DNA from: an uncultured Bacilli bacterium
Lineage (GTDB): Bacteria > Bacillota_I > Bacilli_A > RF39 > UBA660
Reading direction: 5' to 3'
Length of the DNA stretch: 34,365 nt
NCBI GenBank assembly: GCA_947628065.1
Contig: CANQYK010000007.1
Location: 1-34,365 of the forward strand
The notes beneath the pieces are model-generated. The model was not told the origin of the DNA. It did not search any database and saw only the letters and a list, made by a program, of their open reading frames with translations. Below, piece after piece: positions 1 through 34,365 of the stretch. Each line of letters begins with the position of its first letter. Position 1 is the first letter of the stretch. The translations under genes and the position numbers were made by a program.

Positions 1-26
1 GTTACTAACAAATTAAAATAGCCATA

Positions 27-110
27 ATGTATGCTGTAAAACAGAAAAGAAAGTATATTTTAGTGCTTGAAAAAGGGTGCGAATTATTGTATGATGATTA
101 TATCAAATAA
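27..110 (+). CDS. Short ORF, possible gene remnant
   Basis: A 27-codon reading frame from ATG to TAA gives a peptide starting MYAVKQKRKY and ending LYDDYIK. The frame stays open upstream of the ATG back to a stop at 6-8. No ribosome binding site is seen before the ATG, so it may be the 3' remnant of a decayed gene or chance. I do not recognise it. Confidence 0.15.
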   Translation: MYAVKQKRKYILVLEKGCELLYDDYIK

Positions 111-196
111 AGAGCAAAAATTTGGATCAAATAATTTCCAAATCTACAATTTTTGTTAAAATGGGTTTATAAGATAGAAGAAAGGTGTTGATTTTA

Positions 197-247
197 ATGG
201 AAATAAGTTTACCAAATGTAACCTGGGGGGGGGGTAAAAACCGTTAA
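197..247 (+). CDS. 16-codon ORF containing a 10-G run
   Basis: An ATG at 197 follows an AAAGGTG-like ribosome binding site (181-187). It encodes MEISLPNVTWGGGKNR, with the glycines encoded by a run of ten G at 225-234. With one G fewer, the frame would stay open to a TAA at 369-371, directly before the ribosome binding site of the next gene. That longer frame would, however, run through the strong promoter at 324-352. Whether any of this is translated is unknown. Confidence 0.25.
   Translation: MEISLPNVTWGGGKNR
225..234 (+). repeat. Homopolymeric G10 tract
   Basis: Ten consecutive G occur in an otherwise AT-rich intergenic stretch. Runs like this are slippage-prone in replication and in sequencing. 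It lies 153 bp upstream of the start of the diversified surface protein gene and inside a short ORF. Confidence 0.9.
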
Positions 248-310
248 GAATCAAAGACTTTTTTATTGTGTAATAAGGAATAGAGGTAAGAAAAAATCTA
301 TTCTTTTTCT

Positions 311-352
311 ATTATCGATAATCTTGACAAAGGATCTATATTCCACTAAAAT
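311..352 (+). promoter_or_regulatory. Strong promoter with adjoining palindrome
   Basis: The -35 is TTGACA (324-329), the spacer is 17 bp and the -10 is TAAAAT (347-352), near the sigma-70/sigma-A consensus. Directly upstream is a perfect 12-bp palindrome ATTATCGATAAT (311-322), a candidate operator or activator site. The rest of 1-386 holds only the two short ORFs and the G-run. Confidence 0.75.
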
Positions 353-386
353 GAAGGTAAGAAAGATATAATAAGAGGTGGTAGAA

Positions 387-2078
387 ATGAATGAGAAAAA
401 GAAATTAGTAATATCCATATTAGGAGTAATCCTATTAATAATCGCAGTAGTAAGTATTAGTTATGCAGCATTTAACTATAGTAAAACAGGACAAACAATA
501 AATAGTATAACAACAAGTACGATTGTAATGAATTATACGGAAAAAGAAAATGGAATCAGATTAGTGGATGCTGTACCAATGGAAGATGCGAATGGAAAAG
601 TCTTAACAGGAGCAGGAAATGTATTTGACTTTACAGTCTCAGCAAACATTTCAGGAGAAACTACAATAAACTATGCCATAACAGGAAGTAAAGTAGAAGG
701 AACAACCTTACCAGATCATGCAGTAAAGGTATGGCTAACCTCAGCAGATGATGCAATTATAGAATTAGATGGAGTAAGTAGTTTAACAGATGATGCGAAA
801 AAGATAAGTGAATTAAGACTAACAAGTAATGATGCATCCGGTGCACCTAACAACCAATATATCTTAAAAACAGGAGTAATAACATCATCAGAAGTAACGA
901 ATTATAGATTAAGAATGTGGATAGCAAGTGATTATCAATTAAAAGAAGATCAAGTTGAAACCTATAAGTTAAGAGTCAATGTCTATGGAAAAGAAGGAAT
1001 ACCAGAACCAAAGGGAGAACCGGGAGTAGAAAAGTTACTAGCAGAATTTACGAATGATGAAGCAATACAAGATTATGATTTAGAATATACAAAAGAAGAT
1101 AGTAGTGCAAAAGAGAATAAGATGTATGTGTTTAATCATGAAGCAGGAACGCAACAAAGTGGATGGAGTAGTGATGAATTAAAGGATTATAGATATATAG
1201 GAGCAAATCCAAATAATTATGTAACCTTCAATAATGAAGAAGCAGGATGGAGAATAATAGGGATCGAAACAGTAGATGATGGAACAGGAAAGAGGGAAAA
1301 AAGAATCAAATTAATAAGAAAAGACCTATTACCAGTAGGAACAGATAATTACTTATCATGGGATAATAAACCAAGTGGAACAGGATCATCAGAGGATGAT
1401 GCTGGAAGTAATGATTGGACCGATTCAAGATTAATGTATTTATTAAATCCAAATCATGAGAGTGAGACAACAGGAGTAAGTGGAAGTATCTACTGGAACA
1501 GGCAAAGCGGAAATTGTCCAACGGGACGAAACAATGCAACAACGACTTGTGATTTTAGTGAAGTAGGACTGTTGCCAGAGGCCCAAGCAATGATAGGAGA
1601 TGCGAAATGGTATTTGGGTGGAAATAGTACAGGAAATGGAGTATTAACAGAAGCATATTATAAATTTGAAAGAGGAGAAACAGTATACCAAAGTAGTAGT
1701 CATCCAAGAAAAACGAACTGGACAGGGAAAGTAGGATTGATGTATCCTTCTGACTATGGATATGCGACAAGTGGAGGAAGTAGTGCGACGCGAGCAACCT
1801 GTTTAGCAAAAGAGTTGTATAACTGGAGAAGCGGTGAGGTAGTAAGTGATTGTTATAATAATGACTGGCTCTTTATTAATAACAAGTATCAATGGACAAT
1901 CGCCCCGTACTCCGGCTACTCGTACTATGTGTTCCGTGTGATCACCGGTGGGTGTGTCGACAGCAACAGCAACGCGAGCCTCAGATTCGGGGCTCGGCCA
2001 GTCGTATATCTAGTATCTAATATCCAATTGCTAAAAGGTACAGGAGCGGAAACTGACCCATTTGTATTTGGGCTTTAA
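387..2078 (+). CDS. Membrane-anchored surface protein with DGR-type variable C-terminus
   Basis: This 563-residue protein begins with a short basic stretch and one hydrophobic segment (about 5-29, ending SYAAF), so it is an anchored or exported surface protein. Residues 30-210 are Thr/Ser-rich and probably beta-sandwich. From about 225 to the end lies a domain with motifs typical of C-type-lectin-fold/DUF6273-like ligand domains (WRIIGIE, DSRLMYLLN, FGARPVVYL, GTGAETDPF). I chose the ATG at 387 over the in-frame GTG at 378 because AAGAGGTGG sits 6-9 nt upstream of it. Residues 505-541 are encoded by DNA of sharply different composition, described separately. The protein is probably displayed outside the cell and binds a ligand; the ligand is unknown. 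It is a monocistronic unit between the promoter at 324-352 and the terminator at 2171-2204. Confidence 0.85.
   Translation: MNEKKKLVISILGVILLIIAVVSISYAAFNYSKTGQTINSITTSTIVMNYTEKENGIRLVDAVPMEDANGKVLTGAGNVFDFTVSANISGETTINYAITGSKVEGTTLPDHAVKVWLTSADDAIIELDGVSSLTDDAKKISELRLTSNDASGAPNNQYILKTGVITSSEVTNYRLRMWIASDYQLKEDQVETYKLRVNVYGKEGIPEPKGEPGVEKLLAEFTNDEAIQDYDLEYTKEDSSAKENKMYVFNHEAGTQQSGWSSDELKDYRYIGANPNNYVTFNNEEAGWRIIGIETVDDGTGKREKRIKLIRKDLLPVGTDNYLSWDNKPSGTGSSEDDAGSNDWTDSRLMYLLNPNHESETTGVSGSIYWNRQSGNCPTGRNNATTTCDFSEVGLLPEAQAMIGDAKWYLGGNSTGNGVLTEAYYKFERGETVYQSSSHPRKTNWTGKVGLMYPSDYGYATSGGSSATRATCLAKELYNWRSGEVVSDCYNNDWLFINNKYQWTIAPYSGYSYYVFRVITGGCVDSNSNASLRFGARPVVYLVSNIQLLKGTGAETDPFVFGL
1898..2007 (+). 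other. Putative DGR variable region (VR)
   Basis: By hand count this 110-bp segment is 65/110 G+C with only 20 A, whereas the flanking gene is strongly A-rich. It encodes residues 505-541. Fixed-looking codons (TCG, GTG TTC, GTG, GGG, GTC, GCG, then TTC GGG GCT CGG) alternate with codons ending in C or T (GGC, TAC, TAC, TAT, CGT, ATC, ACC, GGT, TGT, GAC, AGC, AAC, AGC, AAC, AGC, CTC). All of the latter can be derived from AAC or AAT by changing only A. That is the signature of adenine-directed mutagenic retrohoming onto a C-type-lectin-fold target. The G/C-rich end near 1985-2004 would be the initiation-of-homology site. Template and reverse transcriptase are not in the window. Confidence 0.7.
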
Positions 2079-2084
2079 GTCGTT

Positions 2085-2136
2085 AACGTAAAAGGTGCCC
2101 CCGGAAGGCAACGTCTTCCAGAGGCACCTTCGCGTT
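2085..2136 (+). repeat. GC-rich hairpin after the variable region
   Basis: A perfect 8-bp stem (2092-2099 with 2123-2130) is topped by a 5-bp GGAAG/CTTCC stem (2103-2107 with 2115-2119) and a 7-nt loop. An outer AACG/CGTT pairing (2085-2088 with 2133-2136) extends it. No T-run follows, so it is a poor intrinsic terminator. Hairpins or cruciforms just downstream of the variable region are a known DGR recognition element (Bordetella phage mtd). Here the hairpin lies about 80 bp past the putative variable region. Confidence 0.65.
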
Positions 2137-2170
2137 TCAAGCTTGTGGAAAACTATAAATATGAAAATAG

Positions 2171-2204
2171 AAACTGATAAAAAGAAAACTTATATCAGTT
2201 TTTT
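2171..2204 (+). terminator. Intrinsic terminator after surface protein gene
   Basis: AAACTGATA (2171-2179) pairs perfectly with TATCAGTTT (2193-2201), and T residues continue to 2204. It lies between the surface protein gene and the murJ promoter. Confidence 0.7.
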
Positions 2205-2259
2205 AATATATGTAAGTATAACAATAAAAGGGTTTTATGATAGAAAAACTTACTAAGTC

Positions 2260-2288
2260 TTGTTAAAAGAGTAAAAAATAGTTATAAT
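2260..2288 (+). promoter_or_regulatory. Promoter of murJ-fem operon
   Basis: TTGTTA (2260-2265), a 17-bp spacer and TATAAT (2283-2288), followed by an AAGGTGA ribosome binding site and ATG 2314. Confidence 0.7.
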
Positions 2289-2313
2289 AATAAAAGAAAA
2301 TGAAGGTGAAGAA

Positions 2314-3939
2314 ATGAAGAAAGATACATTTATTAAAGGAGCCATGATATCAACGATTTGTATTGTCTTAAGTAAAGTTTTAGGTATTATTTATGTAATA
2401 CCATTTCATGCTATTATTGGAACCAATGGAAGAGCTCTTTATGGATATGCTTATAATATGTATATGTTATTCTTAAATTTCTCAACCGTTGGAATTCCTC
2501 TTGCTATTAGTAAAATGGTAAGTGAATATCATGCTTTAGGATATGAAGATGCCAAAAAAAGGACATACCAAATTGCAATTCAAATTACCCTTATTATGGC
2601 AGTAATATCAACCCTTGTTTTATTCTTTTTCGCACCTGTTATTGCGAATACTATTATTGGTAATATGACAGGTGGAAATACCAAAGAAGATATAGTCTTT
2701 GTCTTACGTGTATCAACAACTGCTATCTTATTTGTTACTATGTTAAGTGGAATGCGTGGATATTTACAAGGACACAACTACATAACACCTGCATCTATTA
2801 GTCAGGTAATTGAACAAGTTGTCCGTGTTATTGTAATTATTATAGGAAGTTATCTTGCTATGAAGTTTTTTGGTACCAAAGAAGCCGTTGGAATTGCGGT
2901 CTTTGGTGCGACAGCAGGAGCGATTGCCGCCCTTCTTTACTTAAATAGAAAAATGAAAATAGAAAGAGCAAAAGAAAAGAAAGTAAAGATAAAAGAAGAA
3001 GAGAAGAAAATAGCAAACAAGATGCTTTTAAAACAACTTCTTCTTTACACGGTTCCTTTTGTTATTGTGTCAATTGCAGTATCTCTTTACAATACGATTG
3101 ATATGTTAAGTATTGTAAAACCACTTGTCAACTATGGAGGATTAAAAACCCAAGAAGCAGAAACCGTATTATCCATTATTTCTACTTGGGGAGCCAAATT
3201 AAATAGTATTGTAACCTCTGTTGCAGCAGGAATTGTAGTAGCAGTACTTCCAAACATAACCAGTGATTTTACAAAGAAAAACAAAAAAGCTGTTGATAAT
3301 AAAGTAAATAAAACCATACAGATCATTCTATATTTGGTGATCCCTATGGTTCTTGGACTTTCCTTTTTAGCAGAACCTGTTTGGCAAGTATTCTATGGAA
3401 AAAGCAAACTAGGTGTGAGTGTCTTCTCCTACAGTATCTTTACAGCCATTTTCTATTCCTTATTTTTAAATTTACACACCATTATGCAGTCCGTTGACCG
3501 TCATAAAACAGCCAATCTTTCCATTATTACAGGACTTATTATTAAATTATTATTAACTGTACCACTTATTAAACTATTCTCATCTATTTCCTTTTTAAAA
3601 CCATATTATGGATCCGTTACTGCTACCATCCTAGCATATATTATTCCAATTTCTATTTGTTTGTTTGACTTAAAAAAACAATTAAATATATCTTTTCGTG
3701 ATACCATTAAGAAAAGTGGTTTATCCATTTTATCTTGTCTTTTCATGATATTCCTTTTATTCTTATTAAAAATGATCATTCCACTATCTGGTGGTAGAAT
3801 GTATGCTTTAATGATGATTGTTTTATACGCTGGTCTTGGTGGTTTTATCTATTTGTTGATAACAGCAAAACTTAAAATATTTGAAGGAATCTTTGGTTGT
3901 ACTATGAAAGAATTTATTGTAAGAAAAGGAGGAAAATAA
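2314..3939 (+). CDS. murJ: MurJ/YtgP-type lipid II flippase (MOP superfamily)
   Basis: A 541-residue polytopic membrane protein with about 14 hydrophobic segments and the SpoVB/YtgP-type N-terminus (KGAMISTICIVLSKVLG, then IPFHAIIG and GYAYNMYMLFLNFSTVGIP). Members of this branch of the MATE/MOP exporters include Bacillus YtgP (MurJ), which flips lipid-linked peptidoglycan precursor to the outer face of the membrane. A Lys/Glu-rich cytoplasmic loop sits near residues 210-235. The next gene begins at the base after the stop, with GGAGG inside this gene's 3' end, so murJ and the two Fem genes are probably cotranscribed. That links the flippase with enzymes that decorate its lipid II cargo. A paralogous SpoVB-like role cannot be excluded from sequence alone. 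Confidence 0.85.
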   Translation: MKKDTFIKGAMISTICIVLSKVLGIIYVIPFHAIIGTNGRALYGYAYNMYMLFLNFSTVGIPLAISKMVSEYHALGYEDAKKRTYQIAIQITLIMAVISTLVLFFFAPVIANTIIGNMTGGNTKEDIVFVLRVSTTAILFVTMLSGMRGYLQGHNYITPASISQVIEQVVRVIVIIIGSYLAMKFFGTKEAVGIAVFGATAGAIAALLYLNRKMKIERAKEKKVKIKEEEKKIANKMLLKQLLLYTVPFVIVSIAVSLYNTIDMLSIVKPLVNYGGLKTQEAETVLSIISTWGAKLNSIVTSVAAGIVVAVLPNITSDFTKKNKKAVDNKVNKTIQIILYLVIPMVLGLSFLAEPVWQVFYGKSKLGVSVFSYSIFTAIFYSLFLNLHTIMQSVDRHKTANLSIITGLIIKLLLTVPLIKLFSSISFLKPYYGSVTATILAYIIPISICLFDLKKQLNISFRDTIKKSGLSILSCLFMIFLLFLLKMIIPLSGGRMYALMMIVLYAGLGGFIYLLITAKLKIFEGIFGCTMKEFIVRKGGK

Positions 3940-5172
3940 ATGATATTTACAGAATTAGAGAAAGAAGAATTTACAAAGTTTTTAAATACCCATCCCCTTC
4001 GTACCTTTTTTCAAACTGTTGAAATGGAAGAGATTAGTAAGATGGGAGGATGGACAAGTTATTATGTCGGTGTAAAACAAGATGGAAAAGTAATTGCCGC
4101 ATCCCGTATTGTCTCACGTCCTACACGATTGGGAAAAAAGATCTTTTATGCTCCAAGAGGTGTTTTAGTAGATTATAAAAACAAAGAACTATTAACTTTT
4201 TTTATTAATCATATAAAAGATTTTGTAAAAGAAAAAGGAGGTTATACTTTCCATATTGATCCACCTCTTATCTACAAAGAAAGAGATATCAATGGAGACT
4301 TAGTAGAAGGTGGTATTGATAATTCTGATGCTATTAAAAACTTAATTGAACTTGGTTTTGAACACGAAGGATTTACAAGACATTATGATGTAAACAAACA
4401 AGTAAGATGGTCTTTTGAACTTCCTTTAATAGGTAAGACAAAAGAAGATATTTTAAAAGAAATGAGTGGAAATACAAGACGGGCCATTCAAAAAGCAGAA
4501 CATTTAAAAGTACGAGTAAGAGAGATTAAGAAAGAAGAACTTCCAATTTTTAAAGAAATAACAGAAAAAACAAGCGAGAGACGAGGATTCAAAGATAAAA
4601 CAATGGAATACTATGAATTAATGTATGATTTGTTTCATCCTAAAAAAGAAATCAAATTTATGGTTGCAGAAGTTTTCTTAGATGATAGTATAGGCGTTTT
4701 ACAAGATGATTATAAAGCTTTAGAACAAGATTATGAAAGAAGCAAAGAACATCATAAAGAAGGCAAAATGAAAGAAGACAAAAGCCAAATGGATGCCTTA
4801 CAAAAAAGAATCGAAGAGTTAAAAAAACTAAAAGAAGAAAAAGGAAATCATCTTTATGTTGCTAGTTCAATGTTTATGCTTTATGGAAGAGATATTTTAT
4901 ATTGCTATGCAGGAAACTTACCAGAATATTCTACCTTTTTTGGTCAGTATTTAATACATTGGACAATGATACAAGAAGCAATTGATTTAAAGAAAGAATG
5001 CTATAACTTTTATGGAATCAAAGGAGTTTTTGATAAAGACGATAAAGATTATGGAGTCTATTTGTTTAAAAAAGGTTTTTCTGGGCATGTTATAGAATAT
5101 ATTGGTGATTTTTATTTACCAGTTTCCTTCTATTATAAATTACAGAAAATAAAAGGAAAAATAAGAAAGTAG
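3940..5172 (+). CDS. FemX/FemAB-type peptidoglycan aminoacyltransferase, copy 1
   Basis: The 410-residue protein has the Fem family layout: two GNAT-like halves (about 1-165 and 166-390) and a charged coiled-coil arm inserted at about 250-302. Family motifs visible are FYAPRGVLVDY (69-79), HIDPPL (105-110), the RRAIQKAE segment (180-187), ERRGFKDK (213-220) and NFYGIKGVF (356-364). Fem proteins use aminoacyl-tRNA to add residues to the pentapeptide stem of lipid II at the cytoplasmic face, building interpeptide bridges. It starts at an ATG immediately after murJ, with GGAGG at 3929-3933. Which amino acid it adds cannot be read from the sequence. Confidence 0.88.
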   Translation: MIFTELEKEEFTKFLNTHPLRTFFQTVEMEEISKMGGWTSYYVGVKQDGKVIAASRIVSRPTRLGKKIFYAPRGVLVDYKNKELLTFFINHIKDFVKEKGGYTFHIDPPLIYKERDINGDLVEGGIDNSDAIKNLIELGFEHEGFTRHYDVNKQVRWSFELPLIGKTKEDILKEMSGNTRRAIQKAEHLKVRVREIKKEELPIFKEITEKTSERRGFKDKTMEYYELMYDLFHPKKEIKFMVAEVFLDDSIGVLQDDYKALEQDYERSKEHHKEGKMKEDKSQMDALQKRIEELKKLKEEKGNHLYVASSMFMLYGRDILYCYAGNLPEYSTFFGQYLIHWTMIQEAIDLKKECYNFYGIKGVFDKDDKDYGVYLFKKGFSGHVIEYIGDFYLPVSFYYKLQKIKGKIRK

Positions 5173-5179
5173 GGATAAG

Positions 5180-6430
5180 ATGGAATTTGTAACACTAGAA
5201 AAAGAAGAGTTTGAAAAGTTTTCGAAACAACATAAGCAAAGTTGTTATTTACAAAGTGTAGAAGTAGCGACCTTAAGAAAAAAAACAGGATGGGATAGTG
5301 TTTTCTTAGGAGTAAAAGAAGATGGTAAACTTTTGGCAGCAACCCTTTTATTATCCAAAAAAAGACATATTAAAAAAGAATTTTATGCGATTCGAGGACC
5401 TCTTGTAGACTTTGAAGACAAAGAACTTCTTACCTTTTTTATAAACCATTTAAAAAAATATGTCAAAGAAAATGATGGTTATTTTTTAAGAATAGATCCT
5501 TATTTCGAAGCCGTATCAAGAAATCAGAATGGAGAAGAGACAGAAGAATTTGATCATAGAGGAGTAAAAGATACCCTACGGCAACTTGGTTTTATAGAAC
5601 AAGATTCCAAAGAAATAACCGATACTATTCAAGCAAAATTTATGTATGTAATTGATTTGAAACAAGGTTTTGACAATATTTTACGTGAAATGGATAGAAA
5701 AACAAGACAAGCCGTTCAAAAAAATGAACGTATGGGTGTTGTATTACGAGAGGGAACAAGAGAAGATATTCCTTTGTTTGCCGATATTATGATCTCAACA
5801 GGGGAAAGAAGAAACTTTAAAGATCGAGGAGAAAAGTTTTATTATGATATGTATGATAGTTTTCATGATAGTAAGATGATTTCCTTTGTTTTTGCAGAAC
5901 TTGATACTATTATTGCTAGAAGTAAAATAGAAGAAGAAAGAAAGAAAATAGAAGATGCAAGACGGGATAGAGAAGAAAAAAGAAAACAAGGAAACTGCAA
6001 TGAGAAGAAAGCCAAAGCCAAAGAACAAGAAGAAGAAAGTACCTTAATGCGTCTTAACAGTCGAGAAGAAGAGTTAAAAACATTAGAAGAAAAGTATGGA
6101 AAGAAAATTCCATTGGGTGGCATCTTATATACTTTTTATGGTGGAGAATGTGCCAGTGTATTTGGAGGATGCTTTAAAGAATTTCGAGAATACCAGCCTT
6201 TTTATACCATCCATTATGAAATGATTAAAAAGTCTTGCGAAGAAGGATATCGACGTTATAACTTTTATGGCATTAACAACCATTTAGAAAAAGAGGATCC
6301 TCTTTATGGAATCTATCAAACAAAAAAAGCCTTTGGTGGGCATGTTATAGAGCTTTTGGGTGAATTTATTTTACCAGTCGATAAGAAAGTATATGAATTA
6401 TCAAAATTATGGAAAAAAATAAAAAGATAG
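5180..6430 (+). CDS. FemX/FemAB-type peptidoglycan aminoacyltransferase, copy 2
   Basis: A 416-residue paralogue of the preceding gene, seven bases downstream, with ribosome binding site GTAGGGAT. It keeps the same order of motifs: TLEKEEFEKF at the N-terminus, FYAIRGPLVDF (68-78), RIDPYF (104-109), TRQAVQKNERM (175-185), ERRNFKDR (209-216) and NFYGINNH near the end. The coiled-coil arm (about 241-306) is rich in Glu/Lys/Arg and differs strongly in sequence from copy 1. In staphylococci, successive bridge residues are added by different Fem paralogues. Separate residue or position specificity is the likely reason for the duplication, but this is inferred. Confidence 0.88.
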   Translation: MEFVTLEKEEFEKFSKQHKQSCYLQSVEVATLRKKTGWDSVFLGVKEDGKLLAATLLLSKKRHIKKEFYAIRGPLVDFEDKELLTFFINHLKKYVKENDGYFLRIDPYFEAVSRNQNGEETEEFDHRGVKDTLRQLGFIEQDSKEITDTIQAKFMYVIDLKQGFDNILREMDRKTRQAVQKNERMGVVLREGTREDIPLFADIMISTGERRNFKDRGEKFYYDMYDSFHDSKMISFVFAELDTIIARSKIEEERKKIEDARRDREEKRKQGNCNEKKAKAKEQEEESTLMRLNSREEELKTLEEKYGKKIPLGGILYTFYGGECASVFGGCFKEFREYQPFYTIHYEMIKKSCEEGYRRYNFYGINNHLEKEDPLYGIYQTKKAFGGHVIELLGEFILPVDKKVYELSKLWKKIKR

Positions 6431-6454
6431 GAAAAATTTATCTATCTTTTTTTT
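6421..6454. terminator. Bidirectional terminator between convergent fem genes
   Basis: AAAAAGATAG (6421-6430) pairs with CTATCTTTTT (6442-6451), followed by more T. The minus-strand gene's stop codon lies in the loop and the plus-strand stop lies in the stem. The A-run on the left gives a T-run on the minus strand. Confidence 0.75.
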
Positions 6455-7748
6455 GTGTTTTGTTTTTAATATTTTTAAGCGTTTTATAAGCTTTAAAAGC
6501 AATCTTATAAAGCAAGAAGAAAGGTTTGTTTACAACAAGATCGAACTCACCGATATATTCGACTACTTGTCCACCAAAATCCCTTTTAAAAGAGTAAAGA
6601 CCATAAAGTGGATTCTTCTCATCAAACACACCTGTAATTCCACAGAAATTATAACGTTCATATTGATGTTCAATGGCATATTTCATACCTTCAAAATGGA
6701 CGGTATAAGCAGATTGAAATTCCATAAATTCTTTATAAGAACCACCAACAAGGGATAATACTTCATTTCCATAAATCAAGAATAAGATACCTCCTAGTGT
6801 TATTTTCTTTCCATGTTCTTTTTGAAGCGATACAATGTGTTCTTTTCTTTTGGTTAGGCGCTCTATTTCTTTCTCACAAGCCTCTTGTTTTTGAATGTAC
6901 TTCTTTTCATTCATTTTATCTTTTGCTTGTTCATATTTTTTTGCTCTTTCTTCTTTTTCTTCCTTTTGCTTTCTTATTTCTTCTTCGTATTCTTTAATTA
7001 ATTCTTCGGTTTCAAGTTCTGCAACTAAAATTTTTAAAATACCAACATCATGTAAGTGTTTGTACATATTTTGATAATAAGATAGGGGACGATCAATGAA
7101 ATCACGTCGATCTCCTGTGTGTTGCATAATATCTTTAAATAGTTCTAATTCATCTTTTCCAATTTCTCGAACTTTAATTTTATTGCGTTCATTTTTTCTT
7201 AAAATTTGTCTTGTTTTTGGATCCATCTCTTTCATAACATCTTCAACACTTCGTCCCTTAGTAGGAGTAATAAAGACCCATCTCGGTTGCATTGTCTCCT
7301 GCATCAAATTAAAACCAAAATGACGATATCCTAATTTCTTTAAATTAGAAACTGCTTCTTTGTTGTTTTTTCCACCTTCTACAATGTTTCCTTCTAAATC
7401 TCTTTCTTGATACAAAACATAAGGATCAATTTTAAGAAAAATACCATTTTTCTTCTTGATATATTTTTTTACTTCTTCGGTAAAAAACGTAAGAAGTTTT
7501 ATATTGTTATAATCAAGTAGGAAACCACGAGGAGCATAAAACATACTTTTTTTAATTGGTGTTTTTTTCTCTAAAATAAGAGATGCCGCAATTAATTTCT
7601 CCTTTTCTTTGACTCCTACTAAATGCATCTTCCAACCATTTTCCATCTTTAATTTTCCCCAATAAATGGTCTGATAAAAAGATGCTTGAGGATGCTTTTT
7701 CGCAAAAGCTTCAAACTCTTCCTGACTAAGATTTTCAATCCATTCCAT
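6438..7748 (-). CDS. FemX/FemAB-type peptidoglycan aminoacyltransferase, copy 3
   Basis: A third Fem paralogue, convergent with copies 1 and 2. I start it at the internal ATG whose product (MEWIENLSQEEFEAF) aligns with the starts of the other two, giving 436 residues. The longer frame to 7820 would add a hydrophobic stretch that runs through this gene's promoter. Motifs are MFYAPRGFLLDY, KIDPYVLY, TRQILRKNERN, DRRDFIDR and NFCGITGVF. The coiled-coil arm (about 243-310) is the longest of the three. It has its own promoter (7771-7799), so it can be expressed apart from the murJ operon. The role is inferred to be addition of a further or alternative bridge residue to lipid II. Confidence 0.87.
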   Translation of the reverse strand: MEWIENLSQEEFEAFAKKHPQASFYQTIYWGKLKMENGWKMHLVGVKEKEKLIAASLILEKKTPIKKSMFYAPRGFLLDYNNIKLLTFFTEEVKKYIKKKNGIFLKIDPYVLYQERDLEGNIVEGGKNNKEAVSNLKKLGYRHFGFNLMQETMQPRWVFITPTKGRSVEDVMKEMDPKTRQILRKNERNKIKVREIGKDELELFKDIMQHTGDRRDFIDRPLSYYQNMYKHLHDVGILKILVAELETEELIKEYEEEIRKQKEEKEERAKKYEQAKDKMNEKKYIQKQEACEKEIERLTKRKEHIVSLQKEHGKKITLGGILFLIYGNEVLSLVGGSYKEFMEFQSAYTVHFEGMKYAIEHQYERYNFCGITGVFDEKNPLYGLYSFKRDFGGQVVEYIGEFDLVVNKPFFLLYKIAFKAYKTLKNIKNKTQKKDR

Positions 7749-7770
7749 TTTATCACTCTTTTCTATTTTT

Positions 7771-7799
7771 ATTATACCCAAAAATAAAAAAAATGAAAA
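7771..7799 (-). promoter_or_regulatory. Promoter of fem copy 3
   Basis: Read on the minus strand: TTTTCA (7794-7799), a 17-bp spacer and TATAAT (7771-7776), 22 bp upstream of the chosen ATG. This supports the shorter start of the gene. Confidence 0.6.
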
Positions 7800-7819
7800 G
7801 AAAAACACGGCAATTCGCA

Positions 7820-8536
7820 TTATCGTTTTAAAAAGACAACAATTGGAAAGTGATCACTAAAATCATGAAATTCCTCATCTTTTACTACTTCATATTTTAT
7901 GATTTCAAACGCTTGTGATACAAAAATGTGATCAATGGCATTTTCTTTTTGATGAGCTTTGTATGTCTTTTCATAGATTGGGATTCTTTTCATACCAATT
8001 TGTTTTAGTTTTTCTATAAAATCTTTCATCAAATCATTATGAATGGTCATATTAAAATCACCGGTTAAAATAGTAGGGTATTTACTTTCTTTTATTAGTT
8101 GATAGATGATAGCAAGTTCTTTTTCTTGTGCCTTTTTATTTCTTAGTGTAAGATGCGTATTAAGAAAGTAGATAGGACCATCTTCTGTTTCAATGGTCGC
8201 ACTTGTCACAATACGAGGTGGAAAAACAGGAAACTTAGAAATGTGATATGTTTTGGTATTTAATATCTTTCTTTTTGATAGGATACTATTGGTTTCATTA
8301 TACTTTTTTAAAATAGGACGAAAATAACGAAAGTCTCCAACAATTTTATAATCGTGTAAACTTTTCTTTACACTTTCTAAATACCAAGTAACAAACTCTT
8401 GGGTTCCTAAAACATCAATATGGTATTTATGTAAAAAATGGTTAAGTAGCAAACTACCATTTTGTTCGCTCCATTTTCCATTATAGCGTTTCAACCAAAA
8501 TTTATTTTGAACATTAAAACTTCCAACAACAAGCAT
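7820..8536 (-). CDS. Endonuclease/exonuclease/phosphatase (EEP) family hydrolase
   Basis: The 238-residue protein spans one EEP fold with its metal and catalytic motifs in order: SFNVQN (Asn8), GTQE (Glu47), NTHL (His128), TGDFN (Asp160, Asn162), IDHIF (Asp202, His203) and SDHFP (Asp228, His229). The family uses Mg2+ to hydrolyse phosphodiester or phosphomonoester bonds in nucleic acids, lipids or small molecules. No signal peptide is seen, so it is probably cytoplasmic. The start is set by GGAGGG seven bases upstream. It is divergent from the large unknown gene at 8642. Substrate cannot be assigned. Confidence 0.85.
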   Translation of the reverse strand: MLVVGSFNVQNKFWLKRYNGKWSEQNGSLLLNHFLHKYHIDVLGTQEFVTWYLESVKKSLHDYKIVGDFRYFRPILKKYNETNSILSKRKILNTKTYHISKFPVFPPRIVTSATIETEDGPIYFLNTHLTLRNKKAQEKELAIIYQLIKESKYPTILTGDFNMTIHNDLMKDFIEKLKQIGMKRIPIYEKTYKAHQKENAIDHIFVSQAFEIIKYEVVKDEEFHDFSDHFPIVVFLKR

Positions 8537-8553
8537 AAAATCCCTCCTTTTTT

Positions 8554-8559
8554 ATTATA
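8554..8559 (-). promoter_or_regulatory. -10 element for the EEP hydrolase gene
   Basis: A perfect TATAAT on the minus strand lies 18 bases upstream of the ATG. No clear -35 is visible 17 bp further upstream. Confidence 0.4.
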
Positions 8560-8589
8560 TAACAAAAATAAAAAAAGGCGATAGATAAC

Positions 8590-8619
8590 TTGCTTTTTCC
8601 TTTCTTTTCCCATTATAAT
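8590..8619 (+). promoter_or_regulatory. Promoter of the 653-residue protein gene
   Basis: TTGCTT (8590-8595), an 18-bp spacer and TATAAT (8614-8619), divergent from the EEP gene. Confidence 0.6.
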
Positions 8620-8641
8620 AGCAATAGATAGGGTGAAAAGT

Positions 8642-10603
8642 ATGAATCAATTTTATGAATTATCGTATGATGAATTAAAACATTATTTGTTAAACACAAC
8701 AAAAGAAAACCAAGAAAAAATATTAAAAGATAATAGGATCAAAAGAAAACTAATTGATAGTCCTAGAAAATATGATTTTATTTGGTTGGCACAAATAGAC
8801 AATAACAATATTATGCCTTTATTACTTGATGAAAAAGGAATTCAAATTTTAAAAGATACAGAAGACTTGTGTGATAAAATGAATGGTATTTTAACGAGTG
8901 ATCAAAAATATGTTGATAGTTTGTTTGAGAAAGATTCCTTTTGTGAAATTGTTCTCTCTTATTTCCATCCCTTACAACACTATTTTTCTTCTTTGGATGG
9001 AACGTCTGCAACACTGTTTTATCAGTATTTAACAAAACAAGAAGTAGAAGAAGAAAAAGAAGAATTTCTTTATCGCTTAAATGAAAAAAGCCAATTGTAT
9101 TTGGTTCAAACGATAGAGCTTCCCTTTCTGATGTTAAAAAAAGTTTTAACAAGAGGAAAAAGAAAAGCCATAGAAGAAGTGTTAAATCATGATTTAAGAA
9201 TAACGACACTAAGTGACCTATCCTTTCGTGAATTATGGAATTTAAGCAATAAAAATGTTAGGATTCCGCCTCTTTTGTTTGATGAAGAAGCCTTTGTAAA
9301 AAGAGTTAGTAGTATTACCAATGTAAAAGATTATCGGTTTTTAATGCAAAACTTAGAAAGAGAAAACGATACAGAAAAAATAGAGAAAAGAAGAAAAAAA
9401 TATTATGAACAAGAAATGAAAGATTATGATAAGAATTATCAAATGTTAAAAGAGTACCGGGATGCTTATAAAAGTTATGAAGAAAATCCAGATTGTGATT
9501 GGAACGAGTTATGGGAAAAATTTTCTTTTTATGATAACAGTATGGATGAATACCTTTATTCTTTGAAATTAAAAGAATATTATGATAAGAAAGATAAGGA
9601 TGGTATGAAAGAATTTTTACAACAAGAAAGCAATCTAAAATTAACCGATATGATAATAGATTACCATTATAAAGAGATTTATTATAATTTCTTATTGGAT
9701 ATCAAACAATTATATCGTCTTCAACAAACCGAAGGAAAAACGCTTTCGGAAGAAGAAATAAAACAGTATGAAACACTTATACAACTTGATTCGTTATCGT
9801 ATGATGAAAAAATGGCGTTTCATGAAGAATTGAAAAAGAAAAACAGAATAGAAGAGTATTATGATCATATGAAAGAAGCAAAGAAGAAGATCTTTCAAAT
9901 GATGGATGATGTCATATTGGATGAGGAAGCCTTAGAAAAACATGAAGATAAAGCGTTATCCTTACAATTTGGTGTTCCTATTTCTCTTTTTGAACAAGAT
10001 CCATTTTATGCATTTGTAAAATCTTATTCCATCTCTAAAAAGAATGTTTTAACAACAAAATATTTACATAGTCATGTCGATGGTGCATCCTATTCTCTTG
10101 ATAGCAATCAAAAACTTTCTACTTATTCTAGTCCAAGAGAATATTATAATATTTTATATGGGAATATTCCCCTCAATCAAATTGTCCATATGTATCCAGT
10201 GGATTCTTTTTCAAAATATATAAGAGAAAGTAATAGTAATGGAACACCTCGTGTATTTGAATTTTATACACCCGAAGAATTTGTAAATCGTGGTAGGAGT
10301 TATAATGAAATTATTTTAGCCCAAAAAAATGAAAGTAGAAAAGATGAATTAAACAATCAATTACTACTACCAACACCACTTGCTATTTATTGCTATGATA
10401 AGGTTTTAGAAAACGATGTTATAAGTGCGAAAAACTTAAATATTGGTATTGCTTTAATAAAAACAAAAAGTTATGAGAAAAAGAAAATAGAAAATCAAAT
10501 TTCCATGATGGATACGATCGGTTATGAAGAAAGATATAAAAGAGGAATCGATTATATCGAATCGATTGGAGAAGATGCCATGCATGGAAGAAGAACAAAA
10601 TAA
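8642..10603 (+). CDS. Large protein of unknown function
   Basis: I do not recognise this 653-residue protein. It has no signal peptide or membrane segment, so it should be cytoplasmic. Residues 1-230 are helical with regular leucines. Residues about 240-430 are highly charged, Glu/Lys/Tyr-rich and probably coiled coil. The last ~200 residues look like a compact globular domain, with stretches such as KYLHSHVDGASYSLD, STYSSPREYYNILYG and RVFEFYTPEEFVNRG, possibly an enzyme domain whose family I cannot name. The ATG at 8642 is preferred to the GTG at 8633 because AGGGTGA lies seven bases before it. It is monocistronic, with its own promoter, and ends at a hairpin shared with the convergent small gene. 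Confidence 0.8.
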   Translation: MNQFYELSYDELKHYLLNTTKENQEKILKDNRIKRKLIDSPRKYDFIWLAQIDNNNIMPLLLDEKGIQILKDTEDLCDKMNGILTSDQKYVDSLFEKDSFCEIVLSYFHPLQHYFSSLDGTSATLFYQYLTKQEVEEEKEEFLYRLNEKSQLYLVQTIELPFLMLKKVLTRGKRKAIEEVLNHDLRITTLSDLSFRELWNLSNKNVRIPPLLFDEEAFVKRVSSITNVKDYRFLMQNLERENDTEKIEKRRKKYYEQEMKDYDKNYQMLKEYRDAYKSYEENPDCDWNELWEKFSFYDNSMDEYLYSLKLKEYYDKKDKDGMKEFLQQESNLKLTDMIIDYHYKEIYYNFLLDIKQLYRLQQTEGKTLSEEEIKQYETLIQLDSLSYDEKMAFHEELKKKNRIEEYYDHMKEAKKKIFQMMDDVILDEEALEKHEDKALSLQFGVPISLFEQDPFYAFVKSYSISKKNVLTTKYLHSHVDGASYSLDSNQKLSTYSSPREYYNILYGNIPLNQIVHMYPVDSFSKYIRESNSNGTPRVFEFYTPEEFVNRGRSYNEIILAQKNESRKDELNNQLLLPTPLAIYCYDKVLENDVISAKNLNIGIALIKTKSYEKKKIENQISMMDTIGYEERYKRGIDYIESIGEDAMHGRRTK

Positions 10604-10605
10604 AA

Positions 10606-10623
10606 GCAAATATTTCTATTTGC
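10606..10623. terminator. Hairpin between convergent genes
   Basis: GCAAATA (10606-10612) pairs perfectly with TATTTGC (10617-10623) around a TTTC loop. On the minus strand it is followed by a T-rich stretch, so it should terminate the small minus-strand gene. On the plus strand the T-run is poor. Confidence 0.55.
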
Positions 10624-10860
10624 CTACATCATGTATTTATTATTACTATTTCCATATCCTGTATCTTGACTACTATAAGGTGTAATCGCTGTACTTTCTA
10701 GTTTTGCAACTCTATTTTCAAGCCTTCGAAGTTGCCGTTCCATTCGGTTTACTTGATTTTCTAAACTGTTAAGTCGCTCTCCAATATAATTATTCCCACC
10801 CATATTATTGTCCTGATAGGGAGGATACATTCCATAAGGTGGCATATTATTATTCATCAT
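10624..10860 (-). CDS. Small Asn/Pro/Tyr-rich coiled-coil protein
   Basis: A 78-residue protein whose first 25 residues are rich in Asn, Pro, Gly, Met and Tyr (MPPYGMYPPYQDN). They are followed by a heptad-type helix (GERLNSLENQVNRMERQLRRLENRVAKLES, given here only as residues about 27-56) and a polar tail. The pattern resembles small coat- or surface-associated oligomerising proteins of Bacillota, but no function can be assigned. AAAGGA lies about 10 bases upstream of the start on the minus strand, and a TATAAT is just beyond. It is divergent from trmB. Confidence 0.7.
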   Translation of the reverse strand: MMNNNMPPYGMYPPYQDNNMGGNNYIGERLNSLENQVNRMERQLRRLENRVAKLESTAITPYSSQDTGYGNSNNKYMM

Positions 10861-10936
10861 ATTATCTTTATCCTTTCAATTTATTATATGCCTATTTTAA
10901 AAAGTGTGTTACACTACTAATAAAGAGGTGAAACAT

Positions 10937-11557
10937 ATGCGACTTCGAAATGTAAAAGACAAAGATGAAATATTAGAAAATTGTTCCTTTCTGATTAAGA
11001 ATGCTGAAAAAGTAAAAGGACACTGGACGGAAGAATTTCAAAATGACAATCCCATTTATTTAGAAATAGGAATGGGAAAAGGAAAATTTTTATTGGAAAA
11101 CGCCAAACGATACCCGAATATTAATTTTGTAGGAATTGAAAAGTTTGATAGTGTATTAGCCAAAGCCATAAAAAAATTAGAACCGCTTCCAAATCTTCGA
11201 ATTATTCGAATGGATGCATCACAGATTGCTTCTATTTTTGACAAAGAAATCTCTTTAATCTATTTAAATTTTTCCGATCCTTGGCCCAAAAATAGACATC
11301 ATAAAAAACGACTTACGAGTCCTAATTTTTTAAAGGAATATGATAAAATTTTTAAAGATAAAAAAAGAATCGAAATGAAGACCGATAATGAAGACTTATT
11401 TCTTTATTCTCTTGAGTCCTTAAGTGCTTATCACTATGTCTTATCGGATCTTTCTTTTGACTATCACAAACAAAAAAACGACATTATTATGACAGAGTAT
11501 GAAGTAAAATTTCATAGTAAAGGATGTAAGATTTATCATCTTTTTGCACAAAAATGA
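10937..11557 (+). CDS. trmB: tRNA (guanine-N7-)-methyltransferase TrmB
   Basis: This is a 206-residue class I SAM-dependent methyltransferase of the TrmB family, which makes m7G46 in the variable loop of tRNAs. Visible motifs are YLEIGMGKGKFL (SAM motif I), FVGIEKFDSVL, the family signature FSDPWPKNRHHKKRL and a C-terminal MTEYEVKFHSKG. The ATG at 10937 follows AGAGGTGA at the right distance. The in-frame start 33 bases earlier has no ribosome binding site. It is a housekeeping gene, probably transcribed alone. Confidence 0.95.
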   Translation: MRLRNVKDKDEILENCSFLIKNAEKVKGHWTEEFQNDNPIYLEIGMGKGKFLLENAKRYPNINFVGIEKFDSVLAKAIKKLEPLPNLRIIRMDASQIASIFDKEISLIYLNFSDPWPKNRHHKKRLTSPNFLKEYDKIFKDKKRIEMKTDNEDLFLYSLESLSAYHYVLSDLSFDYHKQKNDIIMTEYEVKFHSKGCKIYHLFAQK

Positions 11558-11586
11558 TTTTCAATAAGGAAATTCTTTGCTATAAT
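11558..11586 (+). promoter_or_regulatory. Promoter of lipoprotein operon
   Basis: TTTTCA (11558-11563), a 17-bp spacer and TATAAT (11581-11586), starting at the base after the trmB stop codon. Confidence 0.65.
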
Positions 11587-11606
11587 AAAATAAGAGTAGG
11601 TGGAAT

Positions 11607-12296
11607 ATGAAAAAAAAAGCAACTATTTTTATCCTTCTCATGTTACTATTAACAGGATGTACGAATCTTTCCAGTAACAACTTAGATCGCTTATTACCTG
11701 TTTTATTGGATCGAAACAGTAAATTACAAAACGTTGTTTTTGATGGTTATAAATATTATGTTCCCAAAGGATTAAAGTTTATAACCAAAGATGAGTACAA
11801 TGCAACTTTTATGGATTCTAACAACAATACGTATTATTTCTATGCTGATGTTGTAAGTTATTATAATAAAGAAAAGTTAGATTATAAAGAGAAGAAAGAT
11901 ATATATTATTCAAAAAAGTTAGCATACAAGAAAAAAGAAGGATATCTTGAAATTAGAAAATTTGACAATCAACAACACTACTTCATTGAATATATGTATA
12001 ACTATGGTAAAGTAGAAGCGATTGTAAAAGAAAAAGATATTACGGAAGCAGTTACCAATATGAGTAATCTTTTAACTTCCCTTAAGTTTAATCGTATGAT
12101 TTTAGAGACCTTAATAGGAAATAAGGTATTAAATTATAAAGAAGAAACTTATAATGTTATGACTCCAAAAGGAGAAAAAGCAAACACAGAAAGTTATTTG
12201 GATTATGAAGAAAAATATGGAACGTATGATGGTTATACACCAAAAGATACCGATGAAGATGAAATAAAGATAGAAGAAGAGGATACAAATAAATAA
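11607..12296 (+). CDS. Lipoprotein of unknown function
   Basis: A 229-residue protein with a classical lipoprotein signal: Lys-rich start, hydrophobic core and lipobox LLTGC (Cys18 becomes the lipidated residue). The mature part is Tyr/Lys-rich, with segments such as FDGYKYYVPKGLKF and a strongly acidic C-terminus (DTDEDEIKIEEED). It should sit on the outer face of the membrane. First gene of a four-gene operon; the next starts 11 bases after its stop. Family not recognised. Confidence 0.85.
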   Translation: MKKKATIFILLMLLLTGCTNLSSNNLDRLLPVLLDRNSKLQNVVFDGYKYYVPKGLKFITKDEYNATFMDSNNNTYYFYADVVSYYNKEKLDYKEKKDIYYSKKLAYKKKEGYLEIRKFDNQQHYFIEYMYNYGKVEAIVKEKDITEAVTNMSNLLTSLKFNRMILETLIGNKVLNYKEETYNVMTPKGEKANTESYLDYEEKYGTYDGYTPKDTDEDEIKIEEEDTNK

Positions 12297-12307
12297 GAGG
12301 TGAGAAT

Positions 12308-13261
12308 ATGAAACTATTGGATAAACTTAAAAATGCTTTGTTTGAAGAAGAGTATGTAGAAGTAGAAGAAAAACCAAAAGCACCAAAGAAAGAAAAACCA
12401 ATTGCGAAAAAAATGGTCTTACCAGAAGAGAAAAAGGTAAAACCAAAGAAAAAAGAAGAAGCAGTTTTTGAAGAAGATGTGAAAGAAGAACCAAAAAAGA
12501 AAGAGTTTAAGTTTCCTGCGGTCGAAGAAGAAGAATTCATTGATTTAACAGAGAAAAAGAAAGAAGAGAAAAAAGAGGTTAAACCAGTGGTTGAAATGTT
12601 AGATGATGAACCAGTAATTCCAGAGAAAAAGGTGGAAAAAGAAGAAAAGAGACCCAAACCACTTTATTCTTACAAGAAGGAAAAAGAAAAGAAGAAAGAA
12701 CCTATTCCTTATGGAATGAAAAAAGATGAAATTAAAATAGAAGAGTATGGAACGTATGAGAAAAAAAATGAGAAGAAAACCTTTCAACCATCTCCAATGA
12801 TATCACCTGTCTTTGGTTATATTGATGAAGAAAAAGCCAAAGAAGAAGCAGAAAACAGTCGGCGAGAGGTTCGAATTAGTAGTAGTTATAAATCAAGAAG
12901 ACTTGATGTAGATAGTGTAAGAGAAAAAGCTTATGGTAATAACGATGATATTTTTGAAGAGGAACTATCCAGTAGTGATGCCAAAAAAAATAGACTAAAA
13001 GAATTACAGGAAGAAGAAAAAGAAGATGTAATGTTAGATATTACTGATACTTCTCCAAAAGTATCCAAAGTAACCGTTGGAGATGCAGAGGAATATTTTG
13101 AAGATTTAGGTCTAGAATATAATGTAGATTACAAAGATGTTTCTCACGCACGAAAAACAGGAAGACGGGTTGATTTACATGGAGAAGAGGAAAAAGAAGA
13201 ATTAGAAGAAAACTTATTCGATTTGATCGATTCAATGTATGAAGAAAGAAAGGGAGAATAG
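12308..13261 (+). CDS. Highly charged, low-complexity cytoplasmic protein
   Basis: The 317-residue protein has a short amphipathic N-terminus (MKLLDKLKNALFEEE). A Lys/Glu-rich, probably disordered region covers about 15-155. A conserved-looking motif PSPMISPVFGYIDEE lies at 161-175. An acidic C-terminal part carries KVTVGDAEEYFEDLGLEY. The isolated motif in a disordered chain suggests a linear binding peptide for a partner, and the tail could be a folded module. The ribosome binding site is GAGGTGA. It sits between a lipoprotein and two YtxGH-like envelope proteins, so an envelope or division role is possible, but I do not recognise the family. Confidence 0.75.
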   Translation: MKLLDKLKNALFEEEYVEVEEKPKAPKKEKPIAKKMVLPEEKKVKPKKKEEAVFEEDVKEEPKKKEFKFPAVEEEEFIDLTEKKKEEKKEVKPVVEMLDDEPVIPEKKVEKEEKRPKPLYSYKKEKEKKKEPIPYGMKKDEIKIEEYGTYEKKNEKKTFQPSPMISPVFGYIDEEKAKEEAENSRREVRISSSYKSRRLDVDSVREKAYGNNDDIFEEELSSSDAKKNRLKELQEEEKEDVMLDITDTSPKVSKVTVGDAEEYFEDLGLEYNVDYKDVSHARKTGRRVDLHGEEEKEELEENLFDLIDSMYEERKGE

Positions 13262-13263
13262 AA

Positions 13264-13557
13264 ATGGAATTTTTAGAAGTATTGTTACCAGTATTACTTT
13301 ACAGCTTGGGAATCGTTCTTGTAATTGTGTTGATTGTTCTAGGCCTTAAGGCAATAGAAACTTTAAATAGAGTAAATGTATTATTAGATGATATGAAAGA
13401 AAAAATGGATACCTTAAATGGCTTCTTTCATATTATGGATATGATGACATCCAAAGTTTCTGTTATTACAGATACCGTAGTAAGCGCTGTAACGGGAACA
13501 ATCCAAAAAATGAAAAGAAAAAAGAAAAAAAGAAAGGAGAATTTAGACTATGAGTAA
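13264..13557 (+). CDS. DUF948-like small membrane protein
   Basis: A 97-residue protein with one long N-terminal hydrophobic helix (about 7-32), an amphipathic/heptad helix (about 33-80) and a Lys/Arg-rich tail (KRKKKKRK). This is the layout of DUF948/YtxG proteins, which in many Bacillota are encoded directly before a YtxH protein, as here. It starts two bases after the previous stop and overlaps the next gene by eight bases, indicating translational coupling. Function unknown; stress/envelope association is known for the Bacillus pair only. Confidence 0.75.
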   Translation: MEFLEVLLPVLLYSLGIVLVIVLIVLGLKAIETLNRVNVLLDDMKEKMDTLNGFFHIMDMMTSKVSVITDTVVSAVTGTIQKMKRKKKKRKENLDYE

Positions 13558-13990
13558 GAAAGAAACTGGAAAGGGAATTGGAAAGTTTGTAGCAGGAGCT
13601 GCAATTGGTGCTGGTCTTGGAATTTTATTCGCACCAAAAAAAGGAAGCGAGACAAGAAGAGAATTAAAAGAGAAAATGGAAGAGTTATTAAACAAGGCAA
13701 AAGACATTGACTTTGATGATGTTAAGAAAACATTTGAAAAGAAAGTAGATGAAATCAAAGAAGACCTTGAAGACTTAGACAAAGAAAAAGCTTTAAAACT
13801 TGCTAAGAAAAAAGGAGAAGAAATCAAAAAGAAATGCCAAGATTTAGTAAATCTTGCCGTTGCCAAAGGAACACCTGTTCTTGAAAATGCAGCAGAAGAA
13901 GTAAGATTAAAAGCAATTGATGTAATCAATGAAGTTCTTGATAAACTTGAAGATGCCGCACCAGACAAAAAAGCAAAGAAGAGCAAATAA
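13550..13990 (+). CDS. YtxH-domain protein
   Basis: A 146-residue protein whose start matches the YtxH domain: a glycine-rich hydrophobic hairpin (GKFVAGAAIGAGLGILFAPKKG) followed by SETRRELKEK and a long charged helix. YtxH proteins are small membrane-associated proteins; their biochemical role is not established. Last gene of the operon; its stop codon lies in the loop of the terminator. Confidence 0.88.
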   Translation: MSKKETGKGIGKFVAGAAIGAGLGILFAPKKGSETRRELKEKMEELLNKAKDIDFDDVKKTFEKKVDEIKEDLEDLDKEKALKLAKKKGEEIKKKCQDLVNLAVAKGTPVLENAAEEVRLKAIDVINEVLDKLEDAAPDKKAKKSK

Positions 13991-14003
13991 TTGTTCTTTT
14001 TTT
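13976..14003 (+). terminator. Terminator of the lipoprotein-YtxH operon
   Basis: AGAGCAA (13980-13986) pairs with TTGTTCT (13991-13997, one G-T pair) around ATAA, with outer A-T pairs and a T-run to 14003. Confidence 0.7.
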
Positions 14004-14004
14004 C

Positions 14005-14033
14005 TTGCATCTGAAAATACTTTCTCTTATAAT
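14005..14033 (+). promoter_or_regulatory. Promoter of the 552-residue protein gene
   Basis: TTGCAT (14005-14010), a 17-bp spacer and TATAAT (14028-14033). Confidence 0.65.
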
Positions 14034-14058
14034 AAGAAAGCAAGGGAGATAGAAGAAA

Positions 14059-15717
14059 ATGAAATATATTGATGATTATAAAGTAAATAAGTTTTTAAAA
14101 GAGTATGATAGCATTTTATTATTAACAGAGAAAGAAAAGAAAGTATTAAAAAGAGAAGTTTCAAATTTAGTAACGTATGTAGAAAGTTTTAAAACCTTTC
14201 AAAAAGAACAACAAGAAGACTTTTTAGAAAGTATTCGTCTTGCTACTATATATTGTTTTTCCTCTTCAAGAGAGCTAACTTTAGAAGCAGGAAGAAACTT
14301 TTTGTTACAGAAATTTGAATTATACAAAAATAGAAAAGAAAGTCCAGTTTTATGGCGATTTAATTCTTTATGGGAATACGCTGTAAAAGAAAAAGAAAAT
14401 TTTTATCTTGCCATTAGTTTAAGTTCTGTTTTAACCGATCCTTCCTGTCATTTATTACTTGAGACAATAACCAAAAAGGATATTGATAAACTTTGTATGG
14501 CAAGTGAAAAACATTATGCTGTTTATTCATATTGCAATGTTTTAAGCTTAAGACCACAGTTGTTTCAAAAATTTATCCAAAATAATATTCCAAGTAATTA
14601 TTTGAACTCTTTTGATATCGATAGTTTTAATGAAAAAAAATATAGCGGTGTTTTAATCGATATAATAGGGGATGGAAAAGATAGTAAAGATCGAAGTAAT
14701 AGAGTATATTTTGCAAAAGAAGTATTAGAAGTATATGATAATTATAAAGAAAGTTTAATCGATGAAGAACAAGTATTAAAAAATCTTCGAGTAGTAAAAC
14801 AATTTCCAGAACAATTTTATCACAAAGATTGGAAGAAAATAACAGATTTTATTTATTATCAAGTCTTAGATAAAGATAGTAATTTGTCTTATTTACTAGA
14901 ACCATTATCCAAAACACCAGATTGTTGTTTTGATGAATTTTGTAATACAATTCTAGATCCTAGGTTTTATACTTGTGATACTAGTGATGTACTTAATTAT
15001 TTATCACAAAATGGGTGTGAAGACGAGCCCTTACGGTATGCCATGAAAAGAGATTTTCTTTTTGAAAGTAATATAATAGAAAAAGAAGATTTCATATCTT
15101 ATCTTAGTTTTTTCGATGGTGATCTTTCTCTTTCTTTATTAGAAAAAAGAATCAAGGTATTAGGTAAAGATTTGGATCAATTATGTGATGTATCTGATGA
15201 AATAAGGAGAGACTATTTTAACTTTTTAGGGGATGCAAAAAATGAAAAAGAGTTAAAAAGAAGAGCATCTTATTTTAAAACCTATAAGATAGATGAATTC
15301 TTTTCTATGTTAGAGGATCATCCAAGAAAAGAACAAGCACTTTCTCTTTTAACAAGTAAGAAAAAAAAGGAAGTAAGAGACTGTAATGTTAAAATAGTAG
15401 AAAAAACAAAGCCATTAGAAGCCATTGTAGGAGAGAAAATATTAGATAGAATCTCACTTTATGCAAAACCAGAAAATATAGAAAAAGTAGTAGAATATAT
15501 TAGTTCTTTCTCTTTTATAAAAATGGATGAAAAAGAACAATTACAGATGCTTGATACTGTTTTACCTGAGCCAAAAAGAATTGAAAAAGATGGTTATTCT
15601 ATTTTGGTAACCAAAGAAATGATGGATGAGATGGAAGGTGGAAAAACGTATCCTTGTACGGTTAAAGTATATGGCAAAAAGTATAAAACAAATATAACAA
15701 AGAACTTTTCATCTTAA
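14059..15717 (+). CDS. Large protein of unknown function
   Basis: The 552-residue protein is soluble, with no signal peptide and no membrane segment. Most of it looks like alpha-helical repeats of 30-40 residues (possibly HEAT/TPR-like), with several Cys-containing patches (CMASEKHYAVYSYC, PDCCFDEFC). The last ~45 residues change to a beta-rich ending (YSILVTKEMMDEM, YPCTVKVYGKKY). I do not recognise the family. The ribosome binding site is AAGGGAGA. It has its own promoter and lies directly before the tyrS T-box, whose promoter overlaps its last codons. No terminator is visible between them. Confidence 0.78.
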   Translation: MKYIDDYKVNKFLKEYDSILLLTEKEKKVLKREVSNLVTYVESFKTFQKEQQEDFLESIRLATIYCFSSSRELTLEAGRNFLLQKFELYKNRKESPVLWRFNSLWEYAVKEKENFYLAISLSSVLTDPSCHLLLETITKKDIDKLCMASEKHYAVYSYCNVLSLRPQLFQKFIQNNIPSNYLNSFDIDSFNEKKYSGVLIDIIGDGKDSKDRSNRVYFAKEVLEVYDNYKESLIDEEQVLKNLRVVKQFPEQFYHKDWKKITDFIYYQVLDKDSNLSYLLEPLSKTPDCCFDEFCNTILDPRFYTCDTSDVLNYLSQNGCEDEPLRYAMKRDFLFESNIIEKEDFISYLSFFDGDLSLSLLEKRIKVLGKDLDQLCDVSDEIRRDYFNFLGDAKNEKELKRRASYFKTYKIDEFFSMLEDHPRKEQALSLLTSKKKKEVRDCNVKIVEKTKPLEAIVGEKILDRISLYAKPENIEKVVEYISSFSFIKMDEKEQLQMLDTVLPEPKRIEKDGYSILVTKEMMDEMEGGKTYPCTVKVYGKKYKTNITKNFSS

Positions 15718-15734
15718 AAAAAATATGATATAGT
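15706..15734 (+). promoter_or_regulatory. Promoter of tyrS T-box transcript
   Basis: TTTTCA (15706-15711), a 17-bp spacer and TATAGT (15729-15734), overlapping the end of the upstream gene. Confidence 0.55.
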
Positions 15735-15744
15735 AATACTAGAT

Positions 15745-15941
15745 TTTCAAAGAACAATGAAAGTAATCTTTTCTTTTTAACAAGAGACTTAGTGGTAGGT
15801 GAAAACTAAGAAAGAGAAAACGATGAAATTACACATTGGGAGAAAACACGTGTTTAGAGCGTTAATCTATTTGAGTGCATAGCTTCTATGAACTAAGGTG
15901 GTACCACGGGGAAACTCGTCCTTAGAGATAGGGGCTTTTTT
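15745..15941 (+). promoter_or_regulatory. T-box riboswitch, tyrosine-specific
   Basis: The leader has the T-box sequence AAGGTGGTACCACG (15895-15908), which pairs with the acceptor end of uncharged tRNA in the antiterminator. Next comes a terminator, GTCCTTA (15918-15924) pairing with TAGGGGC (15929-15935) around GAGA, then T6. The specifier is read as TAC followed by A (15830-15832), a tyrosine codon, in agreement with the downstream tyrS. Stem I occupies roughly 15755-15850. When uncharged tRNA-Tyr accumulates, readthrough into tyrS increases. Confidence 0.93.
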
Positions 15942-15959
15942 AGTGAAGGAGGATATAAT

Positions 15960-17186
15960 ATGACATTTTTTGAAGAATTAAAATGGAGAGGACTATTAAA
16001 AGATATATCAAGTCCAGAATTAGAACAAAAATTAAATGAAGGAGGATTAACCTTTTATATTGGAACCGATCCTACTGGGGATAGTATGCATATTGGTCAC
16101 TTTTCATCTTTCTTGATTTGTAAAAGATTAAAAGAAGCAGGACACAATCCTATTTTGTTAATTGGTGGTGGGACCGGTTTAATAGGAGATCCCAAACCAA
16201 CCGCAGAGCGTCCTATGATATCAAAAGAAGAGGTAGAACATAATATCAAATGCCTTACCAAACAAGCAGAGGATTTGTTTGGATTTAAAGTTGTTAACAA
16301 TTATGATTGGATCAAAGATATTAATGTATTAGACTTTTTAAGAGATTATGGAAAATACTTTAATATTAATTATATGTTAGATAAAGATATTGTAAGACGC
16401 CGACTTGATAGTGGAATTACTTATACAGAGTTTTCTTATATGTTACTACAAGCCCTTGATTTCTTGCATCTTTATGAACATGAAAATTGTACAATGCAAG
16501 TAGCAGGACAAGATCAATGGGGAAATATTACAGCAGGAATTGACTTAATTCGTAAGAAGATAGGAAAGGAAGCTTATGGTTTTACAATGCCTTTATTAAC
16601 CAAAGCTGATGGTAGTAAGTTTGGGAAAACCGATGGTGGAGCATTATGGTTGGATCGGAAAAAAACGACCCCTTATGAAATGTATCAATTTTTAATTAAT
16701 GTAGAAGATGAGAAGGTAATTGATTACTTAAAATTCTTAACTTTCCTAACACCAGATGAGATTATGAAAATAGAAAAAGAGCATCAAGAAAAACCACATG
16801 AAAGACTTGCTCATAAGGCACTTGCCAAAGAAGTAATTACGTTTCTTCATGGCGAAGAAGCATACCTTGAAGCGGTAAAAATAAGTGAAAGCCTATTTTC
16901 TGGAGAGATTTCCAAATTAACAGGTGAAGAAATAGAACTTGCCTTTCAAGGACTTCCAAGAAAAGAAATAAAAGAAGAAAAAACCATCGTTGATTTTCTT
17001 GTAGAAAATGAAATTTGTAGTAGTAAACGAGAAGCAAGAGAATTTATTGGAACTGGAAGTATTACGTTAAATGGAGAAAAAATAAAGGATTTAGATTTTG
17101 TTGTTCAAAAAGATTGTGCGATTGATCATAAATATTTGGTTGTAAGAAGAGGAAAAAAGAAATACTTTATTGTTGTCTTTTCCTAA
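15960..17186 (+). CDS. tyrS: Tyrosyl-tRNA synthetase
   Basis: A 408-residue class I synthetase that charges tRNA-Tyr. The HIGH motif is at 44-47, the KMSKS-equivalent KFGKT is at 220-224 after DGS, and tyrosine-pocket segments are YTEFSYMLLQALDF (155-168) and QVAGQDQWGNI (180-190). The C-terminal S4-like RNA-binding domain covers about 335-405 (SSKREAREFIGTGSI). Length matches bacterial TyrRS. GAAGGAGG precedes the ATG. Expression is controlled by the T-box leader. Confidence 0.97.
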   Translation: MTFFEELKWRGLLKDISSPELEQKLNEGGLTFYIGTDPTGDSMHIGHFSSFLICKRLKEAGHNPILLIGGGTGLIGDPKPTAERPMISKEEVEHNIKCLTKQAEDLFGFKVVNNYDWIKDINVLDFLRDYGKYFNINYMLDKDIVRRRLDSGITYTEFSYMLLQALDFLHLYEHENCTMQVAGQDQWGNITAGIDLIRKKIGKEAYGFTMPLLTKADGSKFGKTDGGALWLDRKKTTPYEMYQFLINVEDEKVIDYLKFLTFLTPDEIMKIEKEHQEKPHERLAHKALAKEVITFLHGEEAYLEAVKISESLFSGEISKLTGEEIELAFQGLPRKEIKEEKTIVDFLVENEICSSKREAREFIGTGSITLNGEKIKDLDFVVQKDCAIDHKYLVVRRGKKKYFIVVFS

Positions 17187-17198
17187 TTGTGTTACAAT
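17170..17198 (+). promoter_or_regulatory. Promoter of propeller/phosphatase-like pair
   Basis: TTGTTG (17170-17175), a 17-bp spacer and TACAAT (17193-17198), with a TG one base before the -10 (extended -10). It overlaps the end of tyrS. Confidence 0.6.
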
Positions 17199-17224
17199 AA
17201 GAAAGAAAAGGTAGGGATAGTATT

Positions 17225-18544
17225 ATGAAAAAGAAAAAGAAGAATGATGCAAAAAAACAAGATAAAGTAGTAAAAGGACTTAAATTTATTGCTGTTCTTT
17301 GTGTTTTGGTTATTGTTTGTGAAGCCATTTATATTGGGGTTAAAATATACCAAAGAGAACAAAATACGGTTTATGTTGATACTTTTGCGGCAGTAGAAAA
17401 AGTAAGCGATGGATACATTGGTGTTGGAAGTAGTGATTTTAAAAAGAGTAAATATAATTCTTATAGCAAAAGTCATACCAAAGCAAAAATTGTAAAATAT
17501 GATAAGGATAAAAACGTTCTTTTTGAAACGGCTTATAAGAAAGGAATAGAATCTTCCTTTAATGATGTAGAAGAGACAAAAGATGGTTATATTGCCGTAG
17601 GATCTGCTGCTTATACAAACAAACAAATCAAAGAGCATGTTACCAATGGACTTCTTGTTTTGTATGATAAAAAAGGAGAACAAGTAAACAGTAAAAAGTT
17701 AGAAATATTAGATGATACCGTCTTTACAAAAGTAGAAGTATTAAAAGATGGATATCTTGTAATTGGGCAGAGTATTTTAGAAAACTATACCATTGGAAAT
17801 GATCCCAATGGTGGAGGAATTATTATAAAATATGATTTTGATTTAAAAGAAGTATGGAGAGCCAATCATGGTGGTAGTAAATCTGGTATCTTCAATGATT
17901 TGGTTATTGACGATGATGCTATTTATTTGGTTGGAAAAGATGCTGCAAGATATGGTGTATTTGCGAAATACACATTGGATGGAAAAAAGGAATTTGTAAA
18001 AACATTTGAATTTACCGATACCATCGGTTTCTCATCCATTGCTAAAATTGGTGATAATTTTGCTGTTGTTGGTTCAAAAACAGTTAATATTTCAGCCGAT
18101 GATCAAGATAAAATAACAGAAGCTTTGATTGCCATTTATGATAAAGATGGTAGTGTAAAACGGCATAAAACCTATAAAATCAATAAGTCTGCAAGATTTA
18201 ATAAAGTGATTGTAGATGGGGATGAAATTATAGCTGTTGGACATACTGCGAAAAAGGATGAAGAAGAATCAACCGATGCTGTTAATGTTTTCCGTTATAG
18301 TGGTATTTTAGCAAAATATACATTTGATGGAGATGAAATATTAAAGAAGCAAGAAAAAGGTAGTCGTGATACTTACTTTAGTGATATCCTAGCAACAAAA
18401 GATGGATACATTGTTGTAGGTCAAACATCTTCCAAAGAACTTGGTGGAAACAACAAAGATTTAACCTCTTTCTTCTTAACTTATGATAAAAAAGGAAAAA
18501 GACAAACCAGTGAAACTGTATTTAATAAAGTCGTTTTCGACTGA
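17225..18544 (+). CDS. Membrane-anchored seven-repeat beta-propeller-like protein
   Basis: This 439-residue protein has a Lys-rich cytoplasmic start, one membrane segment (about 20-40) and a large extracellular part. That part holds seven copies of a motif of the form V-x-K-D-G-Y-I-x-V-G-x-T/S, beginning near residues 56, 114, 168, 225, 270, 326 and 387. Each is followed by a strand ending in YDKKG, YTLDG or similar. Seven blades of about 45-60 residues predict a closed seven-bladed propeller, a scaffold for ligand or partner binding. No catalytic motif is visible. The 3' end overlaps the start of the phosphatase-like gene. Function unknown. Confidence 0.85.
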   Translation: MKKKKKNDAKKQDKVVKGLKFIAVLCVLVIVCEAIYIGVKIYQREQNTVYVDTFAAVEKVSDGYIGVGSSDFKKSKYNSYSKSHTKAKIVKYDKDKNVLFETAYKKGIESSFNDVEETKDGYIAVGSAAYTNKQIKEHVTNGLLVLYDKKGEQVNSKKLEILDDTVFTKVEVLKDGYLVIGQSILENYTIGNDPNGGGIIIKYDFDLKEVWRANHGGSKSGIFNDLVIDDDAIYLVGKDAARYGVFAKYTLDGKKEFVKTFEFTDTIGFSSIAKIGDNFAVVGSKTVNISADDQDKITEALIAIYDKDGSVKRHKTYKINKSARFNKVIVDGDEIIAVGHTAKKDEEESTDAVNVFRYSGILAKYTFDGDEILKKQEKGSRDTYFSDILATKDGYIVVGQTSSKELGGNNKDLTSFFLTYDKKGKRQTSETVFNKVVFD

Positions 18545-18875
18545 TGAAAAAATAAAAGAAAATCCACCACTTTCCGAAAAAGGAATAAAAGACGCCAAAT
18601 TAGTGCGTCTCTTACTTCCTGATGTTACGTTTGATTGTTGTTATACTGGAGAAGAAATCGCATCTTATGGGAGTGCAATGTTAATGATAGGTGATAAGTT
18701 AGAAATTAAAAGAGATAAGAGACTGAACAAAGAAAAATCCACAAAAGTTGTGGAAAATAACATTATCTCTTATCTTTCATCCTTAAAAGATGAGAACACT
18801 ATTTTAATAGTAGCAGATTCTACTGTTATAAAAATACTCCATAAACAAGTACCAAATGCAATTGAAATAAAATAA
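18510..18875 (+). CDS. Degenerate histidine-phosphatase (PGAM-like) protein
   Basis: The 121-residue protein resembles the histidine phosphatase/phosphoglycerate mutase fold in layout. Strand 1 is KLYLIKSF where active members have LxRHG. Next come PPLSEKGIKDA (normally PLTExGxxQA), FDCCYTGEEIASYGSAM (normally YSSPLxRAxxTA) and a late strand ILIVADST (normally VSHG). Both catalytic histidines and the arginine are therefore absent, so it is predicted to be inactive as a phosphatase. I chose the GTG at 18510, which starts exactly at strand 1 and has AAGGA upstream. An ATG at 18483 lacks a site. It overlaps the propeller gene by 35 bases, suggesting coupled translation. Confidence 0.65.
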   Translation: MKLYLIKSFSTDEKIKENPPLSEKGIKDAKLVRLLLPDVTFDCCYTGEEIASYGSAMLMIGDKLEIKRDKRLNKEKSTKVVENNIISYLSSLKDENTILIVADSTVIKILHKQVPNAIEIK

Positions 18876-18898
18876 AGGACTTTTTTGGTCCTTTATTT
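18870..18898. terminator. Bidirectional terminator
   Basis: An 11-bp stem, AAATAAAGGAC (18870-18880) with GTCCTTTATTT (18888-18898), surrounds a T-rich 7-nt loop. The stops of both convergent genes lie inside it. Confidence 0.8.
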
Positions 18899-19915
18899 TA
18901 TGATTGGATTATAAGTTTGATATTCTTTTGAATGATAATCGATGAAGCCATCTTGAGCAAGTCGATATACGATAAAGCTTTTTGGATAATTTTTTTCATC
19001 TTTAATATCATAGTTTTTCTTACAACATATTTCTTTATAATAAGTATCATCAACCATAAAGCAATAAGCTTGTTGATCAATCGAATCTTCTTGATTATTA
19101 TTTTCATAGGATATTAAATTTTTGGCTTGTGCTTTATTAAAGTCTGTTTTACAATGCGCAAGTTCATGCAATAGAGCAAAGTAAATATCAGCGATTCTTT
19201 GATGTTTGTGGGTTAAGTATATAGCAGGTACTCCACAAAGCACTCGAAAAGCTCCTCGTATTTTAGAACCTTTTATATCATCTTGAATCACAAGATAAAT
19301 GCCATTTTCATTAAATAAATGTATTAATTTTTCTTCATCAAAAAGATTCTTCTTTGCAAGTTCTTTTATTTTTTGAACCAAAATAGGAATATTTTCCTTT
19401 TTATAAGTAGAAACTTTTTGCGTTAAAGCAGTTCGATAACATTTTTCAAGCCAAAGAAATAATAATTCTGGTTTGTTATTTTTACTTTTATAAAAAATAG
19501 TATCATTTAATTCATATAGCTTTTCTGGTGTGGTAACTCTCAAAAATTTTAAAATATCTTTTAATATTTCTAGCTTATCACTTTCATCTTTATATTCAAA
19601 ATAATTTTCTTTTGGTAATAAACGATAACAAAATTTATTCAAATATTTTGTAAGTGTTAAATTTTCTTTTTCTAAATAACGATGAATCTCTTGTTCCAAT
19701 TTATAATCTTTTTCAATATTATAAATATAATCAACAGGAATATCCGTGACAAGAGAGATATTTGTAATAATTTGAGCTGAGAATTCTCTTTTTCCAGCTA
19801 ATAGTTCAATTAGATGTTTTTGACTAATTCCTATTCGACTTGCAAATTCTTTCTTGGTGATATGATAACACTCTAAATAGTCAATTAAAAAATCTTTAAA
19901 TCTTATACTTTCCAT
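18893..19915 (-). CDS. HigA-type antitoxin fused to ImmA/IrrE metallopeptidase domain
   Basis: The 340-residue protein has an N-terminal Xre/HigA helix-turn-helix (about 16-62, with ITKKEFASRIGISQKHLIELLAGK in that region), a helical linker (about 70-200) and an ImmA/IrrE zinc peptidase domain. The HExxH motif is HELAH at 250-254. This combination is known as the antitoxin/regulator partner of HigB-like toxins. The HTH should bind the operator at 20307-20336 and repress the operon. The peptidase domain may control antitoxin or repressor stability. GGAGGA precedes the start, 12 bases after the toxin stop. Confidence 0.85.
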   Translation of the reverse strand: MESIRFKDFLIDYLECYHITKKEFASRIGISQKHLIELLAGKREFSAQIITNISLVTDIPVDYIYNIEKDYKLEQEIHRYLEKENLTLTKYLNKFCYRLLPKENYFEYKDESDKLEILKDILKFLRVTTPEKLYELNDTIFYKSKNNKPELLFLWLEKCYRTALTQKVSTYKKENIPILVQKIKELAKKNLFDEEKLIHLFNENGIYLVIQDDIKGSKIRGAFRVLCGVPAIYLTHKHQRIADIYFALLHELAHCKTDFNKAQAKNLISYENNNQEDSIDQQAYCFMVDDTYYKEICCKKNYDIKDEKNYPKSFIVYRLAQDGFIDYHSKEYQTYNPIIK

Positions 19916-19927
19916 TTTTCTTCCTCC

Positions 19928-20254
19928 TTATCGATTAACACTTAAAATTCGTTTAAAATCTTCATAATGTTTGGTACTGATAAACTCAAAATTAACAGTA
20001 TTTTGTTCTATGTCAATAGAACAAATAAGTCTTATCATACCACTATTTTTACATAAGTTAAAACTATAGTATCCACTCATTTCATTTCTCAAGGCTTCGA
20101 ATCCGTATATTTTAGAAATAGGGTGAAGCTGTAATTCCTTATATGTGTTACAGTTTTTTATATGAACAATAATTTTTTCTAATTGTTGTTTTTCTTTTGT
20201 ATATTTTTTTAGCTTTTTTAATTCTTTCTCTAGCTGTTTTCTGTTTATTTTCAT
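19928..20254 (-). CDS. HigB/RelE-like toxin
   Basis: The 108-residue basic protein has a charged N-terminal helix pair (KQLEKELKKLKKYTKEKQQ) and a C-terminal sheet with IYGFEALRNEMSGYYSFNL, MIRLICSID and FEFISTKHYEDF. This is the pattern of HigB/RelE-family toxins (an LxGxxSIRxxxxxRxxF-like core and a terminal YxDYH-like motif), which cleave mRNA on the ribosome. It lies first in the operon, before the HTH antitoxin, as in higBA. The start follows AAGGAGGA. Activity is inferred from family resemblance and gene order. Confidence 0.75.
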   Translation of the reverse strand: MKINRKQLEKELKKLKKYTKEKQQLEKIIVHIKNCNTYKELQLHPISKIYGFEALRNEMSGYYSFNLCKNSGMIRLICSIDIEQNTVNFEFISTKHYEDFKRILSVNR

Positions 20255-20306
20255 AAAATGTCCTCCTTGTTTGATATTATTATTCTTATTTCTTCACTCC
20301 TTTCTT

Positions 20307-20339
20307 ACATATATTAACATTTTGGTAAATATATGTCAA
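20307..20339 (-). promoter_or_regulatory. Toxin-antitoxin promoter with overlapping inverted-repeat operator
   Basis: On the minus strand, TTGACA (20334-20339), a 17-bp spacer and TAATAT (20311-20316). A perfect 9-bp inverted repeat, ACATATATT (20307-20315) and AATATATGT (20328-20336), separated by 12 bp, covers the -10 and the end of the -35. It is well placed for autorepression by the HTH antitoxin. The remaining ~110 bp up to the rpsD terminator shows nothing else. Confidence 0.7.
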
Positions 20340-20426
20340 CAACTAATTTATGGTTATTTAAAAAAATAGAAATGTCAGGAATAATTTATTTTTCCTTAAT
20401 TTTCTAATATTTTCTTTACCAAAAGA

Positions 20427-20448
20427 AAAAGGACTTTTTGGTCCTTTT
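20427..20448 (-). terminator. rpsD terminator
   Basis: AAAAGGAC (20427-20434) pairs with GTCCTTTT (20441-20448). On the minus strand it is followed by a T-rich stretch (TTTTTCTTTT counting the stem end). The stop codon of rpsD overlaps the stem. Confidence 0.75.
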
Positions 20449-21049
20449 ATTTGTTATAAAATTCAACAATTAGAGATTCATTGATATCCATATTAAGTTC
20501 ATTTCTTTCTGGATATCTTACATAAGTACCAGTCTTTGTTCCTTCATCAAAAGTTACATATTCTACACGTTTATGAACATTTTCTAAAGAAGCAAGTGCT
20601 GCCTTATGATCGCTTGAATTCTCTTTTAAAGCAATTGTACTACCAGGTTTAACACGGTATGATGGAATATCTACTTTCTTACCATCTACAACAATATGAC
20701 CGTGATTAACAAGTTGTCTTGCAGCACGACGTGTGTTTGCAAACCCTAAACGATAGACTAAGTTATCAAGACGAGATTCTAATAAAATTAAGAAGTTTGT
20801 ACCATGTACACCAGGCATTTTACCAGCTTCCTCAAATGTCTTTCTAAATTGTCTTTCATTTACACCATACATAAAACGTAGTTTTTGTTTCTCTTTTAAT
20901 TGAACAGAATAATCACTTGGTTTTCCTTTTCTTGCATTTCCATGTTGTCCAGGTCCATAAGGACGACGAGCAAGTTCTTTTCCTGTCTCACTTAAAGATA
21001 GACCAACACGACGAGATTTCTTATAACTAGGTCCAGTATATCTTGACAT
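20447..21049 (-). CDS. rpsD: 30S ribosomal protein S4
   Basis: The 200-residue protein matches S4 over its full length. It begins [19 protein letters not shown], has PYGPGQHG and [15 protein letters not shown], and carries the S4 RNA-binding domain ([22 protein letters not shown]) in the second half. S4 binds 16S rRNA early in 30S assembly and in many Bacillota represses its own mRNA. I start at the second of two adjacent ATGs, five bases after GGAGG. The open frame extending to 21178 is leader, not protein. Confidence 0.97.
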
Positions 21050-21200
21050 CATATCCTCCTTTCTTGCACTTTCCCTTGGCTTGTTCTCTTGTTCTTCGGG
21101 AGCTTTTTTTGTTCTTTCGCCTAACAGCAAATAGTTACTTGTAACTTTAAAAAAGCACATGAAGAATAGATAAAACAAATGCTGTTCAAGTAAAACTGCG
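21050..21200 (-). promoter_or_regulatory. rpsD mRNA leader
   Basis: About 150 nt of untranslated leader lies between the mapped promoter and the start codon. It contains a compact hairpin, AGTTAC/GTAACT (21133-21138 with 21141-21146), and a purine-rich stretch before the GGAGG. Long rpsD leaders in Bacillota bind S4 for feedback control. I could not match this one to a specific published structure. Confidence 0.5.
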
Positions 21201-21205
21201 TTATT

Positions 21206-21234
21206 ATCATATGATAAAACGCTTCATTTGTCAA
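21206..21234 (-). promoter_or_regulatory. rpsD promoter
   Basis: TTGACA (21229-21234 on the minus strand), a 17-bp spacer and TATGAT (21206-21211). The -10 sits inside a perfect 14-bp palindrome, TTATCATATGATAA (21204-21217). Confidence 0.75.
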
Positions 21235-21237
21235 GAC

Positions 21238-21266
21238 TTTACAAGAAAAACTTCTTATTATAAAAT
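21238..21266 (+). promoter_or_regulatory. Promoter of guanylate-kinase-like gene
   Basis: TTTACA (21238-21243), a 17-bp spacer and TAAAAT (21261-21266). Its -35 is adjacent to the divergent rpsD -35. Confidence 0.6.
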
Positions 21267-21286
21267 AAAGATGAGGGGGATATAGT

Positions 21287-21898
21287 ATGGCAAATAAAAT
21301 ATTTCAATTAATCGGAAAAAGTGGGAGTGGAAAAGATACCATTAAAAACTTATTAATAAAAGATTTTAAAGAAGAAAAATGGCTTCAATTTTCCATCAAG
21401 GAAGTTGTAATGTATACAACAAGACCAAAACGAGAAGGTGAAATAGATGGAATCTCTTATTTCTTTAAAACAGAAGAAGAATATCAACAAATGAACGTGG
21501 CAAATGAAATATTAGAGTGCAGATCCTATGAAACCAAACATGGTATTTGGCGTTATTTTACACCTTATCAAGCGTTTGATCTAACCAATCATAATTATAT
21601 TATTCTAAACACATTAGAAGGATATCAATCTCTAAAATCTTATTATGGAGAAGGTATTGTTTATCCCTTTTATATTGAAGTAGAAGATGGAATAAGGCTA
21701 AATCGTGCTCTTAAAAGAGAAATGCAGGAAGAAAATCCCAAATATCAAGAGTTATGTCGACGCTTTCTTGCCGATAGTATTGATTTTAGTGATGAAAAAC
21801 TATCACTCTTAAACATTACAAAGCGTTATCAAAATGATAATTTAATAAAATGTAAGGACGAAATAGAAAATGATATTAAAAGGTTACTTTTAAAATAA
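21287..21898 (+). CDS. Guanylate-kinase-like P-loop protein
   Basis: This 203-residue protein has the P-loop GKSGSGKDT (11-19) and the guanylate-kinase GMP-binding signature YTTRPKREGEIDG. The usual LLEWAxxxGxxYGT segment is replaced by ILECRSYETKHGIWRY, and the lid region (NRALKREM, LCRRFLADSIDF) is only partly conserved. Length matches Gmk, which converts GMP to GDP. The differences suggest a paralogue with altered substrate rather than the essential Gmk, but I cannot decide. GAGGGGG precedes the ATG. Confidence 0.8.
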   Translation: MANKIFQLIGKSGSGKDTIKNLLIKDFKEEKWLQFSIKEVVMYTTRPKREGEIDGISYFFKTEEEYQQMNVANEILECRSYETKHGIWRYFTPYQAFDLTNHNYIILNTLEGYQSLKSYYGEGIVYPFYIEVEDGIRLNRALKREMQEENPKYQELCRRFLADSIDFSDEKLSLLNITKRYQNDNLIKCKDEIENDIKRLLLK

Positions 21899-21906
21899 TC
21901 TTTTTT
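21878..21906 (+). terminator. Terminator of guanylate-kinase-like gene
   Basis: AAAAGGTTA (21878-21886) pairs with TAATCTTTT (21896-21904, one G-T pair), followed by T. The stop codon is in the right arm. Confidence 0.6.
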
Positions 21907-21982
21907 CTTTGTAAAGTTTAAGAAAAAGATAGATAAAAAACGTTAATTATGATATGATTATATAGAGTAAGGTGGTGAGACT

Positions 21983-23701
21983 ATGAAAGGAAAGTTGTTA
22001 TTTATTTTAACAGCCATTTTAATTATCGTCATCATAGGTCTTGTTATTTTCTTTTTGTTAAAGAAGAAAAGAAGAAATTACTATAACCAAATAAGAATTG
22101 ATTTAGATCATGAGAAAAACGTAATTGGAAGTAGTCCTGTTTTACTAGAACTTACCAAACTAGAACCCATTATCAAAAATGAAAAAATGGAAGAAAAATA
22201 TCAAGTATGGCAAGACGAATATGAGCATATAAAAGAAGTAGAAATACCAAAAATTGATGATATGTTATTAGAACTTGATACCTTAATAGAGAAAAAAGAA
22301 TATAAAATGGCAAAGGTACGGATTGCAAAAAGTGAATTAGAAGTTTACAAAGTAAGGGAAGAAACCAATCATCTACTTGATCAAATCAAAGAAATTACGT
22401 TAAGCGAAGAAAAATATCGTAGTATTATCACCAAACTAAAAACAAAATATCGAAAGTTAAACAAAGATTATCAAGAACATACCAATTTATATGAAGAAAT
22501 GGCAGAAGCGATTGAGTTACAACTTGAAAATATTGAAAAACGTTTTCTTGAATTCGAAAAAGCAATGGATGAAAATCAATACACAGAAGTGGTCCATATT
22601 GTAAAAGCACTTGATACAATGATTGAACATATGGGAATTGTAATTGAGGAAGTACCTGATTTAATGTTGATGTGCAAACAATTAATTCCAAAGAGAATCA
22701 AAGAAATCGAAGAAACCGGAGAAAAAATGGAAAAGGATGGTTATCCTTTGGAATACCTTAATTTATCTTATAATTTAGAAGAAGCAAAGAAAAATGTTAA
22801 TACCATACTTGATCGTATTAGAGTATTAAACTTAGAAGACTGTATGTTTGAATTAAAAACAATTCTTGATTATTTGGATAGTATTTTTGTTGATTTTGAA
22901 AAGGAAAGGTTATCCAAAAAAGTCTATGAAGAAGTAAAAGATGATTTTTCGAAAAAATTAAAGAAAACATCAAAATTAGTAAGTGATATTTATGATCAGT
23001 TAGATGACATTAAAAATATGTATGACTTGAATCAAGAAGATGTTAAAATTATTGATGAAGTTAACAAAGACTTAACGATGATTAAAGATGATTATAAGAA
23101 AATGGTAGAAAAAGTAAAAAATAAAGCAACGCCGTTTTCTCTTGTCAACAAGGAAGTAGATGAATTAAGTACAAGACTAAAACAAGTAGAATCAACCCTT
23201 GATGTTGCGCTTAAATCACTTGGTAATATGTATGAAGATGAGCAAAGAGCAAGAGAACAATTAATGGAAATTGATGACTTATTAAAAGAAAGCAAAGAAA
23301 AGATGCGTAATTATAAGTTACCTATGATTAGTGATCATTATTTTGTAGAGTTAAATGAAGCCAATGAAGCAATTGTAGAAGTGATAAAAGAGTTATCCAA
23401 AAAACCAATTGTGATACAAACTTTAAATACAAGAGTTGATACAGCAAGAGATTTAGTTTTAAAACTCTATAATACAACAAATACCATGATCAAAACAGCC
23501 AAATTAAGTGAAATGGCAATTGTCTATGGGAATCGGTATTTATCTCTTCATTCCGATATTAAGGATGGGCTTGATCGGGCCAAAAGATTATTTTTTAAAG
23601 GCGATTATCAAAGTTCTTTAAAAATTAGTATGGATACCATTAAATTAGTAGATGAAAATTTTGAAAGAAAGATGTTAGCATATGAAAAAGAAAAAGAATG
23701 A
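21983..23701 (+). CDS. ezrA: Septation ring formation regulator EzrA
   Basis: The 572-residue protein has one N-terminal membrane helix (about 5-27) and then almost continuous coiled coil, the exact architecture and length of EzrA. The C-terminal block (MAIVYGNRYLS, GLDRAKRLFFKGDYQSSL) matches the conserved spectrin-like end of the family. EzrA is a membrane-anchored FtsZ-binding protein that prevents extra Z-rings and helps coordinate wall synthesis at the septum. First gene of an operon; the next gene overlaps it by 20 bases. The ribosome binding site is AAGGTGGTGAG. A TATGAT-like -10 is seen near 21953, without a clear -35. Confidence 0.92.
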   Translation: MKGKLLFILTAILIIVIIGLVIFFLLKKKRRNYYNQIRIDLDHEKNVIGSSPVLLELTKLEPIIKNEKMEEKYQVWQDEYEHIKEVEIPKIDDMLLELDTLIEKKEYKMAKVRIAKSELEVYKVREETNHLLDQIKEITLSEEKYRSIITKLKTKYRKLNKDYQEHTNLYEEMAEAIELQLENIEKRFLEFEKAMDENQYTEVVHIVKALDTMIEHMGIVIEEVPDLMLMCKQLIPKRIKEIEETGEKMEKDGYPLEYLNLSYNLEEAKKNVNTILDRIRVLNLEDCMFELKTILDYLDSIFVDFEKERLSKKVYEEVKDDFSKKLKKTSKLVSDIYDQLDDIKNMYDLNQEDVKIIDEVNKDLTMIKDDYKKMVEKVKNKATPFSLVNKEVDELSTRLKQVESTLDVALKSLGNMYEDEQRAREQLMEIDDLLKESKEKMRNYKLPMISDHYFVELNEANEAIVEVIKELSKKPIVIQTLNTRVDTARDLVLKLYNTTNTMIKTAKLSEMAIVYGNRYLSLHSDIKDGLDRAKRLFFKGDYQSSLKISMDTIKLVDENFERKMLAYEKEKE

Positions 23702-24311
23702 AAATGGATTTGGAACACATGAATTTTTAACAGTTGTGGTAGTATGCTTAATACTTACAGCTATTCTTTTCGTTGTAATATTAAAGAATTCAAACAAAGA
23801 AACTTTTCAAGTATTTCGCTATAATGCCAAAATTGTAGGAATGAATGCTGTTAATTATAATATGGGAGAGGAAAAAAAAGTAGTCTATCTTGTTGATATG
23901 ATAGAAGATGATTTAATATCACCAATTAAGAATCCTTTTTCTGGAGAAACTTTATGTGATGCTTATGAATCAAAAGTAGAGTTTGCAGAAGATGGTAAGT
24001 TAGTTACTCTAAAGTGTGGCTCCTATTTAATTGATAGACAGAAATTAACAGATGATAAAATTCCTGTTTATGAAGTTAGTGAATGGACACCGGATAAAAT
24101 AAAAGATGGTGAAACAAAGAAAGCTTATAATTGTATAAAAGATAATAAAAATATATTAAATGATTATTATGAAGAACCATTGTTTCTTTCTATGTTGGGA
24201 AAGCAAAATGGAAAAGTATATAAATCATTGGAAGAAGTAAAGAATGATTGTACGCTTCAAGAAAAAATATTATATCGTAATAAAAAAGAGATAAAAAAAA
24301 TAAGTTATTGA
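23682..24311 (+). CDS. Type IV pilin-like protein
   Basis: The 209-residue protein begins with a short Lys/Asn-rich leader ending in Gly9. Then come Phe, Gly, Thr, His and Glu, so glutamate is at +5 of the predicted processed protein, followed by about 20 hydrophobic residues. That is the class III (type IV prepilin) signal cut by prepilin peptidase. The rest is a soluble domain with paired cysteines (TLCDAYES, LKCGSYLI) and the segment LISPIKNPFSG, seen in Bacillota pseudopilins. It should be assembled in, or anchored by, the membrane. The 20-base overlap with ezrA indicates coupling. No pilus assembly genes are in the window. Confidence 0.75.
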   Translation: MKKKKNENGFGTHEFLTVVVVCLILTAILFVVILKNSNKETFQVFRYNAKIVGMNAVNYNMGEEKKVVYLVDMIEDDLISPIKNPFSGETLCDAYESKVEFAEDGKLVTLKCGSYLIDRQKLTDDKIPVYEVSEWTPDKIKDGETKKAYNCIKDNKNILNDYYEEPLFLSMLGKQNGKVYKSLEEVKNDCTLQEKILYRNKKEIKKISY

Positions 24312-24327
24312 AAAGGAGAGTGGTAGT

Positions 24328-24978
24328 ATGAAAAAAGAAAAGGATTGGTTTGATAGTCCCAATATTATAACTTATTTAATAATAGGGTTGTTGATATTAT
24401 TAATTATTTTATCACAGTCTTTTGCAATTCAGAATCATTTGGGAGCATCGGATATGCTTCGCTCTATTTTTAATCATAATAGTGAATATATCTTTCCCTT
24501 GATTTATTTTATCTTGATTCGAATGAAAATTGGAAAGAAGTATTTTGATCATTTAAATTTAATTATGACATTATTATACTTTTTACTAACGGTAGCAAGT
24601 ATCTTTACAATTTTTCAATCTTTCCATTTTGGAACAATATTAGTTTTTGTACGTAATCTATTATTTTTACTTTATTTTGTTTATGCTTTCTTATGTGATA
24701 CGGTAATTGGAAAAGACTTACATCTTGCAAATAGTCCGATGGTAGAAGTAAAAAACAATCAATACTTTTATGTAATTGGTATAGTACTGATTATTTATCT
24801 TATTGTATCATTAATTAACTCTAGTTCCTTTGATGGTGTAGTCTTAATTCTTTTAGAAATGATGTATTATTTCTTATTTGCTCGTTATATTTATTTGTAT
24901 AAAGAGTTTTGTGATCAAAAAATAAAAGATGTTAAAAAGCCAAAGAAGAGTACCAAAAAGGAGAGTGTTATCGAATGA
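24328..24978 (+). CDS. Polytopic membrane protein, unknown
   Basis: A 216-residue protein with about six hydrophobic segments (roughly 14-35, 53-66, 76-97, 101-123, 146-164, 167-192) and a Lys-rich cytoplasmic tail. The ribosome binding site is AAAAGGAGAG. It lies 16 bases after the pilin-like gene and overlaps the next by four bases (ATGA). Not recognised. Confidence 0.75.
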   Translation: MKKEKDWFDSPNIITYLIIGLLILLIILSQSFAIQNHLGASDMLRSIFNHNSEYIFPLIYFILIRMKIGKKYFDHLNLIMTLLYFLLTVASIFTIFQSFHFGTILVFVRNLLFLLYFVYAFLCDTVIGKDLHLANSPMVEVKNNQYFYVIGIVLIIYLIVSLINSSSFDGVVLILLEMMYYFLFARYIYLYKEFCDQKIKDVKKPKKSTKKESVIE

Positions 24979-25310
24979 GAGATTTGTTTGATGAGATAGA
25001 AGAACAAAAAAAAGAACTTCCCAAATTAAAGAAAATAAGTGTAGAAATGGCAAAGAAAAAACATTATAATTTTTATCAACAATTATCTTTTTGGTTGTTT
25101 GCTATTTTCTTTGTAATTGCTATTTTATTAGGAAATATCTTTCCAGCTTGTAGTGAAACTTCTGGATTATTTCAAACTTGTACAACAACAGAATACAATT
25201 TATCTTTAACATTAATTGTGTGGTTTGCTAGTTTTATCTTTTGTAGTTTTGTCTATGGGTTAGGAGAAATCATTTCTTTATTAACCTCCATCAATGAAAA
25301 AATGAAGTAG
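24975..25310 (+). CDS. Small two-helix membrane protein, unknown
   Basis: A 111-residue protein with a charged N-terminal cytoplasmic part (about 1-34), two hydrophobic helices (about 36-53 and 77-99) and a short external loop with two cysteines (ACSETSGLFQTC). Translation is probably coupled to the upstream gene through the ATGA overlap. Not recognised. Confidence 0.72.
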   Translation: MRDLFDEIEEQKKELPKLKKISVEMAKKKHYNFYQQLSFWLFAIFFVIAILLGNIFPACSETSGLFQTCTTTEYNLSLTLIVWFASFIFCSFVYGLGEIISLLTSINEKMK

Positions 25311-25319
25311 GTGAGTGAT

Positions 25320-26198
25320 ATGGTAAATAATTTAAAAGTAACAGAAAAAGCCCCAACTCATTTTCAAAATTGGCTTGCTGCAAAAAGGTTACAAAGAAGG
25401 TTTATCTTTGGAACCAAAACGGGACTTGCTGTTGTTGCTGGAATAACAGCAGGCGCTTTAACAAGTGAATTTGTAAGTCCAACAAGTGATTATGTAAATC
25501 AGGCATATGGTTATGGAATGGAGAGTGTAACCTTAAATGCAAGTAGTATTAATGATCTTAATCTAGTTATGGTAAATGATGGAGCGGATCCTGCACTTTA
25601 TAATGGTGTAATACAAAAATTAGATCAAGATGGAATTGATTTCAAAAGTGTTTATACGGTTGATAATATAGAACAAATTGATCAAACAGAAACTTTTGTA
25701 GCGCTTACTACGTATCAAGGAGAAAAACCAAAGGTAATTGGACAAAATGAAGATCGAACCAATCAAGCAGATCCTCTTGCTCTTGGCATTCAAGCTGGTT
25801 TTGATAGTTATCAATACGCAAGTACAACACTTCCACAGTTAGGAGTTCATGGGTATGATAAATTAGTACCTGCTAATATTGAAGAAAAGGTAGCAGATAT
25901 AAGTCCTCGTTTTGTTACCATTGCTGTTCCTGTGAATGCAAATTCTAAAATGATTGCAGATAGTTTGGTGAATGGATTATGCCGTTTTGATCATTATATG
26001 ACAAATAACAAAGAAACAAATTTGTTAACGAAAGCGTCTTATCTTACGGAAGAAGAGTTATCAAACTATATCATGAGAACAAGCAATCATCCAAATCAAG
26101 ATGATACTGTTTTAATTGGAAAGCGTGGTATTTTAGATAGTAGTATAAAAGTAGCAGTTACAACACCAAATATAAAAGATGCAAGAATGGAAAAATAA
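25320..26198 (+). CDS. Membrane-anchored protein of unknown function
   Basis: The 292-residue protein has a basic N-terminus and one hydrophobic Gly/Ala-rich segment (about 33-50, GLAVVAGITAGALTS), then a probable extracellular domain. Notable stretches are LNLVMVNDGADPALYNGVI, FVALTTYQGEKPKVIG and FVTIAVPVNANSKMIADSL. The last resembles a strand-loop seen in amidase-like folds, but I see no complete catalytic set. The ATG at 25320 follows AGGTGAG; the GTG nine bases earlier would be too close. Last gene of the ezrA operon. Confidence 0.75.
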   Translation: MVNNLKVTEKAPTHFQNWLAAKRLQRRFIFGTKTGLAVVAGITAGALTSEFVSPTSDYVNQAYGYGMESVTLNASSINDLNLVMVNDGADPALYNGVIQKLDQDGIDFKSVYTVDNIEQIDQTETFVALTTYQGEKPKVIGQNEDRTNQADPLALGIQAGFDSYQYASTTLPQLGVHGYDKLVPANIEEKVADISPRFVTIAVPVNANSKMIADSLVNGLCRFDHYMTNNKETNLLTKASYLTEEELSNYIMRTSNHPNQDDTVLIGKRGILDSSIKVAVTTPNIKDARMEK

Positions 26199-26228
26199 AA
26201 GAATTGTTCAATAAGAAGCAATTCTTTT
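26197..26228. terminator. Bidirectional terminator after ezrA operon
   Basis: AAAAGAATTG (26197-26206) pairs perfectly with CAATTCTTTT (26219-26228) around a 12-nt loop. A/T runs on both sides serve both strands. Confidence 0.75.
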
Positions 26229-27298
26229 TAATTGATGGTAGGAGTTGTACTACTTGGTTCTATTTGAATAAATGTATTTCCATCGTTTAATTTTATTTCT
26301 TCTCCATTTTGATAAGTATAGGTAGTTTTTGCATTTCTTGCTGTCTTTTTCCAAGTAATTGGTAGGGCATATCCATTGGTAATATAATAACCATCACCAC
26401 TACCTACGGTTGTTAAATCTTGTCTTCCTTTTTCATCAAGTGTTTTATTATCGACTCTTTGAATGATGATATTTTTATAGTGATATTGTTCTTTTGTAGT
26501 TTTATCCGCATGGGGATTTCCATTCATAAATCGTAAATAAACACCACGATTACTATCATAAGTATAGCTTCTTTCTTGATATCCTGAATAAGGAACGACT
26601 ACGTTGTTTGCAGGAATTGCATTGAAACCATCACAATTATCACTTTTACAACTATCTTTTAATTTACTAAGATCAATAGTATCGGTAACTAAGTTTAGTG
26701 CTTCCCAATTGTCGGATGTTGTTTGATAATTTAAACTACTAGCACTCTCATATAATTTATCAATACTTGTAAAAACATTATGAGGAGCAGCAATTGATTG
26801 ATCTCGCCAATAAGCGCTTCCAACGGTTAGTCCATTAATATTATTGACCCCTAAACTTTTAATATCTTTTTTCGCATAAGGACTCCAACCAAAATGAGCA
26901 TAAATAGCATCATGTTCCAAAGCATAATCAAGAAAATAATGACGAGAACTACGAATTGGTCCAATTAAAGATGTTGTTTTATCTTTAAAGATAACCATAA
27001 TTCGTGTAAGTCCACCTTCAACGATTGCTTCATAACTAACATAAGCATCTTGTAGTCCTGCATGATTAGAAGGACCTACATTATTATCAATCATAATAGC
27101 AATAGGTCTTTTATTACTATTAATATCAATGGTATTTAATTGTTTTACTTCTTCCACTTTCTCTTCTGTTTTTTCCTCTTTTTTCTTTTTTGGTTTTTCT
27201 TGTTTTTTTGGAGAAAGTAAGAAAAAGAGACTAATTCCAAGAATGATAGCTAAAACAACAATACTTACAATTAAAATAACCTTTTTTTTCTTTGTCAT
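26228..27298 (-). CDS. DUF3048 (YerB-type) membrane-anchored protein
   Basis: The 356-residue protein has a Lys-rich start, one membrane helix (about 7-28) and a Lys/Glu-rich linker. A DUF3048 domain follows, with RPIAIMIDN, YEAIVEGGLTR, GPIRSSRHYFLDYA and FGWSPYAK. YerB-family proteins are extracytoplasmic and widespread in Bacillota; their function is not established. No lipobox cysteine is seen here, so it is anchored by the helix. The ATG at 27298 follows AGAGGTGA, which excludes the GTG nine bases upstream. Confidence 0.88.
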   Translation of the reverse strand: MTKKKKVILIVSIVVLAIILGISLFFLLSPKKQEKPKKKKEEKTEEKVEEVKQLNTIDINSNKRPIAIMIDNNVGPSNHAGLQDAYVSYEAIVEGGLTRIMVIFKDKTTSLIGPIRSSRHYFLDYALEHDAIYAHFGWSPYAKKDIKSLGVNNINGLTVGSAYWRDQSIAAPHNVFTSIDKLYESASSLNYQTTSDNWEALNLVTDTIDLSKLKDSCKSDNCDGFNAIPANNVVVPYSGYQERSYTYDSNRGVYLRFMNGNPHADKTTKEQYHYKNIIIQRVDNKTLDEKGRQDLTTVGSGDGYYITNGYALPITWKKTARNAKTTYTYQNGEEIKLNDGNTFIQIEPSSTTPTIN

Positions 27299-27367
27299 TT
27301 TCTTCACCTCTTACTTCTAAGACTAGTGTAACATAAAGAAATTGGTTTTTGTATCTTTTTTTTAAAA

Positions 27368-27799
27368 TTAATGTAAAGGGGGACAGGTACCATCATTGGG
27401 TCGATAAAAACAATGATTTTTATAGCGACCTGCAAGAGATTGATCGTACCAAGATGCAATACAAGGATTATTATTTTGAGGAGAATAAAACCATAGAGCA
27501 TTGGTAGCAGGATAATAGTATTCTCCATTTAAAACACGCTCTGCTAATTCACGTTCTTTAATGGTAGAACCTTGATTAAATTGTTGACTTGAAACCCCTG
27601 CAAATCCTCCTGGATTTTGAAAGATCATCTGTGTCACTGAAGTAATATCGCGAAAAGTAAAACAATCCGTTAAAACACGATTGACACCTACATTTCCTAC
27701 CATCAACATTCCATATTCTCCTTCACCAACGGCTTCTGCTCGCATTAATCTTGCTAATAAGTCAAGCTCTTTTGATGTATATGCAACTACACTTGCCAT
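27368..27799 (-). CDS. CwlJ/SleB-type cell wall hydrolase
   Basis: A 143-residue protein consisting only of a Hydrolase_2 (SleB/CwlJ catalytic) domain: LDLLARLMRAEAVGEGEYGM with the catalytic-type glutamates, VGVNRVLTD, QNPGGFAGVSSQQF and NALWFYSP. It lacks a signal peptide and peptidoglycan-binding repeats and has the length of CwlJ. Enzymes of this family cleave modified (muramic lactam) peptidoglycan in spore cortex, though related proteins occur in non-sporeformers. No sporulation genes are near. The ATG follows AGGTGAT, which sets the start. Confidence 0.82.
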   Translation of the reverse strand: MASVVAYTSKELDLLARLMRAEAVGEGEYGMLMVGNVGVNRVLTDCFTFRDITSVTQMIFQNPGGFAGVSSQQFNQGSTIKERELAERVLNGEYYYPATNALWFYSPQNNNPCIASWYDQSLAGRYKNHCFYRPNDGTCPPLH

Positions 27800-27839
27800 A
27801 GTATCACCTATCATACTATATGTTTTTTTTAAAAAATAG

Positions 27840-27869
27840 TTGTCTAAAAAAGATAGAGTGTGCTATAAT
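27840..27869 (+). promoter_or_regulatory. Promoter of tRNA-Trp
   Basis: TTGTCT (27840-27845), an 18-bp spacer and TATAAT (27864-27869) preceded by TGC (extended -10). The tRNA starts 17 bases after the -10. Confidence 0.75.
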
Positions 27870-27886
27870 TAGTTTGTTGAAGAAAT

Positions 27887-27960
27887 AGGGGATTAGTTAA
27901 ATGGTATAATAATGGTCTCCAAAACCACTGTTGGGAGTTCGATTCTCTCATCCCCTGCCA
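27887..27960 (+). tRNA. trnW: tRNA-Trp (anticodon CCA)
   Basis: A full cloverleaf is visible: acceptor AGGGGAT/ATCCCCT, D-arm GTTA/TAAT, anticodon loop CTCCAAA with anticodon CCA (27919-27921), T-arm GGGAG/CTCTC with TTCGATT, and encoded CCA end (27958-27960). The first anticodon-stem pair (27912 with 27928) is an A-C mismatch, which is unusual. It reads UGG only, in line with UGA as stop. Confidence 0.95.
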
Positions 27961-27970
27961 GAGAAAATAC

Positions 27971-28009
27971 CGATTTTTACCTTGTTTTTCAAGGGAAAAT
28001 CGTTTTTTT
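27971..28009 (+). terminator. Terminator of tRNA-Trp
   Basis: CGATTTT (27971-27977) pairs with AAAATCG (27996-28002), with an inner CCTTG/CAAGG stem (27980-27984 with 27990-27994), followed by T7. Confidence 0.85.
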
Positions 28010-28356
28010 ATGTTCGATTTTTTTCATAAGATTTGACTTGCTATTTGTTTTATGAATAAAAAAATTAAAGACGAAATAGTTATAGTCATGATAAATATAT
28101 TCTAAAAAATAAATTAATAGTAACTTTTCAAAATATGATGATGTTACTTTGGAAATACCTTATTGTATTAATTCATCAGTATTCAAATACTTTTTTATTA
28201 CCAAGAACAGTTAATAAAATAAAAAGCTGACGCACCAAATTAATGGCTATCAGCACTAGATATTTATAATTATAATTTAAAATTATTGAATGTCAATACT
28301 TTTAGATGAATTTTCATGCCTTGTTTTTTTGAAGAAAGTACACTAAAAGAAAAAAA
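28010..28356. other. AT-rich non-coding stretch
   Basis: No credible gene is seen in these ~350 bases on either strand. They hold two possible hairpins: AGTAAC (28119-28124) with GTTACT (28143-28148), and GCTGA (28226-28230) with TCAGC (28250-28254) enclosing CCA/TGG. The second could be part of a small RNA, but there is no promoter of good quality. Confidence 0.5.
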
Positions 28357-28406
28357 CATAATCAAAAAGATTATGTCAAGACAAATAACATTCTTTCAAT
28401 GTTATT
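28357..28406 (-). terminator. Tandem hairpins ending the 133-residue protein gene
   Basis: On the minus strand, two hairpins follow the gene. First is AATAACATT/AATGTTATT (28384-28392 with 28398-28406). Then comes CATAATC/GATTATG (28357-28363 with 28369-28375), followed by T7CTTTT. The second is a normal intrinsic terminator; the first may act in 3'-end protection. Confidence 0.65.
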
Positions 28407-28411
28407 AATTA

Positions 28412-28813
28412 TTAGCCATCAACAGATACATAAGAAAGCATATATTTATTTTCATTGTTTAAAAATAGTTCTACTTCAATAATATGCTCATCATCTAATT
28501 CACTCTCTAAATAAATTATGGTATAACTTTTCTCATCAATGATTCTAATTTTAGGGTTACCGATTTTAGAAAATATTTCATCTTTTGAGTAATCATCAAT
28601 AAACCATCCTGTTTTTTTAAACTCATCATAAATATATTCTAGTATCTGTTCTTTGTTTTCAAGATAATAATCAGCAACTTTATTAGCTAACGCTTTTATT
28701 TCATCCATTGAAAGATTACTATTTGTTATAAAATCTAAATCAATTTCAATATCTAAATTTTTATAAACATATGCATTTTCATCAATATAATCTAAATTTT
28801 TATCCTCATTCAT
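28412..28813 (-). CDS. Acidic protein of unknown function
   Basis: A 133-residue, strongly acidic, soluble protein. The first half is helical (SMDEIKALANKVADYYLENKEQI). The second half looks like a beta sheet (PKIRIIDEKSYTIIYLE, HIIEVELFLNNENKYMLSYV). Small acidic proteins of this kind are often immunity proteins or phage/island cargo, but I cannot match a family and no toxin is adjacent. The ribosome binding site is GAAAGGAAG. It has its own promoter, is more AT-rich than the neighbouring genes and lies in an accessory-looking patch downstream of tRNA-Trp. Confidence 0.75.
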   Translation of the reverse strand: MNEDKNLDYIDENAYVYKNLDIEIDLDFITNSNLSMDEIKALANKVADYYLENKEQILEYIYDEFKKTGWFIDDYSKDEIFSKIGNPKIRIIDEKSYTIIYLESELDDEHIIEVELFLNNENKYMLSYVSVDG

Positions 28814-28838
28814 TTTTTATCTTCCTTTCTATAAGTAT

Positions 28839-28867
28839 AAATTAACATATTTAATATGAAATGTCAA
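28839..28867 (-). promoter_or_regulatory. Promoter of the acidic protein gene
   Basis: TTGACA (28862-28867 on the minus strand), a 17-bp spacer and TAATTT (28839-28844). Confidence 0.55.
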
Positions 28868-28926
28868 TTAGAATAATAGGGATAGATCAAAGACATTGTT
28901 AAGTAGTATTTTATAAAAAACAATGC

Positions 28927-28932
28927 TATAAT
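28927..28932 (+). promoter_or_regulatory. Extended -10 promoter for the small genes at 28956 and 29083
   Basis: TATAAT (28927-28932) is preceded by TGC, an extended -10. No good -35 is present. Confidence 0.5.
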
Positions 28933-28955
28933 TAAGATAATAAAGGTGTTGGCTT

Positions 28956-29015
28956 ATGATAAAAAACAAAAGAAAGTTGATTCATATAAAAATATCCATT
29001 CCTTTTAAAACATAA
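28956..29015 (+). CDS. 19-codon small ORF, possible leader peptide
   Basis: The ATG at 28956 follows AAAGGTG at normal spacing, 24 bases after a TATAAT. It encodes a basic peptide, MIKNKRKLIHIKISIPFKT. It ends 67 bases before the ATG at 29083, so it may be a real small protein, a leader peptide or chance. Confidence 0.35.
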   Translation: MIKNKRKLIHIKISIPFKT

Positions 29016-29082
29016 TAATGATCCCCTTGAATAGCCGTTGTTATTTCGTTATTATCACAAAACGAAAGGAAGGTGAATCAAA

Positions 29083-29319
29083 ATGACGAAAGTAAGAAAC
29101 TATAAAGTTCATGAGAACCTATTAGTTATTACACATACTTTGGGGGCATTGTATCAAAATTTCTATGGAACGTTACCAAAAGAGTTTGATGAAAAAATAA
29201 AAGATTTATTAGACGAACTTATTGAATATCAAGAAAAAAATTATCTTGATGGTGATATTATGGAACATGAATTATATCGTAGAGTAGTTTTTAAAGAAAC
29301 GAACGAAAAGAAAAAGTAG
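29083..29319 (+). CDS. Small helical protein, unknown
   Basis: A 78-residue soluble protein, predicted all-helical, with KVHENLLVITHTLGALYQNFYGTLP and a charged C-terminus. A strong AAAGGAAGGTGA ribosome binding site precedes it. I do not recognise the family. It is followed at once by a terminator, so it is the end of a short transcript. Confidence 0.75.
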   Translation: MTKVRNYKVHENLLVITHTLGALYQNFYGTLPKEFDEKIKDLLDELIEYQEKNYLDGDIMEHELYRRVVFKETNEKKK

Positions 29320-29339
29320 ATGTCTATTTTTCTTTTTTT
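29306..29339 (+). terminator. Terminator after the 78-residue protein gene
   Basis: AAAAGAAAAA plus TAG (29306-29319, one bulged G) pairs with CTATTTTTCTTTT (29324-29336) around ATGT, with T to 29339. The stop codon is in the stem. Confidence 0.65.
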
Positions 29340-29405
29340 GTCAGTTTTGAAGAAGAAAATAGGATTTAAAAAAGAAGTTTCGCACATACTAAAAAGGGTG
29401 ATAGG

Positions 29406-30344
29406 ATGAAAGTTCGACTTGGTTATGCTTGTATTAGTGAAACATTAAATGTAACAACATCAACTCCTTATACATATACACAATTTTGTAAAGAAAAGAA
29501 TGATCAAAAATTAGATTCCATTATTCAATCAAATTTTTCTGCTTTGAAAGAGATTCTACGATACAATCAAAAAAATAACATTCATTTTTTTAGAATGTCT
29601 TCAAATATGATACCACTTGCAACCAAGAGTGATGTTTTCTTCGATTACCTTGATAACTATAAAAATTGGTATCAAGAAATTGGTTCTATTATAAGAGAAA
29701 ATAAGATGCGTGTTGATTTTCATCCCAATGAGTATTGTGTATTAAATAGTGTTAAAAAAGAAGTACAGGAAAATAGTATAGCAATATTAAACTATCATTA
29801 TAATTTATTAGATGCTTTAAAGATCGAAAGAAAAAGACTCGTTCTTCATCTTGGTAGTTCTACGTTTGGAAAGGAAAAATCAATTGCAAGATTTTGTAAT
29901 GCCTTCCTTCAATTGGATAAGAAAATAAGAGATTGTATTGTAATTGAAAATGATGATAAAGTCTTTACGGTAGATGACTGTATCAAAGTACATGAGAAAA
30001 TAGGAGTTCCTATTGTACTTGATTATCATCATTACCTTTGTAACAAAGGAGAAAAAGAACTTAATGATTTTATGGAAACAGTTTTATTAAGTTGGAAAGA
30101 AGAAGTTCCTAAAATTCATTTTTCCAGTCCAAAAAGCAAATTGAAAAAAGAGATTCGAAGCCATCATGATTATATTGATAGTGATCGTTTTATTTCTTTT
30201 TTAGAACAAATTAAAAAATACAATCAGGATGTTGATATTATGATTGAAGCAAAGAAAAAGGATGAAGCTTTATTTCGTTTGGTAAGACAGTTAAAATATA
30301 AAACCAATTATATCTTTTTGGATGATACGAGTTTTTGGGTATGA
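29406..30344 (+). CDS. uvsE: UV damage endonuclease (UvsE/UVDE)
   Basis: This 312-residue TIM-barrel protein has UVDE family segments in order: LGYACIS at the start, FFRMSSNMIPLATK, RVDFHPNEYCVLNS, LVLHLGSS, VIENDDKVFTVDD, IVLDYHHYLC, KIHFSSPKS and the IEAKKKDEAL end. The His, Glu and Asp ligands of the metal cluster (DFHP, IEND, DYHH, IEAK) are present. UVDE nicks 5' of UV photoproducts and other distortions, starting an alternative excision repair route. AGGGTGATAGG precedes the ATG. The dehydrogenase gene follows 46 bases downstream. Confidence 0.93.
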   Translation: MKVRLGYACISETLNVTTSTPYTYTQFCKEKNDQKLDSIIQSNFSALKEILRYNQKNNIHFFRMSSNMIPLATKSDVFFDYLDNYKNWYQEIGSIIRENKMRVDFHPNEYCVLNSVKKEVQENSIAILNYHYNLLDALKIERKRLVLHLGSSTFGKEKSIARFCNAFLQLDKKIRDCIVIENDDKVFTVDDCIKVHEKIGVPIVLDYHHYLCNKGEKELNDFMETVLLSWKEEVPKIHFSSPKSKLKKEIRSHHDYIDSDRFISFLEQIKKYNQDVDIMIEAKKKDEALFRLVRQLKYKTNYIFLDDTSFWV

Positions 30345-30390
30345 ACCATTGTTCTCATTTTTCATATACTACCTTGAAAGAGGGATAAAT

Positions 30391-31311
30391 ATGAAATATA
30401 ATTATCAGTTTGGTAATAACTTTTATAACTATTATGGGAATATGGGAATAAAAAGTACGAAGTATCGTATTTTAGCGCCGGAACAATCCCAAAATGTTCA
30501 ACCGGGTATGGAATATTTGATGAAGCCACTTCCTATTTTTGATAATCCAAATTATAAAGGAAGTGGAAAATTAAAAGGGAAAGTAGCCATTATAACAGGT
30601 GGAGATAGTGGACTTGGTAGAGCTTGTGCGGTTGCCTTTGTAAAGGAAGGTGCAAAAGTAGTAATACCTTACTATAATGAACATAAAGATGCTAACTTTA
30701 CAAAACAATATATTGAAAACCTTGGTGGAGAATGTATGTTGTTATCTGGTGATATTGCGAAGAAAAGTTTCAGTGATGAAATTGTGGAGAAAACATTACG
30801 AAGGTTTGGTAAAATTGATATTTTGGTAAACAATGCAGGAGTACAGTATCAACAAGATCAATTAGAAAGTATTAGTGATGAACAGTTTGATCGAACCTTA
30901 AAAGTGAATTTATATGGTATGTTTTATTTGACAAGAGCTGTTCTTCCACATTTAAAAAGTGGTGCATCCATTATTAACTTATCATCTGTAACAACTTTTT
31001 ATGGAGATCCACAATTGATTGATTATGTTACAACCAAAGGAGGAATCGTTGGTTTCACTCGTGCTTTGGCAAGAAATTTAGCCTTAAAAAATATACGAGT
31101 GAATGCGATTGCCCCAGGATTTTGCTGGAGTGCCTTACAACCTGCTTGTTGGGTAAAAGAAAAAATACCATCTTTGGGATCCAATTCTGCTATGGCAAGA
31201 GGAGCTATGCCATATGAACTTGCACCAACCTTTGTTTTCTTAGCAAGTGATGATTCAAGTTATGTAACCGGTCAAGTTTTACACAACAATGGTGGAGAAG
31301 TAATGGGATAA
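30391..31311 (+). CDS. Short-chain dehydrogenase/reductase (YhdF/YdaD-like)
   Basis: A 306-residue classical SDR with an N-terminal extension of about 55 residues. That extension ends in a PGMEYLMKPLP motif typical of the Bacillus stress-type SDRs YhdF/YdaD. The NAD(P) site is TGGDSGLGRA, followed by NNAG and the catalytic LSS, then YVTTK (Ser, Tyr, Lys). The end is the usual SSYVTGQVLHNNGG. Substrate unknown. I start at ATG 30391 after AGAGGG; the earlier in-frame start lies inside uvsE. Probably cotranscribed with uvsE. Confidence 0.92.
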   Translation: MKYNYQFGNNFYNYYGNMGIKSTKYRILAPEQSQNVQPGMEYLMKPLPIFDNPNYKGSGKLKGKVAIITGGDSGLGRACAVAFVKEGAKVVIPYYNEHKDANFTKQYIENLGGECMLLSGDIAKKSFSDEIVEKTLRRFGKIDILVNNAGVQYQQDQLESISDEQFDRTLKVNLYGMFYLTRAVLPHLKSGASIINLSSVTTFYGDPQLIDYVTTKGGIVGFTRALARNLALKNIRVNAIAPGFCWSALQPACWVKEKIPSLGSNSAMARGAMPYELAPTFVFLASDDSSYVTGQVLHNNGGEVMG

Positions 31312-31328
31312 ATATTTGAAAAAAATAC

Positions 31329-31357
31329 TTACATTTCTTTTAAATTTGTAGTAAAAT
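31329..31357 (+). promoter_or_regulatory. Promoter of MATE-kinase fusion gene
   Basis: TTACAT (31329-31334), a 17-bp spacer and TAAAAT (31352-31357), just after the dehydrogenase gene. Confidence 0.55.
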
Positions 31358-31368
31358 GAATTTGTCGC

Positions 31369-31414
31369 GTAGCAAATAGCATAAATCCAGACGTTGGGTT
31401 TAGGCTATTTTTTT
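31369..31414 (+). promoter_or_regulatory. Attenuator-like terminator in the MATE gene leader
   Basis: ATAGC and TAAATCC (31376-31388) pair with GGGTTTA and GCTAT (31396-31408) around AGACGTT, and T7 follows (31408-31414). The T-run abuts the GGGAGGAG ribosome binding site (31415-31422), so any transcript that makes the transporter must read through it. GTAGC at 31369-31373 could pair instead with GCTAT, offering an alternative fold. The ligand or signal is unknown. Confidence 0.6.
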
Positions 31415-31430
31415 GGGAGGAGTTTTAAAA

Positions 31431-33395
31431 ATGAAACAATTAGATTTAGGAAATGAAAAAATAGGAAAGTTATTATTATCTTTTTCAATACCTTGTGTTA
31501 TTAGTATGTTAATCAATTCTGTTTACAATATTGTCGATCAAATTTTTATTGGAAAAGGTGTTGGAACGATAGGGAATGCTGCTACCAATGTTATTTTTCC
31601 TTTTGTTATTTTTTGTAATGCAGTAGCGGGTCTTATTGGTAATGGTAGTGCCGCTAATTTGAGTTTGCGATTAGGGGAAGGGAAAAAAGAAGAATCAAGA
31701 AAAAGTGTGGGAAGTTCTATTACTCTTTTAATTCTTGTATCTCTTGTTGTTGCACTCTTAGGAGAGCTTTTTCTTCCTTGGTTGCTATATGCTTTTGGTT
31801 GTACGAAAAACGTATATTCTGCTGCTCTTTCTTATGGTAGAATTATTCTTCTTGGTGTTCCTTTTATGATTATTTATAGTGGTATGTCATCTATTATAAG
31901 AGCCGATGGGGCACCTACTTATTCTATGATTTGTCTTGTTGTTGGTGCTATTATCAATTTAATTTTAGATCCTATTTTCATCTTTTCTTTTCACTTAGGA
32001 GTAAAAGGTGGAGCACTCGCAACCATTATAGGACAAGCCGTTTCTTTTCTCTTTACGATTTTCTATTTGAATAAATTTAAAACCATTGCTTTACGGAAGG
32101 AAGACTTTAAACTTAATCGTTCGATTCTTAAGACCTTAAGTCTTGGACTTTCTAGTTTTATTACCCAAATAACCATTCTTGCTTTGTTTGTTGTTATGAA
32201 CAATATTATGACGATTTATGGAGCAAGTAGTCGCTTTGGTAGTGATGTTCCTTTATCGGTTTATGGTGTTATTTCTAAAATCAATAGTTTGTATGTTTCC
32301 AGTGTTTTAGGAATTGCAATAGGAGCTCAACCAATTATTGGTTTTAATTATGGTGCAGGTAACTATGAAAGAGTAAAAGAAACCTTAAAGAAATTAATGA
32401 TTGTTGCCTTTCTTATCGGTCTTTTCTTTAACATTATGTTTGTCTTTTTCCCAGAACTTGTAATTTCTATTTTCATTCGTAAGAGTGATCCTAATTATAA
32501 GCTTTTTATGGAATTTGCAATTGATTACTCTAAAATATTCTTATTGGTATGTAGCTTAAATGCTTTTGAGATGACATCTAGTATTGTAATTCAATCGTTA
32601 GGAAAGGTAAAAAAAGCAACCCTTGTATCATTTACAAGACAAATTATTTTGTTTATTCCACTTGCCTTATTACTTAGTCATTTTATAGGATTATACGGAG
32701 CAATTTATGCAGGACCCATTGCTGACTTTCTTTGTTTTCTTGTTGTTATTTTCATCTTTGGTAGTGAATATAGATCGTTATCAGGAAGAAAAGACGTCAA
32801 AGAAGTAGAGTGGATAAAAGAACAAAAGAGGGAAGTACCAAGAACTTCTTATGTTATTACGATTGCAAGAGAATATGGTTCAGGTGGACATTATATTGGA
32901 GAACTTTTAGCCAAAGAACTTCATATTCCTTGTTATGATAGAGAGCTTATCCATTTAGCGTCCATAAAATCAGGATTTACACCAACTTATATTGAAGAGA
33001 AAGAAGAAACAAGAAATTCTTATTATGAAAATGATAATGCTATTTTTATAGCGGAATCTAGTGTAATCAAAGAAATAAGTAAAGATCCTTGTATTATTAT
33101 AGGTCGATGTGGAAATGCTGTTTTAGAAAAGAAAAAGAATCTTTATCGTATTTTCTTATATAGCAGTGAAGAAGATAAAATAAATCGTGTTACCAAATAT
33201 TATCATGTTCCAAAGAACAAAGCAAAAGAAGTCATTGAAAAAAAGAACCGAGAACGCGCCAAATACTATCAATATTATACGGATAAAAAATGGAATGATA
33301 TCAATAATTATGATATTATGATTCAAGTAGATGTACTAGGAATTGAAAAAACAGTAGAACTTTTAAAAACGATTTTACAAACAAAAAAGGACTAA
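31431..33395 (+). CDS. MATE efflux transporter fused to a cytidylate-kinase-like domain
   Basis: The 654-residue protein has two parts. Residues about 1-450 form a 12-helix MATE transporter (start LGNEKIGKLLLSFSIPCVISML, then DQIFIGKGVG and IIRADGAPTYSM), which exports cations or drugs by Na+/H+ antiport. After a charged linker (about 450-470) comes a cytoplasmic domain of about 180 residues. It starts with ITIAREYGSGGHYIGELLAK and has CYDRELIHLA, IIIGRCGN and RIFLYSS, the pattern of the cytidylate-kinase-like family. No frameshift joins them; the frame is continuous. The ATG follows GGGAGGAG. Whether the second domain is catalytic or senses a nucleotide is unknown. Confidence 0.88.
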   Translation: MKQLDLGNEKIGKLLLSFSIPCVISMLINSVYNIVDQIFIGKGVGTIGNAATNVIFPFVIFCNAVAGLIGNGSAANLSLRLGEGKKEESRKSVGSSITLLILVSLVVALLGELFLPWLLYAFGCTKNVYSAALSYGRIILLGVPFMIIYSGMSSIIRADGAPTYSMICLVVGAIINLILDPIFIFSFHLGVKGGALATIIGQAVSFLFTIFYLNKFKTIALRKEDFKLNRSILKTLSLGLSSFITQITILALFVVMNNIMTIYGASSRFGSDVPLSVYGVISKINSLYVSSVLGIAIGAQPIIGFNYGAGNYERVKETLKKLMIVAFLIGLFFNIMFVFFPELVISIFIRKSDPNYKLFMEFAIDYSKIFLLVCSLNAFEMTSSIVIQSLGKVKKATLVSFTRQIILFIPLALLLSHFIGLYGAIYAGPIADFLCFLVVIFIFGSEYRSLSGRKDVKEVEWIKEQKREVPRTSYVITIAREYGSGGHYIGELLAKELHIPCYDRELIHLASIKSGFTPTYIEEKEETRNSYYENDNAIFIAESSVIKEISKDPCIIIGRCGNAVLEKKKNLYRIFLYSSEEDKINRVTKYYHVPKNKAKEVIEKKNRERAKYYQYYTDKKWNDINNYDIMIQVDVLGIEKTVELLKTILQTKKD

Positions 33396-33409
33396 GCTTT
33401 GTCCTTTTT
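33383..33409. terminator. Bidirectional terminator between convergent genes
   Basis: AAAAAGGAC (33384-33392) pairs with GTCCTTTTT (33401-33409) around TAAGCTTT. The stops of both genes overlap each other (33392-33395) inside it. Confidence 0.75.
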
Positions 33410-34365
33410 AAAATGCAGTTTAATTCTTACAATTTCACTGTTTGTACCAACTCTAATATTGGGTCCATAAACACCAACTCCTGATGTTACAATACTAGTC
33501 ATTGTATCTTTTTGATATTTTCCATAAGGATTTTCAAAGAAAAGACCACCTGTGATATTAAGAGGGAAAAACTGTCCATCATGGGTATGTCCTGCAAGAT
33601 GTAAGGATGCCCCTGCATCCACACTTTCTTGTAAATGTTTTGGTTCATGTTCTAATACAACAAGAGGAAGGTCTTTCTTTTGATTTTTTGTTAGTTCCTT
33701 CATACTTTTTCTCTCTTTTGTCCCATTTCCTGTTTTTTCTTCATCGAGTCTTCCAACAAGATAGAAACTATCTGCAATGATTGTACTTTCATCATCTAAA
33801 ATCTTAATATTTGCTTTGGTTAAAAACTCTTCCATTTTTGGATCGCGATAAGCATTTTCTTTTTTCTGCATCGAAAAGCCTGCAAATAATTTTTCTTTGA
33901 TATCATGATTTCCAAACACAGCATAAACACCATATTTGGCTTTTATTTTCTTTAACTCTTTCCTAATTTTATCTGGATTATGAACCGATTCATAATCATT
34001 ATCAAAAATATCTCCTGCAATTAAAACAAGATCCGGTTTCATTTTATTGGTTTTTTCTACTACGTTTTTAACCGTTGGATACGATACACTATAACCAAGA
34101 TGTAGATCTGCAAATAAGACAATATTAAAGTCTTTTTTCTTTGCTTCTTTGTGAATAGTAACATCATAATTTTTAACATATAAAATATTCGCATGAATCG
34201 TTCCATAGATGGATAAAGTTATAACAGTGATCATACTAATAAGAAAGGATGTATATAAGTACTTTCGAGAGTGAAAAAAACTTTTTTCCTTTTTGAAGAT
34301 GAACTTTAGAATGAAAAAAGAAAGAAAAAATAAAATAGCCATCATCATCATGTAAACAAAAGCAC
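33392..34365 (-). CDS. Metallophosphoesterase, membrane-anchored (YkuE-like), 5' end outside window
   Basis: The visible 319 or more residues have two N-terminal hydrophobic helices (about 4-17 and 31-54 from the first ATG in the window). A calcineurin-like phosphoesterase domain follows with all metal motifs: FADLHLG, AGDIFDND, GNHD, EHEP and AGHTHDGQ. The family hydrolyses phosphoesters with two metals, and membrane-anchored members such as YkuE act outside the cell. Four ATGs at 34340-34351 have no ribosome binding site and the frame stays open to the window edge. The gene therefore probably begins upstream of this window and is partial here. Confidence 0.88.
   Translation of the reverse strand, partial: AFVYMMMMAILFFLSFFILKFIFKKEKSFFHSRKYLYTSFLISMITVITLSIYGTIHANILYVKNYDVTIHKEAKKKDFNIVLFADLHLGYSVSYPTVKNVVEKTNKMKPDLVLIAGDIFDNDYESVHNPDKIRKELKKIKAKYGVYAVFGNHDIKEKLFAGFSMQKKENAYRDPKMEEFLTKANIKILDDESTIIADSFYLVGRLDEEKTGNGTKERKSMKELTKNQKKDLPLVVLEHEPKHLQESVDAGASLHLAGHTHDGQFFPLNITGGLFFENPYGKYQKDTMTSIVTSGVGVYGPNIRVGTNSEIVRIKLHFKKDKA

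Follow-up and report, generated by a model that had tools for sequence, protein, structure and literature searches.

A GC-rich, codon-patterned patch as the very probable variable repeat of a retroelement target gene in a Bacilli genome with an expanded target family

The target gene and its GC-rich patch

The window analysed here is a stretch of 34,365 nucleotides from an uncultured Bacilli bacterium (GenBank assembly GCA_947628065.1, contig CANQYK010000007.1). Its forward strand carries an open reading frame (378-2078) coding for a protein of 566 aa, which is assigned as a target gene of a diversity-generating retroelement (DGR) on the basis of its translation and of 76 stretches of its own genome that are related to the whole gene. 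The protein consists of an N-terminal hydrophobic segment, a middle region and a C-terminal target domain of 357 aa (1005-2078, forward strand). The gene contains 39.9% A and 36.6% G+C. Near its 3' end, a patch at 1898-2007 contains 20 A, 33 C, 32 G and 25 T and thus 65 G+C. The initial annotation had described this patch as a 110-bp GC-rich island at the 3' end of an A-rich gene, and our recount gives identical figures. At the 110-bp scale, the GC maximum of the window starts at 1895 (67 G+C), and all stretches with at least 60 G+C start within 1881-1912. The patch is therefore real, but the functional unit is better delimited as about 1893-2012 (forward strand). This stretch encloses the patch and is very probably a template-derived variable repeat (VR), in which hypervariable codons of the AAY type stand between fixed codons. 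The assignment is based on a codon table of 20 paralogs, on third-base and permutation tests and on near-identical paralogs.

The 3' end of the VR, CCAGTCGTATATCTA (1998-2012, forward strand), is near-invariant in fresh VRs and is followed by unrelated sequences; it is a possible candidate for the initiation-of-homing site. Downstream of the gene, a GC-rich hairpin lies at 2092-2130 on the forward strand (the fold of 2081-2145 has -27.0 kcal/mol). A similar hairpin follows paralogs on contigs C1, C24, C98 and C31 (five target paralogs in total) and is absent behind others. A role of the hairpin as a DGR target-recognition structure was considered and rejected. Because many VRs have no hairpin downstream, it is read as a probable terminator, copied together with the target genes. 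Just 5' of the target gene, a run of 10 G lies within a 16-codon open frame (MEISLPNVTWGGGKNR, 198-248), possibly a phase-variable frame or a frameshifted remnant.

The C-type-lectin fold that the initial annotation had proposed for the 3' part of the gene is not confirmed. A sequence search of the PDB with the target domain gives nothing beyond E 0.043, DUF6273 matches weakly in 2 of 31 relatives, and the AlphaFold model of the domain (pLDDT 41) is too poor for fold searching. The domain may be called C-type-lectin-like by analogy only. Given its N-terminal segment and the precedent of known DGR targets, the protein would be exposed on the surface and would bind variable ligands, and the gene family probably codes for cell-surface proteins.

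The target family and the codon pattern of its variable repeats

The genome (1.55 Mb in 135 contigs, 92.9% complete, 6.7% estimated contamination) accommodates a large family of such genes. The C-terminal 357-aa query finds 48 matches in it, as opposed to 0-7 in each of 34 congeners, and 47 distinct C-terminal stretches entered the paralog comparison. About 20 paralogs carry a GC-rich patch at the same place, bounded by the same codons; such a recurrence is more than chance. Clearly template-fresh VRs are present in about 20 of the roughly 48 domain matches, and many older copies of the family have AT-rich, decayed tips. DGR target genes are an already known kind of gene, to which the window gene is added. 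The family itself adds a lineage of gut Bacilli in which about 48 target-domain matches are packed into a 1.5-Mb genome, far exceeding the congeners.

Variation in the VR follows codon position. In 20 paralogs, which were selected as a template-fresh set by the G+C content of their VRs, VR divergence is 0.41 at codon positions 1 and 2 and 0.31 at position 3. In the flanks of the same paralogs the order is reversed (0.18 and 0.29, respectively), and the contrast between VR and flank has a permutation p of 5e-5. The hypervariable codons end in C 194 times, in T 91 times, in G 24 times and in A 4 times, so that 91% of the third bases are C or T; the third bases of the flanks are mostly A or T. 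Within the window, the presumed variable codons had been said to end in C or T without exception. Nearly all of them do so, but AGA at 1983-1985 ends in A. At alignment column 79, which corresponds to CGT at 1935 of the window, 20 of 20 copies have an NNT codon; nine different codons occur there and the third base is constant.

Near-identical paralogs within one genome can stand in for a comparison between strains. Three of them, on contigs C24, C116 and C32, have 0-1 mismatch over 52-124 nt upstream of the VR. Their VRs have 18-22 mismatches in 105 nt, all of which fall on codon position 1 or 2 and none on position 3. Immediately after CTA, the C24 copy is unrelated to the C116 and C32 copies. 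Such paralogs with wholly different tips can be read as a record of mutagenic retrohoming in a single genome, for which population data are unneeded. Linked sets of fixed codons, judged by eye, suggest at least three templates.

Target modules also occur in tandem within single long frames on contigs C12, C39, C62 and C48 (up to 1822 aa), in which the VRs are internal rather than terminal. One frame of 1046 aa (G000:C32:8382-10520) contains two modules, and both have a template-like VR of their own.

Reverse transcriptases, templates and DGR cassettes

A search of the genome with the PF00078 profile yields two real reverse transcriptases (RTs), on contigs C105 and C114. Contig C105 ends in the C-terminal half of a DGR-type RT, which comprises 160 aa in an intact frame, contains the motifs IGNMTSQ and YMDD and adjoins the terminus of a mobile element at the contig end. 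This half is 62% identical to the intact 360-aa RT of the congener G001. The RT on C114 (G000:C114:427-1095, L011) was rejected as a DGR RT; it has a group II intron-type sequence and adjoins uvrC. An RVT_1 match at 5576-5728 of the window lies below the cut-off and is taken as chance. The N-terminal half of the DGR RT was not found in the 135-contig assembly, and neither an inferred two-class template nor a 15-bp pattern located the template (TR) in this 93% complete assembly; both matched VRs only. We infer that the missing RT half, Avd and the template lie in unassembled DNA. The initial annotation had expected both a template copy and a DGR RT in the genome, and had taken the lack of both as evidence against a DGR; a DGR-type RT fragment is present on C105, although no template copy was found. 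A small ORF overlaps the RT stop on C105, as in the related locus L160. Because the TR of L160 lies upstream of the MutS-I-like gene, it is no contradiction that no TR was found behind the RT half on C105.

Complete DGR cassettes are directly observed in congeners. The gene order in G001 is target, MutS-I-like protein, Avd-like protein, RT, TR and small ORF. The best PDB match of its RT is 8ub7, the RT of the BPP-1 DGR, and its Avd-like protein matches bAvd and the PHROG family 'Avd protein of DGR'. Self-comparison of several congeners gives TR-VR pairs in which 80-100% of the mismatches lie at template A, and the corresponding range is 88-100% in relatives among goat rectum, 'RUG' and 'Lapin' MAGs (Bacilli / Erysipelotrichaceae). 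Related cassettes with TR-VR pairs biased to template A are also present in G017 and G005. The target domain of the window is 39% identical to the target adjoining the DGR in L161. A template written from the VRs of the own genome, with A at the variable positions, has a single match in other genomes, the TR of G017, which lies just behind the G017 RT; because this template was built with DGR logic in mind, the match is supporting but not independent evidence.

A small protein lies beside Avd in the DGRs of congeners (L093:9176-9559, L157:3387-3767, L161:1630-2001). That of L093 matches MutS domain I (PF01624), and a MutS-domain-I protein has been described as a DGR accessory (PMC10053308). 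DGR-like RTs belonging to several subtypes are present in nearly all members of the genus; some have internal stops or split frames, which suggests frequent loss.

The system resembles cellular DGRs with dispersed or multiple targets, such as those of Treponema denticola (PMC4891356) and Thiohalocapsa PB-PSB1 (PMC10907252), in that VRs occur in several target genes per cell, variation is found at codon positions 1 and 2, and an RT is accompanied by an Avd-like partner (here in relatives). It differs from both in that this assembly is without a template or a complete RT, and from PB-PSB1, for which 15 targets and 21 VRs have been reported (PMC10907252), in its approximately 48 target-domain matches. 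With the BPP-1 phage DGR (Mtd, Avd, RT) it shares, through the congeners, the RT whose best match is 8ub7 and the neighbouring Avd-like protein. However, it is chromosomal, has many targets and an additional MutS-domain-I protein, and no phage relatives of the target were found here. Two features, the size of the target family and an element at the RT site (described below), go beyond an ordinary DGR and would be unexpected to a specialist.

We are highly confident in the reading of 1893-2012 as a DGR variable repeat within a target gene. In the proposed mechanism, a template RNA with variable codons AAC or AAT would be copied by the DGR RT together with its Avd partner, the RT would misincorporate opposite template A, and the mutated cDNA would replace the VR. 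This would randomise the first two bases of the AAY codons and leave third positions and A-free codons as fixed by the template. The patch would be rich in GC because AAY codons are randomised at two positions and the fixed codons are free of A. The derivation of the variable codons from AAY by adenine mutagenesis, proposed in the initial annotation, agrees well with variation centred on the first two bases of AAY-type codons and with the A-specific TR-VR pairs of congeners. A DGR variable region can thus be recognisable from a single copy by its composition and codon pattern alone.

It is quite conceivable, at somewhat below even chance, that the VRs are fossils, made by a DGR that is now dead because a RIT-like element has split its RT and its template is lost, so that the tips evolve by ordinary mutation only. 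The position of the RT half, next to an element terminus where its contig stops, the absence of the other half and of the template from the assembly, and the many older copies with decayed tips are consistent with such an inactive system. However, the tips are very fresh compared with their flanks, and the RT half keeps an intact frame. Moreover, the incomplete assembly breaks at the RT, exactly where the repeat lies, so that the remaining RT and template may be merely unbinned. This alternative concerns present activity rather than origin and is compatible with the VR assignment. Alternatively, gene conversion between the expanded paralogs, together with ordinary mutation and strong positive selection at a binding site, would have diversified them without any RT. 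This reading would draw on the very many paralogs available for recombination and on the failure to find a template in the own assembly. It is nevertheless very unlikely, because it has to explain why VRs with 18-22 differences have none of them at third positions and lie next to flanks with 0-1, why the third base never changed among nine NNT codons at one site, and why congeners have the same patch copied from adjacent templates. An origin as ordinary foreign DNA, such as that of a phage or a plasmid, would explain a GC content sharply unlike that of the rest of the gene irrespective of mutagenesis, but it is hardly credible given the codon-position pattern, the same start and end codons of the patch in about 20 genes, and searches of IMG/VR, phage and plasmid collections that returned no protein related to the target.

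A RIT-like element at DGR reverse transcriptases

The element terminus upstream of the RT half on C105 is GGTTATGAAAACTAATTTATTATGCAAAGTA, in inverted orientation (G000:C105:3912-3942). In another congener, G022, a related terminus together with a 28-bp near-palindrome interrupts two DGR RTs that resemble each other only distantly, in each case at the same codon. The junctions between element and RT lie at the ends of the G022 contigs C29, C21, C11 and C5, and the halves were paired by homology. In-silico joining of these halves produces open frames of 363 aa (345/363 identical to the RT of G001) and 317 aa. The elements of the present genome (G000) and of G022 are assembled at their ends only, and a complete copy that has the G000 terminus is found in G381 (G381:C51:1047-4441, L175). 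It contains three overlapping tyrosine recombinase genes (Phage_integrase ORFs) between near-identical inverted ends; one end adjoins the C-terminal half of a DGR RT at the same codon, and the other lies within a DGR-target-like gene. RIT-like insertion at one conserved codon (PI|GN) of DGR RTs is seen in three species, and the RT of the present strain appears to be currently interrupted by such an element.

The element shares with RIT elements (PMC3414803) three adjacent overlapping tyrosine recombinase genes, a size of about 3.4-3.5 kb, terminal inverted repeats and a palindrome at one end, but differs in its insertion at one DGR RT codon in three species. No association between RIT elements and DGR RTs was found in the literature searched. 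One speculative and rather improbable explanation is that the element uses the site CC.AT.|GG.AAY (PI|GN) of DGR RTs for integration and acts as a reversible off-switch of hypermutation. The joined G022 halves illustrate how precise excision would then bring back an open RT frame, and the host would keep its large and dispersed set of target tips. A three-recombinase element that has entered DGR RTs repeatedly, at one codon in three species, offers a testable case of an element that parasitises or switches a hypermutation system. The terminus GGTTATGAAAACTAATTTATTATGCAAAGTA also breaks an IS66-like gene where contig C5 of the present strain ends (G000:C5:40792-40822).
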